From: Leptolyngbya sp. SIO1E4
Lineage (GTDB): Bacteria; Cyanobacteriota; Cyanobacteriia; Phormidesmidales; Phormidesmidaceae
Assembly (NCBI GenBank): GCA_010672825.2
Contig: JAAHFU020000005.1
Coordinates: forward strand, 124,001-188,000
Direction: 5' to 3'
Length of the DNA: 64,000 nt
This document shows positions 1-64,000 of the stretch, one piece after another (the first letter of the stretch is position 1; each line of letters starts with the position of its first letter). Below the pieces are notes generated by a model. The model did not search any database, was not told the DNA's origin, and saw nothing but the letters and a program-made list of their open reading frames with translations. Both the position numbers and the translations under genes were made by a program.

Positions 1-198
1 CGCTCCCGCATGGTGGTCACCGGGGATACCACTCAAACCGACTTAGCCCCCAACCAGTCTTCAGGGCTGGCTGTCGCCCAGAAAATTTTGGCTGCTGTTG
101 AGGGCATCGCATTTTGTAAGCTAACCCAGGCTGATGTTGTGCGTCACCCAATGGTGCAGCGGATTGTAGCTGCGTATGAAAAATATGAAGCCCAGTAA
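1..198 (+). CDS. phoH: PhoH family ATPase, C-terminal fragment
   Basis: Reading frame 1 is open from the first base, so the gene begins upstream of the window and only its last 65 codons are present. The peptide has the hallmark PhoH C-terminal block: RSRMVVTGDTTQTDL (the S/R-MVVTGD sensor motif), then a GL..A..IL segment and the DVVRHPMVQRIV..YE tail that ends most PhoH proteins. PhoH proteins are cytoplasmic P-loop ATPases, phosphate-starvation linked in E. coli and possibly acting on RNA. The Walker motifs are outside the window. The stop codon lies inside the hairpin assigned to the convergent pyruvate kinase gene. Confidence 0.88.
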   Translation, partial: RSRMVVTGDTTQTDLAPNQSSGLAVAQKILAAVEGIAFCKLTQADVVRHPMVQRIVAAYEKYEAQ

Positions 199-220
199 GA
201 GGGCCTCAAAGCTGGGCTTC
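176..220 (-). terminator. Rho-independent terminator of pyk
   Basis: There is a perfect 9-bp inverted repeat, GAAGCCCAG (187-195) and CTGGGCTTC (212-220). On the minus strand the stem is followed by ATATTTTTC, a T tract. It lies 43 bp past the pyk stop and overlaps the end of the convergent phoH gene. Confidence 0.65.
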
Positions 221-263
221 GAACAGGGGTTTATGCAGGCAAATTAGCCGGCACCGAGCAAAA

Positions 264-2057
264 CTACACGGCCAAGGGCGTTTCTGCTTTAATGGCTCCC
301 AGGGCTCCAGAATAGACCAGCCCTCGGCGAGTATCCAGCGTTAAAATCGTGCCGTCACGGATGGTTTCTGTGGCATTCTTAACCCCCACAATGACAGGAA
401 TACCCAGCCGTAAGCCAATGATAGCCGCATGGCCTGTCAGGCTATCGTCTTCGGTTACGATCCCGCCAGCCCGACGAATCGCATCCACAAAATCTGCACT
501 GGTTCGAGGCACGACCAAAATTTCTCCCGGGTTGAAGTTCGCCACATCTAACCCGGTATGGGCAACGCGGGCACGACCACTCACAGAACCTGTGCCAATG
601 CCCACTCCATGCCCTAAAACAGCCGTCACAATGTCAACTTTAATGAGATCCGTTGAGCCCGAAACCCCCTGCAGGGTTCCAGCAGTCATAACCACTAAAT
701 CCCCCTCTCGCAAAAACCCTTTTTCTTGGGCCACATTCATCGCTGATTGAAACGTCTGGCTGGCCGAAGGTAAATCGAGAACAACGAGGGGGCGTACTCC
801 CCAGGCTAACTGCAGCTGCCGCGAAACTTCTACATCGGGGGTCACCGCCAAGATAGGAGTCTTGGGGCGAAACTTGGAGACGTTGCGAGCGGTTGCCCCT
901 GTTTTGGTCAGGGTCATAATCGCGGATGCATTCAGCTGAGACGCAATCCGCGCGACAGCTTGGCTAATAGCATTCGGAATGGAGCGCGGCGACCCCACCA
1001 TATCATCGACTTCACGGGCGGCTTTTTTTTCCTGCTCTGTGCGCAAGGCAATGCGGGCCATGGTGGCCACAGCCTCAACAGGATACTTACCGACAGCCGT
1101 CTCGTTCGACAGCATCACGGCATCGGTGCCGTCCAAAATTGCGTTCGCAACGTCTGAGACTTCTGCACGGGTAGGGCGGGGATTGCTAGCCATGCTGTCG
1201 AGCATCTGGGTTGCCGTGATGACGGGAATCCCCAAGCGATTAGCGGTAGAAATCAGTCGCTTTTGTAAAATCGGGACTTCTTCGGCAGGCAGTTCAACAC
1301 CCAGGTCGCCCCGCGCCACCATCACCCCATCCGAGAGGGATAAGATTGCATCCATCTGCTCGATCGCTTCGTGTTTCTCAATCTTCACGATCACAGGGAT
1401 ACGCTTCCCCGCATCTGCAATCAGCTCTTTGATTTCTAAGACATCTTGGGGATTCCGAACAAAGCTGAGCGCAATCCAATCAACCCCCTGGTTGAGACCA
1501 AAGACGAGGTCTTTGCGATCCTTTTCCGTTAACGCCTTAATGGACAGGTAAACCCCTGGAAAGTTAACGCCCTTGTTGTTGGACAGCACCCCACCCACAA
1601 CGACGCGGCAATACAGATCCCCCTTGTCCCGATCAACGGAGTCCACCCTCATCTCCACCCGTCCGTCATCTAGCAAAATCGTGGAGCCAACGGGCACCTC
1701 ATGGGCTAACGGCTCATAGGTGACAGCACTGATGGTTTGCGTGCCGGGTACTGAGCGACTCGTCAGGGTAAATTGATCGCCTTTGTTGAGATGAATTGAG
1801 CCTTCTTCAAAACGCCCCAGGCGGATCTTTGGCCCCTGTAAATCCTGCAGAATTCCGACAGGCTGATTGAGCTCAAAAGAAATTTGCCGAATCAGCCGAA
1901 TGCTGCGCTGGTGATCGTCGTGGGTACCATGGGAAAAGTTCAGCCGCAGCGTCGTTGCCCCTGCCTCGATCAGCGATCGCAACACATCGGCATCTTGGGT
2001 GGCAGGGCCAATCGTGGCCACAATTTTGGTGCGTCGCAGGGCATTTCGCAGTTGCAT
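264..2057 (-). CDS. pyk: Pyruvate kinase with C-terminal PEP-utiliser domain
   Basis: Converts phosphoenolpyruvate and ADP to pyruvate and ATP in the cytoplasm, the last step of glycolysis. The 597-residue protein opens with RRTKIVATIGPA and the LRLNFSHG substrate loop, followed by the TIM barrel with VARGDLGVELP and ITATQMLDSM signatures. After the usual pyruvate kinase C-terminal domain there is an extra module of about 100 residues (from about 500) with a TGHAAIIGLRLGIPVIVG core, related to the mobile swivelling domain of PEP-utilising enzymes. Long pyruvate kinases with this extension are known in cyanobacteria and Bacillus. The gene is single, convergent with phoH and divergent from crtR, with a 407-bp shared upstream region. 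Confidence 0.96.
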   Translation of the reverse strand: MQLRNALRRTKIVATIGPATQDADVLRSLIEAGATTLRLNFSHGTHDDHQRSIRLIRQISFELNQPVGILQDLQGPKIRLGRFEEGSIHLNKGDQFTLTSRSVPGTQTISAVTYEPLAHEVPVGSTILLDDGRVEMRVDSVDRDKGDLYCRVVVGGVLSNNKGVNFPGVYLSIKALTEKDRKDLVFGLNQGVDWIALSFVRNPQDVLEIKELIADAGKRIPVIVKIEKHEAIEQMDAILSLSDGVMVARGDLGVELPAEEVPILQKRLISTANRLGIPVITATQMLDSMASNPRPTRAEVSDVANAILDGTDAVMLSNETAVGKYPVEAVATMARIALRTEQEKKAAREVDDMVGSPRSIPNAISQAVARIASQLNASAIMTLTKTGATARNVSKFRPKTPILAVTPDVEVSRQLQLAWGVRPLVVLDLPSASQTFQSAMNVAQEKGFLREGDLVVMTAGTLQGVSGSTDLIKVDIVTAVLGHGVGIGTGSVSGRARVAHTGLDVANFNPGEILVVPRTSADFVDAIRRAGGIVTEDDSLTGHAAIIGLRLGIPVIVGVKNATETIRDGTILTLDTRRGLVYSGALGAIKAETPLAV

Positions 2058-2293
2058 AACCGTTCTACAGGAAGGAAGTTTAGAAGCGTGAGAAGAATGA
2101 GTTTAAAGCGACCCAGACCCTAACGGGAAAATGTTTGAATTACATTGCTTAGAAGGCACATGGGATAGTACCACGTTTGCACTCCCCTACGGAGACTAAC
2201 CAAGACTTGAAACAGCGTCAATGCATTTCCCCCATGGGTTCTGGCTAGCAGCACTATCGCTTCTGATTGCTCGTGCTTCTGGATCATATAAGA

Positions 2294-2457
2294 GAACTTA
2301 ATGTTAAGCCTTAAGTTCTGATATTAATCTTCCGATAAGCCCTTCATTAAGCGTGGTTAAAACTGTCTCGGCGTCCGTAACACAGATGAGATGGTGTCAC
2401 AAAACTTTATTGTTGCTGCTGAGTAACGTATACTACCGGAGTCAGAATCGAAGGAGC
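2294..2457 (+). promoter_or_regulatory. pyk-crtR divergent promoter region with inverted repeat
   Basis: The 407-bp gap between the two divergent genes holds a perfect 8-bp inverted repeat, GAACTTAA (2294-2301) and TTAAGTTC (2311-2318), with a second dyad CTTAATGTTAAG nested inside. This looks like an operator. A -10-like TATACT lies at 2429-2434 with only a weak -35 (TTTATT, 2406-2411) 17 bp upstream. The crtR Shine-Dalgarno AAGGAG is at 2451-2456. No gene was seen in the remainder of the gap. Confidence 0.4.
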
Positions 2458-2464
2458 CTTGCGT

Positions 2465-3388
2465 ATGTCGGTGGCAGGTCAGCCCCTGACAATTCCCAGA
2501 ACTGTTCCCTCAGCATTTTTGAAAGCTGACGGTGGATTAAGCCCAAATTTGCTGATGCTGCTAGCGTCTGTGGCCTTAATATGCATTTCAACCTTGGGCT
2601 ATTTTCTCTGGGGATGGGCAGGTTGGTGTGTGTTTTCCATGAATGTTCTCTCCCTGCACTTAGCAGGAACTGTGATCCATGATGCTTCCCATAACTCTGC
2701 CCATCGCAATCGAATTGTGAATGCCATTTTGGGCCACGGGAGTGCTCTCATTTTGGGATTCTCCTTCCCCGTGTTTACCCGCGTGCATTTGCAACATCAT
2801 GCTCACGTGAATGATCCGGACAATGACCCGGATCATTTTGTCTCTACAGGGGGGCCTCTGTGGCTGATTGCAGCTCGATTTTTTTATCATGAGATTTACT
2901 TTTTTCGCCGTCGCCTCTGGCGTAAGTGGGAGCTGCTGGAGTGGTTTTTAGGACGCTTTGCTGTGGCGGCGTTGGTGTTTACGGCCTACCAGTTCGATTT
3001 TTTGGGGTATATCTTCAATTTTTGGTTTTCACCGGCTCTGGTGGTGGGTATTGCCCTGGGCTTGTTCTTTGACTATCTGCCCCACCGCCCTTTTGAGGAG
3101 CGCGATCGCTGGAAAAATGCCCGCGTTTACCCCAGCGCTGTGCTCAACCTGCTGATCATGGGGCAGAATTATCACCTGATTCACCATCTGTGGCCATCCA
3201 TCCCCTGGTATCGTTACAAGCCTGCCTACGAGGTGATGAAGCCTTTACTCGATGAAAAGGGGTCTCCTCAGTCCTTAGGTATCTTGCAGGGCGGCAGAGA
3301 CTTTTTTGGGTTCCTGTACGACTTAGTGCTTGGAATTCGCTTCCATCCTCACAAGCCTCCGAGTGAATCTGAGAAGTCCGAGGGATAG
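2465..3388 (+). CDS. crtR: Beta-carotene hydroxylase CrtR
   Basis: Membrane di-iron hydroxylase of the fatty-acid-desaturase fold that adds 3-hydroxyl groups to beta-ionone rings, giving zeaxanthin and related xanthophylls. The three histidine boxes are visible: HDASHNSAH (residues 72-80), HLQHHAH (108-114) and NYHLIHHLWP (His237, 240, 241), separated by hydrophobic membrane segments. The FFDYLPHRPF stretch before the last box is typical of cyanobacterial CrtR. The 307-residue length matches the family. An in-frame TTG at 2459 sits only 2 nt from the AAGGAG Shine-Dalgarno, whereas ATG 2465 is 8 nt away, so ATG is preferred. It stands alone, with no carotenoid cluster nearby. Confidence 0.92.
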   Translation: MSVAGQPLTIPRTVPSAFLKADGGLSPNLLMLLASVALICISTLGYFLWGWAGWCVFSMNVLSLHLAGTVIHDASHNSAHRNRIVNAILGHGSALILGFSFPVFTRVHLQHHAHVNDPDNDPDHFVSTGGPLWLIAARFFYHEIYFFRRRLWRKWELLEWFLGRFAVAALVFTAYQFDFLGYIFNFWFSPALVVGIALGLFFDYLPHRPFEERDRWKNARVYPSAVLNLLIMGQNYHLIHHLWPSIPWYRYKPAYEVMKPLLDEKGSPQSLGILQGGRDFFGFLYDLVLGIRFHPHKPPSESEKSEG

Positions 3389-3405
3389 CGAGATTAGGGT
3401 ACTAC

Positions 3406-3438
3406 GAAAAGAGCTGTTAGCTTACGACTGACAGCTCT
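3406..3438 (-). terminator. Rho-independent terminator of aroH
   Basis: AGAGCTGT (3410-3417) and ACAGCTCT (3431-3438) form a perfect 8-bp stem with a 13-nt loop. Read on the minus strand, the stem is followed by TTTTC. It lies 67 bp beyond the aroH stop, between the convergent crtR and aroH genes. Confidence 0.6.
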
Positions 3439-3505
3439 CTAACTTCTGGGTGCTGAAATCTTCGGATTTTCAGACCTTAGCGTTACTGCTCTCGGGCTGT
3501 TCAGC

Positions 3506-3907
3506 TCATTCTCGCCCTGAAGGCACCGAGACAGGGTAACTCCCCAAATCGGGCCGGAGTTCTCGGGCATTCCGCAGGTAAATATGGCAGACATCCTGGT
3601 GCAACACAGGGATCTGGGCATGAATGAGAACACGAATGCAGCGAGGCAGGCTGCCTTCAACATGCATATGCTGGACATCTAGCAGGGGTACGGCATCCCA
3701 ACCGGGCCGCTGACGGGCGGCAGCAGCCGGGAAAAGCGTATCCAGGTCTCTTGTGACCGAGAAGGTCACGCTAACCAAATGTTCGGGACTCAGCTGATTC
3801 TGATGTTCTAGAATATCTAGGAGCTCGTGAACGGCTGCCGCAATCTCTCCAGCAACATTTTCTGAAACGGTCGTTGCCCCCCGAATTGCTTGAATGCGCC
3901 ACTCCAC
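3506..3907 (-). CDS. aroH: Chorismate mutase, AroH type
   Basis: Cytoplasmic trimeric enzyme that rearranges chorismate to prephenate for phenylalanine and tyrosine synthesis. The frame extends to a TTG at 3922, but GTG 3907 is 8 nt from a GGAGG Shine-Dalgarno and gives the normal length (133 residues), so it is preferred. Alignment from memory with B. subtilis AroH is collinear with an offset of two: Arg9 (Bs Arg7), Arg65 (Arg63), Arg92 (Arg90) and Tyr110 (Tyr108) are all kept. The acidic pair differs: Bs Cys75 is Asp77 and Bs Glu78 is His80, so the catalytic carboxylate appears to have moved. The GSLPRCIRVLIH strand and LRPDL tail are typical. Confidence 0.9.
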   Translation of the reverse strand: MEWRIQAIRGATTVSENVAGEIAAAVHELLDILEHQNQLSPEHLVSVTFSVTRDLDTLFPAAAARQRPGWDAVPLLDVQHMHVEGSLPRCIRVLIHAQIPVLHQDVCHIYLRNARELRPDLGSYPVSVPSGRE

Positions 3908-4244
3908 GCCAACATCCTCCAATCTGGTTTACTCAAAACTGATTAAAACGCGCTTTTAAGGTTGATTATCTAGAGTCAATCCTAACAGCCCTTTATAGCA
4001 GAGAACTCCGAGTAAACATGCGCCTGCTGGACAGACACGCTGAGCCAGAAGTTTTCTGCAGCGTTCCCACCCTAGCGAGGTAAACCTCAGACCTTCATCT
4101 TGAACCCCTGTCTCGATCCTAAAGATGCTGCACCCCACCGAACAGGGCAATAGTCACCGTCCATCAGCATCAGCAACATCCCCCACTCAACGCCTATAGA
4201 TACAGACCTTCTTTGCTGATGGCGCTCAGGGCATCAATAGGCGC
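3908..4244 (-). other. Intergenic region between aroH and sppA, no gene seen
   Basis: The 337 bp between two co-directional minus-strand genes contain one short open frame (3956-4150) without a convincing ribosome binding site or family resemblance. It probably holds the aroH promoter. No hairpin with a T tract was noticed after sppA. Confidence 0.4.
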
Positions 4245-5093
4245 TTAGGGACGGTAAAGCCACAAGGGCAATCCAGCAGTCGAGATCTCAAACTCTAGCC
4301 AGTTTATAGCAGTCTTGAAGCTGGAGGTGGTCTCTGGGAATACCTGATTGAATAGAGACTGATTGCGCCCTGGCAAAAACCGTCTCCACCCCGTTTTGCG
4401 AGACTCAATTTTTTCGACTTCTGCTTTTTCAGGGTCCAGATTTGCGAGTTCCGCGACCCAGCGACGAGCATCCTCCTCGGTGCCCAGGCGATCTACGACG
4501 CCGAGTTCAAGGGCTTGCTCTCCCGTGAAGATGCGTCCGTCTGCAAAGCTCCGCACCGCTTCTTCAGTGAGCCCCCGAGCCTGGGCAATGGTTTTTACAA
4601 ATTGGCTGTAGCTGATATCAATCAGCTCTTGCAAAATACTCTTTTCAGAGTCTGTCAGCTCTCGATCAAAGGCCAGAATATCTTTGTAGGGACCAGATTT
4701 AATGACCTTGAATGAAACCCCAACCTTATCGAGCAGACGCTCTAGATTATTCCCGCGCAAAATTACCCCAATGCTGCCGGTAATGGTGCCAGGATTTGCC
4801 ACGATATGCTGAGCCCCCATGCCGATGTAGACTCCCCCTGAGGCCGCAATATTGCCAAAGCTGGCGACAACTGGAATCTTCTGCTGCAGCCGCGTTAGCG
4901 CACTATAAATTTCCTGGGAGTCTCCAACGGTGCCGCCGGGGCTATCGATGCGCAGCAGGAGGGCTGGAAATTTCTTTTCAATTACCTCATCAATCGCTTC
5001 CAGCATTTGCATACGGGTAGATCCTGCGATCGCCCCTGTCACTTCAATGCGGGCAATAGATTTTCGGGAGCGCGATTTAAACGGCCAGATCAT
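4245..5093 (-). CDS. sppA: Signal peptide peptidase SppA, short form
   Basis: Serine-lysine peptidase of family S49, expected at the membrane, where it degrades released signal peptides. The 282-residue protein has a single S49 domain: LLLRIDSPGGTVGDSQEI (about 46-62), then AASGGVYIGMGA with nucleophile candidate Ser85, PGTITGSIGVI, and IKSGPYKDI, which carries the general-base lysine (Lys132 or Lys137). It lacks the tandem N-terminal domain of E. coli SppA, and there is no clear N-terminal transmembrane helix (it begins MIWPFKSRSRKS), so membrane attachment is uncertain. Cyanobacteria often carry both long and short SppA; this is the short one. Confidence 0.9.
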   Translation of the reverse strand: MIWPFKSRSRKSIARIEVTGAIAGSTRMQMLEAIDEVIEKKFPALLLRIDSPGGTVGDSQEIYSALTRLQQKIPVVASFGNIAASGGVYIGMGAQHIVANPGTITGSIGVILRGNNLERLLDKVGVSFKVIKSGPYKDILAFDRELTDSEKSILQELIDISYSQFVKTIAQARGLTEEAVRSFADGRIFTGEQALELGVVDRLGTEEDARRWVAELANLDPEKAEVEKIESRKTGWRRFLPGRNQSLFNQVFPETTSSFKTAINWLEFEISTAGLPLWLYRP

Positions 5094-5317
5094 AGACGGA
5101 GCACGGTAAAAAACGAAATGAAGTCAACATGACGGTTCAACGCACAACGGCCTTACCATGTGGGAGCATTGATATTGCGCTGACGTGAACGTTCGCCCAT
5201 TGTACTCTTCCAACTGGCATATCGTTGCCTTCGCATTCTGTGAACTCGTTTGGATAGCTTCTTAAAGTTTCTTTATAGTAGAGGGACTCGCTTTTTATTG
5301 TCAGTCGTCCGAACCCT

Positions 5318-6346
5318 ATGGAAGCTAACCTGCTCAACGTGAAACCGGCCTTTAGGTCCCCCCTGATGATTGCACCCTTTTTTCTATGGGGGACGGCAAT
5401 GGTTGCGATGAAGGGGGTGATTCCTGAGACGGATCCCTTTTTTCTGGCGACAATGCGGCTCTTGCCTGCAGGCATATTGGTGCTGGCAGTGGCCAGGCTC
5501 ACCGGTAGAGCCCAACAGGTGACCGGGCGGGGGTGGCTTTGGATTGCTCTATTTGCGCTGGTGGATGGAACCTTATTTCAAGGATTTCTGGCGCAAGGAC
5601 TGGTCAGAACTGGGGCAGGTTTGGGGTCAGTCATGATTGATTCTCAACCCCTCGCTGTTGCGTTAATGGCCCGATGGTTGTTTCAGGAACAAGTCGGCCC
5701 CCTCGGGTGGCTCGGCTTAGCGGTTGGGTTAGCCGGAATTGGTTTATTAGGGTTACCGGATGCTTGGATCATCAGCCTATTGCAAGGGAATTTTACCTTG
5801 GCTGAAATACCCGAAGATAGCTTAGCGCTGGTGCGTCTCTTGTTTAATCAGGGAGAGTGGCTGATGCTGATGGCGGCGCTCTCAATGGCTGTAGGGACGA
5901 TTTTGATCCGCTATGTTTCGCGCCATGCAGACCCTGTGGTGGCAACGGGGTGGCACATGGTTTTCGGGGGGATTCCCCTAGCAGCGTTATCCGGCATGTT
6001 TGAGCGCACTCCCTGGGCGGGTATTGGGATATCGGGTTGGGGGGCGATCGCCTATTCAACGATCCTAGGGAGTGCCTTAGCCTATGGCATCTTTTTCTAT
6101 CTGGCCTCTAAAGGCAACCTCACTAGCTTAAGCGCCTTAACGTTTTTAACCCCTGTATTTGCCCTGTTGTTCGGTAATTTATTTTTAGGTGAAGTTCTCA
6201 GTTCTATTCAGTGGTTTGGGGTGAGCTTAACCTTGGTGAGTATTTATCTCATTAATCAGCGCGAGGTTCTGATGGGCTTGTTGAAAAGCAAGCTGCAGCC
6301 AGTCAATGGAACAGTGGTGGAATCTGAACCTGATTCCTTGTCTTAA
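5318..6346 (+). CDS. EamA/DMT family membrane transporter
   Basis: Integral membrane protein of the drug/metabolite transporter superfamily. The 342 residues contain about ten hydrophobic helices arranged as two EamA repeats: the first opens APFFLWGTAMVAMKG, and the second starts near residue 185 (LMLMAALSMAVGTILIRY). The LTFLTPVFALLFGNLFLGE segment near the C-terminus is typical of the family. The substrate cannot be told from sequence; relatives export amino acids or metabolites. It is monocistronic. The C-terminal coding end lies within an imperfect tandem duplication that spans the stop codon, and a hairpin terminator follows. Confidence 0.88.
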   Translation: MEANLLNVKPAFRSPLMIAPFFLWGTAMVAMKGVIPETDPFFLATMRLLPAGILVLAVARLTGRAQQVTGRGWLWIALFALVDGTLFQGFLAQGLVRTGAGLGSVMIDSQPLAVALMARWLFQEQVGPLGWLGLAVGLAGIGLLGLPDAWIISLLQGNFTLAEIPEDSLALVRLLFNQGEWLMLMAALSMAVGTILIRYVSRHADPVVATGWHMVFGGIPLAALSGMFERTPWAGIGISGWGAIAYSTILGSALAYGIFFYLASKGNLTSLSALTFLTPVFALLFGNLFLGEVLSSIQWFGVSLTLVSIYLINQREVLMGLLKSKLQPVNGTVVESEPDSLS

Positions 6347-6375
6347 TATCTGAACCTGATTCCTTAGTCTTAGTA
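6323..6375 (+). repeat. Imperfect tandem duplication across the stop codon
   Basis: TCTGAACCTGATTCCTT occurs at 6323-6339 and 6349-6365. Similarity continues after it (GTCTTAATA against AGTCTTAGTA), giving a unit of about 26 bp. The stop codon (6344-6346) lies in the first copy. Confidence 0.75.
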
Positions 6376-6378
6376 AGG

Positions 6379-6413
6379 AGGCTGGGCAGAGATGTCTTAG
6401 CCAGCCTTGTTTG
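6379..6413 (+). terminator. Probable terminator of the DMT transporter gene
   Basis: AGGCTGG (6379-6385) and CCAGCCT (6401-6407) form a 7-bp stem with a 15-nt loop, followed by TGTTTGT. It lies 32 bp past the stop codon. Confidence 0.5.
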
Positions 6414-6971
6414 TCTCTTCCAGGTGATCACTTTTGATCCCTTTAAGCAGCAGGCAAATGAATTCCTCATCCGCTCAATTCCTCAAGCAAGGCTTATAGG
6501 ACAATACCCGGATCCCTTCCCAAAAAACCAGGGCATTCCCATGGGAACTGATGCAACAAATGGTCAACACGATGCAGACATTTAGCACTGACACGTTGGC
6601 ATGACTTTGCCGGTTAAGCGCGACTTCTAAAAACCCTTAAATAAATCACTTGCCCATCAAAGTCATGGGCTTTTCTCAACTTTGATGGGTGATCCCATGT
6701 TTCAGCGCTGGAGTTCATCCAGCGTTGTGGTCAGCGCTGGCGCTGTCGATAGAAGACGTGATCGCATCTTGTGGCGATCACTCAGCTTTTCACGATCAAC
6801 TCTCCCCCTACAGTAAGTTTCGTTAGCAATTTAGAGGCAACGTTCAAAAGTGTTATGAGAGGCTTTCTCACCTCCCAAAAATCACCCATATTAATTTGGC
6901 AAAGGGATGGAATTCAGCTTCTAAAACAGATCAATTTTTATGTATATATGGTGTAGTGTTCCGGTAACTCT
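6414..6971 (+). promoter_or_regulatory. Leader region with two mutually exclusive hairpins
   Basis: No convincing gene was seen in these 558 bp. A terminator-like hairpin, GCCCAT (6652-6657) with ATGGGC (6665-6670), is followed directly by TTTTCTC. The same 5' arm can instead pair with a downstream segment: CCCATCAAAGT (6653-6663) with ACTTTGATGGG (6679-6689), a perfect 11-bp stem extendable by G-T pairs. The two folds exclude each other, as in an attenuator. They lie about 280 bp upstream of the hydrolase at 6972. A short frame at 6771-6956 is not convincing as a gene. Confidence 0.4.
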
Positions 6972-7637
6972 ATGCCTATTATTTCTGCTAGTCCCTATGA
7001 CTATGCCCTCCCAAGCGATCGCACAATTGCTCTAATCATCATTGATATGCAGCGAGATTTTCTGGAACGAGGGGGCTTCGGAGAAACATTAGGGAATGAT
7101 GTATCAAAACTGCGCAGTATTGTCCCTGCTGTGCAGCGATTGCAGCAGGCGTTTCACGATCGTGACCTGTTGGTTTTGCAAACGGTCGAAGGGCATCAGC
7201 CCGATTTGTCAGACTGCCCGCCCTCTAAGCGCAGTCGCGGTGAAGGGACGCTCAAAATTGGCGATGCTGGCCCGATGGGGCGCATCCTGGTGTTAGGTGA
7301 ACCAGGGAACAGCATTATTTCAGAACTGGGGCCTCGCCCTAACGAAATCGTGATTGAGAAACCTGGCAAAGGAGCGTTTTACGCCACGGACTTACAACAA
7401 ATTTTGCAGGCACATCAAATTACGCATCTGATTTTTGCCGGTGTCACGACAGAAGTTTGTGTACAGAGCACCCTGCGTGAAGCCAATGATCGCGGTTACG
7501 AATGTCTGTTAGTCGAAGACGCGACCGCCAGCTACTTTCCTAAGTTCAAGCAGGCAACGCTAGAAATGGTGCGGGCCCAAGGGGGCATTATTGGGTGGAC
7601 CGCTACAGCTAACCAGGTAATTACAGGGTTATATTAA
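6972..7637 (+). CDS. Isochorismatase-fold cysteine hydrolase (biuret-hydrolase-like)
   Basis: Cytoplasmic amidohydrolase of the isochorismatase superfamily, which hydrolyses amide or ureide bonds through a thioester at cysteine. The 221-residue protein shows the triad: Asp25 in [10 protein letters not shown], Lys130 in [10 protein letters not shown] and Cys163 in [10 protein letters not shown], with the conserved VTT cis-peptide turn. The [15 protein letters not shown] and [16 protein letters not shown] stretches recall a subgroup including biuret and ureidoacrylate-type amidohydrolases, but the substrate is unproven. The fused hydantoinase at 23372 lies 16 kb away and is not obviously linked. 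It starts with ATG 6972 behind a long leader that may be regulated. Confidence 0.85.
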
Positions 7638-7648
7638 TCAGTGTCTGA

Positions 7649-7684
7649 GGAGTCAGAAGCCCCCTATCTTGGCATTCTGGCTCC
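7649..7684 (+). terminator. Stem-loop after the cysteine hydrolase gene
   Basis: GGAGTCAGAA (7649-7658) pairs with TTCTGGCTCC (7675-7684) with one G-T pair, 11 bp past the stop codon. There is no clear T tract, so it may act as an mRNA 3' end rather than an intrinsic terminator. Confidence 0.4.
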
Positions 7685-7879
7685 GGGCTCTTAGCGCTTA
7701 ATCTTGGTGCTGCCAGCCTTTTCTGCCTCAAGTAAAGACCCTGACTTTACAATTGCCCGATAGCTGTAGATTTTGGCTAGACTTGTCTCAGTTTGTTTGC
7801 CGACGCGAATCCTCTGGCCACGATCAATTCCATAGGGTTTGCTGTGAGCAAATTTTTTCAATTTTATTTTGCTGCTTCT

Positions 7880-9232
7880 ATGACCTGCCCTGACTATCTA
7901 TCCCTGCGTTTTCCAGTCGGTTTAATGAGGGGAGCGATCGCGACCTCCCTGGTGACGATGGTTTCTGTAATCAGTCCAGCAGCTGTCCATGCGGAGGATA
8001 GTCGTGTTGGGGAACTGCTTGAGGACAATCCGAAAGCAGTTCTTGATGAAGCCTGGCAGATCATTTATCGAGAATATGTAGACGATACGTTTAATCAAAC
8101 CGATTGGTTGGCTGTTAGGGAACGGCTATTGACGCAAGAGTACAGCTCAACTGCAGCCGCCTACGATGCCCTTACAGAAGAACTGAGCCAGCTGCAAGAT
8201 CCCTACACGCGGTTTCTCGAACCCCAGGAATATGCAGAACTGACGGACCAGACAGCCGGTGAAATCTCAGGGGTTGGGCTACAGCTGCAGCGAGACCGTG
8301 AAACGCGATCAATCTATATCACCGACATACTCGCCGGCTCCCCGGCTGAAGAGAGTGGGTTGCAAACGGGCGATCGCATTGTGTTAGTAGATGGTCAGTC
8401 AACGGAGCGGCTGAGTTTGAGTGGGGTCACCCGCCTACTGCGCGGTGAAGAAAACTCTCAAGTCACCCTCACCTATTCTCGTAACAGCGGCGCACCGTCT
8501 ACCGTAATTTTGACCCGGGCTCGTTTAGAGTTATCCACCGTTGACTATCACCTGGAGGAAGTCAGCGGTAATCGCATCGGCTACATCCGTCTCTCTGAGT
8601 TTAACGGCCATGCGACCGAACAAATGGTAGAGGCCATTGAAACACTGCTAGAGCAACAGGCCGAAGCCTTCGTCCTAGACTTGCGGGGGAACCCAGGCGG
8701 GTTGTTGTCTGCCAGCATTGAAATCAGCCGACTGTGGCTGCAGCGGGGGCCCATCGTACAAACCCTGTATCGCAGCGGTGAGCCAGAACAAATTAGTGCC
8801 AACCGCACCGCCCTGACGGACTTGCCCCTGGCTGTGCTGGTGAACGATCGCTCTGCTAGCTCCAGTGAAATTTTGACTGGGGCTTTGCAAGATAACGACC
8901 GCGCGACCGTTGTCGGCAGCACGACCTATGGCAAAGCCTTGGTGCAGTCTCTTCATGGTTTATCTGATGGCTCAGGGTTAGCCGTAACCGTTGCCCATTA
9001 CTACACCCCCGACGGCACAGACATTAGTCAAAAGGGCATAACCCCTGATATTGAGGTTGAACTCAGCAGCCAGGCTCGGCGCCAGCTCTTTAGTGATCTC
9101 TCGCGGTTGGGCTCTGACAGCGATGTACAGTTTTTACGCGCAGTCAGTTCCCTTGAATCCACGATTCAGGCTTACAGAGATCCCTCCCTATCGCCTAGCC
9201 AGTTGGGGCGCTCCCCCGAACCCGATCAATAG
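7880..9232 (+). CDS. C-terminal processing protease (S41 family)
   Basis: Periplasmic or lumenal serine-lysine protease of the CtpA/CtpB/CtpC family; cyanobacterial CtpA trims the D1 protein of photosystem II. From ATG 7880 the protein is 450 residues and begins with a signal peptide ending PAAVHA-ED; ATG 7925 and a TTG at 7793 are alternatives. An N-terminal helical part precedes a PDZ domain (SGVGLQL through DGQSTERLSLSG), then the S41 core: VLDLRGNPGGLL, the nucleophile in DRSASSSEI (Ser327) and, 25 residues on, Lys352 in TYGKALVQ, the usual spacing. Which Ctp paralogue it is cannot be settled by eye; it looks closer to CtpB/CtpC than to CtpA. The next gene begins 19 bp downstream. Confidence 0.9.
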   Translation: MTCPDYLSLRFPVGLMRGAIATSLVTMVSVISPAAVHAEDSRVGELLEDNPKAVLDEAWQIIYREYVDDTFNQTDWLAVRERLLTQEYSSTAAAYDALTEELSQLQDPYTRFLEPQEYAELTDQTAGEISGVGLQLQRDRETRSIYITDILAGSPAEESGLQTGDRIVLVDGQSTERLSLSGVTRLLRGEENSQVTLTYSRNSGAPSTVILTRARLELSTVDYHLEEVSGNRIGYIRLSEFNGHATEQMVEAIETLLEQQAEAFVLDLRGNPGGLLSASIEISRLWLQRGPIVQTLYRSGEPEQISANRTALTDLPLAVLVNDRSASSSEILTGALQDNDRATVVGSTTYGKALVQSLHGLSDGSGLAVTVAHYYTPDGTDISQKGITPDIEVELSSQARRQLFSDLSRLGSDSDVQFLRAVSSLESTIQAYRDPSLSPSQLGRSPEPDQ

Positions 9233-9251
9233 CCCCTTGAGGATCTTCAGC

Positions 9252-11609
9252 GTGACCCGTCGCTTAGTCGTCTCGCCCGCCAAAACCGTGTTTGCTCGGC
9301 TGCAAGCGGTGCGGGCACAGATGGCCAGTTCGGCACAGCAAACCGAAGAGTCTATCCTGCTGAGGGGGCTTGTGCAGCTTTTAGTCAGTGTCGGAATCAC
9401 CTCAGTGTCGGTCGCGTCAGCAGGGGTGACACAGGCGTCTTTTTGGAATCTTTTGGCGATTCCACTCAGTGCTTTGGGTGGCTATTGGAGCTGGCGGTCG
9501 CGCCATCGAGCTAACGTTGCCGTCAAATTCCTCATTGCCTTTGGCATGTTGATGGTGCTGGGGGTTTTCTTGGTTCGGCTAGTCGGAGATGGCAGCGACA
9601 CCCGAATTCTCCTGGCCGAATTATTGATTCACCTCCAGGTTTTACACAGCTTTGACCTGCCACGGCGGAAAGACCTGGGCTACTCCATCGTCATCGGACT
9701 GATTTTGCTGGGAGTTGCCGCCACCGTCAGCCAAACCCTGGCGTTAGCCCCCGTGCTGATTGTCTTTTTAGCGATCGCCCTCCCAGTGCTCATCCTTGAC
9801 TATCGATCGCGCCTGCAGCTAGGCCGTCATACCGGCAGGGGGGGGATTCCTGCTGTCAGTTTAAAGCGGTTGGCATGGCTCCTGTTGCTGGTGAGTGGGT
9901 TGGGGCTGACAATTTTTGCCACATTACCTCGACTGCCGGGATACCAGATTCGCAATTTTCCAGTCAGCAGCACGATCAATTTTCAAGGGGAGTTTTTAGG
10001 CGACCAAATTCTGAATCCTGGTTACAGCTCTGATAACGGCCTGACTCCTGAAACAAATGGCGCCGAGGGCGACAGCACCACCATTCAGGGGAGAAGCCCG
10101 GTGGATGGCCCCGGAGAGATGAGCAGCAGCACCTACTACGGGTTTAATCAACGCATCAACCAAAACTTGCGAGGGACAATCACCCCCCAGGTGGTTATGC
10201 GGGTGCGATCTCAGGCCCCTGGGTTTTGGCGAGTGCTAGCCTTTGATCGATATACCGGACAGGGCTGGGAAATCTCCCGCCAAGAAGAGGTAGAAGTTTT
10301 AGATCGTTCAGGATTTTCCTTTCAAACCTACTTACCGTCAGCCGCCTTCCAACCTAGGCGACCCAATAACCAAGGCAGATACCGCGAAGTGGTGCAAACC
10401 TACACCATCGTCAACGATCTGCCGAATCTGATCCCGGCTCTCTATCAGGCAACGGAACTCTACTTCCCCACGCCGCAAGTCGCCATTGATGCTGAGGGGG
10501 CGCTGCGTTCCCCCATTCCCTTATCAAATGGGCTCACCTTCACGGTTATCTCAGAGGTGCCCTATCGCGATCGCACCCCTTTGAGAGCCGCCAGCACAGA
10601 CTACCCCGATGAAATCAGAGCCCCCTATTTACAGGTGCCTGAAACTATTTGGGAACGGGTCCGACAGCACACCGAAGCCCTGCTGGCCCAATCTCCACAA
10701 CCCCTGAGTGACCCCTATGAGAAGGCGTTCTTTTTGGCCCAGACCCTGAAACAGAACTACACCCTCCAAGCAGATTTACCGTTCCTGGAGGCCGATGAAG
10801 ATCTCGTTGAAGCGTTTCTTTTTCGCTATGAAGGGGGGTACCGCGATCACTTTTCTACCGTACTGACGGTGATGCTGCGCAGCATTGACATTCCCGCTCG
10901 GCTCATGACGGGGTTTGCCCCTGGGCAGTTTAACCCGTTTACGGGCTATTACGTGTTGAACAACACCGATGCTTATGCCCTGACGGAGGTGTATTTTCCT
11001 GGCTATGGCTGGTTTGCCTTTGACCCAATTCCTGGCCACGAAGTGATTCCTCCCTCCATTCGAGACAGCCAGACCTTTAGCGTCTTACGCCAGTTTTGGA
11101 ACTGGGTGGCCGGCTGGTTACCCTCCCCAGTCGCTGGCTGGTTAAGTGGCTTTTTCACAGCAAGTGTGAATGCCCTGGCTCGCCTAGTCCGGTTCTTCAG
11201 TCAGGGGCTGGTGGGAATTTTAGCCGCATTGTTGACGGCCACCGGCCTCGCCTTCCTGGGCTGGCTGAGTTGGCAAGGGTGGCGGCAATGGCGCCAGCAT
11301 GCGCGGCTGCAGATGCTGCCTCCGGTAGAGCGCATTTATCAACAGATGCTGATCTGGTTAGCGGCCCAGGGCTATCCTAAGCGTTCAACCCAAACCCCCC
11401 TGGAATATGCGATCGCCCTCAACCAAGCCGCCCAATTTGCTCAGGGTGAGCAGGTGATGGCAGTGGTACAAGCGTATATGCGATGGCGCTATGGCAATCA
11501 CGCTGAAGATGTCGGCATCCTCAAACATCAAGTTAGCGTGTTAACTCGCAGGCGCTCCCGAAAGCCGAAATCGCAACCATTCCCAGATTCGCGGCGCGAG
11601 GTCTCATGA
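9252..11609 (+). CDS. TgpA-like membrane transglutaminase-fold protein, catalytic residues missing
   Basis: About 785 residues. GTG 9252 is preferred because GAGG at 9239-9242 sits 9 nt upstream; the open frame runs back into the preceding protease gene. The N-terminal third has about six hydrophobic helices (DUF3488-like), then a large extracytoplasmic part with a transglutaminase-like domain, one more helix (about 645-665) and a DUF4129-like tail. In active homologues the triad is Cys in GYC-DHF, His in DAHA and Asp in FDPTPG. Here they read GGYRDHF (Arg531), TDAYAL (Tyr575) and FDPIPG (Asp591 kept), so protease or transglutaminase activity by the usual mechanism is unlikely. It probably forms an operon with the S41 protease. 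Confidence 0.8.
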   Translation: MTRRLVVSPAKTVFARLQAVRAQMASSAQQTEESILLRGLVQLLVSVGITSVSVASAGVTQASFWNLLAIPLSALGGYWSWRSRHRANVAVKFLIAFGMLMVLGVFLVRLVGDGSDTRILLAELLIHLQVLHSFDLPRRKDLGYSIVIGLILLGVAATVSQTLALAPVLIVFLAIALPVLILDYRSRLQLGRHTGRGGIPAVSLKRLAWLLLLVSGLGLTIFATLPRLPGYQIRNFPVSSTINFQGEFLGDQILNPGYSSDNGLTPETNGAEGDSTTIQGRSPVDGPGEMSSSTYYGFNQRINQNLRGTITPQVVMRVRSQAPGFWRVLAFDRYTGQGWEISRQEEVEVLDRSGFSFQTYLPSAAFQPRRPNNQGRYREVVQTYTIVNDLPNLIPALYQATELYFPTPQVAIDAEGALRSPIPLSNGLTFTVISEVPYRDRTPLRAASTDYPDEIRAPYLQVPETIWERVRQHTEALLAQSPQPLSDPYEKAFFLAQTLKQNYTLQADLPFLEADEDLVEAFLFRYEGGYRDHFSTVLTVMLRSIDIPARLMTGFAPGQFNPFTGYYVLNNTDAYALTEVYFPGYGWFAFDPIPGHEVIPPSIRDSQTFSVLRQFWNWVAGWLPSPVAGWLSGFFTASVNALARLVRFFSQGLVGILAALLTATGLAFLGWLSWQGWRQWRQHARLQMLPPVERIYQQMLIWLAAQGYPKRSTQTPLEYAIALNQAAQFAQGEQVMAVVQAYMRWRYGNHAEDVGILKHQVSVLTRRRSRKPKSQPFPDSRREVS

Positions 11610-11646
11610 TTCTATGGATTGCTGATAAGGCGATCTAGGTTCTGCC

Positions 11647-11652
11647 TATAAT
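11647..11652 (+). promoter_or_regulatory. Consensus -10 box upstream of lysS
   Basis: A perfect TATAAT lies in the short gap after the transglutaminase-like gene. A transcript would start near 11659, leaving about 30 nt before ATG 11688. No good -35 was found at 17 bp. Confidence 0.45.
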
Positions 11653-11687
11653 GGGGGCTTGTGACAGTTTGCCCAACCCCAAATTTC

Positions 11688-13247
11688 ATGGCCAAAAACG
11701 AGTCTCAGCAACCCGCTCAAACCGCCTCTACGCTGGAAGAAATTCGGGCTACTCGCTTGCATAAAGTAGAGCAGCTGACCCAATCAGGTCTGAATCCTTT
11801 TGCCTACCGATGGCCGATCACCCATCGAGCGGCGGATTTACAAGTAAAGTATCAGGATTTAGCCGCCGGGGAAGAGGCGGATGATGATGTCGCGATCGCC
11901 GGACGGATTCTGGCTCGGCGGGTTTTTGGCAAACTCGCTTTCTTTAATTTGCAAGACGAGAGTGGCACCATCCAGCTTTATCTCGACAAAAAAGAGATTC
12001 GAGATGGTATGTCAGATAATGCTGAAGCGTTCAGCCAACTGAAGCAGCTGACGGACGTCGGCGATTTCATCGGCGTACAGGGCACGATTAAGCGTACGGA
12101 AAAAGGTGAACTTTCCGTCAAAGTGCGGGAATATGCCCTCTTGACCAAGGCGCTACTGCCCTTGCCTGATAAGTGGCACGGCTTAACTGATATTGCCAAG
12201 CGCTACCGTCAACGCTACGTTGACCTGATCGTGAATCCTGAAGTGCGGGAGACCTTCCGCAAGCGGGCGCTGATCACCTCAGCCATTCGTCGCTTTTTCG
12301 AAGATCGCGGCTTTCTGGAAATTGAAACCCCCGTCTTGCAGGGGGAAGCAGGCGGCGCCGAAGCTCGTCCTTTTATCACTTATCACAACACCTTAGACAT
12401 GCAGCTTTATCTGCGCATTGCTACAGAGCTGCACCTTAAGCGCCTGATTGTAGGCGGGTTCGAGAAGGTGTTTGAAATTGGGCGCATTTTTCGCAACGAA
12501 GGCATTTCGACCCGTCACAATCCAGAATTCACGACTATTGAGTTTTACCAGGCCTATGCTGACTACCACGACTTTATGACCCTGACGGAGGAACTGATTT
12601 CCTCTATTGCGCTATCGGTATTGGGAACCACCCAAATCACCTATCAGGGACAAGCGATCGACCTGACGCCGCCCTGGCGCCGAGTGTCGATGCACGACCT
12701 GGTCAAAGAACACACAGGGCTAGATTTTCATCAATTCAAAACCCTAGAAGCGGCGAAGGCAGCGGTGATGGCCCTGGGCATTACCCCCCCGGATAGCTGC
12801 AATTCCGTGGGGCGGCTTTTGAATGAGGTCTTTGAGCAAAAAGTTGAAGCAACCCTGATTCAGCCCACGTTTTTGATAGAGCATCCGGTCGACATTTCAC
12901 CGCTTTCAAAACCTCACCGCAGCAAGCCTGATGTCGTGGAACGCTTTGAGCTATTTATTACAGGACGCGAAACCGCTAACGGCTTTTCTGAGTTAACGGA
13001 TCCCATCGATCAGCGGCGTCGCTTTGAAGCGCAGGCCGCTCGTAAAGCCGCCGGGGATCTAGAAGCCACTGGGGTGGATGAAGACTTTCTCACGGCGCTG
13101 GAATACGGCATGCCGCCAACCTGTGGTGAAGGCATTGGGATCGATCGCCTCGTTATGCTCCTGACCGATAGTGCCAGCATCCGCGATGTCATCGCGTTTC
13201 CCCTGCTGAAGCCTGAGCGATCGGAGATGACGCCCCTCTCGGAATAG
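11688..13247 (+). CDS. lysS: Lysyl-tRNA synthetase, class II
   Basis: Charges tRNA-Lys with lysine in the cytoplasm. From ATG 11688 the protein has 519 residues: a short N-terminal tail, an OB-fold anticodon-binding domain ([20 protein letters not shown]) and the class II core. Motif 2 is seen in [20 protein letters not shown] and motif 3 in [12 protein letters not shown], followed by [12 protein letters not shown]. An in-frame GTG at 11661 would add nine residues, but it lies next to the predicted transcription start, so the ATG is preferred. The short C-terminal tail ([10 protein letters not shown]) is ordinary. Confidence 0.96.
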
Positions 13248-13870
13248 ACCCATCGCCACGGTGACGGATGCAGTGGGCAGGGGATACGATATTGCCCTGG
13301 CGACAAGCCCTGTGCCGCCGCATTTGCGGGTTGATGTATGGCCCTTTTATAGCCCTATTCAGGTCAATCCAGTACGTTTTGGTGAAGGTAGGGTCTAGGG
13401 TTTGGGGTCTAGGGTGTACTTGATCCAAATGCACACCGCTATATGACTGGGTTGCGCGGCTGCCTCAGGGTTCACTGGAATGTCTTCATCAATTCTAAAT
13501 ACTGCTCTGAATACGACTGCTCAACCCTGTAGTGAGGTGTATAGACTCCGTAGTGTCACCCGTACTGAAGCGACTGGGTAAACTCATGGAATGATACTGT
13601 CCAGACTCTAAGTTAGGCTCAGGCAATGGGTTGAATTCCGACGTGTTCTGTAGCTTGAGAGTCTTTTTGCATTTGTGAAAATCAGTTAGAGGTTAGAGTA
13701 GTTAGGTATTTACCATGTGCTTCTAAGTTTCATTCCCCAGGCGGGATTATCTGCCCATTTCGCCAGCTTCGTATCTACCCAGTCGGCTTCTTGTTGGCGT
13801 CGCCGAGTCCCCAAACCTTATTTTCTCAGTTGTCCCAGCCTTTTTTGATTGCTTGTAGCAGCGACCTATT
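13248..13870. other. 623-bp intergenic region containing a dispersed repeat
   Basis: No convincing gene or tRNA was seen between lysS and cyaB1. A repeat element with a relative near 27160-27225 lies at about 13388-13436 (listed separately). The cyaB1 promoter is presumably in the last 200 bp, but no clear -35/-10 pair was identified. Confidence 0.5.
13388..13447 (+). repeat. Dispersed repeat, copy A
   Basis: GGGTCTAGGGTTTGGGGTCT, then AGGGTGTACTTGATCCAAATG and CACACCGCTATAT. The same order of blocks appears in reverse orientation at about 27153-27222 (GGGTCTGGGGTTTGGGGTCT, then GTACTTCATCAGAATG, then CGCTGTATAG). It is non-coding, lies in a spacer, and its ends are not sharply defined. Confidence 0.6.
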
Positions 13871-16435
13871 ATGGCACCGTCTAACTCCAGTATGTTGGCG
13901 ACCTTCTCCCAGGTAAATCAGCAAGGGAGTCTGACCCATCGGGTTAAGGATCTGCCGGCCCCCCAATTCATCAATTTACTTGATCAAATCACGCGAGAGT
14001 TTGAGCATTTCCTCCGGGCGATCGACATGATCAACAATGAAGCCCTGGAGACGATGCTAGAGCAGATTTTGGAGGCGTTTACCCTCAAGATCGGGCAGAT
14101 TCTCCATGCTGATCGCACCACAATTTTTATGGTGGATCGGGACAAGCAGGAGTTATGGTCCAAGATTGCTCAAGGCGAGGGGGAAGAACGCCTCGAGATT
14201 CGAGTCCCGATCGGGAAAGGCATCGCAGGCTATGTGGCCGACACGGGTGAATGTTTGAACATTCCCGATGCTTACTCCAGTGAGGTATTTAACCGCAAAA
14301 CGGATGAAGAAACCGGCTATCGCACCCACAGCATCTTGTGTATGCCGGTTTTTAACAAGACTCAAGAGTCAGTCGTTGCCGTTGTACAACTGCTCAATAA
14401 ACTGGGCGATAACAAGCAGTCTATCCCCTTTGATAGCCAAGATGAGCGGAGCTTTCGGGAATTTGCGTCCTCCATCGGCATCATTCTAGAAAGCTGCAAT
14501 TCTTTTTACATTGCAGCACGCAATCAGAAAGGCGTGTCTTCCCTGCTGAAAGCCATCTCTTCCCTTGAGCAAAGCTTGGATCTGGAGAAAACCCTGCAGT
14601 CTGTCATGGAAGAAGCGCGGGATTTGATGAATGCCGATCGCAGCACCCTCTGGTTGATTGACGAGGACAGTAATGAACTGTGGTCGAAAGTTAAAACTGG
14701 GGATGGGCAATCCTTGATTGAACTGAGGATTCCAGCGGATCGGGGTATTGTTGGCTATGTCGCCTCGACGAAAGAAACCCTCAACATTCCTGATGCTTAT
14801 CACGACCCTCGTTTTGACCCTGATTCAGATAAGCGGACAGGATATAAGACTCGCACGATTCTTTGCATGCCCGTTTTTGACTCAGCTAGCAGGCTGATTG
14901 CGGTTACCCAGCTCATTAACAAAAAGCAGGGGATCTTTAATAGCTCGGACGAAGAGTTTATGCGGGCCTTCAACATTCAGGCCGGGATTGCCCTAGAGAA
15001 TGCCAAGCTGTTTGAAAACGTCCTGGTTGAAAAGCAATATCAAAAAGATATTCTGCAAAGCCTCTCGGATGCGGTCATTTCCACCGATATGGAAGGGCGC
15101 ATCGTCACAATCAACGACGCCGCGTTGGAACTGCTGGGTTGTCCTGTCGCTGAAGAGGGAGATCGCGCACTGCAAAGAACTTGGGAGCAACAGCTGATTC
15201 ATCGCTACGTCTGGGACGTGATTCCCATCGAGAAACTGCGGTTTCGGTTGGAAGACAGCCTCGAAATAGGAGCCAAGCATTATGTACCGGAACAAACGCT
15301 TAAGGTTGCCATTCCCTACGTTAGCCATGGGGTCGCCTCGGTAACGACTGAGGGGGCCGCCCCGATTTTGTTGTTGCCTGATCCACAGTCTGGGCAGTTT
15401 TGGCCCTGGGCGCGCAAGGAGGAAACAACATCCCTGTCTCGGGAGCAGGTGCAGGTGCTAGAGCGGAGCATCAATCTGACGGTCAACCCCCTGACCAATC
15501 CTGAAGGGGGGGTGCGGGGTGGCTTGCTCGTGCTCGAAGACATCAGTCAAGAAAAGCGCATGAAGACAACGCTGTATCGTTACATGACCCCTGGCGTAGC
15601 CGAAAGAGTGATGGCCTTAGGAGACGATGTCTTAATGCGCGGGGAACGGAAGGAAGTCACTGTCCTGTTCTCCGATATTCGAGGCTACACGACCCTGACC
15701 GAAAATCTAGAAGCGGGCAAAGTAGTCGAAATGCTTAACGCCTACTTTGAAACCATGGTCGAGGCCGTCTTTAACCATGAAGGCACCCTCGACAAGTTTA
15801 TTGGAGACGCCATCATGGCGGTTTACGGGGCTCCTTTACCCCTGCAAAACCATGCGTGGGCAGCGGTACAGTCAGCCTTAGATATGCGTCAGCGCCTAGT
15901 GAAGTTCAACTCAGACCGCATTACTCAAAATCAGCCCAAAATTCGCATTGGCATTGGCATTAGTTCTGGCGAAGTGGTATCGGGCAATATTGGTTCCCAG
16001 CGCAAAATGGAATACACCGTGATTGGGGATGGGGTAAACCTGAGTTCTCGACTAGAAGGGGTAACCAAGCAGTACGGGTGTGACATCGTGCTCAGCGAGC
16101 ACACCTACGAGCTTTGCCGAGACAAAATTTGGGTTCGCGAACTGGATAAAACCCGAGTTAAGGGTAAAACGCAGCCCGTCAGCATTTATGAGCTGATTGA
16201 CTTTAAGAGCAGCCCCTTAGACAGCGCCACAGAAACTTTTTTGGAGCTGTATGACAGCGGTCGAGACGCCTATACCAGCATGCGATTTAAAGAGGCCATT
16301 CGCATTTTTGAGAAAGCGGCTAAGTTGCGCCCCAGCGATCGCGCCGTCGATATCCACATTAATCGGGCTAATGCGTACCTGGTCAACCCTCCCCCAGACG
16401 ACTGGGATGGGGTGCATACGATGACGACGAAGTAG
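13871..16435 (+). CDS. cyaB1: GAF-GAF-PAS class III adenylate cyclase with TPR tail
   Basis: Makes cAMP from ATP in the cytoplasm. The domain order and length (854 residues) match Anabaena CyaB1: GAF-A (about 70-215), GAF-B (about 235-385), a PAS-like region (about 395-560), a class III catalytic domain (about 590-750) and a short TPR-like tail. GAF domains in this family bind cAMP and activate the enzyme. Both keep the NIPDAY...R..GYRT/KT...LCMPVF signature. Catalytic residues: metal-binding Asp602 (LFSDIRGYT) and Asp646 (FIGDAIMA), adenine-specifying Lys642 and Thr716 (EYTVIGDGVN), Asn723 and Arg727. The Lys/Thr pair indicates adenylate rather than guanylate specificity. It is monocistronic. 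Confidence 0.92.
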   Translation: MAPSNSSMLATFSQVNQQGSLTHRVKDLPAPQFINLLDQITREFEHFLRAIDMINNEALETMLEQILEAFTLKIGQILHADRTTIFMVDRDKQELWSKIAQGEGEERLEIRVPIGKGIAGYVADTGECLNIPDAYSSEVFNRKTDEETGYRTHSILCMPVFNKTQESVVAVVQLLNKLGDNKQSIPFDSQDERSFREFASSIGIILESCNSFYIAARNQKGVSSLLKAISSLEQSLDLEKTLQSVMEEARDLMNADRSTLWLIDEDSNELWSKVKTGDGQSLIELRIPADRGIVGYVASTKETLNIPDAYHDPRFDPDSDKRTGYKTRTILCMPVFDSASRLIAVTQLINKKQGIFNSSDEEFMRAFNIQAGIALENAKLFENVLVEKQYQKDILQSLSDAVISTDMEGRIVTINDAALELLGCPVAEEGDRALQRTWEQQLIHRYVWDVIPIEKLRFRLEDSLEIGAKHYVPEQTLKVAIPYVSHGVASVTTEGAAPILLLPDPQSGQFWPWARKEETTSLSREQVQVLERSINLTVNPLTNPEGGVRGGLLVLEDISQEKRMKTTLYRYMTPGVAERVMALGDDVLMRGERKEVTVLFSDIRGYTTLTENLEAGKVVEMLNAYFETMVEAVFNHEGTLDKFIGDAIMAVYGAPLPLQNHAWAAVQSALDMRQRLVKFNSDRITQNQPKIRIGIGISSGEVVSGNIGSQRKMEYTVIGDGVNLSSRLEGVTKQYGCDIVLSEHTYELCRDKIWVRELDKTRVKGKTQPVSIYELIDFKSSPLDSATETFLELYDSGRDAYTSMRFKEAIRIFEKAAKLRPSDRAVDIHINRANAYLVNPPPDDWDGVHTMTTK

Positions 16436-16554
16436 GAGTCATCGCTGGCCACCCAGAGCTGATTTTGCCGGATCTTTCTCCCGTATCTCCGTGATTGCGA
16501 TTGCAACAACGCTCCCCAGTTAAGATAGGGAGGCTGTTTTCCGGGGGCGATCGC

Positions 16555-17289
16555 ATGATTGGGCGTCAAAAGCTCTATGAAGGAAAGGCCAAAATCCTAT
16601 ATGCAACCGATGATCCAGACATTTTAATCAGCTATTTCAAAGACGATGCGACCGCTTTCAATGCTCAAAAACGCGGTCAAATTCAGGACAAGGGTCGTCT
16701 TAACTGCACCATCGCCACTCACCTATTTCAACTGCTGGAATCCCAGGGAATTTCTACCCACTGGGTTGAGACTCCCACTGATCAAGAAATGTATGTCCGT
16801 CCGGTCAAAATTATCCCCCTTGAGGTTGTTGTTAGAAACATTGCCGCCGGAAGTCTCTGCCGACAAACTGGCGTTCCTTTGGGTACCCCAATTGAGCCGC
16901 CTCTGGTGGAGTTTTACTACAAGAATGACGATCTGGGAGACCCTCTCTTAACCCGCGATCGCATCCGCATGATGGCCCTAGCCGATGCGGCACAAATGGC
17001 GGAGATTACTCGTCTAGCCAATGCAGTCAATGCCACTCTGAGCGGGTTTTTCCAGCAGTGCCAGATCACCCTGGTGGACTTCAAGTTAGAATTTGGGCTC
17101 GATAGCCAAGGAACCATCGTTCTAGCGGATGAAATTAGTCCAGATACTTGCCGCCTTTGGGATCAATCTGAAACGGATCAAACTGCTCGTGTTTTAGACA
17201 AAGACCGTTTTCGGCAAGATTTAGGTCAGGTTGCAGAAGCCTATCAAAAAGTTCTCCAGAGAATTCTGGAACAATTCAACCAAAAGTAG
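16555..17289 (+). CDS. purC: Phosphoribosylaminoimidazole-succinocarboxamide synthase
   Basis: Cytoplasmic purine-synthesis enzyme joining CAIR and aspartate with ATP to form SAICAR. ATG 16555 gives a 244-residue protein starting MIGRQKLYEGKAKILY, the normal N-terminus; the frame continues upstream to 16495 without support. Signatures are DDATAFNAQKRG, PLEVVVRNIAAGSLCRQTG, the LVDFKLEFGLD strand and VLADEISPDTCRLWD. The HIP1 octamer GCGATCGC overlaps the start region. It lies 129 bp upstream of omp85, an arrangement I recall from other cyanobacteria. Confidence 0.95.
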   Translation: MIGRQKLYEGKAKILYATDDPDILISYFKDDATAFNAQKRGQIQDKGRLNCTIATHLFQLLESQGISTHWVETPTDQEMYVRPVKIIPLEVVVRNIAAGSLCRQTGVPLGTPIEPPLVEFYYKNDDLGDPLLTRDRIRMMALADAAQMAEITRLANAVNATLSGFFQQCQITLVDFKLEFGLDSQGTIVLADEISPDTCRLWDQSETDQTARVLDKDRFRQDLGQVAEAYQKVLQRILEQFNQK

Positions 17290-17417
17290 TTCACCCAATG
17301 CGGTAAAATTTGTCCGTTTGTGAGAAAGGCTACCGTATCAAACCCCGAACGCGATCAGTCTCGGGATTTATAAATGGCTCTTTTGTGTTCGACTATAAAC
17401 CTCTATTGGTTGCAAGC

Positions 17418-19754
17418 ATGCGTCAGTCTCCCAGTCTCCTAGCACTTCTTACGGTTTCAGCAACGTTGGGATTTGCATCTCAAGCCCGCGGTGACTCCTT
17501 GTTGGTGCCTGCCCAGGAGACCGGCTCTCAAACCGTAAGCGTTGCCGAGCTGGTAGATGCAACCGAGGAGACACCTGACTCGTTCGCAACCCCGACTGAG
17601 AGCGATCGCCTTGCCTTCGAATCGTTTGAATCCCCCCTTCCCGAAGAAGCGCCTGATGCATCGTCTCAGCCAGCTCAAGCGGCTGATCTGCAGGTCTCTC
17701 CTGCAACCGCTGCAATGGGGGCATTTGTGTCTGTGCATCAGCTAAGCCAACAGCCGGATGCCTCAGAAGCAGAGGAAGAAGTGCCTGAGGAAGAGGCTCC
17801 AGAGGATTCGCCAGCTCCGGATGAAGAGGCCCCTGCCGACCCTGATGCGCCTGATGCGCCTGATGCGATGGAGGAAGACGCCACACCTCCGGAAACAGAA
17901 GAACCAGAGACCGAAGCAGAACCCAGCGACGAGGAAGACGCGGAACAAGAGGCTCCAGAACCCGAAGCCGGTGAGGCACAAGCCCAAGTTCTGGTGGCCG
18001 AAGTGGCGGTGGCCGATAGTGAAGGAACCCCCCTGACGCCTGAGTTGGAAAATCGGGTGTATGACGCGATTGGGACGAGACCCGGCCAAACCACCACTCG
18101 AGACCAGCTACAGCAAGATATCAACAGCATCTTTGCCACCGGTTTTTTTGCGAATGTGCGGGCGCTCCCAACCGATACCCCACTGGGGGTCAGAGTCACG
18201 TTCGTGGTAGATCCTAACCCTGTCTTGAGCCGAGTTGAGGTCGAAGGCGGTGAGGTATTACCTGATACCGTCATTGAAGAAATCTTTGCCCCCCAATACG
18301 GCGACATCATTAACCTCCTGGATTTTCAGGATGGCATTTTGGCCTTGAATAATTGGTATCAAGAAAATGGGTATGTTCTAGCGCAGGTGGTGGCAGCCCC
18401 TCAGATTGGTGAAGATGGTGTCGTGACCTTACAGGTAGCAGAAGGGGTCATTGAAGACATTGAAGTTCGCTTTATGACCGAGGAAGGGTTGGTTGAAGAT
18501 GAAGAGGGCAACCCAATCCGAGGTAAAACCCGAGAGTTTATTATTACTCGCGAGTTCTCAACCCAGCCGGGCGATGTATTCCAGCAGCGCCAGATTCAGT
18601 CAGACCTGCAGCGAGTATTTGGCCTCGGGATTTTTGACGACGTCAACCTCTCCCTAAATCCAGGTAGACAAGACCCTCGTAAGGTTACAGTCGTTGTCAA
18701 CGTGGTTGAGCGCAACACCGGTTCGGTTGCGGCGGGTGTCGGCTTTAACTTCACGGGCGATCTGTTTGGCACCCTCAGCTATCGTCAAGACAACTTTGGG
18801 GGCAACAACCAGAAATTTTCAGCAGAGACCCAGCTCAGTACGCGGGATCTTTTGTTCGACATTAGCTTTACTGATCCTTGGATTGGTGGAGACCCCAATA
18901 AGACTTCGTATACCGTCAATGCATTTGCTCGAAGATCTATCTCTCTGGTTTTTGAGGGCGGCCCCGACGAAATTGATCTGGAAAATGGCGATCGCGTCCG
19001 CGTCAATCGATATGGCGGTGGGGTTACCTTCCGTCGGCCGCTAAACGATATCTGGGAAGCCTCAGTCGGCACCCGCTATCAACGGGTACGCACCACCGAT
19101 GAAGATGGTGACGTCTTTTCTGAAGACGCCGCCGGTAACCCCCTCACCGCCAGTGGCGATGGCACCGATGACCTCTGGACAGTTCAGTTTGGTATTGTGC
19201 AAGACCTGCGCAATGATGCCTTTACCCCTACGAGCGGTTCAGTCCTGCGTGTGGGCACAGAGCAGTCGATTCCGCTCGGGTCTGGCAACATCTTTATGAA
19301 TCGACTACGAGGCAGCTATAGCTATTACCTGCCCGTGTCCTTTTTGAACTTTAGTGAAGGGCCTCAGGCTCTAGCCTTCAATATTCAAGGCGGCACGATT
19401 GTGGGTGACCTGCCACCCTACGAAGCCTTTTCCCTCGGCGGCACCAACTCGGTTCGCGGCTACGAAGAAGGGGAAGTGGGTGCTGGCCGCAGCTATTTAC
19501 AGGCATCTATTGAATACCGTTTCCCGCTATTTTCCTTCTTAGGCGGCGCCTTGTTCTTGGATGCGGCGACCGACCTAGGCAGCGGTGATGCAGTTCCTGG
19601 CTCTCCGGGGCCCGATCGGGGCAAACCCGGCAGTGGCTTTGGCTACGGTGCCGGGGTACGAATTCAAACCCCCTTGGGGCCCATTCGGGTTGACTACGGG
19701 ATTAACGATGAAGGGGACGGGCGGCTACACTTTGGTATTGGTGAGCGATTCTAA
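17418..19754 (+). CDS. Omp85/BamA outer-membrane assembly protein
   Basis: Beta-barrel insertase of the outer membrane, cyanobacterial relative of chloroplast Toc75. ATG 17418 gives a signal peptide (MRQSPSLLALLTVSATLG, cleavage near SQARG); the open frame begins at 17310 with an unconvincing extension. After the signal comes a low-complexity stretch (about residues 115-190) very rich in Glu, Asp, Pro and Ala. Three POTRA domains follow (about 195-450), then a 16-strand barrel with the hallmark SLGGTNSVRGYEEGEVG and the C-terminal GPIRVDYGI...FHFGIGERF-like strand ending in phenylalanine. It begins the envelope cluster: the lpxC start codon lies 6 nt after the stop codon. Confidence 0.94.
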   Translation: MRQSPSLLALLTVSATLGFASQARGDSLLVPAQETGSQTVSVAELVDATEETPDSFATPTESDRLAFESFESPLPEEAPDASSQPAQAADLQVSPATAAMGAFVSVHQLSQQPDASEAEEEVPEEEAPEDSPAPDEEAPADPDAPDAPDAMEEDATPPETEEPETEAEPSDEEDAEQEAPEPEAGEAQAQVLVAEVAVADSEGTPLTPELENRVYDAIGTRPGQTTTRDQLQQDINSIFATGFFANVRALPTDTPLGVRVTFVVDPNPVLSRVEVEGGEVLPDTVIEEIFAPQYGDIINLLDFQDGILALNNWYQENGYVLAQVVAAPQIGEDGVVTLQVAEGVIEDIEVRFMTEEGLVEDEEGNPIRGKTREFIITREFSTQPGDVFQQRQIQSDLQRVFGLGIFDDVNLSLNPGRQDPRKVTVVVNVVERNTGSVAAGVGFNFTGDLFGTLSYRQDNFGGNNQKFSAETQLSTRDLLFDISFTDPWIGGDPNKTSYTVNAFARRSISLVFEGGPDEIDLENGDRVRVNRYGGGVTFRRPLNDIWEASVGTRYQRVRTTDEDGDVFSEDAAGNPLTASGDGTDDLWTVQFGIVQDLRNDAFTPTSGSVLRVGTEQSIPLGSGNIFMNRLRGSYSYYLPVSFLNFSEGPQALAFNIQGGTIVGDLPPYEAFSLGGTNSVRGYEEGEVGAGRSYLQASIEYRFPLFSFLGGALFLDAATDLGSGDAVPGSPGPDRGKPGSGFGYGAGVRIQTPLGPIRVDYGINDEGDGRLHFGIGERF

Positions 19755-19760
19755 AAAAGT

Positions 19761-20645
19761 ATGGCGCAGGCAATATCGTCTGAGATGAAACCTAATGACG
19801 AGGCAATAGCCTCACAGCAGCACACCCTCGCAAATCCGGTTGTGCAAACCGGGGTCGGCTTACATCTAGGCCTCGAAACTCAGGTGCGCATTTTGCCCGC
19901 CGCTGCCAACTCGGGTCGGGTATTCGTCAGGAGCGATTTACCCAATCAACCCAGTATCCCAGCTGTCGTAACGTCTGTGAAACAAACTCAGCTCTCTACC
20001 GAACTGGCGGCGGGTGAAGCAACGGTGCGCACGGTTGAACATCTCATGGCCGCGCTGGTGGCTATGGGTATCGACAATGCTCGCATTGAGGTCAGTGGCC
20101 CGGAATTACCATTGTTGGATGGGTCAGCTCAACCGTGGGTAACCGCGCTGCAGGCTGCGGGTAAAACACTTCAATCAGCCCCCGGTTCCACAATTTGTGT
20201 GGAAGCACCGCTTTGGATTCGAGATGGGGATGCCTTTGTCGTAGCCATGCCCGCCGCAGAGCCTCGTTTAACCTACGGCATTGATTTTGACCTGCCTGCC
20301 ATCGGCAACCAGTGGCATAGCTGGTCGCCTTCCCAAACTTCTTTTGAGGCCGATATTGCCCCTGCCCGCACCTTTGGGCTAGCCCACCAAATTGATTACC
20401 TGCGCAGTCAAGGGTTGATTAAAGGCGGCAGCTTAGAGAATGCTTTGGTGTGCGATCGCGACGGCTGGGTCAACCCACCCCTCCGCTTTGAGAATGAGCC
20501 CGCTCGCCATAAACTCTTAGATCTTGTCGGCGATTTGAGCCTATTGGGCAACTTACCCATTGCTCACGTTGTTGCCTATAAAGCCAGTCATACGCTACAT
20601 GTGAAGCTGGCTAAAGCCTTATCTCAATTATCCGCGTCTGGCTAG
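19761..20645 (+). CDS. lpxC: UDP-3-O-acyl-N-acetylglucosamine deacetylase
   Basis: Zinc amidase that commits UDP-3-O-acyl-GlcNAc to lipid A synthesis in the cytoplasm. The 294-residue protein has the zinc ligands His94 (TVEHLMAAL), His250 and Asp254 ([11 protein letters not shown]), with the four-residue spacing of the last two seen in A. aeolicus LpxC, and a catalytic His near the C-terminus ([13 protein letters not shown]). The substrate loop [11 protein letters not shown] is present. It starts 6 nt after omp85 and is followed by fabZ after 81 bp, so it is almost certainly co-transcribed with its neighbours. Confidence 0.95.
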
Positions 20646-20726
20646 GATGCCACTCAAGTGGGAAAATTGGAGGGGCTTTAGAAGTACAGCTAAGGCACAT
20701 GTTTTCAGTCTGTTACGAAGGAATCC

Positions 20727-21242
20727 ATGACTACAGTGGTAAGTACACATTCGGCTCAAGGCACCATCCCCGTTGTCTCCAAAACCGAGGAAACGACATC
20801 TTCTCCCGCCAAGACAACCTTTACCCTTGAAGAAATTCAGGCATTGTTGCCGCACCGATACCCCTTTGCGCTAGTAGATCGCATTATTGAATATGTTCCT
20901 GGCGAGCGGGCAATTGGGCTCAAGAACATCACATTCAATGAACCTCAGTTTCAAGGGCATTTTCCAGGTCGTCCCATTATGCCTGGCGTTTTGATTGTAG
21001 AGGCCATGGCCCAAGTCGGAGGGGTTGTGCTTACCCAAATACCGGGTGTGAGTGGGTTATGCATGTTTGCCGGTATTGACAAAGTCAGATTTCGCCGCCC
21101 GGTTGTGCCTGGCGATCAGCTCATTATGACGGTCACATTATTGGCAATTAAGCGTCAGCGGTTTGGCAAAATGCACGCACGGGCTGAGGTGGATGGTCAG
21201 CTGGTATGTGAAGGAGAACTGATGTTTTCCGTCGTAGATTAA
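20727..21242 (+). CDS. fabZ: 3-hydroxyacyl-ACP dehydratase FabZ
   Basis: Dehydrates 3-hydroxyacyl-ACP in type II fatty acid synthesis; here it sits between lpxC and lpxA and sets the balance of hydroxyacyl chains available for lipid A. The 171-residue protein has an N-terminal extension of about 35 residues rich in Ser and Thr, then the hot-dog domain: [18 protein letters not shown], the catalytic His78 in [13 protein letters not shown] and Glu92 in [12 protein letters not shown], 14 residues apart as expected. ATG 20727 is preceded by GAAGGAATCC, a reasonable ribosome binding site. Confidence 0.95.
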
Positions 21243-21300
21243 TCCTGAAACTGTGCTAACTATGTCTGTGCATCTTATCGATACTCGGGTTCCCGGAGGC

Positions 21301-22143
21301 ATGTCCTTGACTACGCTTATCCATCCAACAGCTGTGATTCACCCTGGGGCAACTCTCCATCCCAGTGTCAAAGTTGGCCCCTACGCTGTTATTGGAGAAA
21401 AAGTGACGATTGGCCCTGAAACTGAGATCGGGGCCCACGTAGTCATTGATGGACACACAGAGATAGGTGCACGCAATCAGATATTTCCGGGCGCAGTGAT
21501 TGGCATTGAGCCCCAGGATTTGAAATACGACGGCTCCATTAGCTTGGTCAAAATTGGGGATGATAACCGCATTCGCGAATATGTCACCATTAACCGGGCA
21601 ACCCGAGCTGGAGAGGCCACTGTTATCGGGAACAACAACCTACTCATGGCCTATGTTCACGTGGCTCATAACTGTGTCATCGGTAATCAAGTGATTATCG
21701 CCAATGCAGTGGCGCTGGCGGGGCACGTTGAAATTGAGGCTAATGCGGTTATTGGAGGGGTGTTAGGCATCCATCAATTTGTGCAGATTGGCCGATTTGC
21801 GATGCTCGGGGGCATGAGCCGTATTGACCGAGATGTGCCGCCATATATGGTGGTTGAAGGAAACCCTTGCCGAGTTCGGGGGCTAAACACGGTAGGGTTG
21901 AAGCGGGCGGGCATTACCGAAGCCAATCGCGGTCAAGTTTTCCGGGAGTTGAGAGAGGCGTACCGCCTGCTATACCGATCAGAAACGCCTTTTCAGGAGG
22001 CCCTCGTGGCCCTGCAGTCGTGGCCCGACAATGAGCACGTGCAGCACCTACGGCAGTTTTTGGATCAGTCTTACCAGCAATCGGGGCGGCGAGGGCCGAT
22101 GGCGGGGCGATCGCTCAAAAAATCTGACACAAATGGAGACTAG
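21301..22143 (+). CDS. lpxA: UDP-N-acetylglucosamine acyltransferase
   Basis: First enzyme of lipid A synthesis; transfers a 3-hydroxyacyl chain from ACP to UDP-GlcNAc. The 280-residue protein is a left-handed beta-helix of hexapeptide repeats (IHPTAVIHPGATLHP and onwards), with the catalytic histidine in AYVHVAHNCVIGN and the HQFVQIGRFAMLGG turn. Start is uncertain: ATG 21301 matches the family N-terminus but its GGAGG (21295-21299) is only 1 nt away; TTG 21307, ATG 21262 and GTG 21253 are in frame. A short helical C-terminal domain ends in a poorly conserved tail (RRGPMAGRSLKKSD). The stop codon touches lpxB. Confidence 0.93.
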   Translation: MSLTTLIHPTAVIHPGATLHPSVKVGPYAVIGEKVTIGPETEIGAHVVIDGHTEIGARNQIFPGAVIGIEPQDLKYDGSISLVKIGDDNRIREYVTINRATRAGEATVIGNNNLLMAYVHVAHNCVIGNQVIIANAVALAGHVEIEANAVIGGVLGIHQFVQIGRFAMLGGMSRIDRDVPPYMVVEGNPCRVRGLNTVGLKRAGITEANRGQVFRELREAYRLLYRSETPFQEALVALQSWPDNEHVQHLRQFLDQSYQQSGRRGPMAGRSLKKSDTNGD

Positions 22144-22145
22144 TG

Positions 22146-23348
22146 GTGACTCAGCGTGACCACCCCACTCCAGCAGCGCGTTCTCTTCATATCCTGATGA
22201 GCACTGGAGAAGTCTCGGGAGATTTACAGGGGAGCTTGCTGATCCAGGCCCTGCATCGTCAAGCCGGTGCGTTAGGGCTCACGCTTCAGATCTCTGCCGT
22301 AGGCGGGCAGCGCATGGCGAAAGCAGGGGCCCATCTGGTTGGAGATACCACCGCGATTGGTTCGGTCGGTTTACTAGAGGCGATTCCCTACCTGTTGCCG
22401 ACCTTCAAGATGCAGCACCAGATTAAGCAGCACTTGCAACAGTACCCTGCCGATTTGGTGATTTTCATCGACTATATGAATCCCAATCTGAATTTGGGAA
22501 AGTTTTTGCGTCAGTGTTATCCCACCCTCCCAACGGCTTATTACATTGCCCCTCAACAGTGGGTTTGGACCTTTAGTGAAAAAGAGACGCAATCACTCGT
22601 CGATATTTCCGACAAGATGGTCGCGGTTTTTCCTCAAGAAGCCGAGTATTACCGTAAGTTTGGGGCAGAGGTTGCCTACTTTGGCCATCCCTTAGTTGAT
22701 CAGTTTGCGACGCCTCCCGACCCTGTTGAGGCGCGTAAAACTCTGGGGTTAGGCCCTGACGATCTCGTCGTCACATTGCTGCCAGCCTCCCGTTGGCAGG
22801 AGGTGAAATATGTTTTGCCGATTCTGTTGGCCGTTGCTCAACAGATTCAGAAAACGCGGCCAGGGGTTCAGTTTTTAGTGCCCATTTCAATGGGTAAATT
22901 GCGGCCTGCTATCGAACGGGCGATCGCCGAGGCCAAGATTAATGCCCAAATCATCGAAGGGCAAGGGCGGTTGGCCATTGCTGCTGCAGATCTTGTCTTA
23001 AATAAGTCTGGGACTGTCAACCTCGAAGTTGCCTTAATGAATGTGCCCCAAGTCGTGGTCTATCGGTTGAACCCTCTTACAGCCCGCATTGCGTACTATG
23101 TATTGAAGTGCCGGTTGGACTATGTTTCACCCGTCAACCTGTTTATCAATAAAGCCATCGTGCCCGAATTTATTCAGTGGGAGGCCACCGTCGACGCAAT
23201 CACGGCAGCAAGTCTGACATTATTGACAGATTCCGAGGCTCGGGCTGCGATGCTAGCAGGCTATAGTGAACTCCGTGAATGCATGGGCACACCAGGGGTC
23301 TGCGATCGCGCAGCGGCAGACTTGCTGTCTTTTGCATTACGGAGATGA
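22146..23348 (+). CDS. lpxB: Lipid-A-disaccharide synthase
   Basis: GT19 glycosyltransferase joining UDP-2,3-diacylglucosamine and lipid X at the inner membrane. Two adjacent GTG codons (22143, 22146) are possible starts; GGAG at 22135-22138 is 7 nt from the second, which is chosen, and the first would overlap the lpxA stop by one base. Signatures: STGEVSGDLQGSLL at the N-terminus, AVGGQRMAKAG, FIDYMNPNLNLGKFLR, YYIAPQQWVW, ASRWQEVKYVLP and the C-terminal sugar-nucleotide site LNKSGTVNLEVALMNVPQVVVYRL. At 400 residues it has normal length. It closes the omp85-lpxC-fabZ-lpxA-lpxB cluster. Confidence 0.94.
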   Translation: MTQRDHPTPAARSLHILMSTGEVSGDLQGSLLIQALHRQAGALGLTLQISAVGGQRMAKAGAHLVGDTTAIGSVGLLEAIPYLLPTFKMQHQIKQHLQQYPADLVIFIDYMNPNLNLGKFLRQCYPTLPTAYYIAPQQWVWTFSEKETQSLVDISDKMVAVFPQEAEYYRKFGAEVAYFGHPLVDQFATPPDPVEARKTLGLGPDDLVVTLLPASRWQEVKYVLPILLAVAQQIQKTRPGVQFLVPISMGKLRPAIERAIAEAKINAQIIEGQGRLAIAAADLVLNKSGTVNLEVALMNVPQVVVYRLNPLTARIAYYVLKCRLDYVSPVNLFINKAIVPEFIQWEATVDAITAASLTLLTDSEARAAMLAGYSELRECMGTPGVCDRAAADLLSFALRR

Positions 23349-23371
23349 TTGATTGCCGGGGGTAGCAAACG

Positions 23372-26300
23372 ATGGCGCGGTGGCAATTTTGGATTGACCG
23401 GGGAGGAACCTTTACTGATATTGTGGCGCGGCATCCTGATGGACGGCTGATCGTTCACAAACTCTTGTCAGAAAATCCTGATCGCTATCCTGACGCGCCC
23501 TTGCAGGGCATCCGCGACCTGATGGGCCTGACTGCCCAGGCACCCATTCCAGCTCAGGCGATCGCAGCGTTGAAAATGGGCACCACTGTCGCCACCAACG
23601 CGCTGCTAGAACGCCAGGGCGATCGCACAGTGCTGATCATCACCGACGGCTTTCAAGATGCCCTGCGAATTGGCTACCAAAACCGCCCCGATATTTTTGC
23701 CCGCCATATTCAGCTACCTGAAATGCTGTACGAGTGGGTCATCGGCGTACCTGAACGGATTGACGCCCACGGCACAGTCCTGCAGTCTCTCACGCCAGAG
23801 GCTGAGCAAGTGCTTGTCCAGCAACTCCAGGCCGCCTACGATGCGGGGATCCGAACGTGTGCCATCGTCCTGATGCACGGCTATCGTTACCCGAGTCACG
23901 AACAGCGGGTGGCACAGCTGGCACGGCAGGTAGGCTTTACCCAAGTTTCTGTCTCCTATGAAGTGAGCCCCCTGATGAAGCTGGTCAGCCGGGGAGACAC
24001 CACAGTGGTGGATGCCTACCTCTCCCCCATCTTGCGTCGCTATGTAGATCGCATCGCTCAAGCCCTGGGCAAAGCAGACGGCAGACGGCAGACGGCAGAC
24101 AGGGGTCCCCAGCTGATGTTTATGCAGTCCAATGGTGGGCTGACGGACGCGGCTCTATTTCAGGGCAAAGACAGCATTCTTTCTGGGCCTGCTGGCGGCA
24201 TTGTAGGCGCCGTGCAAACCAGTCTCAGCGCAGGCTTCCAGAAAGTCATCGGCTTCGATATGGGCGGCACCTCCACAGATGTGTCTCACTACAGCGGCGA
24301 CTATGAGCGCACCTTTGAAACGGAAGTGGCAGGGGTCAGGCTGCGGGCACCCATGATGGCTATTCACACCGTAGCGGCTGGGGGTGGGTCAATTTTGCAC
24401 TTCGATGGCAGTCGCTATCGGGTAGGGCCAGCTTCGGCAGGGGCCTATCCGGGGCCAGCCTGTTATCGCAACGGGGGCCCACTCGCGGTGACAGACTGCA
24501 ACGTGATGTTGGGAAAACTGCAGCCAGATTTTTTCCCAACGGTGTTTGGGCCGGAAGGCAATTTGCCCCTAGCTGTGGATGAGGTTAAAGCCCGGTTTGC
24601 AGAACTCGCCGATCGCATCCACCAAGAAACGGGAGATACGCGATCGCCAGAACAGGTAGCCGCCGGGTTTCTCGCGATCGCCGTGGAAAAAATGGCTAAT
24701 GCCATCAAAAAAATTTCAGTGCAGCGGGGGTACGATGTCTCCGAGTACACCCTCTGTTGCTTCGGCGGTGCCGGGGGTCAGCACGCCTGCCAGATTGCCG
24801 AAGCGCTAGGCATGAGGGAGATTTTCATCCACCCTTATGCGGGGGTACTGTCGGCCTACGGCATGGGGCTGGCGGATGTCAGCGCCATCAGGGAGCGATC
24901 GCTGGAGGTGCCCCTGACAGCAGATACCTTACCGATCTTAGAAACTGCTTTGAGCGAGTTGGCCACAGCTGGACTAACAGAGTTAGCTCAGCAGGGCATT
25001 GCCACCGATCTCAACGCCCCTCCTTTAAATTGCCAGGAGGATATCCAGGTTTTCCCTCGGGTACATCTGAAATACGAAGGCACTGACGCCCCGCTCATTG
25101 TCCCCTGGGGCACGCGGGCAAACATGACAGACACCTTTGCAGATTTACACCGACAGCGCTACGGGTTCGTCTTGTCAGATAAAGCCCTGCTGGTTGATAG
25201 TATTTCCGTCGAAGTAATTGGCCAGACAGAAACCCCAGAAGTCCCCCCCCTCGCCCGCCACCGGCAGGAAGCTCTGACCCCTCAAACGATCGCCTCAGTC
25301 TACACCCGCGATCGCTGGCAAAATACCCCCCTTTACCACCGCGATGACCTTTGCCCTGGCGATGCGATCCCAGGCCCAGCGCTGATCATCGAAGCGACCG
25401 GCACCAATGTCGTGGAACCTGGCTGGCAAGCCCGCTTCACGGACCAGGGCGCTTTGGTGCTGAAACAGCAAGCCCAGGCTCTAGATCCAGGCGTTGCCGG
25501 GGAAATGATGGCGATTGCCTCCGATGCCACATCCACCCCTGACCCCGTACGCCTGGAGATTTTCAACAACCTGTTTCGAGCAATTGCGGAGGAAATGGGC
25601 GTCACTTTGCAAAACACCAGCACCTCCGTCAACATCAAAGAGCGACTCGATTTTTCCTGCGCCCTCTTTGACGCCGAAGGGCAACTGGTAGCTAATGCCC
25701 CTCACATTCCCGTCCATCTTGGCTCTATGGGGGAGAGTGTGCAAAGCCTCATTAGCGCCCATGGAGCACACCTGCGCCCTGGCGATGTCTATGCCCTCAA
25801 CAACCCCTATAACGGGGGCACTCACCTGCCCGACGTCACGGTGATTACCCCGGTGTTCTGGGATCAGACAGATTCCCAAACAAGGTCATCACACCCTCAA
25901 TTTTATGTTGCCTCGCGGGGGCACCATGCCGATATTGGCGGCATTACCCCTGGTTCAATGCCGCCCCAAAGTACAACCCTGGCAGAAGAAGGTGTCCTCA
26001 TTGACAACTTTCTGCTAGTAGATCAAGGTCAATTTCGAGAACAAGCGCTGCGGGACTTGCTCACCAATGCCCCCTATCCTGCGCGAAATGTGACCCAAAA
26101 TATCGCCGATCTGCAGGCTCAAATTGCGGCCAATGTCAAAGGTGCCGAGGAGCTGCGCCGCCTCGTAGCCCACCAAGGGCAGGCCACGGTGCAAGCCTAT
26201 ATGAGCCATGTGCAAAATAATGCTGAAGCCTGTGTACGGCGAGTGATTGATCGCCTGACGGCAGGGAGTTTTACCTATCCCCTGGATGACGGCAGTCAAA

Positions 26301-27094
26301 TCCAGGTGAAGATTGATATTAACTACGCCCAACGCAGCGCCACGATCGACTTTACCGGGACCTCGCCCCAGCGCCCGACTAATTTCAACGCCCCGGCAGC
26401 GGTGTGCAAGGCAGCGGTGCTATACGTTTTTCGAACCCTGGTGGATGACGATATCCCCCTGAATGCGGGCTGCTTGAAACCTCTGCACATCATCATCCCA
26501 CCGGGATCTCTGCTGAACCCGCAACCCCCGGCGGCAGTGGTGGCAGGCAATGTAGAGGTTTCTCAGGCGATCGTAGATGCCCTCTATGGTGCCTTAGGGG
26601 TGATGGCCGGTTCCCAGGGCACAATGAACAATCTGACGTTCGGGAGCGATCGCTATCAGTACTACGAAACTATTTGCGGCGGCTCTGGAGCGGGGCCAGC
26701 GTTTGACGGCACCGACGCTATCCATACCCATATGACTAACTCCCGCCTCACTGACCCAGAAGTGTTGGAGTGGCGCTTTCCAGTGCTGGTAGAGCGGTTC
26801 GAAATTCGCCAGGGTAGCGGGGGGGCAGGGGCGCATCGGGGGGGCCACGGCATCCGGCGCTGTCTGAGATTTCGAGAACCGATGACAGCGTCGATTCTAT
26901 CTAGCCACCGTACTGTGCCACCCTTTGGGCTAGCGGGCGGGCAACCTGGAGCAATGGGTCAAAATCAGCTGCGCTCTGCAGACGGAATCGAAGCCAGATT
27001 AGGCAGCCAGGCCCAAGTGCAGGTACAGGCTGGAGATTGCCTGATCATCGAAACCCCTGGGGGGGGTGGCTATGGGCCAGCGATTAGCGACTAA
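23372..27094 (+). CDS. Fused hydantoinase A/B protein, 5-oxoprolinase type
   Basis: A 1240-residue protein combining HyuA (about 1-690) and HyuB (about 715-1240), the layout of eukaryotic-type ATP-dependent 5-oxoprolinase, which opens 5-oxoproline to glutamate. HyuA motifs: WIDRGGTFTDIV at the start, MGTTVATNALLE, SGPAGGIVGA, FDMGGTSTDVS and GGAGGQHACQIAE. HyuB motifs: SVNIKERLDFSCALFD, NAPHIPVHLGSMGESV, NNPYNGGTHLPDVTVI, HHADIGGITPGSMP and the glycine-rich end IIETPGGGGYGP. A heptanucleotide repeat at 24074 inserts KADGRRQTADRG in HyuA. It starts 23 bp after lpxB and may be read through from it, though the functions are unrelated. Hydantoinase or acetone-carboxylase-like specificity is possible. 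Confidence 0.88.
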   Translation: MARWQFWIDRGGTFTDIVARHPDGRLIVHKLLSENPDRYPDAPLQGIRDLMGLTAQAPIPAQAIAALKMGTTVATNALLERQGDRTVLIITDGFQDALRIGYQNRPDIFARHIQLPEMLYEWVIGVPERIDAHGTVLQSLTPEAEQVLVQQLQAAYDAGIRTCAIVLMHGYRYPSHEQRVAQLARQVGFTQVSVSYEVSPLMKLVSRGDTTVVDAYLSPILRRYVDRIAQALGKADGRRQTADRGPQLMFMQSNGGLTDAALFQGKDSILSGPAGGIVGAVQTSLSAGFQKVIGFDMGGTSTDVSHYSGDYERTFETEVAGVRLRAPMMAIHTVAAGGGSILHFDGSRYRVGPASAGAYPGPACYRNGGPLAVTDCNVMLGKLQPDFFPTVFGPEGNLPLAVDEVKARFAELADRIHQETGDTRSPEQVAAGFLAIAVEKMANAIKKISVQRGYDVSEYTLCCFGGAGGQHACQIAEALGMREIFIHPYAGVLSAYGMGLADVSAIRERSLEVPLTADTLPILETALSELATAGLTELAQQGIATDLNAPPLNCQEDIQVFPRVHLKYEGTDAPLIVPWGTRANMTDTFADLHRQRYGFVLSDKALLVDSISVEVIGQTETPEVPPLARHRQEALTPQTIASVYTRDRWQNTPLYHRDDLCPGDAIPGPALIIEATGTNVVEPGWQARFTDQGALVLKQQAQALDPGVAGEMMAIASDATSTPDPVRLEIFNNLFRAIAEEMGVTLQNTSTSVNIKERLDFSCALFDAEGQLVANAPHIPVHLGSMGESVQSLISAHGAHLRPGDVYALNNPYNGGTHLPDVTVITPVFWDQTDSQTRSSHPQFYVASRGHHADIGGITPGSMPPQSTTLAEEGVLIDNFLLVDQGQFREQALRDLLTNAPYPARNVTQNIADLQAQIAANVKGAEELRRLVAHQGQATVQAYMSHVQNNAEACVRRVIDRLTAGSFTYPLDDGSQIQVKIDINYAQRSATIDFTGTSPQRPTNFNAPAAVCKAAVLYVFRTLVDDDIPLNAGCLKPLHIIIPPGSLLNPQPPAAVVAGNVEVSQAIVDALYGALGVMAGSQGTMNNLTFGSDRYQYYETICGGSGAGPAFDGTDAIHTHMTNSRLTDPEVLEWRFPVLVERFEIRQGSGGAGAHRGGHGIRRCLRFREPMTASILSSHRTVPPFGLAGGQPGAMGQNQLRSADGIEARLGSQAQVQVQAGDCLIIETPGGGGYGPAISD
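24074..24100 (+). repeat. Heptanucleotide tandem repeat inside the hydantoinase gene
   Basis: GCAGACG occurs three times head to tail plus a partial fourth copy (GCAGAC). It resembles the short tandemly repeated repetitive heptamers (STRR) known in cyanobacteria, here within a coding frame. Confidence 0.8.
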
Positions 27095-27152
27095 TCCGGT
27101 CATCGATCGCGCTGGAGATTCCTTGGACAGCTCTGGTGTAAATTAGAGTGCA

Positions 27153-27222
27153 GATCGCTATACAGCGCTTCTCATTCTGATGAAGTACTCGCCTTAGACC
27201 CCAAACCCCAGACCCTAACCCC
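27153..27222 (-). repeat. Dispersed repeat, copy B
   Basis: Read on the minus strand it contains GGGTCTGGGGTTTGGGGTCT, then GTACTTCATCAGAATG and CGCTGTATAGCG, the same ordered blocks as copy A at 13388. It sits in the 237-bp spacer before the glycosyltransferase gene. Confidence 0.6.
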
Positions 27223-27331
27223 TATTGCGACCAGGATGGACCTTACTCAGCTAAACAAGGCTGTATGTGTACTCAGTCGGCCTATCAAAGAGAGCAGGGC
27301 TAAACCACTCAACTGTCTGGACGGATCATGA

Positions 27332-29041
27332 ATGTTCCATCATAGCGATAAAAATCTTAGGGCAATCATTTGGAGCCTCAGGGGTGTTCCTCTCGGATTT
27401 TGGGCTGGGTTTATTGTTGCGCTTGCCAGTACTGTTCGAATTATTCAATATTGCTTTAACCGTTCTTTGTGGGCTGATGAATCTGTTTTAGCGCTGAATA
27501 TTGTTAACCGTTCCTATGGGGAGCTGCTGCAGCCTTTAGATTACGATCAGGGGGCACCTTTTGGCTTCTTAATTCTCGCAAAGTTTGCAACGCAACTTCT
27601 AGGAGATAACGAATACGCCTTGCGTCTTTTCCCCTTGATTGGGGGGATTGCCACACTCATTATTTTTTACTCGATTGCCCGTCACTACTTACAGGGCTCC
27701 AGTATCTTAATTGCACTAACGCTGATTGGTTTTCTAGATCCTGTTGTCTATTTTTCAACTGAAGTCAAGCAGTATTCAACAGACGCTACGATTGCGCTCA
27801 TCTGTTTTTGGCTTGCCGTACAGGTGCCGCTAAAGCAGCCACCCTTTAAAGTCTTCCTATTGGCTGCCACCGGTGCCCTACTGATTTGGTGTTCGCATCC
27901 AGCTATTTTCGTGCTCGCTGGCGTTACGTTTAGTTTGCTGCTAAGAGGGTGGGGCCGAATAGAAGCTAGCCCTGATAGAAATCAGAAAGACATCAAGAAA
28001 GGCTTTCTCGGGTCACATTTTCGAAAATTTTTTGGGCTGATCAAGCAGCAGATTTTAACTAGAAAGAATCTTATTATTTATGCCAGCTGGTTCATCAGCT
28101 TTCTGTTATTTTATCTAATCTCGATTCAAGGGTTGAGCGCCAATGAGGCCCTTCAAGAATCCTGGCGATCCAAAGAAGCCTATCCCGATTCATATAATCC
28201 GATTCTTTTCCTAATCTGGTTCATAGACAGATTAGGGCGCGTTTTTCATTCGACCCTGGAATTTCCGGCCTACGCAGACGGGGTTGCGATCGCGGCTTTT
28301 GTAATCGGCTGTATTTCCTTATTTAAGCGGAGGCGGAGTGAGTTTCTAACGCTTTTTTCTCCCATTTTTGCGACCTTATTTGCCGCTTATCTCCAAAAAT
28401 ACCCGTTCCATGGCCGATTAGTCTTTTTTCTGACTCCTTTTTTTGTCATCTTAGTCGCAGCAGGCATTGATCAATTACTGAAGGTTCGTAATCCCTACCT
28501 TAAAAGCTTGAGTCTGCTCATGGCTGTTTTTTTACTGAGCCAGCCACTGCTCGAAACGTTACCTTTGTTCTATCAGCCTAAGCTCCGCGGAGACATCAAA
28601 CCTGTTATTGAATATGTCCAGCGTCATCAAAAATCTGGCGATGTTCTATACATTTTCCAGCGGGGTATTCGTCAGTTCGAGTTTTATGCCGATCGCTACG
28701 GCTATGCAGCTGGAGACTACATTGTCGGGATTGAGGATTTAGATGATATCGATGGTAGCGAGGTCTCAGAACAAGAACGAATCCGCTATCAACATGATTT
28801 AGACCAGCTGCGGGGAAATCCACGCGTCTGGGTTCTCTTTTCCCATGCTTGGGTTGAAGAAGAAAATGCCTTGATGGCCACTTATCTAGACTGTCTGGGT
28901 CAGCGAAAAGATACCTTTCAAGCAGTTGGAGCCTTTGTTTATCTATACGATTTGAGTGACCCGAGTGCGGTCTGTAATAACCGTTCTCAAATGACCCAAT
29001 TATTGGCAGCTGTCAGGATACAAGACTTTGAGTTCAAGTGA
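27332..29041 (+). CDS. Polytopic membrane glycosyltransferase, GT39/ArnT-like
   Basis: A 569-residue protein with about ten or more hydrophobic segments and a soluble C-terminal part (about 430-569). The first loop carries NRSLWADESVLALNIVNRSY, with the acidic Asp-Glu pair expected for the catalytic loop of GT-C transferases that use polyprenyl-phosphate sugars, followed by PLDYDQGAPFGFL. It probably moves a sugar onto lipid or protein at the outer face of the plasma membrane; donor and acceptor are unknown. Near-identical domain organisation is common in cyanobacteria. Its last 42 bp overlap the 3' end of the convergent TonB-like gene. Composition is somewhat more AT-rich than the genes upstream. 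Confidence 0.75.
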   Translation: MFHHSDKNLRAIIWSLRGVPLGFWAGFIVALASTVRIIQYCFNRSLWADESVLALNIVNRSYGELLQPLDYDQGAPFGFLILAKFATQLLGDNEYALRLFPLIGGIATLIIFYSIARHYLQGSSILIALTLIGFLDPVVYFSTEVKQYSTDATIALICFWLAVQVPLKQPPFKVFLLAATGALLIWCSHPAIFVLAGVTFSLLLRGWGRIEASPDRNQKDIKKGFLGSHFRKFFGLIKQQILTRKNLIIYASWFISFLLFYLISIQGLSANEALQESWRSKEAYPDSYNPILFLIWFIDRLGRVFHSTLEFPAYADGVAIAAFVIGCISLFKRRRSEFLTLFSPIFATLFAAYLQKYPFHGRLVFFLTPFFVILVAAGIDQLLKVRNPYLKSLSLLMAVFLLSQPLLETLPLFYQPKLRGDIKPVIEYVQRHQKSGDVLYIFQRGIRQFEFYADRYGYAAGDYIVGIEDLDDIDGSEVSEQERIRYQHDLDQLRGNPRVWVLFSHAWVEEENALMATYLDCLGQRKDTFQAVGAFVYLYDLSDPSAVCNNRSQMTQLLAAVRIQDFEFK

Positions 29042-29839
29042 ATAGGCTTTGGCTTGGTCGCGATCGGGAAACTCATATTGATTTGTTTCGATCATCTCCT
29101 TAGCTTTTTCGTCCAAAATTTCATAGCCGGTAGAACTCAGGATTTCGGGACCTTCTCGGATACTGTCATCAGGCTCGACCACTAAAACAATCACCCCTGA
29201 GATAGGGGCGGGATCCAGGCAGCGATCGCCCAATAGATAGGGCACCTCAATGGGATCAACCTTGTCCGGCAAAACTTGCCCAGGTGCCACCCATTTCAGC
29301 AATTCTGTACCCATGACGCCATCACCCAAAATCTTGCTGCCATTAAACGTATATTCTTCGAGATCGCCGAGTCTTTCATCCAAGGTTGGAACTGACGGTG
29401 TGGGTTCGGTGAGATCCGTTGTTCCGGGGTCAATGGGAAGGTCATTACTCGGATCAGTCTCAGGATTCTCAGAAGGCGGTGGTGGTTCTGGGCTCTCGTC
29501 AGGGTCTAGTGCAGGGGGTGGCGGTTCTGGGGGTTGGGTGCCAATGTCAGGGGCAGAATTTTGGGTGCTTTGCTCAGGGGTGTCTGCTGGGGTAGAGGGC
29601 TCAAGGTCTTCTGCCACGGGGGGCGTCAGAGCATCACTGGGCAATATTGCAACATCCATAACGGCAGTTTCTTCTAGCTCAGGTGTTAGCGGCTCTGGGG
29701 ATTCAGCAGACTCCTGAGGCCAAGGCAGGCTGAGGAAAAGTCCATGCAACCCAGCAGAGGCAATGACAACCAGGACCATCGCCCAAGGACGAGAGGCCCC
29801 AGTGTTTGACTTGCGCTTTTGCCGATAGAAGTTGCTCAA
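29000..29839 (-). CDS. TonB-like energy-transducer protein
   Basis: The 279-residue protein has a short cytoplasmic N-terminus, one transmembrane helix (about 20-38), a long proline/glutamate/serine-rich periplasmic linker (about 42-150) and a C-terminal domain of about 120 residues. In the latter, GVIVLVVEPDDSIREGPEILSSTGYEILDEKAKEMI resembles the TonB C-terminal fold. TonB proteins carry proton-motive energy from ExbB/ExbD to outer-membrane receptors; neither ExbBD nor a receptor is nearby. The first codon is TTG (29839) with a weak AGG upstream; no early ATG is in frame. It is convergent and overlapping with the glycosyltransferase gene. Confidence 0.7.
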   Translation of the reverse strand: MSNFYRQKRKSNTGASRPWAMVLVVIASAGLHGLFLSLPWPQESAESPEPLTPELEETAVMDVAILPSDALTPPVAEDLEPSTPADTPEQSTQNSAPDIGTQPPEPPPPALDPDESPEPPPPSENPETDPSNDLPIDPGTTDLTEPTPSVPTLDERLGDLEEYTFNGSKILGDGVMGTELLKWVAPGQVLPDKVDPIEVPYLLGDRCLDPAPISGVIVLVVEPDDSIREGPEILSSTGYEILDEKAKEMIETNQYEFPDRDQAKAYSLELKVLYPDSCQ

Positions 29840-30135
29840 AGCAGTTACCTAAAGGAGCAGCAGTTGTCTTAGAGAGCTGTCTGGGAGAAACAGAGACGCC
29901 GTCGCGATCGCCCGACTTTAAAGCATTTCCACGATAGCCAGTCGATTCTAGCGACGATCACCTTATCAAGACAGTTTTCGCAGTGGCTCCGCTTTAGGGC
30001 TAGGCTAGTCTTGGCAAATCCGGCAGTTACCAGCGTCACAGCAGTTTACACAAGGCTAAGCCCTAATTTGGGCTTTCCTGCTGCAACTTTCCAGCGTGGG
30101 TAATTGTCCATTATTTATCTAGGGAAGGGCGCTGT

Positions 30136-32007
30136 ATGAGACGACGGGAAGACCTAACCTTGGGCATTTCAGGCATTGTGTTGGTGTTAGTTGCTCTTTT
30201 AGTAGTCACCCTAGAACCACAATTCTCAGGGCCACAGGAAGCCACAGGGGACATGATGACTCATGGGCTATTAACCGATCCATTTTTACAAAACCCTACT
30301 GAGACCTCCGTCCAGGTTGTTTGGTTTACTGAGTTTGAAGGACGCGATCACACCGTCATTTACGGAACGCAACCGGCCCAGTCCTTACAAGAGAGAGACA
30401 TTCGCCAAGTTTTTGCAACCAATCGCCCACTCACTCGCTTGCGAGAAGATCAAGCCTCTCAGCTCGTGGATGGCAGAAGCTTTGAAGCCCCGACCTCAAG
30501 GCCCATATGGCGCCATGAAGCAGAAATCACGGAGCTGACTCCGGGGCAACGGGTGCCTTATCAAGTTAAAAGCCTGCGAGAAGACGGCACCATTTTGGCA
30601 AGCGAAACCTTCTCCTTGACAGCGGCCCCGCCAACTGGGCAACCCCTCAAAATCCTGCTGACCTCCGATCACCAGCAAAAACCCATGACGGCTGCTAACT
30701 TGCAAAAAGTGGCAGAAACGGTCGGTGCCGTCGATGCAGTTTTCATGGCAGGAGATTTAGTCAATGTCCCCGATCGCGCCTCTGAGTGGTTTGATGATGC
30801 CCTGGGTGGTGCTTTTTTCCCGACCCTTCAAGGTCGGGCTGATTTTTCCTTAGAAGCAGGCGGACAAACAACTCGCTACCAGGGGGGGCAGCTCATTCAA
30901 CAGGCACCTTTGTTTCCCGCGATCGGAAATCATGAAGTCATGGGTCGGTTCTCTGAGGTCACTCCCTTGAACGATCAATTCAACGATCCTGTACCGCGTA
31001 GCGCCGCTGTAAAACTCTACCAAACGAATCCAGAGGTCTTTAATCCCGGTGGCGATCCGGAGCAGCGGCGACGGTGGATCATTGATCATTCCTACAACAC
31101 CGATACTTACGACCAAATTTTCAGCTTGCCCAGGAGCCCAGTCCCGAATCCAGAACGGGCCGAAGAAACCAGTCGATACTACGCCACCACCTTTGGCGAT
31201 GTTCGGCTGATATCGCTGTTTGTCACCAATATTTGGCGGCACCCAGGCATCGCTGAAAATGTGAAAGGCCGATATCGAGAACGGAAAGCAGACCTGAGCA
31301 ATCCGGGAGCGTGGGGGCATGGCCAACATATTTTTGAACCGATCAGCCAAGGGAGCTTTCAATATCAATGGCTGCAGCAAGAGTTGAATAGCGAAGCCTT
31401 TACGCAAGCTAAGTACAAAGTTGTCATGCTGCATCACCCCGCCCACAGCTTGGGAGATAACGTCATCCCTCCCTTTACCGACCCTGTGCCCATTTACGAT
31501 CGCAATAGTGATGGCTCTCTCCGCGCAATCCGCTACGAATACCCCATCCAAGAGGACTACATTATCCGAGATCTGATGCCATTACTGGAAGCAGCAGGCG
31601 TGGATCTGGTGCTGTATGGCCACTCCCATATTTGGAATCGCTTTGTTGGCCCAACGGGAATCCATTTTTTGGAAACATCGAATGTGGGCAATACCTATGG
31701 CGCCTATTGGCAAGAAAACAGTCGCCAACTCCCCCCCGCAGAACCTACCAAAGATTTAGATAAATACCAGCAGGCCTACTACATTCCCCAAGGCGACCCG
31801 AATGGGCTAGATCCGATTGTGCCCACCATCGCACCCCTAGAAGATGATAACGGCACCCCCTTGCCTTATATTGCCAGCAATGAAATTACCGCTTTCAGCA
31901 TCCTAGATACGGAAACTGGAACCGTCAGCAGCTACTACTTTGATACTCGAGATCCTGATTCTGAGGTCGTTCGGTTCGATGAATTTACGTTAGAACAGCC
32001 GGGATAG
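30136..32007 (+). CDS. Purple-acid-phosphatase-like metallophosphoesterase
   Basis: A 623-residue exported protein: N-terminal membrane anchor or uncleaved signal (about 10-28, GISGIVLVLVALLVVTL), a fibronectin III-like domain (about 45-160, TSVQVVWFTEFEG) and a calcineurin-type phosphoesterase domain. Metal-binding motifs are in order: SDH near 177, GDLVN, GNHE, VMLHHPAH and GHSH. This two-domain layout is that of purple acid phosphatases, so a secreted phosphatase for scavenging phosphate esters is likely; the exact substrate is unknown. It is divergent from the TonB-like gene with a 296-bp shared upstream region, in which no PHO-box was recognised. Confidence 0.85.
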   Translation: MRRREDLTLGISGIVLVLVALLVVTLEPQFSGPQEATGDMMTHGLLTDPFLQNPTETSVQVVWFTEFEGRDHTVIYGTQPAQSLQERDIRQVFATNRPLTRLREDQASQLVDGRSFEAPTSRPIWRHEAEITELTPGQRVPYQVKSLREDGTILASETFSLTAAPPTGQPLKILLTSDHQQKPMTAANLQKVAETVGAVDAVFMAGDLVNVPDRASEWFDDALGGAFFPTLQGRADFSLEAGGQTTRYQGGQLIQQAPLFPAIGNHEVMGRFSEVTPLNDQFNDPVPRSAAVKLYQTNPEVFNPGGDPEQRRRWIIDHSYNTDTYDQIFSLPRSPVPNPERAEETSRYYATTFGDVRLISLFVTNIWRHPGIAENVKGRYRERKADLSNPGAWGHGQHIFEPISQGSFQYQWLQQELNSEAFTQAKYKVVMLHHPAHSLGDNVIPPFTDPVPIYDRNSDGSLRAIRYEYPIQEDYIIRDLMPLLEAAGVDLVLYGHSHIWNRFVGPTGIHFLETSNVGNTYGAYWQENSRQLPPAEPTKDLDKYQQAYYIPQGDPNGLDPIVPTIAPLEDDNGTPLPYIASNEITAFSILDTETGTVSSYYFDTRDPDSEVVRFDEFTLEQPG

Positions 32008-32094
32008 GTAGAAGGGTGATAAGGGTGGAGGAGTGCAGGGGTGAAACGCAGGGATATAGCCTTGTGTACTTGGCTGCCCCCCTATCAGGTCGCG

Positions 32095-32922
32095 CTAACC
32101 GACACGCCCAACTGCACTTTTCGTCAGAACCTGATTGAGTTTGCCACTACGATAGCCCTCCAGATCAAGGGTGACGTAGGTAAACCCATAGTGTTGAAAA
32201 GCCGCCACTAAAGCAGGCAAATCAGTTGTTTGAACAAAGTCCTTAATCTCCGCGGGGGGGAGTTCAATCCGAGCCGTGTCGCCTGCCGATCGCACTCGCA
32301 GGTTACGCAGCCCAAGATCCCGTAAGTAGCGCTCACAGCGGCCAACTCGATGCAGTTTTTCAGCGGTGATGGCCTCTCCATAGGGAAACCGGGAGCTGAG
32401 ACACGGCTGAGAGGGTTTATCCCACCAGGGCAAGTCCAGCGATCGCGCGATCTCTCGGACATTTAACTTGGTGATACCCACTTCAGCAAGGGGCGATCGC
32501 ACCCCCCGTTCCTTCGCGGCCTGAATCCCGGGTCGATAATCCTGCAAATCATCAGCATTGACCCCATCCACGATGTAAGGATAGCCCCGCTCTAGTGCTA
32601 GGGGCTTCAGCGTATCGTGGAGTTCGCTTTTGCAAAAGTAACAGCGATTAGCGGGGTTGCTGGCATAGTTAGGGTTTTCCAGTTCATGGGTCATCACAAT
32701 TTCATGGGGAATCCCCATTTCAGCCGCCTGAACTTTAGCCGCTTCCAGATCCTCAGGCATGAGAGATGGCGAATCTGCCGTCACAGCCAGGACGCGATCG
32801 CCCAGCACATCATGGGCAACCTTTGCAACCAATGTGCTATCAATGCCGCCTGAATAAGCCACCAAAGCTCGATCCATCCCTGCAAATAGTGCCTGTAGGG
32901 CCTCTAACCTGCTCTCTGCCAT
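32095..32922 (-). CDS. larE: LarE-type ATP-dependent sacrificial sulfur transferase
   Basis: PP-loop enzyme that in lactate racemase maturation adenylates the pyridinium dicarboxylate precursor and donates sulfur. The 275-residue protein has the PP-loop SGGIDST (24-30), a CYFC pair (Cys94, Cys97) and Cys174 in PSQPCLSSR, which matches the position of the sacrificial Cys176 of L. plantarum LarE. Neither larB, larC nor a racemase gene is in the window, as is frequent in cyanobacteria, so its physiological target is uncertain. It lies just downstream of the fra genes on the same strand (73 bp), so read-through is possible. Confidence 0.88.
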   Translation of the reverse strand: MAESRLEALQALFAGMDRALVAYSGGIDSTLVAKVAHDVLGDRVLAVTADSPSLMPEDLEAAKVQAAEMGIPHEIVMTHELENPNYASNPANRCYFCKSELHDTLKPLALERGYPYIVDGVNADDLQDYRPGIQAAKERGVRSPLAEVGITKLNVREIARSLDLPWWDKPSQPCLSSRFPYGEAITAEKLHRVGRCERYLRDLGLRNLRVRSAGDTARIELPPAEIKDFVQTTDLPALVAAFQHYGFTYVTLDLEGYRSGKLNQVLTKSAVGRVG

Positions 32923-32995
32923 GACAATCCTTACCGCGTCGATTCCTCGACCAGACTAGCGAATTTTGGCAGCTTTAGGGCCAGTAAAGCCCCCC

Positions 32996-33775
32996 TCAGA
33001 ACTGGCGACGGGCAAAAATAAGAATGGCAACGGTCAACAGTAGGGCAATGTAAAACAACCCGTAGAGTAGATGGCTCGTTAACTCTAGGGCAGACGGTAG
33101 CAGCGTCATACCATAAATTGCTTCATTACGAAGGTTGAGCCGTTCTAAGTCGGGCAACACTAGATACATGCCGTTGGCAACTCGCTGTAGACTGGCATTT
33201 TCACTCAGCTGCCCTAACGCCACAATGTCTCGGCTCAGATGCCCCATCAGATACACAGCAATGGTGAGCAGCGTAGCCAGCAGAGAGCTTGTAAACACCC
33301 CAAACAACATAGCGACAGCCGTCAGCAACGCCATTTCTATAAAGGTAAAAAAGACGGCTAGCAACATACTGGCCCAAGAGAACGGAACTTGATTCACCGC
33401 TAAAACCACCAGGTAGATAGCGGTGAGCAAGGCCATCAGCACGACCAAAACTGCAGATAACCCCAGATGTTTTCCTAAAACGAACTCTAATCGGCTCACC
33501 GGTTTAGCAATCAGAACTAAGACAGTGCGCTTGTCAATTTCCTTGTTAATTAAACTCGTGCCCACAAACACCGTCACCACGAGTCCGAGTAAATGAATTC
33601 CAGCCAGTCCCAAATCGAGGGTGATTTTACCCTGCGCACCTGCTGCCACCTCTGGCAGTAAGGCTGCTGCCGCCACTAAAAAAACGGCATATACTGCGAC
33701 CAAATACAGCACGCGATCGCGAATGACCTCTCGAAAGACGTTACTGGCAATCACCCAAATACACGACAGACTCAT
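32996..33775 (-). CDS. fraE: ABC-2 type permease, probable FraE
   Basis: A 259-residue integral membrane protein with about six helices. The N-terminus, IWVIASNVFREVIRDRVLYL, and the cytosolic loop FVGTSLINKEIDKRTVLVLIAKPVSRLEF are typical of ABC-2 permeases. Size (Anabaena FraE is about 261 residues), strand and position directly after fraC-fraD identify it as FraE, required with FraC and FraD for filament integrity and heterocyst maturation in Anabaena. No ATP-binding partner is adjacent, so one would be encoded elsewhere. Start ATG 33775; the 109-bp gap from fraD holds no gene. The identification rests on synteny and topology. Confidence 0.75.
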   Translation of the reverse strand: MSLSCIWVIASNVFREVIRDRVLYLVAVYAVFLVAAAALLPEVAAGAQGKITLDLGLAGIHLLGLVVTVFVGTSLINKEIDKRTVLVLIAKPVSRLEFVLGKHLGLSAVLVVLMALLTAIYLVVLAVNQVPFSWASMLLAVFFTFIEMALLTAVAMLFGVFTSSLLATLLTIAVYLMGHLSRDIVALGQLSENASLQRVANGMYLVLPDLERLNLRNEAIYGMTLLPSALELTSHLLYGLFYIALLLTVAILIFARRQF

Positions 33776-33884
33776 GGCTTGTAGGGGCTCCTCCTCGTTT
33801 AATTGTTGCTTTAACCGTTGCGTCGACAGGCCGTCTGTGGGCGTGACAAAGGCGCGATCGTGCTGGCCTTTAATCCCCTCTCAT

Positions 33885-34889
33885 TTAGGTAACTGAATCA
33901 GGCCTACCCATGCGTTTCGGAGTGGCTAAATCACAGGTAACTTCCGCCATCAAAGTCGGGGAGGTCGGCTCCTCTTGATTTTCGGCACCGTTCGGTTGCG
34001 ATTGCGGTTGGGGGCGCGGCTGAATGAAACAGGTTTTTTCAAAGTAGTAGCCATTGGGATCAGAGGCCGGCCCGGACCATAGCGCCATCAAATCGAGCGC
34101 GTAGCCATCATTGAAGGTACGGGGGCGGGCCTCTAACTGCCACATATCTTTTTCCTTAGAGCCTTCCAGGGTTATCGCGGTCTCTATCTGCAGTTTGCCA
34201 ACCTGCTCATTTAAGTTCAGCAACCAACGCTCTACATAGGGCCACGGCGTGTCGTTGAGGGCAGCTTTAACTTCTCCTTCTGCAGCAGTCAATAGCGAGA
34301 CCCCCTTGCCCCCATTTTCAGGCTGCGCCGACAGACGATACACAAACCCACTGTTGTTAAAACTATCAGCCAAAAGGCTCGGGTAATCGTTCAGCCAGGA
34401 TTGCAGCCGGAAATAAAATTGAAACCAGCTACTGAACAACAACGCCACCAAAACCAGTAAGATGAGCTGCTGGCGTACCATTGGCAGCGGCACTTTGGGC
34501 TGCAGTTCCCAGGTAAAAAATTGAGGGATCGCCACGATCGCCACAGACACCAAAGGCCATGTTGTGAGCGCAATTGGCCAATTTCCCCAGGGAACTAACC
34601 CAAAAAAATAGATACAGACAATCGCACCGGCCACCCAGGGAGCCAGAGGAATTCCAAACGGGCGTATCTTATTTTTTTCTAAAAACCACCCGATCCCCAG
34701 GGCGAAAAAGACCCACCCTGCCGTTGCAATAAAGTTTTCAGTAATTGCCAGAGCCCCGGATAATCGAGCTACCCAAGACATCGTAAAAGAGAAGAACCCC
34801 AGATAAATAATGGTTTGCCAAGAGAAGTAGTCTTGGGGAAAGAAGAACTCTGTAATGCTGTCCCACACTTTTTTGAGAAGCTGAATCAT
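33885..34889 (-). CDS. fraD: Probable septal junction protein FraD
   Basis: A 334-residue protein with an N-terminal half of about five hydrophobic helices (roughly 20-195) and a hydrophilic C-terminal half, ending in a Pro/Gln/Asn-rich tail. That topology and length fit Anabaena FraD (about 343 residues), a component of septal junctions that carry molecules between neighbouring cells; its C-terminal half faces the periplasm. The start overlaps the fraC stop as ATGA (34886-34889), indicating translational coupling. Identification depends on order, size and topology because the sequence itself has no catalytic motif. Confidence 0.72.
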   Translation of the reverse strand: MIQLLKKVWDSITEFFFPQDYFSWQTIIYLGFFSFTMSWVARLSGALAITENFIATAGWVFFALGIGWFLEKNKIRPFGIPLAPWVAGAIVCIYFFGLVPWGNWPIALTTWPLVSVAIVAIPQFFTWELQPKVPLPMVRQQLILLVLVALLFSSWFQFYFRLQSWLNDYPSLLADSFNNSGFVYRLSAQPENGGKGVSLLTAAEGEVKAALNDTPWPYVERWLLNLNEQVGKLQIETAITLEGSKEKDMWQLEARPRTFNDGYALDLMALWSGPASDPNGYYFEKTCFIQPRPQPQSQPNGAENQEEPTSPTLMAEVTCDLATPKRMGRPDSVT

Positions 34890-35455
34890 ATCCCCTGCCC
34901 AATCCCATTGCGTAACAGCAGCAGCAGCAAGATAGCTGTAAAACTCAGGGCATTCGCCTGAAGCACGGCCAGGAGGTGAGGTGAGGCTGCATTACGAGCA
35001 GGCCGCAATCGCCCATATCGAATCCGGTTAGGGTTTGCCCTTTTTATTGGCTGCACAATGGGAACCCCCAATAGCCAGGTCAGGGCTTCGAGTGCCTTTG
35101 CTTTAATCCAGAATGTGAGAAAAAAAGTTACCAGGCCAGCAGCCACAATAGCCGCCCCTAAACCACTTGCTAGAGAATTGCTGTAGAAATGCCCAAACAA
35201 AACATAGCTAATGATCTGCGTTCTCATAGAGGGAGGCAAAAGCGCCTCTACAATGAGAAACGCAATCCATCCCAGAACGACCGCCAGCAGATTGAGGCTC
35301 GCTGCATAGCGAATACTGGGCTGGAACCCTAATCGTAACTGCCGTCGCAACACAATCGCCTCCAGCGAAATCGCGACTAACAGCAGCAAACACTGGAAAA
35401 TAATCGCTCGCAGCGGTAACACCGCCGCTTCATCTAAAAATAGGGAAAAGGGCAT
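34886..35455 (-). CDS. fraC: Probable filament integrity protein FraC
   Basis: A 189-residue membrane protein with three or four hydrophobic segments and a basic stretch (IKRANPNRIRYGRLRPARN) before the last one. In Anabaena, FraC (about 179 residues) is the first gene of fraC-fraD-fraE and acts at intercellular septa. ATG 35455 places LPLRAIIFQ close to the N-terminus; GAGG lies only 2 nt upstream of it, so the TTG at 35506, adding 17 residues, cannot be excluded. The gene overlaps fraD by 4 bp and is divergent from the CobA-like gene. Confidence 0.72.
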   Translation of the reverse strand: MPFSLFLDEAAVLPLRAIIFQCLLLLVAISLEAIVLRRQLRLGFQPSIRYAASLNLLAVVLGWIAFLIVEALLPPSMRTQIISYVLFGHFYSNSLASGLGAAIVAAGLVTFFLTFWIKAKALEALTWLLGVPIVQPIKRANPNRIRYGRLRPARNAASPHLLAVLQANALSFTAILLLLLLRNGIGQGI

Positions 35456-35611
35456 AGCCTCACCATCATCATGGCCCTTTAGGCTCTGTTTGAAAGCACC
35501 GATCAACCGCTAAAGTATACTTCTCCCTGCCTGAATTGAGGCACAGGGTATCTCCCCTGAGAACGTTTCGCTAGAATCTTGGACTGGAGCTTCTAAAAAA
35601 ACTTAACCCCT

Positions 35612-36745
35612 ATGGTCAGAACTGGGATTGGCATCCGCACAGCACAACTCAACAACGAGCGACTAGCTGGGCAAATTCATGTCTACGACGGGGAAGGCAA
35701 AGGCAAATCTCAGGTAGCGCTAGGCGTTGTGTTGCGCTCTATTGGCCTAGGGATTCAAACCTTTATGGAAAGCCGAGTGCTGCTGCTACGGTTCTTGAAG
35801 GGGCCGGGACGTACTTATGACGAAGATGCGGCAATTGAGGCCCTGCAGCGAGGCTTCCCACACCTGATTGACCAGGTACGCACAGGGCGAGCCGAGTTTT
35901 TTGGCCCAGATGGCATTACCAAGTTTGATAAGCAAGAAGCTCAGCGAGGGTGGGATGTTGCCAAAGGTGCGATCGCCTCAGGGCTCTACTCCGTTGTTGT
36001 CCTCGATGAAATCAACCCAGTGTTAGACCTAGGGCTATTGTCCATTGATGAGGTCGTACGAACGCTTAAGCAAAAACCAGACCATTTAGAAGTCATTGCC
36101 ACCGGGCGGGCCGCTCCCCAACCATTGCTGGAAATTGCCGATCTGCATTCAGAAATGAAGCCCCTACCCCATAAAAATGTTGATTTTCCAGGCATTGAGG
36201 GGGTAGAAATCTACACGGGAGATGGGAAAGGAAAGTCCACAAGCGCATTGGGTAAAGCACTCCAGGCAATTGGTCGAGGCATTAGCCAGGATAAGTCGCA
36301 CCGAGTGTTGATTATGCAGTGGTTGAAAGGAGGGCAGGGCTACACAGAAGATGCCGCGATCGCCGCACTCCACAAAAGCTACCCCAATTTGGTCGATCAT
36401 CAGCGCTGCGGGCGAGATGCCATTGTCTGGCGAGGGCAACAGCAGGAAATCGATTATGTAGAAGCAGAACGGGGCTGGGAAATTGCCTGCGCTGCGATCG
36501 CCTCTGGTCTCTACAAAACCATCATCCTAGACGAGCTCAACCCTACAGTGGATTTAGAGCTATTACCGGAAGAGCCCATTGTGCAAGCGCTCCTGCGTAA
36601 ACCCCGCGACACTGAAGTCATCATCACCGGGCGCTGTAAAAACCCCCCCGCCTACTTCGAACTCGCCAGCACCCACTCAGAAGTGTTTAACCATAAACAT
36701 TATGCAGAGAAAGGCATTGACCTTAAACGAGGGGTCGATTTCTAA
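35612..36745 (+). CDS. Tandem-duplicated CobA/BtuR-like P-loop protein
   Basis: A 377-residue cytoplasmic protein made of two homologous halves, each resembling the ATP:corrinoid adenosyltransferase CobA/BtuR. Half 1 (about 20-190): P-loop GEGKGKS (27-33), DEDAAIEAL, RGWDVAKGAIASGLYSVVVLDEINP. Half 2 (about 196-377): P-loop GDGKGKS (203-209), TEDAAIAAL, RGWEIACAAIASGLYKTIILDELNP. Both halves keep the nucleotide-binding loop and the LDE-NP strand, so neither is obviously dead. Single-domain CobA acts as a homodimer; this could be an internal pseudo-dimer. No other cobalamin gene or B12 riboswitch was seen, so a role in corrinoid adenosylation is inferred only. Confidence 0.8.
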   Translation: MVRTGIGIRTAQLNNERLAGQIHVYDGEGKGKSQVALGVVLRSIGLGIQTFMESRVLLLRFLKGPGRTYDEDAAIEALQRGFPHLIDQVRTGRAEFFGPDGITKFDKQEAQRGWDVAKGAIASGLYSVVVLDEINPVLDLGLLSIDEVVRTLKQKPDHLEVIATGRAAPQPLLEIADLHSEMKPLPHKNVDFPGIEGVEIYTGDGKGKSTSALGKALQAIGRGISQDKSHRVLIMQWLKGGQGYTEDAAIAALHKSYPNLVDHQRCGRDAIVWRGQQQEIDYVEAERGWEIACAAIASGLYKTIILDELNPTVDLELLPEEPIVQALLRKPRDTEVIITGRCKNPPAYFELASTHSEVFNHKHYAEKGIDLKRGVDF

Positions 36746-36765
36746 AGCGATGACGAATCCTGCCG

Positions 36766-36981
36766 CTAAAAAATCATCAGGTCTAATTCTGCATCGCTGA
36801 GGCCATCTACCCCGACGAGTTCAGTGCGGACAGCCAGGTAGCACCGGGTATAGATAGAAGACTGCTTGAAGCGAGGATTTGGCCGCCCCGCTTGAGCATC
36901 TGCCTCGGCATACGCTTCAAGATATTCAGGCGCGATCGCACCCTTGCGAGGGGGCATTGAAGTGTCTTTAGAAACAGTCAT
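36766..36981 (-). CDS. Small conserved-looking hypothetical protein
   Basis: A 71-residue soluble protein, convergent with the CobA-like gene (20 bp apart). It reads as a real protein: a basic N-terminus (MPPRKG from the second Met), an AEADAQAGRPNPRF segment and an acidic end (LSDAELDLMIF). No motif of known function is seen. The first ATG has no good Shine-Dalgarno, and the second Met (residue 9) is a possible start. It is probably a cyanobacterium-specific family. Confidence 0.55.
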   Translation of the reverse strand: MTVSKDTSMPPRKGAIAPEYLEAYAEADAQAGRPNPRFKQSSIYTRCYLAVRTELVGVDGLSDAELDLMIF

Positions 36982-37110
36982 AAAGGGCCATAACGCATCT
37001 TCGAAGATTACGATACTGATCCCTCAGGATTTCTCCCATTAACTTTTGGAAGCTTTAAGAAATCATCCCGACTCTATGACACTGAGTTAAGTCAATAATG
37101 ACGGTTGCTT

Positions 37111-39633
37111 TCACGAAGCCGCTTCCAGCCAATCAGTCCGACTTGCCAATAATGCTGTGGCCTCTTGAACCGGCAAGGGTTTAGCAAAGTAATAGCCCTG
37201 GCCAAAGTGGCAACTAGCCGCTTTGAGTAAATTCAATTGTTGACGGCTAGAGATCCCTTCTGCCACTAAATTCATATTCAATTTTTGCCCAAGGCTGATA
37301 ATTGTTTGTACGATCTCTCGATCCTCGCTACTGTTTTCCATCCTGCTGACAAAAGATTGGTCTATTTTGAGCGTATCTGTTGGAAATCGATGCAGATAGC
37401 TTAAGGACGAATACCCAGTCCCAAAATCATCGATCGCAAGTTGAATGCCTAACTCCTTGAGTTTCAACATCAAAGTATGGGCAGCTTCAAAATCGCGCAT
37501 AATCATGCTTTCAGTAATTTCAAGCTGAATAGACGTTCCCGAAATTCCTAACTGATTCAAAGTTGCCCCGATCTTCTGGCACAGATCGGGCTGATCAAAC
37601 TGCCGCCTGGAAAGATTGATACTCATCTTCAACGACAGGTTCGGAAATTGCTGGTTCCACGACTTAATCTGCTGGAAAGCTGTTTTGATAATCCATTCCC
37701 CCAATGGAATAATCATGCCTGTTTCTTCAATAATGGGGATAAATCGGTTGGGAGAAATCAGCCCTCTCTCTTCTTGGCTCCAACGTAGAAGGGCTTCAAA
37801 TCCAGCAATGCTGCCGGTTTGAATGTTCACAATAGGCTGATAGTGTAATGAGAATTCATCGTCTTCTAGCGCTTTGATCAGATCACTCTCTAAATCTAAG
37901 CGGGCAATGGCTTCTTCTCTCATCTCATCTGAAAAAACCTGGTATTGAGCTTCATTAAGCGCCTTAGCCCGATACATTGCGGTATGAGCATCTCGCAGCA
38001 GATCTTCAGGCGTCTGACAGTATTTTGTTTGGGTGATAGCAAGCCCCACACTTGCCGTGACAGAGAGTCGATGTTTCCCTAGCATCAAAGGGCTCGATAA
38101 AATCGATCGCATCTTGTCGAGCAATGCCTTCACCCGTGTCAGACTGCTATTGTGAAATAAAATTGCGAACTCATCTCCCCCAACCCTGGCAATCTGAGCA
38201 TGTTCTCCTAAAGTCTTAACCAGGCGTTGGGCAATTTCAATCAGGACCCGATCACCCGCATAATGACCCAGGCTCTTATTGATAATTTGAAAGCGATCAA
38301 CATCTAAAAAAGCCGCAATAACAGGCTTAGAATTTTGGGCTCCTAGGGCTCGTTTGATGTAAAGCAAAAAAACCTCTCGCCCTGGCAGTTCTGTCAGGCC
38401 ATCGTGGGTACTGCGATAAATCGACTTTTGAGCAATCACAACCCCGCCCGCGACAAAGGTCCCCAATAATGGTTCAAGTAGCGGGAACCAAACTAGCTGA
38501 GTCAGGCTTAACCAGCTTATTCCGAAGAGTGATACAAAGAGACCCGTCCCGGCCAGTATAAGCATCCCAGAGCGACGAATTTTCCAAGCCAAGAGACTGG
38601 TTATCGCAGCCCATCCCATTAACCATGCAAATTCTCCCCACGGCGTCAGGAACCCATATTGAGCAGGTCTGCCCTCGGCAATATCGAGTAACTGGCTAAT
38701 GATTTGGGCATGGACAACAACCCCCGACATTGTGAAGCGATTATCTCGGCTAGCACTGTAGGGAGTATAAAATTCATCCTTCAGACTGGGTGCAACCGAA
38801 CCGATAAGGACAATTTTGCCTTGCAACTGCTCAGGATCAAAGTCACCGCTCAAGATTTCTCCCACGGATATTTGTGTCGCCGGGGAATTACTAGAACGAT
38901 ATCGCAACAGCGTCTGAAAGCCGCGGTCGTCGATCGTTTGATAGCCACCTGATTGTTTACCTAGACGATGGATAGGGTAGCCGTTGATATAGAGAGTCTG
39001 GGAATCATGCTCAAAACTGCCCAAAGCGTTAGGCAGTGAAGCTAAAGCGACCCTAAGCGAAAAGGCATAATAGGGCTTTTCAGGATGGCTCACAAATAGA
39101 AGACTACGCCTGATCACCCCATCTGGATCAATGCTGAGATCATTGAAGCCAACACGATGCCAAGGAACAGAGTCAGGGGGAGGAACTCTCTGGGGACCGC
39201 TGCCTACATTCGTAATTGCAATTAAGTTATCCGCAGCAAATTGTTTTTCTAAGGCAGGACGCCCAGGCGGATGGTAAGTTTTGCGATAAAGGTCTAAGCC
39301 AACAACCTGAGGCTGCTGTTCTTGGATGGTATCCAAAAGGACGGCAATCTTTTGATCAGACAGTGGCCACCCGTAGTCCTGGATATCTGACTCCGTAATG
39401 CCCACAACCACTAACCGGGGGTCTTGTCCCTGGCCATCCTGAAGTCTGACGAGGCAATCAAAAATAAACAGCTCAAATCGTTGCAAGCCTCCGAGCTTTT
39501 TAGCCCCCGTCACAAGGGTTACTGCCACCAAAGTGGCAATCAGAATTGAGCGCCGACTAAAAGGCAGGGCCTGGAAAAGATTAGCTATAAAAGGCTTGGC
39601 CCTGTTGTAAAACCTGAGGGGCGATCGCACCAT
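37111..39633 (-). CDS. CHASE2-GGDEF-EAL cyclic-di-GMP signalling protein
   Basis: An 840-residue membrane sensor. Order: N-terminal helix (about 30-48), an extracytoplasmic CHASE2 domain (about 50-330, with VVVGITESDIQDYGWPLSD and GKIVLIGSVAPSLKDEFYTP), three transmembrane helices (about 335-405), a GGDEF domain with intact GGDEF (485-489) and an EAL domain with EALLRW (613-618), NLSRRQF and DDFGTGYSSLSYL. Both enzymatic signatures are complete, so it could both make and break c-di-GMP, or one domain may regulate the other. It is monocistronic. The ligand sensed by CHASE2 is unknown. Confidence 0.92.
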   Translation of the reverse strand: MVRSPLRFYNRAKPFIANLFQALPFSRRSILIATLVAVTLVTGAKKLGGLQRFELFIFDCLVRLQDGQGQDPRLVVVGITESDIQDYGWPLSDQKIAVLLDTIQEQQPQVVGLDLYRKTYHPPGRPALEKQFAADNLIAITNVGSGPQRVPPPDSVPWHRVGFNDLSIDPDGVIRRSLLFVSHPEKPYYAFSLRVALASLPNALGSFEHDSQTLYINGYPIHRLGKQSGGYQTIDDRGFQTLLRYRSSNSPATQISVGEILSGDFDPEQLQGKIVLIGSVAPSLKDEFYTPYSASRDNRFTMSGVVVHAQIISQLLDIAEGRPAQYGFLTPWGEFAWLMGWAAITSLLAWKIRRSGMLILAGTGLFVSLFGISWLSLTQLVWFPLLEPLLGTFVAGGVVIAQKSIYRSTHDGLTELPGREVFLLYIKRALGAQNSKPVIAAFLDVDRFQIINKSLGHYAGDRVLIEIAQRLVKTLGEHAQIARVGGDEFAILFHNSSLTRVKALLDKMRSILSSPLMLGKHRLSVTASVGLAITQTKYCQTPEDLLRDAHTAMYRAKALNEAQYQVFSDEMREEAIARLDLESDLIKALEDDEFSLHYQPIVNIQTGSIAGFEALLRWSQEERGLISPNRFIPIIEETGMIIPLGEWIIKTAFQQIKSWNQQFPNLSLKMSINLSRRQFDQPDLCQKIGATLNQLGISGTSIQLEITESMIMRDFEAAHTLMLKLKELGIQLAIDDFGTGYSSLSYLHRFPTDTLKIDQSFVSRMENSSEDREIVQTIISLGQKLNMNLVAEGISSRQQLNLLKAASCHFGQGYYFAKPLPVQEATALLASRTDWLEAAS

Positions 39634-39924
39634 ATGCAGCCAAACTGTTAAAGGGTAAGTCTTGCCATGTTTCCATGGAACTAAGACCTAATAGAGTTCT
39701 CACCCACTTAGATAGGCTCCGGTCACTATAGCTGGCCGTGGCTAAATGTTTGATGCGTCTTTATGATTACCCAGAGAAATAGCATAACAGTTTGGAGGGG
39801 GAGCGTACAATCCCTTGAATAGTAACAATAGGGGTAATTTCGGAGGTTTTAACCCTAATGATTTAGAGCCTTGTGCTAATTGTGACGTTTCAGTGGCTAA
39901 CGCGATCAGAATGTTATGAGCGCT

Positions 39925-40107
39925 TTAGAACTGAGCTGTCCAGTGGGTTCCGCCCCCTTGTCTCTGGTCAGGGAACTCATCTCCCCCAGAATTGTCTGCC
40001 AAACTTTTTGCGGGCACGTTTAAGAGCATCAAACTAAGACTACAAATTAAGCCCAGAAAGACTAGGCCACGGGGCAAAACCAAGAGTTGAATAAGCAGCG
40101 ATTTCAT
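39925..40107 (-). CDS. Small secreted peptide with RQGGGTHW motif
   Basis: A 60-residue protein with a signal peptide (MKSLLIQLLVLPRGLVFLGLICSL...) ending near AKSLA-D, and a mature part of only about 20 residues, rich in Gly, Asp and Gln, that ends in RQGGGTHWTAQF. ATG 40107 is preferred to the TTG at 40113 because AAGG lies about 10 nt upstream. Similar short exported proteins with a GGGTR/GGGTH stretch occur in cyanobacteria, sometimes near CHASE2 or CHAT proteins, but I know of no function. The neighbouring CHASE2 gene is on the same strand, downstream. Confidence 0.5.
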   Translation of the reverse strand: MKSLLIQLLVLPRGLVFLGLICSLSLMLLNVPAKSLADNSGGDEFPDQRQGGGTHWTAQF

Positions 40108-40592
40108 GGTCAATGCACCTTACTTCTGATTCTGATCGTCCTGCTTGCACTAATGAATATAGTTCCGATTTGCGATGCTGAGTCGATCAGGATGCAAGCT
40201 TTAGCATTCCGCAAACATTGCATGCATTTTCTGTGTCAATCAACACACAAGGTGAACAAATAATACAAGCTTCACTCACTATTAAAGGCATTGTAATTAT
40301 CATTGCACACAGGGAACTTACGGGTGATATCGGCTGATATCAAAAGGATTTAGTGATGTTTACCTAAGCAGAAAGGTATCGCTGCCACGTCAAACAAATT
40401 GCGAACCCAGTTTCATCCAATAAATCTGAAGGTAGCAAAGCAGATAACTTAGTCAGTAGTTTTACGATTTCGCCTTCGGATATTACTGAAGTCTGATTCT
40501 GGAGGTCAGCATTTCCCAGGAGAGTTTGTTTGTTTACCCTTCGTTTTCTGAGCTTTTTTATGCGGTATTGACGCTGTTCTTTGCAAAGTTGA
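40108..40592. other. Intergenic region, no gene seen
   Basis: The 485 bp are AT-rich. The only structure noticed is a pair of GATATC hexamers in TGATATCGGCTGATATC (about 40324-40340). It probably holds the promoter of the small secreted peptide gene. Confidence 0.4.
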
Positions 40593-40934
40593 TCACTTTG
40601 CTTCAGACTCTTTACTAGGGTCTGATTTCTTGCTTGTCAGGGCTCGCCATCCCCGCGATCGCATAATATTTTGACAAGCCACCATTCCCCCGGTTGCCAA
40701 CATCCATAGCAACCCCAGCCCATTTAGGAGAACATAAATAGGTGCAATCGTTTCACCCAGATACTCTCCTTCATGGAGCACCATAAGGAAATGTACTTGA
40801 TCGCGACTGAGCCCTAGCCAGCTTTTTCCCAGGCGATAAATAACCCCAGTGGTGACCGTCATGAACAGAGGGAGAAGCACAAAGGGCGCTAGAGTAGCAT
40901 GGAGTCTACGAAAGTTCACTTTGAGATCGCCCAT
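40593..40934 (-). CDS. Small PepSY-type membrane protein
   Basis: A 113-residue protein with FRRLHATLAPFVLLPLFMTVTTG at the N-terminus, the sequence style of PepSY-associated transmembrane helices, then HFLMVLHEGEYLGETIAPIYVLLNGLGLLWML and a charged cytoplasmic tail (KKSDPSKESEAK). Two or three membrane helices are predicted. Histidines in RRLH and VLHEGEYLG could bind haem or metal, but that is a guess. Its function is unknown. It is divergent from the GPH transporter, with 332 bp between them. Confidence 0.65.
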   Translation of the reverse strand: MGDLKVNFRRLHATLAPFVLLPLFMTVTTGVIYRLGKSWLGLSRDQVHFLMVLHEGEYLGETIAPIYVLLNGLGLLWMLATGGMVACQNIMRSRGWRALTSKKSDPSKESEAK

Positions 40935-41095
40935 TTATCAATCCTACAAACACTGATAATCTATAGCTTTCTCAGATACTTTAGCTGAGGCCGATACTAC
41001 AGTTTAATCTTCCAATGCTCACAAGATCTGTGAGTAATCATAGACACGACTCTGCGTTCACCAGAAGCGTAACGGTTTCCATCGCGCTTTAGATA

Positions 41096-41125
41096 CGGGC
41101 TTGAATCAATCGGGCTTGAATCAAT
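41096..41125 (+). repeat. 15-bp direct tandem repeat upstream of the transporter
   Basis: CGGGCTTGAATCAAT occurs twice head to tail, 142-171 bp before the start codon of the GPH transporter. It is a candidate regulator site or a replication-slippage product. The rest of the 40935-41266 spacer shows nothing else; GGAG at 41253-41256 is the Shine-Dalgarno. Confidence 0.7.
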
Positions 41126-41266
41126 GTGGAATGATGGTTAAGCATAGGTCATTGGAAAAACGTGTCCGCAACTAAGCCAGGTGCGTAGCCGTGTCAGGGG
41201 ATCTGTCGTTCATTGCCTTAGCAGATCTATTTCTGAATCTGTTTTTGATGTTGGAGACCGAAATTT

Positions 41267-42688
41267 ATGATCTCACCCCCCGGTGAGAGCAATGCTCATC
41301 TGCAAGAACAATTAAGTCCTAAAACTTGCCTTGCTTACGGCATTGGGGAAATTTCAGCCGCGCTACCCACCAGTATGTCGGCGTTTTTCACCTTATTTTT
41401 CTTTACGGACGTTGCAGGCTTGGGGCCAACGTTAGCAGGGGCAGCCATTCTCTCTGGTAAGGTGTGGGATGCCTTTAGCGATCCTTTGGTGGGGTGGTTG
41501 AGTGATCGCACGCGCTCTCCCTTAGGGCGACGATATCCTTGGATGCTTGGCGGCATGTTCCCCCTAGCCATTGCCTGTATGCTGCAGTGGATTGTGCCTC
41601 CAACGAACAACCAGTGGCTCTTGTTCACCTACTACAGTGGGGTTTCATTCATTGCGTTCACGTCTTTGACGGCGGTGATGCTCCCGTTTTCTGCCCTAGC
41701 GGCAGAACTGACCCGCAGCTATAACGAGCGCATTAATCTGATCAGCTTTAAATCGGCCTTCAGTATTGGTGGCAGCATTTTTGCGTTAATGACTGCCCAA
41801 GCTTTATTTGCCAGGATTCAGCACCCAAGCCACAAATACCTGGCCGTCGGGGTCATTAACGGCACCTTGGTGATAATAGCCGTGCTCATTTGCGTAGCCG
41901 GAACCTGGTCTCGCTACCGTCTCGTCCAGCGCTATCACCCTGTAGACCCCCGAGTGTCTTCTGAAATATCGCTCGTGCAACAGGCTAAGGAAGCCTTGCA
42001 AAATCCTGCCTTCCGTTGGGTGATGGGTCTCTATCTCTGTTCTTGGACTGCAGTACAGGTTTCAGCGGTCGTATTACCTTATTTTGTCGTGAATTGGATG
42101 GGGCTGTCAGAACGGCACTTTGTTCAAATGGCCCTGGTTGTTCAGGGGACTGCCGTGGTGACGATCGTGCTCTGGAACTGGTTAGGCCGCAAAACTGACA
42201 AACGGACGATTTACTTCCTCGGGGCTCCGCTGATTTTAATTGCCCAGTGGGGATTGTTTAATCTGCAGCCAGGGCAGAATCATCTCCTATTTAGCCTGGC
42301 CGCGATCGCAGGCGTTGGCACTGCCACCGTGTATCTGGTGCCTTGGTCAATGCTGCCCGATGTAGTGGATTTTGATGAAGCTCGCACCGGTCTACGCCGT
42401 GAAGGTATCTTTTATGGCTTTGCCGTGTTCATTCAAAAAATTGGTATTGCGATCGCCATTTTCTTGACCAGCCGCATTCTGGAGTGGTCAGGGTATCTGG
42501 CCTCAACCGGGTTAGATAGCGGAACACCCCAACCCGATACTGCCCTCTGGATGATCCGGCTAATTATGGGGCCAATTCCTGCAGTTCTGATTCTTGGAGG
42601 TCTGGTTTGCGCAGCCTTTTATCCCATTAGTCGAAGCGTACATCGCCAAATTTTGAAACAGTGCGATCGTCAGCCCCCTAGGGTTTAG
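41267..42688 (+). CDS. GPH/MelB-type MFS transporter
   Basis: A 473-residue protein with twelve hydrophobic segments. The glycoside-pentoside-hexuronide signature is clear: WDAFSDPLVGWLSDRTRSPLGRRYPWML after helix 2, and the cytosolic DFDEARTGLRREGIFYGF block near residue 370. Members are sodium- or proton-coupled sugar symporters, though some carry lipids. It is not adjacent to a sugar-catabolic gene except the convergent glgB. A direct repeat in the upstream spacer may be an operator. Shine-Dalgarno GGAG lies 10 nt before ATG. Confidence 0.88.
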   Translation: MISPPGESNAHLQEQLSPKTCLAYGIGEISAALPTSMSAFFTLFFFTDVAGLGPTLAGAAILSGKVWDAFSDPLVGWLSDRTRSPLGRRYPWMLGGMFPLAIACMLQWIVPPTNNQWLLFTYYSGVSFIAFTSLTAVMLPFSALAAELTRSYNERINLISFKSAFSIGGSIFALMTAQALFARIQHPSHKYLAVGVINGTLVIIAVLICVAGTWSRYRLVQRYHPVDPRVSSEISLVQQAKEALQNPAFRWVMGLYLCSWTAVQVSAVVLPYFVVNWMGLSERHFVQMALVVQGTAVVTIVLWNWLGRKTDKRTIYFLGAPLILIAQWGLFNLQPGQNHLLFSLAAIAGVGTATVYLVPWSMLPDVVDFDEARTGLRREGIFYGFAVFIQKIGIAIAIFLTSRILEWSGYLASTGLDSGTPQPDTALWMIRLIMGPIPAVLILGGLVCAAFYPISRSVHRQILKQCDRQPPRV

Positions 42689-42919
42689 ATACCAGGTCAG
42701 ATCAGGGAGGGGTAAGGAACGCTTTAAGACATCAACTTCCCTTGCCGCTAGGGCAAGTTTGCCAGAATCCCAGGTTCATAACCACCCCATAGTGACAAGC
42801 CCTGTGCTTCCAACGCGTCTGTCAGAAATCTCCAAAGGTGTCAATTGGAATTCTGGCTTCTGGCACCGAGATTCTCTCAGTTCCTTCACGTCCCTAACCC
42901 TTCTCTCTATTCTTCACGT

Positions 42920-45223
42920 TTAGGGCATATTTTTCCCTGCTTCAATTGCCTGGGTGTATTCTCGATCCAATTTGAATGCAATGACTGCTAAAGGAGGCAG
43001 CGTCACATCAATCGAGTAGGGCTTTCCATGAAAAGTCCAGTCGTCTGTCCATTTACCTCCCAAGTTGCCCATATTAGTGCCGCCAAACTCTCGGGCATCG
43101 CTGTTAAACAACTCTTTGTAATAGCCTCGTTCAGGCAAGCCTACTCGATAATGGCTATGGGGTTGAGGTGTAAAGTTGCACACAGCGACGATAAAGTCGT
43201 CGCTGTCCTTATCACGACGAATGAATGAAACGACACTATGACGGTTATCGTTGCAATCAATCCATTCAAAGCCGTCCTGGGAAAAGTCTTGGCTATATAA
43301 GGCGGGTTCACGCTTATAAAGGGCGTTGAGCTCTCCCATAAAATGCTTATGATTTTTATGGGGGTCATATTGCAGTAGATGCCACTCCAAATCACCCCAG
43401 ACGTTCCACTCACTCCACTGGCCAAACTCCATGCTCATGTACAGTGTTTTTTTGCCTGGGTGCAGGAACATGTAGGTAAATAAGCAGCGTAGGTTGGCAA
43501 ACTTTTGCCATTCATCCCCCGGCATTTTGCCCAGCATATTGCTCTTACCGTGCACAACCTCATCGTGGGAGAGCGCCAGCATAAAGTTTTCGCTGAAGGC
43601 ATACCAGATACTGAAGGTCACATTGTTTTGGTGGAACTGACGAAACCAGGGATCCATTTGGAAATAATCCAACATGTCATGCATCCAGCCCATGTTCCAT
43701 TTCAGGTTAAAGCCCAGCCCACCAACATAGGTTGGCCAAGATACCATGGGCCAGGAGGTAGACTCTTCTGCAATGGATAAGACGCCCGGATAGTAGCTGA
43801 AAAGAACATGGTTCACCTGGCGCAAAAAGTCCGCTGCTTCTATGTTTTCGCGCCCTCCATACTCGTTTGCAACCCACTGTCCAGGTTCGCGGCAGTAGTC
43901 TAAATAAAGCATTGAAGCTACTGCATCGACCCGGATACCGTCAATGTGATATTTATCAAACCAAAATATGGCGTTAGCCACCAAAAAGTTGCGGACTTCA
44001 TTCCGACCGTAGTTGAAGACTAAAGTCCCCCATTCTTTATGCTCTCCCTTGCGAGGATCAGCATGCTCGTACAAGTGAGTGCCATCAAAAAAGGCTAAAC
44101 CATGACCATCTTTCGGGAAGTGACCAGGCACCCAGTCGACGATGACCCCAATTTCGTGCTGATGACACTGATCGATGAAATACATCAGGTCGTCGGGGGA
44201 ACCGTAGCGAGAAGTGGCAGCGTAGTAGCCCGTCACCTGATATCCCCAAGACCCATCAAACGGGTGCTCGGCGATGGGTAATAGTTCGACATGGGTAAAG
44301 CCTAATTCCTTTACATAAGGAATGAGTTTGTCTGCGAGTTCACGATAGGTGAGAAACCGAGCTCCAGGCTTTAAGTCTGCGACTTGCACAGCTGTTTCTG
44401 TGGTGCCATCTGGACGGATTGCTGGCTCGGCAGAAGAGGCATGTAGCCAAGACCCTAAATGAACTTCGTAGACAGAAACGGGTTGGGTCATGGGATCCAG
44501 ATGGCGGCGCTTTTCCATCCAGCCAGTATCTTGCCACTGGTAAGCATCAAGATCGGCCACGATGGAAGCGGTTTTAGGTCGAACTTCCTGCTGAAATCCA
44601 TAGGGATCAGATTTCTCGTAGATATGACCGGCTTGGTTTTTAATTTCATATTTGTAGGATTCACCCACTTTCAGTCCAGGAATAAACAGTTCCCAAATGC
44701 CGTTACCCGTAAGGCGCATCTGGTGTTTGCGACCATCCCACTGGTTGAAGTCACCAAGCACCGAAACATTACGGCCATTGGGTGCCCAGACAGCAAAGTA
44801 GACGCCTGCAACCCCATCAATTTTGGTGGTGTGTGCGCCTAGCTTCTCGTAGATCCGGTGATGATTGCCTTCTACAAACAGGTGGACATCAAAGTCCGTG
44901 ATGCGGCGGGTCTTAAAGGCATAGGGATCATAAATAAAACGCTCATGCTCCCCCTCTATGTACTTGAGCTGATAGTTAGCGAGCTCTTCTATCTGAATCA
45001 CGCATTCAAAGAAGTGCGGATTATGGCTGCTTTCCATGCAATGCTCAGTGCGTGCCTCAGGTAAAACCACCCAAGCAGTATTCGCATTTGGAAGATAAGC
45101 GCGAACGGCCCAAACCGTTTTACCATCCTGTTGAATCATGTGTGGCCCCAGCACTTCAAAGGGGTTGTGGTGCTGGTTCCAAACAATGCGGTCAATCTGC
45201 TCAGGGGCAACCGTAACAGCCAT
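42920..45223 (-). CDS. glgB: 1,4-alpha-glucan branching enzyme
   Basis: GH13 enzyme that introduces alpha-1,6 branches into glycogen. The 767-residue length is normal for a GlgB with the N1 domain (about 1-120) followed by CBM48 (about 125-215), the TIM barrel and a C-terminal beta domain. The N-terminus [11 protein letters not shown] is typical. The catalytic Asp is in [12 protein letters not shown] (about 430), the Glu in [10 protein letters not shown] (about 483) and the transition-state Asp in [10 protein letters not shown] (about 552). It is monocistronic and convergent with the GPH transporter; the 231-bp spacer has no gene. Confidence 0.96.
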
Positions 45224-45385
45224 AGAAAACCTTAGATTAAAGAGCGTCTATTACAAATGATGCAATTACCAGGCAAATACTCCACCGAAGGCTGAAAGCC
45301 AAGGGGGTATCTGCGAAATAGATTAACAAAACTTTGCAAGTATAAGGGGGTCAGCGCTAAAGTTTTCGAGAAAAATCTGATCCTG

Positions 45386-45682
45386 CTACAAAAAAGGAAG
45401 GAGAGGCTTCACAACCCGTCTGAGCTGCAACAAAAACACAAGTTCGCGCACCTGAGACGGTAACAACGGATCTTCATTCCGACCGAGGGTTTCTTGCAGC
45501 TGGTCGTACTCGGCCGCCGTTAAGGGTTCACCAGTGAGTGGCGATCGCGCTTCTAGAATAATTTCTGTTCGCAGAACCTCTTCAGGGGTGTCCTCAGGGG
45601 GGGGGAGCGCATTGGCAAGTTGGGAACTGCTGGTGGCGAGTAGGCCAGCGATCGCGAGGGAAAACAGCCGGGTAATTTTCAT
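45386..45682 (-). CDS. Small exported hypothetical protein
   Basis: A 98-residue protein with a signal peptide (MKITRLFSLAIAGLLATSSS, cleavage near ANA-LPPP). The mature part of about 73 residues begins PPPEDTPEEVLRTEIILEARSPLTGEPLTAAEYDQLQ, which I recall as a conserved stretch in cyanobacterial periplasmic proteins of unknown function, and ends in a helix. No catalytic motif is visible. It lies downstream of the start side of glgB but transcribes towards it. Confidence 0.65.
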   Translation of the reverse strand: MKITRLFSLAIAGLLATSSSQLANALPPPEDTPEEVLRTEIILEARSPLTGEPLTAAEYDQLQETLGRNEDPLLPSQVRELVFLLQLRRVVKPLLPFL

Positions 45683-46056
45683 GGCTAGCGTCTAACGCGT
45701 GATCTCCTTGTCCACTTGCCTTAAAGGTACCTTGTCTCCAACGATTCTGAGGATTCCCATGCTGTTGATGCCCACCACGCTCTCTGACTAAAGTAAAGGG
45801 AGCGCCTTCAGTAGGGGAAGCACCCGCCAATATAAATCCAGTCGGTGACATTTTCCTGAGAGGCCGCATCGGGAACTGCACTGGTTAAAGGTGAATCTAA
45901 TAAATGCTATAAGCAGGGCAGAGAAGATTGATAAAGTTTGGCCAGAAGTGTGAACCTTTAGACATACGCTGGTTTGATCGACTTGGGCGCATAACTAACC
46001 GGCTGAGATTGACAATTTTCGATACCCTGACTGTGATTGGACAAGGACATTCAAAA
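45683..46056. other. Divergent spacer, no gene seen
   Basis: The 374 bp separate two divergent genes for exported proteins and should hold both promoters. No consensus promoter or repeat was recognised. The Shine-Dalgarno AAGGA at 46043-46047 serves the downstream gene. Confidence 0.4.
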
Positions 46057-46800
46057 ATGAAGCACAAACTTTCAAGGACTGCGGGGTTTTTGGCAGCAGT
46101 TCTGGCCCTCTCAGGAGGCTTGTTGGCAGGGTTTGCCAATAGAGCTGAAGCCCAGACAATTCTTGAAGACCAAGGAACGCTAGAACCTGCACAGCAGGAA
46201 TACTCCATTGAGGTGGAAGCGGGTGATGTGGTTGCCGTCGTCATGTCCAGCGAAGATTTTGATACGGTCTTGACGCTGTTGGGGCCCGACGGTGAAGAGG
46301 TCGCCTTCAATGATGATTTTGGCGGCACTCTGAATTCCCTCATTGTCTACAGCGTGCCAGTGTCGGGCAGCTATACAGTTGTCACCAAGTCTTTTGATGG
46401 TCAAGGTGGAGACTATGACCTCGAAGTCCGCCCTGCAACTGAGTATGAGGTGTCTTACAGCGAGGCACAAATTAGCCTGCAGGAAGGCAACTATGAAGCA
46501 GCGATCTCAGCATATTCACAGGCGATTGAACTCGAACCTGAGAATCCTGAGGGGTATTTAGGCCGGGCTGATGCGTATTTTGGCGCTGCCCAAGCAGCGT
46601 TAGAAGCCGAAGGCCAATTTTTAGAAACGCCAAACGACCTGCCTGAGGAAATGCGAGAAGCCATTGTTGCCGATTTTGAAGTGGCGGCTGAACTGTATGA
46701 AGCGGAGGGAGATCCTTTTACAGCGCAGTCTCTGAGAGAGCAAATTGAATACATTGAAACGGGTGAATTCCCCGGCCCAGCTGAGGGGGGTGAACGCTAA
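46057..46800 (+). CDS. Exported PPC-domain and TPR protein
   Basis: A 247-residue protein from ATG 46057, with AAGGA 9 nt upstream; the longer frame from 45928 lacks support. Signal peptide cleaved near AEA-Q (about 33). Residues about 40-130 form a PPC-like beta domain (pre-peptidase C-terminal): VVAVVMSSEDFDTVLTLLGPDGEEVAFNDD and GSYTVVTKSFDGQGGDYDLEV. Residues about 135-215 contain TPR-like helices (YSEAQISLQEGNYEAAISAYSQAIELEPENPEGYLGRADAYF). It probably acts as a periplasmic protein-protein interaction module; the partner is unknown. A strong terminator follows. Confidence 0.75.
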   Translation: MKHKLSRTAGFLAAVLALSGGLLAGFANRAEAQTILEDQGTLEPAQQEYSIEVEAGDVVAVVMSSEDFDTVLTLLGPDGEEVAFNDDFGGTLNSLIVYSVPVSGSYTVVTKSFDGQGGDYDLEVRPATEYEVSYSEAQISLQEGNYEAAISAYSQAIELEPENPEGYLGRADAYFGAAQAALEAEGQFLETPNDLPEEMREAIVADFEVAAELYEAEGDPFTAQSLREQIEYIETGEFPGPAEGGER

Positions 46801-46912
46801 CGCACTTAACGCGTGTCAAAAGTCACGCCGCAAATCGGGGGCATTTGTCTGACTTTTCCGGATTCACCGCTGCCTCTGAGAAAAGTGGAACGGTAGATGC
46901 ACCCTGATTTCT

Positions 46913-46945
46913 AACCCCTGGCCTCACGGCTGGGGGTTTTTGTTT
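46913..46945 (+). terminator. Rho-independent terminator
   Basis: AACCCCTGGCC (46913-46923) and GGCTGGGGGTT (46928-46938) form an 11-bp stem (two G-T pairs) with loop TCAC, followed by TTTGTTTG. It ends transcription of the PPC/TPR gene. Confidence 0.85.
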
Positions 46946-47380
46946 GTGCGGTATTATGAAGACTGGATCTCCATATGCAGCCTGTTTAGGGGGTAACTTT
47001 AAATGCCCAAACGCGTCTGTCTTCTCGCAAAAATGCGGGCTATTCGTACCGATTGAGAGGGGCATATGAGCGCAATGACCATTGAACCCTGCAGTACAAA
47101 AATTGGCTCATAGCAACAGGGTTGTTACATTCTTTTACTGAAGATGCTTAATTTGCTGTAAAAGTGTTTCGATTGAGACTCAGGGATTTTGACTGCAGGG
47201 ACATCTGCTTAAGCTATTTAATACCCGTTCTCGTTTCTAAAACTACAGATCAGACCCCTCCCAACCTCCCCTTTCAAAGAGGAGGTACTGCAGGTGGCAG
47301 GGTGGCGATACGTAGCGCTGATTTGGAGAATTGGTATAAGCCACTAGAGTTGCGATCGCGCTGAGTTCAGGAAAATTGTG
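46946..47380. other. Intergenic region containing a 21-bp palindrome
   Basis: No gene was supported in these 435 bp. A near-perfect palindrome, CCTCCCCTTT-C-AAAGAGGAGG, lies at 47265-47285 and resembles short dispersed intergenic repeats of cyanobacteria. A HIP1-like site (GCGATCGC) follows at about 47353. The short frame at 47164-47364 covers the repeat and is not believed. Confidence 0.5.
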
Positions 47381-48079
47381 ATGGTTCAGAAATCTGTTCC
47401 CCTTGATCTGCCAACCTTTAAGCAGTCAACGCCCTCCCCTAGCGGAACGCCTTCTGGGTTGAAAGGGCAGAAGGTTGGGCCAGGTTCAGCCCCAACAGCA
47501 GCAGCAAAGGCTGCTGAAAGAGCAGCACTGCCGCTTTTGCCAAAAGCAAAGCGCCTCAACTTTAGCAGCCATCGCAACGATGCCAATGCAGCCTTAGCCC
47601 TAGACCTGTTGGCAGATGTTGAGGCAGCCATCTCAGGCTGGCACCAGGCCTTGCGGCAAACGCTCCTAGATATTCAGACCCTCTATATGGAAGGACCGAT
47701 TGTAGAGGGCTGGCTAGAGTCAGTCCCCAATCAGGGCAATCAAACGGATCTGAGTGAGGAAGCTCGGGTACTACGCCACGGAGATCCGGCTCAGATTGCC
47801 GCCTATGTTGAAAAAATCTCTAAAGTCTCCCCAACCAGGGCTACTGGCGGTGGATCAAACTATCGGTTATGCAGCTTAGATGCCGATGGGCAGATGCAGT
47901 GTCAGGTTTGCCCGCCCGAGCAGCTCGGGGTCATTAGTCAGGCGATCGCCCGTCACCAAAGACTGCGCCAGCTAGTCAGCCAAAAACAATATTTAGAGGC
48001 TCGGCTTCAGAGCGCCGCCGCCGCGTTAGAAACCACCCGGCAAACCTTGGGCATTACATCTAAGTCCTCTGAACAGTAA
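47381..48079 (+). CDS. Hypothetical protein with coiled-coil C-terminus
   Basis: A 232-residue soluble protein. ATG 47381 is preferred over the GTG just before it. The first 75 residues are low-complexity (Pro, Ser, Gly, Ala). A helical region follows (ANAALALDLLADVEAAISGWHQALRQTLLDIQ...), then a compact block NYRLCSLDADGQMQCQVCPPEQ with three cysteines, and a C-terminal helix (ARHQRLRQLVSQKQYLEARLQSAAAALE) with coiled-coil character. I think it is a conserved cyanobacterial family, but I know no function. The Cys block might bind a metal; that is speculation. Confidence 0.65.
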   Translation: MVQKSVPLDLPTFKQSTPSPSGTPSGLKGQKVGPGSAPTAAAKAAERAALPLLPKAKRLNFSSHRNDANAALALDLLADVEAAISGWHQALRQTLLDIQTLYMEGPIVEGWLESVPNQGNQTDLSEEARVLRHGDPAQIAAYVEKISKVSPTRATGGGSNYRLCSLDADGQMQCQVCPPEQLGVISQAIARHQRLRQLVSQKQYLEARLQSAAAALETTRQTLGITSKSSEQ

Positions 48080-48141
48080 AGGAGGATGGAGACGCCACCC
48101 ATGGGGGTTTTCTGGCGGCGTTCTACTGAGGTTTTCAAGTT

Positions 48142-48801
48142 CTATTTCGTCGGAGTTTCGATGCCACCCTGGTGCTCGCAGTTAAATCCTTGTTCATTCC
48201 AGACGGCAAGGTCAACAGAATTTAGAGGCAAAACGTTATTGCATTGGGGCTGATAGATCTGGCTAATGAGAGCCCAGCCGAGCGATCGCACCACGTCTAA
48301 CCCGGTCTTCAAGGGTGTTTCAACATTTCCAGGCACCCCACGTTCTTCAATAATCGTCATGTCTACCCAGATGCCATGACTGCCCAGGATGATTTTGGCG
48401 AGCCAGGCAGCCCGGGGCAGATGCGTGGGGGAGGTGACAACCTGCACGTGCTGAGTTCCCCATTGCTGCAAGATGGGCAGGCTGTAGCGATAGTTATCGA
48501 AGGTAGACTCTGCGCAATTCTCTAGCCAAACCTTGTCTAAGGGGGCAGAGATACGATCGAACAAAATGCGGATGCAGGGGGGCTGGGAGCCTTGGGAAAT
48601 CAATACAGGGAGCGAGTTACCCTCAGCCACCGACTCCGCCATAAAAATTTCTCGTCGGATACTGCCCCCTAACACCAAAACGGCATCAGCCGGTTGCTGG
48701 GCGTGGCGATAAAGCTGAGTACTGATGATTGCAAACCATAGGGATAGCCCTGCTAGCAAGAGCAACAGCGGCCATTTCAGGGCTTTTAGCTTCCGCATCA
48801 T
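48142..48801 (-). CDS. YdcF/SanA-type (DUF218) membrane protein
   Basis: A 219-residue protein with one N-terminal transmembrane helix (about 9-27) and a periplasmic DUF218 domain: DAVLVLGGSIRREI, LISQGSQPPC, CAESTFDNYRYSLPIL and VQVVTSPTHLPRAAWLAKIILG. Homologues (SanA, ElyC, YdcF) act in envelope or peptidoglycan-precursor metabolism, but no biochemical activity is settled. Two ATG codons open the frame; the second (48798) is 7 nt from an AGGA site. It is convergent with the preceding hypothetical gene. Confidence 0.8.
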   Translation of the reverse strand: MMRKLKALKWPLLLLLAGLSLWFAIISTQLYRHAQQPADAVLVLGGSIRREIFMAESVAEGNSLPVLISQGSQPPCIRILFDRISAPLDKVWLENCAESTFDNYRYSLPILQQWGTQHVQVVTSPTHLPRAAWLAKIILGSHGIWVDMTIIEERGVPGNVETPLKTGLDVVRSLGWALISQIYQPQCNNVLPLNSVDLAVWNEQGFNCEHQGGIETPTK

Positions 48802-49809
48802 AGAATCCTTTACTCAGGGGACTTCCCAGTTTTCCCAGGACAGTAGACTCCACTTGCATCAGGATAGGAAAGATGATTGGAAATCCCCAAATTTTTCAAT
48901 TTCTCAGTCAGCGCTGCTGCTGGAGTTCCTGACCCTGCATTCATTCAGGTTGGGAGGCTTACCATCTCCGATCAGTGCGGAGACTGTGTGCTGGTAAGGT
49001 TTGGCCAGTCTTATTCAAATTGAAAGCCCACACAGCCATAAAGGTGTAGTGTCTCATAGCAGTCACCCGTCCGATTAGGACAAGACTACGAGCCATTTTA
49101 ATGTTGCACTAAACATCAGAGCGACATTCGGTACTTTAATTAAGGGTCTTAATCAAAATGGCCAACGCTACATTTGCAGACTCGCTCGTTTGTGTGAGTT
49201 GCTGACGAGCATATTCGCGACCCGCTTCTTCAAGATCTGCTGCCATTTTGTCTTTAAGAATTTCAAGTCTTTGAGCGTATGAATATTGCCTCCTCGCAGA
49301 AGCCGTTGTAAAACTTCCAGTCAGCTAAATTTCTAAATTCTTGCGATCGTCGGACTCGATCATCCAAGAAATTAGTGAGCAGTCCACCAGCCAATCAAGA
49401 AAATTTGACCTTAATACACTCAGGTATGCCATCTGTATTCATCTGACTAGAGATAACGATTATCAGCCTATTTTCTTGGCTTCATGAAATTTAATCAACT
49501 TTTATTGATATCTTTGTGGCGACACATTTTCTCTTTGAATGGTTGAACTTTTTGAGATATCGATTAAAGCCAAGATAAAGATTCATGGCAATTTTACTGC
49601 AACTTTAATTTGCTCAGCTTTATTACATAGTCTGATTTGATAAAATCAAGATTAGTAAGGAGAAGGATCACAGATAGTGAGATCTTCGAGTATTATGAAT
49701 TTCAAGTCTGAAGCCTAATTTTGGGTTTATAAAATTCAGATTAGATTTCTTGAGATTTATTAGTCAGGAGAGGCTAGATTAGGGTTTATTATTATTCAGG
49801 AGAATTTCT
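48802..49809. other. 1-kb AT-rich non-coding region
   Basis: The region is clearly more AT-rich than its flanks. It contains a probable decayed coding segment on the minus strand (49136-49394, listed separately) and the leader of the dioxygenase gene. In that leader TTATTAGTCAGGAGA and TTATTATTCAGGAGA recur (about 49758-49772 and 49787-49801), the second being the Shine-Dalgarno. No tRNA or IS end was recognised. Confidence 0.45.
49136..49394 (-). pseudogene. Frameshifted gene remnant, function unknown
   Basis: Two overlapping minus-strand frames read like protein. The upstream one (49394-49263) gives LAGGLLTNFLDDRVRRSQEF then RNLADWKFYN. The downstream one (49324 to the stop at 49136) gives RRQYSYAQRLEILKDKMAAD, LEEAGREYARQQLTQTSESA and NVALAILIKTLN. 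Joined by one frameshift they would form a helical, charged C-terminal domain of about 75 residues. No start codon with a ribosome binding site is present. An alternative is a genuine 36-residue gene from ATG 49246. I do not recognise the family. Confidence 0.35.
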
Positions 49810-50658
49810 ATGAAAGCTTTAAGTTATACAGAACTCTTTAAAGGTAGTCAACGCTTAGGTCGGTTTTTATGGGTGCGTAATATTTACAGCGTTGCTCGTA
49901 ATTTTCAACAACGGAGAAAGCCTGAGAACATTCGATGGCCTTGTCTTCTGCCAAAGCCAAGAATCGCTTTCAACACACCAATGTCTGATATGCTTCAGGC
50001 CATTTGGTATGAAGCTGTATCTTTTGGCCTCTGTTTAAGTCCTGATCTGGTCAATCAGATTCATCAATATTCAAGGCATCAAAACTGTTCGGAGCCAGAG
50101 TACTCAAACCCCTTTACCATCAGTAATTTAGATGCTGAGGGGAAATTGCCGGATGGACATCGGCCACTGCGAGCACTGGTTAATAACCCTATGAATTGCC
50201 CTATTGTTGAGCAATTGACTCGCGATCCCAACCTTTTTAGATTAGCAAAAGACTACCTGGGTTACTCTCCTGATCGCATTTCTTGTCACTTGACGTGGAG
50301 TCTTGCCACCCAGCTTCCCTTAAAAGAAGCACAACAGAAATATCCTCCTGCTAACTATCACTACGACATTGCTGGCTATAATTTTGCGACAGCCTATTTC
50401 TACATTACACCTGTGCTCAATCAAGCCGCTGGGCCTCACATTATGTTTCGCGGCTCTCACCGAGAAAAACCTTTTTGGATGCTATTACGGTCAGGACGAC
50501 AGACTTCTGAAAGTCTCTATCGCTACTACGGCAAAGAGAGAGAACTTATGATCTTGGGTGGAGCAGGATTTGGATTTTTCCAAGATCCCTCTTGCTTTCA
50601 CCGAGTATCTCCCCCGACTCAAAGCCATCGCTTACTGCTTCAGATTCGTTACGCTTAG
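49810..50658 (+). CDS. PhyH-like Fe(II)/2-oxoglutarate dioxygenase
   Basis: A 282-residue soluble protein of the phytanoyl-CoA dioxygenase superfamily. The facial triad is seen as His184-Tyr-Asp186 (ANYHYDIAGYNF) and His264 (DPSCFHRVSPP), with Arg274 (SHRLLLQIRYA) suited to binding 2-oxoglutarate. Such enzymes hydroxylate small molecules or lipids; the substrate here is unknown. ATG 49810 follows AGGAG by 8 nt. Both the gene and its surroundings are AT-rich compared with neighbours, it is flanked by long spacers, and a gene remnant lies upstream. These features suggest horizontal acquisition. Confidence 0.75.
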   Translation: MKALSYTELFKGSQRLGRFLWVRNIYSVARNFQQRRKPENIRWPCLLPKPRIAFNTPMSDMLQAIWYEAVSFGLCLSPDLVNQIHQYSRHQNCSEPEYSNPFTISNLDAEGKLPDGHRPLRALVNNPMNCPIVEQLTRDPNLFRLAKDYLGYSPDRISCHLTWSLATQLPLKEAQQKYPPANYHYDIAGYNFATAYFYITPVLNQAAGPHIMFRGSHREKPFWMLLRSGRQTSESLYRYYGKERELMILGGAGFGFFQDPSCFHRVSPPTQSHRLLLQIRYA

Positions 50659-51089
50659 CCACTCTTCTCGTGAGAATTGCTTTGTGTACAAAGTATCCTT
50701 TCGGGGTGCGTAATAATGACATTTGCGAAATTGGGATACACCTTTCAAGTTTTCGCCATTCTGTTGACTGAGGTTTATTCCCCTTATGTCTATTCCGATT
50801 CGCTAGCAACAGTCCGGACAATTTTCTAGAAGACCGCTAAAACCCTGGCTTTGTCGTTCCTGTCTGCTTAGCCAAAAAGGGCTGCAATCTACATTCTGTG
50901 GTTGGTTATCAACAACTGTCCGGAGTTATTGTGCTAGACATGATGGACAACAATCATGGGATGTTGCGATACCAATGTCCCTGACCCTACTAACAACTGC
51001 TTCTGGCAGACCCCAGAGCTTCGAAAACCTTAGTTTCTAGGCAGAGTGATGTAGCCTGAGAAAAGCAATCCACACCACAGGAGGTGTTT
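50659..51089. other. Intergenic region, no gene seen
   Basis: The 431 bp between the dioxygenase and the dehydrogenase contain a GTCCGGAC dyad (about 50813-50820) and a second CTGTCCGGAG (about 50918-50927), possibly related sites. AGGAGG at 51079-51084 is the Shine-Dalgarno of the next gene. Confidence 0.4.
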
Positions 51090-51968
51090 GTGAAGGTCGC
51101 GTTTGTGGGCATGGGGACGATGGGAGTACCGATGGCGCTAAACCTGCTGAAAGCAGAGCATGATGTGACGGTGCATAACCGCACCCGCGATCGCGAACGT
51201 CTTGTTGCTGAAGCAGGGGCCAGCCGTGCCGAGACTCCCCAGGCGGCAGCTGTGGGGGCGGAGGTTATCATCACCTGCATCAGCGACACCCCAGATGTGG
51301 AAGCCGTCATTTTAGGAGAACAGGGCATCATTCATGGGGCAGCACCTGGGGCAATTGTGGTGGACATGTCCACCATTAGCCCGACAGCAACCCAACAGAT
51401 AGCCACCGCCCTAGCCGAGCAAGAAATTCATATGGTGGATGCTCCCGTGTCCGGCGGTTCGGAGGGGGCTCAGAAAGGCACTCTGTCCATCATGGTGGGG
51501 GGCAAAACTAAAATCGTGGAAACGGTGCGTCCCGTGCTAGAAGCCCTGGGCAAAACGATTACCCACATTGGGCCGATTGGGTCAGGGCAGATGACCAAAG
51601 CTATCAACCAAATCATTGCAGCGGGCACCTATTGGTCCGTTGCTGAAGGCCTGGCCCTGGGGCTGAAAGCCGGGCTAGATATGGATCGCGTCGTGCAGGC
51701 GGTCGGTGGCGGTGCCGCTGGATCTTGGGGTCTCACCCACCGCTCAGACAATATGATTGCCAATGAGTATCCCCTCGGGTTTCGGGTACGGCTGCATCAA
51801 AAAGATTTAAATATTGCCCTCGACGCTGCTCGAGAGTTGGGGGTTACCATTCCGATGGCTGCTTATGTTGAGCAGATTGAGAACGGACTGATGGCCCAAG
51901 GCTATGGAGATGAAGATATTTCCGCGATCGCCCGCAGCATCCGTCAACAATCCGGCATTGATCCTTAA
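51090..51968 (+). CDS. NAD(P)-dependent beta-hydroxyacid dehydrogenase
   Basis: A 292-residue cytoplasmic oxidoreductase of the 3-hydroxyisobutyrate dehydrogenase / tartronate semialdehyde reductase family. GTG 51090 is preferred because AGGAGG (51079-51084) is 5 nt away; the GTG at 51084 overlaps it. Motifs: Rossmann loop VAFVGMGTMGVPMALNL, substrate motif VDAPVSGGSEGAQKGTLSIMVGG and catalytic Lys in GSGQMTKAINQI, then HQKDLNIALDAARELG. 2-hydroxy-3-oxopropionate reductase (photorespiratory glycerate pathway) is a good candidate in a cyanobacterium; glyoxylate or succinic semialdehyde reductase is possible. Its 3' end faces the TIR-WD40 gene, 12 bp away. Confidence 0.88.
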   Translation: MKVAFVGMGTMGVPMALNLLKAEHDVTVHNRTRDRERLVAEAGASRAETPQAAAVGAEVIITCISDTPDVEAVILGEQGIIHGAAPGAIVVDMSTISPTATQQIATALAEQEIHMVDAPVSGGSEGAQKGTLSIMVGGKTKIVETVRPVLEALGKTITHIGPIGSGQMTKAINQIIAAGTYWSVAEGLALGLKAGLDMDRVVQAVGGGAAGSWGLTHRSDNMIANEYPLGFRVRLHQKDLNIALDAARELGVTIPMAAYVEQIENGLMAQGYGDEDISAIARSIRQQSGIDP

Positions 51969-51980
51969 AAGATCATGCCC

Positions 51981-54900
51981 TCAAGGGTCATCTCCTGGGC
52001 TCAACAAGACTTCTCCTGGCTCGTCAGTCTCCGTATGAATGAGCGTCGGACACAATGCGTCCCGAGTCTCTGGCTCAACGCTGTCATTATGTGTCAGATA
52101 ATGAGACAGCCAGTGACAGCTACTATCAAGCAGGGCATTGATATTATCCATCCCCTGACGTTCCCAAATCAGTGCCGTAGAGTCGCTGCTAGCAGAGACC
52201 AAAAATTCAGCTTGGGGGTCTATGACAATGTCGCGCACCCCCTGAGTATGACCTGACAGCGTCGTTACCAGGTTGCCCTGCAAGTCCCAAACGCGAATGG
52301 TGTTGTCATTGCTGGCCGTCACGAGGAGTTGGCCATCAGGGCTAAAAGTCACAGCCAATACCCCGTCGCGGTGCCCTTCTAAGGTTTGTATAAGGGTGCC
52401 ATCACTGACTTGCCATAGCTTCACCGTGTTGTCATAGCTAGCGGTTGCTAACAGGGTACTGTCGGGGCTGAACTCAGCATCGAGTATCCATCCCCGATGG
52501 CCTTCTAGGATCACAGGTGGAGTCGCTTCGAGCGTCTCAACTGACCAAATTCTGACGCGATGATCCCACCCTGTAGAGGCTAAATACTGACCGTCAGGGC
52601 TAAAGGCCACATTTAACAATCCCTCGGGGTGAGCCTCTTGTAGGGTAGCGATGGCGGTTCCGTCTGTGCGCCATAGACGAATCGTATGGTCATTTCCGGC
52701 TGTGGCTACCCGTTGCCCGTCGGGGTGAAAGGCCACGGCGTTGACTGTGCCTGTATGACCCTGCAACACAACAGGAGTGGGAGTTTCAGTCTCAAACTGT
52801 TGCCAGAGCCTCACGGTACCGTCTGAGCTGGCAGAGGCTAACTGGGTGCCATCGGGGTGAAAGGTTAAGGTGTTAATCGAATCAGTATGGCCTATGAGCG
52901 ATCGCAGCAGTTGCCCCCGCTGATTCCACAGCCGTAGCGTCCCATCAACGCCACCAGAGGCCACCCGCTGACTATCAGGAGAAACCGCTACCGTATTCAC
53001 GGGCCCCTTATGGGCCTGCAGCACGTGGAGATTATCTCGCTGCAGCTCCCATAATCGGACGGCGCGATCGCCTCCAGAGGTGGCAATCATCTCCCCTGTG
53101 GGGCTAACAGCTAGGGCTGACACCAACCCGGTGTGTCCGACCAGGGTTTCCAGTAGGGTGCCATCTAGCTGCCATACGTGAATGAGCTTATCGTCCCCAA
53201 CGGTAATGATTTTCTGGCCGTCTGGGGTAAACCGTACGTTGTAAATCGGCCCTTGATGGGCATTAATCGTCTGAGTAACCGTCCTCGTTTCTAAATCGTA
53301 AAGCTTGACCTGGCGATCGCGCCCGACCGAAACCAACTGCTTACCATCGGGGCTGATATCTAAAGCTGTTACTGCAGCGTTGTGTTCCGCAAAGGTCACT
53401 AGCGATTCCCTTGATTGATCCCAGAGACGAACCTTGCCACTCTCATCCCCAGCAATAATGCGGTCATCTTGAGTCCACAATAACGTTTGAAATCCCTGTC
53501 TCTCTCCCTGCAGGGTACGGACGAGATTTGCCTCTCTGTCCCAGATCTTAATCGTGGCATCTTCACTGGCGCTGGCAATGTATTGACCGTCGGGGGAGAA
53601 CTCAACGGCCCGGGTTGATCGGGTGTGCGCTTGCCATTCTTTTTCGTGTTTGCCTTCACTTCCCCACAGGTAAAGATTGCCATCAGCATCAACCGCTGCA
53701 ATCTGCTCGCCATCGGGAGCAAAATCTAAATCGAGTAGGGGGCCTCCATTGCGCTGTAAAACCCCGAGACTTTCTCCATGGAGATCCCACAGTCGAATGG
53801 TGCCGTCAGCACTCACAGACGCGAGTTTTTGCTGATCCGGACTAAAGGCGACTTGCCAAACCGTGCCCGTGTGCCCTTCCAGACGATTCCGTTCCTGTAC
53901 CCAAAACAGCGTCTGCTGCAGTGTACTCATCACCTGAGACCTTAAGGCAGGGGTCTGCTGTTCTGGCTCTAATGCCTTAAACAGACGTCCGGCCCGGGTT
54001 GCGGCTAACAGGGCTTCAAACCGCTGATCAGAGACAAACAAGGCTTCCGATGATTGGGTCAAGGCTTCAAGGCGAGCCTGTTCGGCCACCTTTTGAGCAT
54101 ACTGGGCTTGGCGCGAAAGCCCCCAACTGGTGATGCCCATCGCCACGGCCAAAACCGATACCGCTGTCACTAACTTGAGCCAGCGTTGTTGTTCTGCCAG
54201 CACCTGTCGTTGTCGTTCGAGTTCAATATCTCGAGCAGCCGCTTCAACTTCAGCACTGGCTAAAACATATTGATGATGCAGAGCCGTGGGTCGTGGTTCT
54301 TGATCTTTTCCTTGGGCTAGGTAATGATTAGCCCGATCTAGATCAGCCCCCCGCAGCAGATAGCTCGGGTCTCGGGTGTTGCGATCCCACTCCAAAGCCC
54401 GCACTAAAAGACGCGTATGGGTGCGAACATAATCAAGATCTTGATCCAGTGCCTCTAGCAGCCCCTTCAACCCTTCCTCAAAGCTGTCTTGGGGGCGCAG
54501 GAAGATCCAGTTCAACCGGGACAACTCAGGGTGAACTTGGTCAGGATCAACGTCTTGATGAACAACCGGAACGAGTCGTTTATTATGTTTGACGGCTTCT
54601 TCGATCTCTTGTCCGCAGACCTTAGAGGCGACAGAATCAGGACTCAACACAAACACAAAGGTATCGGCCAGTTCAATACCGAGCTGAATTTCTTGCCACC
54701 AGTCCACCGCCACGGGGATATTTTCCCAGTCAACCCACACTTCTCGGCCAGTTGCTTCTAGGGCCGTGTGCAGCTCTTGAACAAACTCTTTATTGCGGCG
54801 AGAGTAGGAAATGAAAACGTTTGCCTTCTGGGTGCGATTATCGAGCACCTGCCAGACATCTGTGGGCATTTTGCGCCCAGACTTGGGAGCCAGTCTGACT

Positions 54901-55187
54901 CGATAGTAGGTGTTCCCATTCTTTTCAACGGTTTTTAGAAATCCTTGACTGACCAACACCTCCAGATGCGTTTGAACTTTTTCACGGTCTTGTTTGAGAT
55001 GGTCAGCAATGGTTGAGGGTAGCGCTTCATAGTGGCGCATGAGCCAATTCACAAGCGATTGTTGCTCTGGCGGCATGGTTAAAATGTCAGCCACCTTCAA
55101 GCCAGGAACGCGCGATCGCTTACGGCTGGGACGTCCTTTTAATAAAGCATCTAGAGAATCGTCGCCCATATCATTCTCGGCACCCAT
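51981..55187 (-). CDS. Winged-helix, TIR and WD40 repeat membrane protein
   Basis: A 1068-residue protein. Order: winged-helix-like segment (about 38-100, LVNWLMRHYEALPSTIADHL then VLVSQGFLKTVEKNGNTYYR); TIR domain (about 122-235) with VFISYSRRNKEF, WVDWENIP and LSPDSVASKVCGQEIEEAVK; a linker with coiled-coil character; one transmembrane helix (about 337-356); and 14 WD40 repeats (about 438-1015), enough for two seven-blade propellers. Glu194 aligns with the catalytic Glu of NAD-cleaving TIR domains such as SARM1, so NADase or cyclase activity is possible. Two in-frame ATGs (55187, 55169) lie in an 18-bp tandem repeat. The SLOG gene lies 69 bp upstream on the same strand. TIR-WD40 proteins are known in cyanobacteria; their role is mostly unproven. 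Confidence 0.87.
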   Translation of the reverse strand: MGAENDMGDDSLDALLKGRPSRKRSRVPGLKVADILTMPPEQQSLVNWLMRHYEALPSTIADHLKQDREKVQTHLEVLVSQGFLKTVEKNGNTYYRVRLAPKSGRKMPTDVWQVLDNRTQKANVFISYSRRNKEFVQELHTALEATGREVWVDWENIPVAVDWWQEIQLGIELADTFVFVLSPDSVASKVCGQEIEEAVKHNKRLVPVVHQDVDPDQVHPELSRLNWIFLRPQDSFEEGLKGLLEALDQDLDYVRTHTRLLVRALEWDRNTRDPSYLLRGADLDRANHYLAQGKDQEPRPTALHHQYVLASAEVEAAARDIELERQRQVLAEQQRWLKLVTAVSVLAVAMGITSWGLSRQAQYAQKVAEQARLEALTQSSEALFVSDQRFEALLAATRAGRLFKALEPEQQTPALRSQVMSTLQQTLFWVQERNRLEGHTGTVWQVAFSPDQQKLASVSADGTIRLWDLHGESLGVLQRNGGPLLDLDFAPDGEQIAAVDADGNLYLWGSEGKHEKEWQAHTRSTRAVEFSPDGQYIASASEDATIKIWDREANLVRTLQGERQGFQTLLWTQDDRIIAGDESGKVRLWDQSRESLVTFAEHNAAVTALDISPDGKQLVSVGRDRQVKLYDLETRTVTQTINAHQGPIYNVRFTPDGQKIITVGDDKLIHVWQLDGTLLETLVGHTGLVSALAVSPTGEMIATSGGDRAVRLWELQRDNLHVLQAHKGPVNTVAVSPDSQRVASGGVDGTLRLWNQRGQLLRSLIGHTDSINTLTFHPDGTQLASASSDGTVRLWQQFETETPTPVVLQGHTGTVNAVAFHPDGQRVATAGNDHTIRLWRTDGTAIATLQEAHPEGLLNVAFSPDGQYLASTGWDHRVRIWSVETLEATPPVILEGHRGWILDAEFSPDSTLLATASYDNTVKLWQVSDGTLIQTLEGHRDGVLAVTFSPDGQLLVTASNDNTIRVWDLQGNLVTTLSGHTQGVRDIVIDPQAEFLVSASSDSTALIWERQGMDNINALLDSSCHWLSHYLTHNDSVEPETRDALCPTLIHTETDEPGEVLLSPGDDP

Positions 55188-55200
55188 ATCATTCTCGGCT
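55165..55200 (-). repeat. 18-bp tandem repeat containing both candidate start codons
   Basis: CCCATATCATTCTCGGCA (55165-55182) and CCCATATCATTCTCGGCT (55183-55200) differ at one base. On the minus strand each copy supplies an in-frame ATG preceded by the same GCCGAGAATGAT leader. Confidence 0.85.
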
Positions 55201-55256
55201 CAAAAGATTACGAACACCTGCCCATGGGGTTATCTTTCCCGACTATAGATAGATAC

Positions 55257-56015
55257 CTATTCAAGCAGCAAGGTTTTGAGCGCTGCTTTCAGGTGTGCCG
55301 GGTTATCTTCAAGATCAACAGCAGAGAGCAAGCCAGACGAGAGCAGCGGTTTCATCCGAGGATCATCTATTCCTTTGCCAGCCAGCGCTTTGACCATGAC
55401 ATCAGCCGTACGCCCACTGCCCGCCATGATGACAATTTCTCGCCCTGCATTGACGCTAGCGCGGGCATCCTGCCAGGTGATCGAACCGCCATTAATCAAA
55501 ACAGTCATCGAGCCATGGGGACCTGAAAGTTGAGTCGCAATCTCTGCCATCCAGGCAGACTCATCGCCCCAATTCTTGCCCGGCACCAAGATGCAATGGC
55601 TATGGTGAGGTTCCAGTATCGAGGCATCGGGATGTTCTACCCCACAATCGGGTAAATTCACCAGCAATCGCGGGGCTACCCCCACTAAGGAAAACGTTCC
55701 CCCAATGGCCGTTCGAGCACGCCCCATAAGGCCCATCACCCCAGCATCGGTTCCCCCATCTACTACATGCAGCTGCAGTTCTTCTGCCAGGGGAGCCAGC
55801 ACATAGTTAAATAGGCTGTCTAGCTGCATTTGCTGATCGTTATCAAGACCACTTGCTCCGCCCACAATCACAAGCGTCGGGCGTCGATCAGTCAGTCTTA
55901 AACTATCCAGACACGGCGGGATGTCTACTTTTTCATCAACAGTGCTCACGCTCACGCCATGGGTAGCATGACCTTCTGCCTCTAAAAGTTTGTAGACCCG
56001 AACAGGGGATAGCAT
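55257..56015 (-). CDS. SLOG superfamily (LSDAT, TRPM-SLOG-like) nucleotide-binding protein
   Basis: A 252-residue cytoplasmic protein with a single Rossmann-like domain. Motifs: TLVIVGGASGLDND (47-60), VVDGGTDAGVM (84-94), LVPGKNWG (143-150), VLINGGSITWQDA (172-184) and IVIMAGSGRTADV (194-206). These glycine loops match the LSDAT branch of the SLOG superfamily, related to the N-terminal domain of animal TRPM channels and predicted to bind NAD- or ADP-ribose-derived nucleotides. There is no effector domain or transmembrane helix. It is transcribed first of a two-gene set with the TIR-WD40 gene 69 bp downstream. The link between a TIR product and SLOG binding is inference, by analogy with Thoeris. 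Confidence 0.75.
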   Translation of the reverse strand: MLSPVRVYKLLEAEGHATHGVSVSTVDEKVDIPPCLDSLRLTDRRPTLVIVGGASGLDNDQQMQLDSLFNYVLAPLAEELQLHVVDGGTDAGVMGLMGRARTAIGGTFSLVGVAPRLLVNLPDCGVEHPDASILEPHHSHCILVPGKNWGDESAWMAEIATQLSGPHGSMTVLINGGSITWQDARASVNAGREIVIMAGSGRTADVMVKALAGKGIDDPRMKPLLSSGLLSAVDLEDNPAHLKAALKTLLLE

Positions 56016-56320
56016 ACGTAACGAGTGACGTGGATTTTAGGACTGATCGTCTGATCACAGATATCGGGCGATCGCGGCTGGAGAAAATTAGCGTCAGTGT
56101 AGCCTGATCACCCTAATTGGGCCTGACTCTGCCACATCCGTCGTTAGCCTCACAAAATTCCGCAGATTGACCCCAATACTATATCTATTCTCGAGTTCTG
56201 CACCATTTGAGCATGCCCGAATTCCCGTGGGCATAGAACTTGGCCTTTCAGGATCTTCGGCAACAGACTTTTAACACACATATTATGATGAGAATAGAAG
56301 CTAAATTTTTGTAAACCATT
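56016..56320. other. Divergent spacer, no gene seen
   Basis: The 305 bp between the SLOG gene and chorismate lyase should hold two divergent promoters. No convincing box or repeat was recognised. Confidence 0.35.
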
Positions 56321-56950
56321 TTGACTTCGGTTGTCAGACATCTAAAGGGCACCACTTGCCCGTCTACGTGGTATTCACTCGATATCCTATGGCAAGGAAA
56401 TGGCACAGTTGTGAAACGGGGGTTACCCCATGATCAACTCTCCCCAGCCTGGCAGATTCTGCTGTTAGGGGATGGCTCACCCACTCGGCATCTACAACTT
56501 CTTACACGTGAGTGCACTGAAGTTGATGTGATCGATATGTCCCTCATTGGAAACGAGCTGGACGACGCGCCAGATATTATCCGTGCGGTGCCAGGGCCGC
56601 GGCTACGGAGACAGGTCTGGTTACGGACCGCTTCCGGACAACGACTAGCCTATGCCACGTCCTGGTGGGAGGCGAGTCATGTAGATGAATATCTACAAAA
56701 TCGATCGCTGCCAATTTGGGCAAATTTAACCCGTCTTAGAACCGAGCTTTATCGAGATGTCCGGGGAATTTACTACGGCCACTCTCAACCGCTCGAGATA
56801 GCCTTTGGTGAGCGGGGGCCTTTTTGGGGACGATATTACCTGTTTTGGCATAACGGTAAACCTTTAACCCTAATCTATGAAGTCTTTTCACCGTACCTGA
56901 CCCGCTACCTGGGCCCCATGCGGGCTGAGGTTAGAACTAGTGACGGCTGA
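56321..56950 (+). CDS. Chorismate lyase family protein (cyanobacterial 4-hydroxybenzoate synthase)
   Basis: Belongs to the DUF98-type chorismate pyruvate-lyases of cyanobacteria, which release pyruvate from chorismate to give 4-hydroxybenzoate, the head group precursor of plastoquinone. The 209-residue protein carries the family blocks LSPAWQILLLGDGSPTRHLQ, DVIDMSLIG, RQVWLRTASGQRLAYATSWW, RTELYRDVRGIYYGHS and LIYEVFSPYL. The first available start is TTG 56321 without a clear Shine-Dalgarno; no in-frame ATG is found near the N-terminus, so the start is uncertain. Its last 14 bp overlap the 3' end of the convergent gene. Confidence 0.82.
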   Translation: MTSVVRHLKGTTCPSTWYSLDILWQGNGTVVKRGLPHDQLSPAWQILLLGDGSPTRHLQLLTRECTEVDVIDMSLIGNELDDAPDIIRAVPGPRLRRQVWLRTASGQRLAYATSWWEASHVDEYLQNRSLPIWANLTRLRTELYRDVRGIYYGHSQPLEIAFGERGPFWGRYYLFWHNGKPLTLIYEVFSPYLTRYLGPMRAEVRTSDG

Positions 56951-58223
56951 TGCTGCTTTGCATCTGAACAAACACAGGGCGATATTGGGCTTCTGGCAAG
57001 AGTTGCGCCCTAGATCGGGTGGCTCCCTTGATCGAGACCGGAGTTAGGGTTAATTGCTGCTCCCACCGCTGGGCATGGGTGCTGGCCTGTGACCACCTGG
57101 GGCTTTCTGGCTGAATGCTTTGGGCCGCTAAGATTGCGGGATACAGCCCCACATAGGCCGCTAAATCAGTGGTCGAATGCTGAAGACTGGTTTGGGCCAA
57201 ATGACGAGACTGCGCCAAAATCAGCCAGTCTTGTGCAATAGCCTGCCGATTAGGATGGTGGGCAATCTGGCGGATCAGGGCCATGGCCCCTTCGAGATCC
57301 CCTTGTTCCATGTGGTGGAGGCCTACCGGCAGCAGCGCATCACTCCACTCGTCTAGTAAGGGACGAGCAGACTGCCAAACATAGGTAGTCGGATCAATTT
57401 GGCTCGCGATCGTGATGGCTTCACCCCAATCAGCGGGCTGCCCCAGGGAATGCTTTTGGATGGCCTGATTGAGCACGCGCTGGGCCTGCCTTTCAGCTTC
57501 AATTTGCTGAGCCAGAGTCTGGGCACGTCCTGACGGAGACGTCTCACTCTCTAGCGCTTGTAGCCGCCATAGCTCTCGTAGGGCTTGGGTCCAGTCTTGC
57601 TGCTGTAGGGCCTTCTGAGCTTCTTGATACACGGCTTGTTCGAGCTGCGCTCGCTGTTTGTACAACTGCTGCAGCAGGGTCCAGGCATCGGTGTAGCGAG
57701 GGCTCGTGTGGGGAATATGGCTGACCAGGGAGATTGCCTCTGCAACCCGCCCGGCACCTTGATGCTGTCGCGCGGCGTACAAAACCTTCGCTGACCAGGT
57801 TTCCAGCAGCGCCTGGACTTCATTTTGCAGGGGGTGGGTCGAGTCCCAACCGCCGATCCAGGTGAGGGCTTTCAACACCGCATCAGAATCCCCATTCGCG
57901 ATCGCCACCTGCAGACACGATAGGGTTGCCCGATCAGAGGCTCCCGGTCTCAGGGTCGAGCAGTCGACCTCTGGAGGTGGGGTCACCAAATGCGCAAGGG
58001 CGACAAATGCCACACTACTGGTCGTGCAAGAACTGGCCAGGGCCAGGGTCATCCAGCTCCAAACCCATTTCCAAATTCTGTGCACATAGTGACTGGAACC
58101 GGCTGTCGCAGGTAACCGGTGATGCGGGGGCGATTCTGTTTGCCCAAGGGGACGAGGAGACGCTTCAAGGGGCAAGTTCAAAGCATCATCTGCAGCAGCA
58201 AAGGACTCACGGGGAGTGGGCAT
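56937..58223 (-). CDS. Uncharacterised membrane-anchored helical repeat protein
   Basis: About 428 residues from ATG 58223 (a TTG at 58289 would add 22). A cytoplasmic N-terminus of about 50 residues precedes one transmembrane helix (MTLALASSCTTSSVAFVALAHL), then a long extracytoplasmic part made of helical hairpins rich in Ala, Gln and Leu with spaced aromatic residues (YTDAWTLLQQLYKQRAQLEQ, QDWTQALRELWRLQALE), suggesting degenerate TPR-like repeats. I recall similar cyanobacterial proteins of unknown function. It follows the CrtH-like gene on the same strand and may be co-transcribed with it. No enzymatic motif is seen. Confidence 0.65.
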   Translation of the reverse strand: MPTPRESFAAADDALNLPLEASPRPLGQTESPPHHRLPATAGSSHYVHRIWKWVWSWMTLALASSCTTSSVAFVALAHLVTPPPEVDCSTLRPGASDRATLSCLQVAIANGDSDAVLKALTWIGGWDSTHPLQNEVQALLETWSAKVLYAARQHQGAGRVAEAISLVSHIPHTSPRYTDAWTLLQQLYKQRAQLEQAVYQEAQKALQQQDWTQALRELWRLQALESETSPSGRAQTLAQQIEAERQAQRVLNQAIQKHSLGQPADWGEAITIASQIDPTTYVWQSARPLLDEWSDALLPVGLHHMEQGDLEGAMALIRQIAHHPNRQAIAQDWLILAQSRHLAQTSLQHSTTDLAAYVGLYPAILAAQSIQPESPRWSQASTHAQRWEQQLTLTPVSIKGATRSRAQLLPEAQYRPVFVQMQSSISRH

Positions 58224-58301
58224 AGTAACGAGAAGACTCTGCCCTTTCTTTCTGTTGAGCGTCCGGTAATCCCGGAGAGGCTCCGTCAAACCCTGAAATC
58301 T

Positions 58302-59840
58302 TTAAATAAGCCCGATTTCTTTCAAGAGTTTGCCATGATCCTTGGCAGAAACCAGGGTATTTGCTGTAAAGAACCCGCTAGCAGCGACTGCCGGCAACCC
58401 AATGCCAGGAAACGTCGAATCGCCGCAGCACAGTAGGCCAGTCAAAGGCGTTGTGGGACCCGGGAATCGTCCTTTTCCTACCGCGATCGCCGGACCATAG
58501 CTGCCTTGATGTCGCCGCAAAAAGCGCCGGTGGGTCAGGGGAGTCCCCACGAGAGAAACGTCTACGCGATCGCGAATATCAGGAATCACGCGGGCTAGCG
58601 CCTGCCACATCACTTCAGCCCGTTGAGCCTTGAGCTGTGTATACTTCTCACTGCGTCGATCGAGACCTTGCCAGAGGGCATAAGGTTCATTCCCCGGTGT
58701 GTAAACATGTAGGGTTTCTTTACCCGCCGGGGCTAGAGACCTATCCAGACGAGACGGTATTGAAATCAGCACCACATTTTGAGGCGCCGTGACCCCCGCC
58801 TCCCAGTCATTCACCACAATGTGGTGACAGGCCAGGGAATCCGGCAGGTTCGTGCCATCAATACCCAGATGCAGATGCATAAAGCTCTCGCAGGCAGGGG
58901 TAGCCTGTCGCTGCTGGCGAAACCGTTGAGGCAGAGCCCCCTCCGGCAAAAGTTTCAGGGTATCCCACACTGATGCGTTAGAGACAACTGCTCGCCGCGC
59001 GTAGACGGTTTCTCCCGTTTTGAGGCGCACGCCGGTAGCCCGATTGCTGTTCACCAATACTTCCTCGACATGGGCGCCTAAACGCAGCTCTCCCCCCTGT
59101 TTCCGTAGCCCCCGCACAAGGGCATCCACCAGGGCTGCACTGCCCCCTTTGGGATAGTCCAATCGCACATCTGGGCGATACCACTCAGCAAACATGAAGG
59201 CCATTTCCGCAGCGCTGGTGCTCGATGCGGGTAAACCCGAGAGCAAAAAGCAGAGTAGCTCTAGCCAGTTACGGATAAACGGGTCGGTTACCACCCGATT
59301 CATCAAGCGGCTAAACGGCCCGGTCAGGTCGACCATGCGAGACGTATGGATCAGCATGGGGAGTGCAAAGGGTGCCACGGTTTGTAAAACCCCCCAATCA
59401 AACCGCAGGGCAGCGGGCGGCAGGGCGATCGCTGCCTGGCCATAGGGACGCATCAGGGCTTGCAGCTGTTGCCATTGCGCGATCGCCTGGGGGCCACGCA
59501 GTGCTGCTAACACGTGACAAAATTGATCGGCCCCGACTTGAGTATCAAAGCTACCCTCCGGGAGACAGCAGCCCCAGGTATCGTAGGTCAGCCACTCAGC
59601 ATCTTCGCCCACGGCATCTAAGACCTGCCGCAGAGGATTCGTTGACGGACTGTAAGACAGCCCAGAATATAAAGAGGGGCCTGAATCAAACCGGAAGCCC
59701 GCTCGCTCAAAGCCGTGGGCGGCTCCTCCCGCAATGGTATGACTCTCACACACCACAACCTCCAGGCCATACCGAGCCAGCAAAGCAGCACAACTCAGCC
59801 CGCCGATGCCACTGCCTATCACGACGACGTCTACTTTCAT
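58302..59840 (-). CDS. CrtH/CrtISO-like FAD-dependent oxidoreductase
   Basis: A 512-residue flavoprotein of the phytoene desaturase / carotenoid isomerase family. The dinucleotide-binding motif VVVIGSGIGGLSCAALLARYGLEVVV is at the N-terminus, followed by GGAAHGFERAGFRFDSGPSL. Other blocks are LDYPKGGSAALVDALVRGL, CHHIVVNDWE, GTPLTHRRFLRRHQGSYGPA and the C-terminal FAD site GLLCCGDSTFPGIGLPAVAASG. The CHHI..DWE and GTP.THRRFL motifs match CrtH (prolycopene isomerase), but the central part differs, so this may be a paralogue acting on another polyene. crtR is the only other carotenoid gene here and is 55 kb away. Confidence 0.82.
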   Translation of the reverse strand: MKVDVVVIGSGIGGLSCAALLARYGLEVVVCESHTIAGGAAHGFERAGFRFDSGPSLYSGLSYSPSTNPLRQVLDAVGEDAEWLTYDTWGCCLPEGSFDTQVGADQFCHVLAALRGPQAIAQWQQLQALMRPYGQAAIALPPAALRFDWGVLQTVAPFALPMLIHTSRMVDLTGPFSRLMNRVVTDPFIRNWLELLCFLLSGLPASSTSAAEMAFMFAEWYRPDVRLDYPKGGSAALVDALVRGLRKQGGELRLGAHVEEVLVNSNRATGVRLKTGETVYARRAVVSNASVWDTLKLLPEGALPQRFRQQRQATPACESFMHLHLGIDGTNLPDSLACHHIVVNDWEAGVTAPQNVVLISIPSRLDRSLAPAGKETLHVYTPGNEPYALWQGLDRRSEKYTQLKAQRAEVMWQALARVIPDIRDRVDVSLVGTPLTHRRFLRRHQGSYGPAIAVGKGRFPGPTTPLTGLLCCGDSTFPGIGLPAVAASGFFTANTLVSAKDHGKLLKEIGLI

Positions 59841-60125
59841 TTCCCTTAACCTGACTGCGCCGTCTCCAGTGTTACTGAGAATACGATGGGCGGCTATGGG
59901 TAAATTGCCTGAGCAGCGAGGATTGACCCCACCCCTCAGAAAAATCCCGATAGATGATTAAATCTGCCAGGAAATAGGTGCCGCAGCTCTGAAGATGAAA
60001 CAGTTAATGGGTAACGATGGCATCCCTGTGGCCAGATGCAAGCTGTCAAGTTCAATCGGCCCAGTTCATTTACCGCATCCAATCGATCGTCATCGTTACC
60101 CTATGCCATTGAGGACAGACCTTTC

Positions 60126-60656
60126 ATGAAACAAGCGATTTGTCGCTTACTGCTGATGAGTACGCTGCTGGTCAGTGCCTGCAACGCCAATACCCTGACA
60201 TTTGAAGAGTTTGCATCTGAGGCTGGACAGTTCAGCATTGCAGCGCCCAGCCCGATGGAAGAAACACAGCAATCTGTCCCAACGCCAGTTGGGCCTATCG
60301 ATATCTATACCTTTACCGCAGAAGAAGAGAACTCTGCCTATGTAGTGGCCTATTCCGACTATCCGGCTGAAGTGGTTGAGCAGAGCGATCCAGAGTCGCT
60401 ATTGGACAGCAGCCGCGATGGAGCGCTTGGCAATCTCAATGGCACTCTGCTCAGTGAGGACCCTATTGACATAGATGGCAACCCGGGGCGATCGCTGGTG
60501 ATTGATGCCATCACGGAGACTGGTGAAGCTGCGACCATCAACTCACGAATTTACCTGGTGAATAACCGGCTATACCAAATTTTGGTCGTCATGCCTAAAG
60601 GTCAAGAAGCGACGGCTGATGCAGCTACCTTCTTAGAGTCTTTCACCCTGCAGTAG
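60126..60656 (+). CDS. Hypothetical lipoprotein
   Basis: A 176-residue protein from ATG 60126; the frame begins earlier (60036) but the lipoprotein signal fixes this start. The signal peptide MKQAICRLLLMSTLLVSAC ends in a lipobox with Cys19. The mature domain is acidic and has strand-rich blocks: FSIAAPSPMEETQQSV, IDIYTFTAEEENSAYVVAYSDYP and SRIYLVNNRLYQILVVMP. This pattern recalls a family of small cyanobacterial lipoproteins of unknown function. No catalytic residues are evident. It is monocistronic or leads the next gene (96 bp). Confidence 0.7.
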   Translation: MKQAICRLLLMSTLLVSACNANTLTFEEFASEAGQFSIAAPSPMEETQQSVPTPVGPIDIYTFTAEEENSAYVVAYSDYPAEVVEQSDPESLLDSSRDGALGNLNGTLLSEDPIDIDGNPGRSLVIDAITETGEAATINSRIYLVNNRLYQILVVMPKGQEATADAATFLESFTLQ

Positions 60657-60752
60657 GGGCCTCCATCCAAACCATAATCCCCTCAGAAATTCTGGAGTTA
60701 GCTGTGGCGCAGCCCTATCCGACAATGGAAACATCATCATCCCAGTCGATTT

Positions 60753-61880
60753 ATGGATCCTGTCATTACGACCTATCCTCTGCTAACGCTGTCTTCAGGA
60801 GATTCTCTGTCACTGCAGCTCTATCAGTTTCAGGGAGCAGCACCGGGAAAGACCGTTTACCTGCAATCGAATCTACACGGAGCAGAAATTGCAGGCAATA
60901 TCGTCATTCACCATCTAATAGAGCACCTGCAAACCCTAGACAGCCATGCCCTACAAGGAGAAATCCGCCTGGTACCGGGCTGCAATCCCCTGGGGGCAAA
61001 TACCCGTGCCCACCAGTTTTCCAGTGGGCGCTTTAACCCCTACGATGGACGCGATTGGAACCGCATTTTCTGGGACTATGAACACGTCCATCAAGGGGCA
61101 CTCCCCTTTGCTAAACAGCACCTAGAGCAAGACATCGCTGCTATTCAGCAGGCATATCGTCAAACGATTTGCCAGAGCTTTCAAGCCCAACTCAAAGCTT
61201 TACAATCTCCTGCAGGGGTACCTGTATATCAGGGCTATCGCACCCGTTTGCAACATCTGGCGCTAGAGGCAGATATCCTCATTGACTTGCACACCTCAGC
61301 CAATCAAGGCATGGTGTATCTTTATTATTTCCGCGATCGCGCCGCTCTGATCCCACCCTTTGGCGTCGATTTTGCCCTGATGTTAGACCGGTATGATGGC
61401 AATGCCTTCGACGAGGCATTTATTAACCCCTGGCTGGCCTTGGAAGGTGCATTTGCCAGCCTAGGGCGATCGCTCCGATTTGAAATTGATGCTTGGACCC
61501 TAGAACTCGGCTGCGGTTTAAAGATTGACCCTGTTGCGGTGCGACGAGGCGTCTCTGGTGTGCTGAACTACCTGCGACATCGAGGCGTGCTGACCGATCA
61601 GCCCCCAGCGACCTATAGCGATGTCCCCTTATCCCGCAGCAGCCGTATTACGAAGTACTACGCCACCACAGGTGGATTTATCCAAACCCGGATTGCTCTG
61701 GGTACGTGGGTCAGCCCCGGAGATGTCTTGTTTGAAGTGCTAAGCCTGAATAAAACCGGGCAACTCCCCGAGACCCTCACTGTCCATGCTCAACAGAAAG
61801 GCTTAGTATACGACCTCTCTTGGAATCAGGCCGTCAGCGAAGGAGAATATATTTTGGCCATCATGACGCCCGACCCGTAA
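60753..61880 (+). CDS. Succinylglutamate desuccinylase/aspartoacylase-like zinc hydrolase
   Basis: A 375-residue member of the M14-like AstE/AspA family, zinc enzymes that cleave acyl-amino acids or related amides. Zinc-site residues: HGAE (SNLHGAEIAGN, about 42-45) and the His of DLHTS (about 178); the likely general base is Glu in WTLELGCGL. The GCNPLGANTRAHQFSSGRFNPYDGRDWNR substrate loop is typical. A C-terminal beta-rich domain (about 300-375, TGGFIQTRIALGTWVSPGDVLFEVL) resembles the barrel-sandwich fold seen in this family. The substrate is unknown. The alkyltransferase-like gene follows after 28 bp and may be co-transcribed. Confidence 0.85.
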   Translation: MDPVITTYPLLTLSSGDSLSLQLYQFQGAAPGKTVYLQSNLHGAEIAGNIVIHHLIEHLQTLDSHALQGEIRLVPGCNPLGANTRAHQFSSGRFNPYDGRDWNRIFWDYEHVHQGALPFAKQHLEQDIAAIQQAYRQTICQSFQAQLKALQSPAGVPVYQGYRTRLQHLALEADILIDLHTSANQGMVYLYYFRDRAALIPPFGVDFALMLDRYDGNAFDEAFINPWLALEGAFASLGRSLRFEIDAWTLELGCGLKIDPVAVRRGVSGVLNYLRHRGVLTDQPPATYSDVPLSRSSRITKYYATTGGFIQTRIALGTWVSPGDVLFEVLSLNKTGQLPETLTVHAQQKGLVYDLSWNQAVSEGEYILAIMTPDP

Positions 61881-61908
61881 GCAGCCCTTTGAGCTTTTGT
61901 GATAGAAT

Positions 61909-62295
61909 ATGGCAAACACCTATGACCTCATCTACGCCGTTGTGCGCCAGATTCCATTTGGCAAAGTCGCAACCTACGGTCAAGTAGCCGAGCTTGCCGG
62001 GCTCATCGGCAAGCCTCGGCTAGTCGGTTATGCTCTATATCGCGTTACAGAGGCCGAAGAAATTCCCTGGCATCGCGTCATTAATGCCAAAGGTGAAGTG
62101 TCGCGATCGCCCCACAGAAACGGAATGGATTATCTACAGCAGACTTTACTAGAAGAAGAAGGCATTCAGTTTAACCCACAGGGAAAGCTCGACCTCAACA
62201 CCTATCGTTGGATCGCTGATCCAGAACTTTTGGACGCAGCACTTGAGCGTGTCCAGACAGCGTTGAATGGAGAAGGCGAGAGAGAAGAGGATTAA
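61909..62295 (+). CDS. Alkyltransferase-like (Atl) protein of the MGMT family
   Basis: A 128-residue DNA-binding protein of the O6-alkylguanine-DNA alkyltransferase fold. The helix-turn-helix (QIPFGKVATYGQVAELAG) and RLVGYALYR are present, but the active-site PCHRV reads PWHRV, so the alkyl-accepting cysteine is replaced by tryptophan. That is the signature of Atl proteins, which bind alkylated guanine and flag it for nucleotide excision repair rather than repairing it themselves. It begins 28 bp after the hydrolase gene. A G-rich tract (GGGATGGGGCGATGGGG) follows the stop. Confidence 0.9.
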   Translation: MANTYDLIYAVVRQIPFGKVATYGQVAELAGLIGKPRLVGYALYRVTEAEEIPWHRVINAKGEVSRSPHRNGMDYLQQTLLEEEGIQFNPQGKLDLNTYRWIADPELLDAALERVQTALNGEGEREED

Positions 62296-62494
62296 GGGAT
62301 GGGGCGATGGGGAAATAGGGAAATGGGGGAGACACATCACTTTTGACCTCTACCGACGACTGCCCACTCCCAACGTCTCTATCCCCTGACATGCCTCTCT
62401 CCATTCCTTCTCCACAACCCATAGAAATTGGATCAAAAACGTGCGATCGCTAGATCAACCCGGTAGCCTATGCGTGGAGATCAAAGAGCACAGC

Positions 62495-63970
62495 ATGAGC
62501 ATTCAGACGCCAGAGTGGGTCAAGCACGCCGTCTTCTATCAAATTTTTCCTGACCGATTTGCCCGGACTCACCCCCCTATCAATCGCCCTGAAATGGCTG
62601 TTCCCTTAGAACCGTGGGACAGCCCTCCAACATTATCTGGGTACAAAGGCGGTGAGCTTTGGGGCGTAATCGAGAAACTCGATTATCTACAAGAGTTGGG
62701 AATCACAGCACTGTATTTCACCCCTATTTTTCAGTCTGCGAGCAACCATCGCTACCACACCCACGACTACTACCAAGTTGACCCACTGCTAGGGGGCAAT
62801 GAAGCCTTTGCTGAGTTGTTAAATGCCGCCCATCAACGAGACATGCGGGTGGTTTTAGATGGGGTGTTTAACCATGCTAGCCGCGGCTTTTTCTATTTCA
62901 ATGACATTTTAGAGAATGGGCCTAACTCTCCCTGGCTAGACTGGTTTAAGGTTGAAAACTGGCCCTTGTCCGCCTACGACGGCTCAAAACCAGCGAACTA
63001 CAGTAGCTGGGTTGATAATCGTGCTCTACCCCAGTTCAATCATGCCAACCCAGCCGTGCGGGAATACCTCATGCGCATTGGCGAATACTGGATTCGTCAG
63101 GGGGTAGATGGTTGGCGCTTAGATGTGCCCTATGAGGTGCAAGAGCCAGGTTTTTGGCAAGAATTTCGCGATCGCATCAAAGCCATTAACCCAGAGGCTT
63201 ACATCGTGGGTGAGATTTGGACAACCGCACAAGCATGGCTCGACGGCACCCAATTTGATGGGGTCATGAACTATTTGTTTACGGGGCCAACGTTAGCGTT
63301 TACGGCAGGCGATCGGGTCGTCATGGACTATGTAGAATCTCCTGCTTACTATCCCTACCCAGCCCTAGATGCCGCAGGCTACCGCGCCAAAATAGAAGAC
63401 TTGTTAGCGCTATATCCCTGGGAGATTCAGCTAACGCAGCTCAATCTGCTCTCTAGCCATGACATTGCCCGTGCCCTCAGCGTGGTCGGGGATGATCAGG
63501 CCAGTCTGGAACTAGCCGTCCTCTTGCAAATGACCTTTCCAGGAGCCCCCAGCATCTATTACGGAGATGAAGTTGGGCTCAACGGCGGGCTGGATCCGGA
63601 TTGCCGTCGAGTTTTTCCTCCAGAAACCGAGTGGAATCAAACCCTTTTAGACCACCACAGGACACTCACCCACCTACGCCATCGCTATATAGCCCTGCGA
63701 ACTGGGCGCTACCTACCCATCCTGACGCAAGGACACCTGTATGGATTTGAGCGGCAAGGAGAAAAGGAATCCCTGATTGTTCTCGTCAATGCGGGTGAAG
63801 ATGCAGCCAAACTTGACCTTAAAACCATAATTAAGGGCCCAACTAAGGGTTCTCAGAATCCGGTTCAGGTTCTGTATGGCCCGGTGACGTTAACGCAGAC
63901 AGATGATCAGGGTGCTGGCTGGATAGCGCTTCCGGGTCGCTCAGGGGGGGTTCTGGAACGGCTTGTTTAG
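62495..63970 (+). CDS. GH13 alpha-amylase family enzyme (maltogenic amylase/neopullulanase-like)
   Basis: A 491-residue cytoplasmic glycoside hydrolase from ATG 62495; the frame reaches back to GTG 62441 but the family N-terminus (WVKHAVFYQIFPDRFAR) supports the ATG. Motifs: YKGGELWGVIEKLDYLQELG, DGVFNHASRGF, nucleophile Asp in GWRLDVPYE (about residue 209), acid/base Glu in VGEIWTTA and third Asp in SSHDIARALS. The PDRFARTHPP start and YDGSKPANYSSW segment resemble cyclomaltodextrinase/neopullulanase-type enzymes without the N-terminal domain. It likely degrades maltodextrins or glycogen fragments. No signal peptide is present. Confidence 0.88.
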   Translation: MSIQTPEWVKHAVFYQIFPDRFARTHPPINRPEMAVPLEPWDSPPTLSGYKGGELWGVIEKLDYLQELGITALYFTPIFQSASNHRYHTHDYYQVDPLLGGNEAFAELLNAAHQRDMRVVLDGVFNHASRGFFYFNDILENGPNSPWLDWFKVENWPLSAYDGSKPANYSSWVDNRALPQFNHANPAVREYLMRIGEYWIRQGVDGWRLDVPYEVQEPGFWQEFRDRIKAINPEAYIVGEIWTTAQAWLDGTQFDGVMNYLFTGPTLAFTAGDRVVMDYVESPAYYPYPALDAAGYRAKIEDLLALYPWEIQLTQLNLLSSHDIARALSVVGDDQASLELAVLLQMTFPGAPSIYYGDEVGLNGGLDPDCRRVFPPETEWNQTLLDHHRTLTHLRHRYIALRTGRYLPILTQGHLYGFERQGEKESLIVLVNAGEDAAKLDLKTIIKGPTKGSQNPVQVLYGPVTLTQTDDQGAGWIALPGRSGGVLERLV

Positions 63971-64000
63971 GCGCTTTCATTGTTAATCCCCGCGGGCGCC

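Follow-up and report, generated by a model that had tools for sequence, protein, structure and literature searches.

An operon on the minus strand of the analysed DNA was identified as fraC-fraD-fraE, and its host as a filament-forming cyanobacterium akin to Halomicronema/Leptolyngbya, most likely without heterocysts; judged from sequence, this reading of operon and host was given a probability of about 0.93. The DNA, called the window below, is a 64,000-nt stretch from Leptolyngbya sp. SIO1E4 (contig 5, 124001-188000), in a genome of 8.2 Mb (99.99% complete, 2.15% contamination). The operon is a fresh example of the familiar fraC-fraD-fraE set, extended to another lineage, and is ordinary in itself.

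The fraC-fraD-fraE locus and its neighbours

ORF positions and profile searches gave fraC (35455-34886, minus strand; 189 aa from the first in-frame ATG, at 35455), fraD (34889-33885, minus; 334 aa) and fraE (33775-32996, minus; 259 aa; a NosY-like ABC-2 permease), in the order, place and strand described in an earlier note on this DNA. The ATGA overlap reported there was confirmed at 34889-34886, where the fraD ATG (34889-34887) lies on the fraC TGA (34888-34886). The span it had given, 32996-35506, was right for the genes but not for the outer start: 35506 is a TTG, 17 codons upstream of ATG 35455, and the ATG fits the FraC family length better. The gene larE (32922-32095, minus; 275 aa; TIGR00268, 331 bits, cut-off 150) lies close behind fraE on the same strand, as had been noted, and is possibly co-transcribed with the three genes; the gaps are 109 nt (fraD-fraE) and 73 nt (fraE-larE). 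On the other flank, cobO, encoding a two-domain cob(I)yrinic acid a,c-diamide adenosyltransferase (35612..36745, plus strand; NF005647, 740.6 bits), is divergent from fraC, and the 156 nt between the two genes (35456..35611) are the presumed site of the fraC promoter. A promoter scan gave 2 sites against 3.2 by chance, none of them in the 156-nt region. Terminator-like sites numbered 10 against 4.9 by chance, and on the minus strand neither the fraD-fraE nor the fraE-larE gap contained one. That the end of fraD might be frameshifted was considered and ruled out: both alternative frames there are interrupted by stops, and PF17310 is matched up to model position 319 of 322.

FraC has four hydrophobic regions and was matched by Pfam PF24301 (E 2.3e-50, 171.5 bits; cut-off 27) and by the NCBIfam equivalog NF045624 (162 bits; cut-off 100). 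FraD was matched by PF17310 (E 2e-82, 276.9 bits; cut-off 25) from residue 2 to 320, on model positions 4-319. The NCBIfam subfamily model NF037953 was covered whole at 227.5 bits, under its cut-off of 400, and by that cut-off FraD is not filed in the subfamily. Profile searches thus placed both proteins in the families given in the earlier note and not in unrelated ones. FraE was matched in Pfam by ABC-2 permease families only (best ABC2_membrane_2, PF12679, 58.8 bits; cut-off 27.2); since these labels are general, its name was drawn from its position downstream of fraC-fraD and from alignment, in which it is 54% identical to FraE of Nostoc punctiforme NIES-2108, encoded next to fraC-fraD in that genome. 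FraD is 34% identical to FraD of the same strain, which, and not PCC 7120, was the reference for these identities. In Anabaena sp. PCC 7120 the three genes stand in the same order (alr2392-alr2393-alr2394), and each window protein (189/334/259 aa) is within 10 residues of its counterpart (179/343/267 aa in the available text of PMC12421839), as had been claimed for order and size. The window differs from Anabaena in its host, most likely non-heterocystous, and in the larE downstream.

Loci were viewed from 60 of the 76 FraD genomes besides the window's own, 32 of the 60 coming from one family, f7, which appears to be Nostocaceae. The order fraC-fraD-fraE was kept in 54 of the 60 (exceptions L033, L035, L043, L047, L055 and L056). 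In 12 of 30 diverse loci (L033-L062), larE followed downstream of fraE at a distance of no more than 300 nt, and the proximity of fraE and larE is thus a recurrent gene order and no peculiarity of the window; in 17 of the 30, cobO was divergent beside fraC, counting one fragmentary copy and one at a distance of 1.2 kb. The Halomicronema/Nodosilinea-type loci L063, L068 and L069 share the gene order and the divergent cobO, and L063 encodes FraD and FraE 59% and 77% identical to those of the window. Unlike the window, L063 and L069 have no larE in view; L068 is uninformative on this point because it ends 136 nt after fraE. Because fraE stands apart from fraD in several relatives (L064, Leptolyngbya SIOISBB, with FraD encoded elsewhere; L083; and G170, with fraC-fraD together and fraE elsewhere), its tie to fraCD is loose. 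Two Symploca MAGs (L107, L142) carry fraC-fraD on the opposite strand, across cobO from fraE-larE. In a Gloeocapsa MAG (L115) fraE directly adjoins cobO with no fraCD between, and FraD was not found genome-wide.

Distribution of the Fra proteins and growth form of the host

Across 386 genomes of the phylum, FraC and FraD occurred together in 77; FraC alone was found in one (G207, for a FraC total of 78) and FraD alone in none. Two genomes (G039, G354) each had two FraC matches, on separate contigs. FraE was found in 138 of the 386, including all 77 with FraD; of the 61 with FraE and no FraD, 16 lie outside class Cyanobacteriia, in lineages which we take to be non-photosynthetic. A scan of contigs with the window FraD matched 28 stretches, 0 of which were confirmed. 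A second scan was made with the FraE alignment, and the best 80 of 495 confirmed loci were taken; FraD was out of view in 16 of these 80. The 16 genomes, with two positive controls, were then searched whole for FraD (18 named genomes); both controls had it, as did 8 of the 16.

FraD was present in all seven test genomes that were filament-named or had no genus and absent from eight of the nine with coccoid or otherwise non-filamentous titles, the habit of the genera being taken from general knowledge. It was found in Leptolyngbya SIOISBB, Halomicronema CCY15110, Moorena bouillonii, a Nostoc MAG, three genus-less MAGs and an Aphanothece MAG; it was not found genome-wide in Unicellular cyanobacterium SU2, Synechocystis salina, Gloeocapsa, Snowella, Tatlockia, Chroococcidiopsidaceae, Aliterella or Microcystis. 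Aphanothece is a coccoid genus, and the label of the FraD-encoding MAG (L095) is possibly wrong, the genome otherwise being an exception to the filament rule. A MAG titled Tatlockia (L124) carries a cyanobacterial-type FraE, and its title is probably wrong.

The earlier note had taken the Fra set as a whole for a sign of filaments. That sign was kept for FraC and FraD, whose distribution supports the view that they track filament formation, but was rejected for FraE, which drops out as filament evidence, being also carried by unicellular genomes and by classes outside Cyanobacteriia. According to the accessible part of PMC9722847, FraD is conserved in filamentous cyanobacteria; the distribution of FraD found here agrees with that statement, and FraE appears more widely spread.

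Further signs of growth form were found elsewhere in the genome. A 607-aa protein (L175:6518-8338) combines a coiled coil and a Pro/Ser/Thr-rich linker, both read by eye, with a DMT permease (EamA, 7e-21, in the C-terminal part), and is called SepJ-like here by architecture and not by alignment with a known SepJ. Two HetR-family proteins (L146:8840-9787 and L147:8309-9259) scored 556 and 363 bits against an equivalog cut-off of 489, and a nif cluster is present (L176; nifH by profile, the other genes read by eye). In a FraE tree the window was sister to Halomicronema and Leptolyngbya (support 100/98) and apart from Nostoc, its FraE being 77% identical to that of an uncultured Halomicronema and 76% to that of Leptolyngbya SIOISBB. 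From the FraC/FraD distribution, the SepJ-like protein, HetR and the FraE tree it follows that filamentous growth and septal junctions are very likely in this organism, and the suggestion of a filament made from the operon is supported.

Retention of the Fra homologues by a non-filamentous organism, for another envelope role, would fit the unicellular genomes and the 61 genomes in all that have FraE without FraD, as well as the one Aphanothece-labelled MAG that carries FraD. It is very improbable for the window, where FraC and FraD are both present at full length; FraD was absent from nearly all coccoid or non-filament-titled test genomes, a SepJ-like protein and HetR accompany the operon in the genome, and the nearest named kin in the FraE tree belong to genera that are filamentous by general knowledge. 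Origin of the cluster in a heterocyst former, to which the two HetR-family proteins and the nif cluster might point, is likewise very unlikely, with FraE grouping with Halomicronema/Leptolyngbya apart from Nostoc and the genome standing outside f7, the family with the strongest FraD matches. HetR is also present in non-heterocystous filaments. A filamentous, most likely non-heterocystous host is the preferred reading, and the non-heterocystous filament proposed earlier is well supported, on kinship. Counting against the reading of operon and host as a whole are the FraD score under the NF037953 cut-off and the loose tie of fraE to fraCD.

FraD model, cysteines and short forms

FraD was modelled with AlphaFold from 49 aligned sequences, the window's own and those of 48 of the 64 named loci with FraD in view (mean pLDDT 90.7). 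The model has helices at 24-43, 48-72, 83-97, 101-124 and 136-168, followed by a mixed domain at 195-327. This domain is predicted to be periplasmic, and the topology claimed from the letters agrees with the model: five helices and a periplasmic domain, the layout given for Anabaena FraD in the available text of PMC6463045. Foldseek returned no match standing out for whole FraD (best E 0.53) or for its periplasmic half (best E 0.70), VIA fold searches gave best Z values of 6.6 and 5.0, respectively, again with no standout, and a PDB sequence search with FraD gave matches only at E 0.24 or worse. A new fold does not follow from these null searches of a model.

The periplasmic half (window 33885-34358, minus) has exactly two cysteines, C287 and C319, both invariant in the 49 aligned sequences. 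Exactly two were also counted in 114 of the 116 loci in which that half was found, a set in which some genomes may occur twice since two locus sets were joined; the exceptions were L055, where four were counted, and L097, whose split frame had none. A conserved disulfide in the periplasmic half is likely from this pattern. A literature search for FraD with a disulfide and the septal junction found no paper. In PMC9722847, the Anabaena FraD antibody peptide is periplasmic and ends in a cysteine, and 8 of its 18 positions match the window stretch ending at C287.

A short FraD, with frames of 188-211 aa, was found in nine of the 77 FraD genomes, spread over four families (L048, L049, L050, L051, L052, L057, L058, L061 and L062). 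A profile of the membrane half matched all 14 loci searched, nine with short FraD and five controls. A profile of the periplasmic half matched the five controls and 0 of the nine short-FraD loci (14-15 kb each). The short FraD, consisting of the membrane half only, may already be known to the literature. The window FraD is of the full form and not of the short kind.

A candidate ATPase for FraE and the proposed role of the operon

A candidate ABC ATPase partner for the ABC-2 permease FraE is encoded outside the window, about 54 kb from fraE (contig 5, 212236-212955, minus; L212:5994-6986). With a profile of the outgroup ATPase, this protein scored 332.7 bits in the window's genome, and the runner-up among the 67 matches reached 202.7. 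Of 127 FraE loci, 14 had an ABC ATPase frame in view; in five of them (L191-L195), each belonging to a genome outside class Cyanobacteriia, the frame directly adjoined fraE. The ATPase adjoins fraE, at a gap of 0-225 nt, in all 13 sampled non-Cyanobacteriia genomes in which both passed the cut; in a fourteenth (G035) a truncated ATPase frame stands beside fraE at the end of a contig (L195). In one genome (G001) it is the weaker of two FraE copies that adjoins the ATPase.

Against the PDB, the FraE profile had a single match at E 1 or better, NosY (7o0y, E 2.8e-4), and the best stand-alone match of the ATPase profile was NosF (1.4e-61), with fused ABCA transporters scoring higher. FraE and the candidate each point to one half of NosFY in the NosDFY complex, from which they differ in gene context, and the ABCA transporters outscore NosF for the ATPase.

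Inside class Cyanobacteriia no ATPase was found beside fraE in any viewed locus. Around the ATPase itself, 21 Cyanobacteriia loci, including that of the window's genome, had no widely conserved neighbour; clusters of related neighbours recurred in at most three loci, with the sole exception of one that holds response-regulator-like proteins, found in five loci at varying places. In the 386 genomes FraE and the ATPase occurred together in 133, FraE only in 5 (G013, G026, G035, G105, G374), the ATPase only in 2 (G087, G282) and neither in 246; G105 and G374 have FraE and no ATPase above the cut. A control ATPase with its own adjacent permease gave 133/5/7/241, so that the co-occurrence is mostly shared phylogeny and is weak evidence for the pairing. 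Genomes discordant with FraE numbered 7 for the candidate and 12 for the control; the candidate follows FraE in 10 of the 12, and the control follows it in 5 of the 7. The comparison is rough, since the query was a single protein for the control but a profile for the candidate, and the analyst set the thresholds.

The pairing is carried by the adjacency in the outgroup classes and the gap in bit score, and the chances that the candidate powers FraE were put at about even. Somewhat less probable, and tentative, is that FraE has no dedicated ATPase in Cyanobacteriia and acts as a scaffold or borrows another ABC-2 ATPase, in which case the outgroup neighbour would be uninformative on present function. 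This would account for the lack of an ATPase beside fraE in the viewed Cyanobacteriia loci and for a co-occurrence hardly above that of the control, but sits poorly with the adjacency in 13 of 13 outgroup genomes, with one clear best match in the window's own genome and with the candidate's siding with FraE in most genomes where FraE and the control part. In the parts of the literature available to our search, no named ATPase for FraE was found.

The available texts describe FraC as needed for FraD localisation and FraD as a component of the septal junction plug (PMC12096826), and FraE as an ABC permease needed for constriction of the heterocyst pole (PMC9503725); for the subcellular location of FraE, the accessible part of PMC6463045 states that no information was available as of 2018. 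By homology, the operon would have a septal function in this organism, with FraC localising FraD and FraD belonging to the membrane plug of the septal junctions by which adjacent cells are connected. FraE would be distinct from these and older, supplying the membrane half of the phylum's NosFY-like ABC machine, and its gene would have come to lie behind fraC-fraD in the lineages that form filaments. Driven by the candidate ATPase encoded elsewhere, FraE would spend ATP on remodelling the envelope at septa or poles, alongside the junction and not as part of its tube.

Taken further, an ancient NosFY-like machine of FraE and its ATPase may have had its ATPase gene split off in Cyanobacteriia, after which FraE was recruited into the fraCD operon by filamentous lineages, so that the shaping of septa and heterocyst poles would depend on an unlinked ATPase; separately, the septal junctions of several lineages would be built with a FraD lacking the periplasmic half, the core of the plug being the membrane bundle alone. 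We hold this proposal to be right or wrong with roughly equal probability. Its parts worth following are the candidate ATPase and the short FraD. If the ATPase ortholog is the motor of FraE, the role of FraE would be testable by removal of one gene, and the natural short forms of FraD offer a ready comparison for the role of the periplasmic domain.
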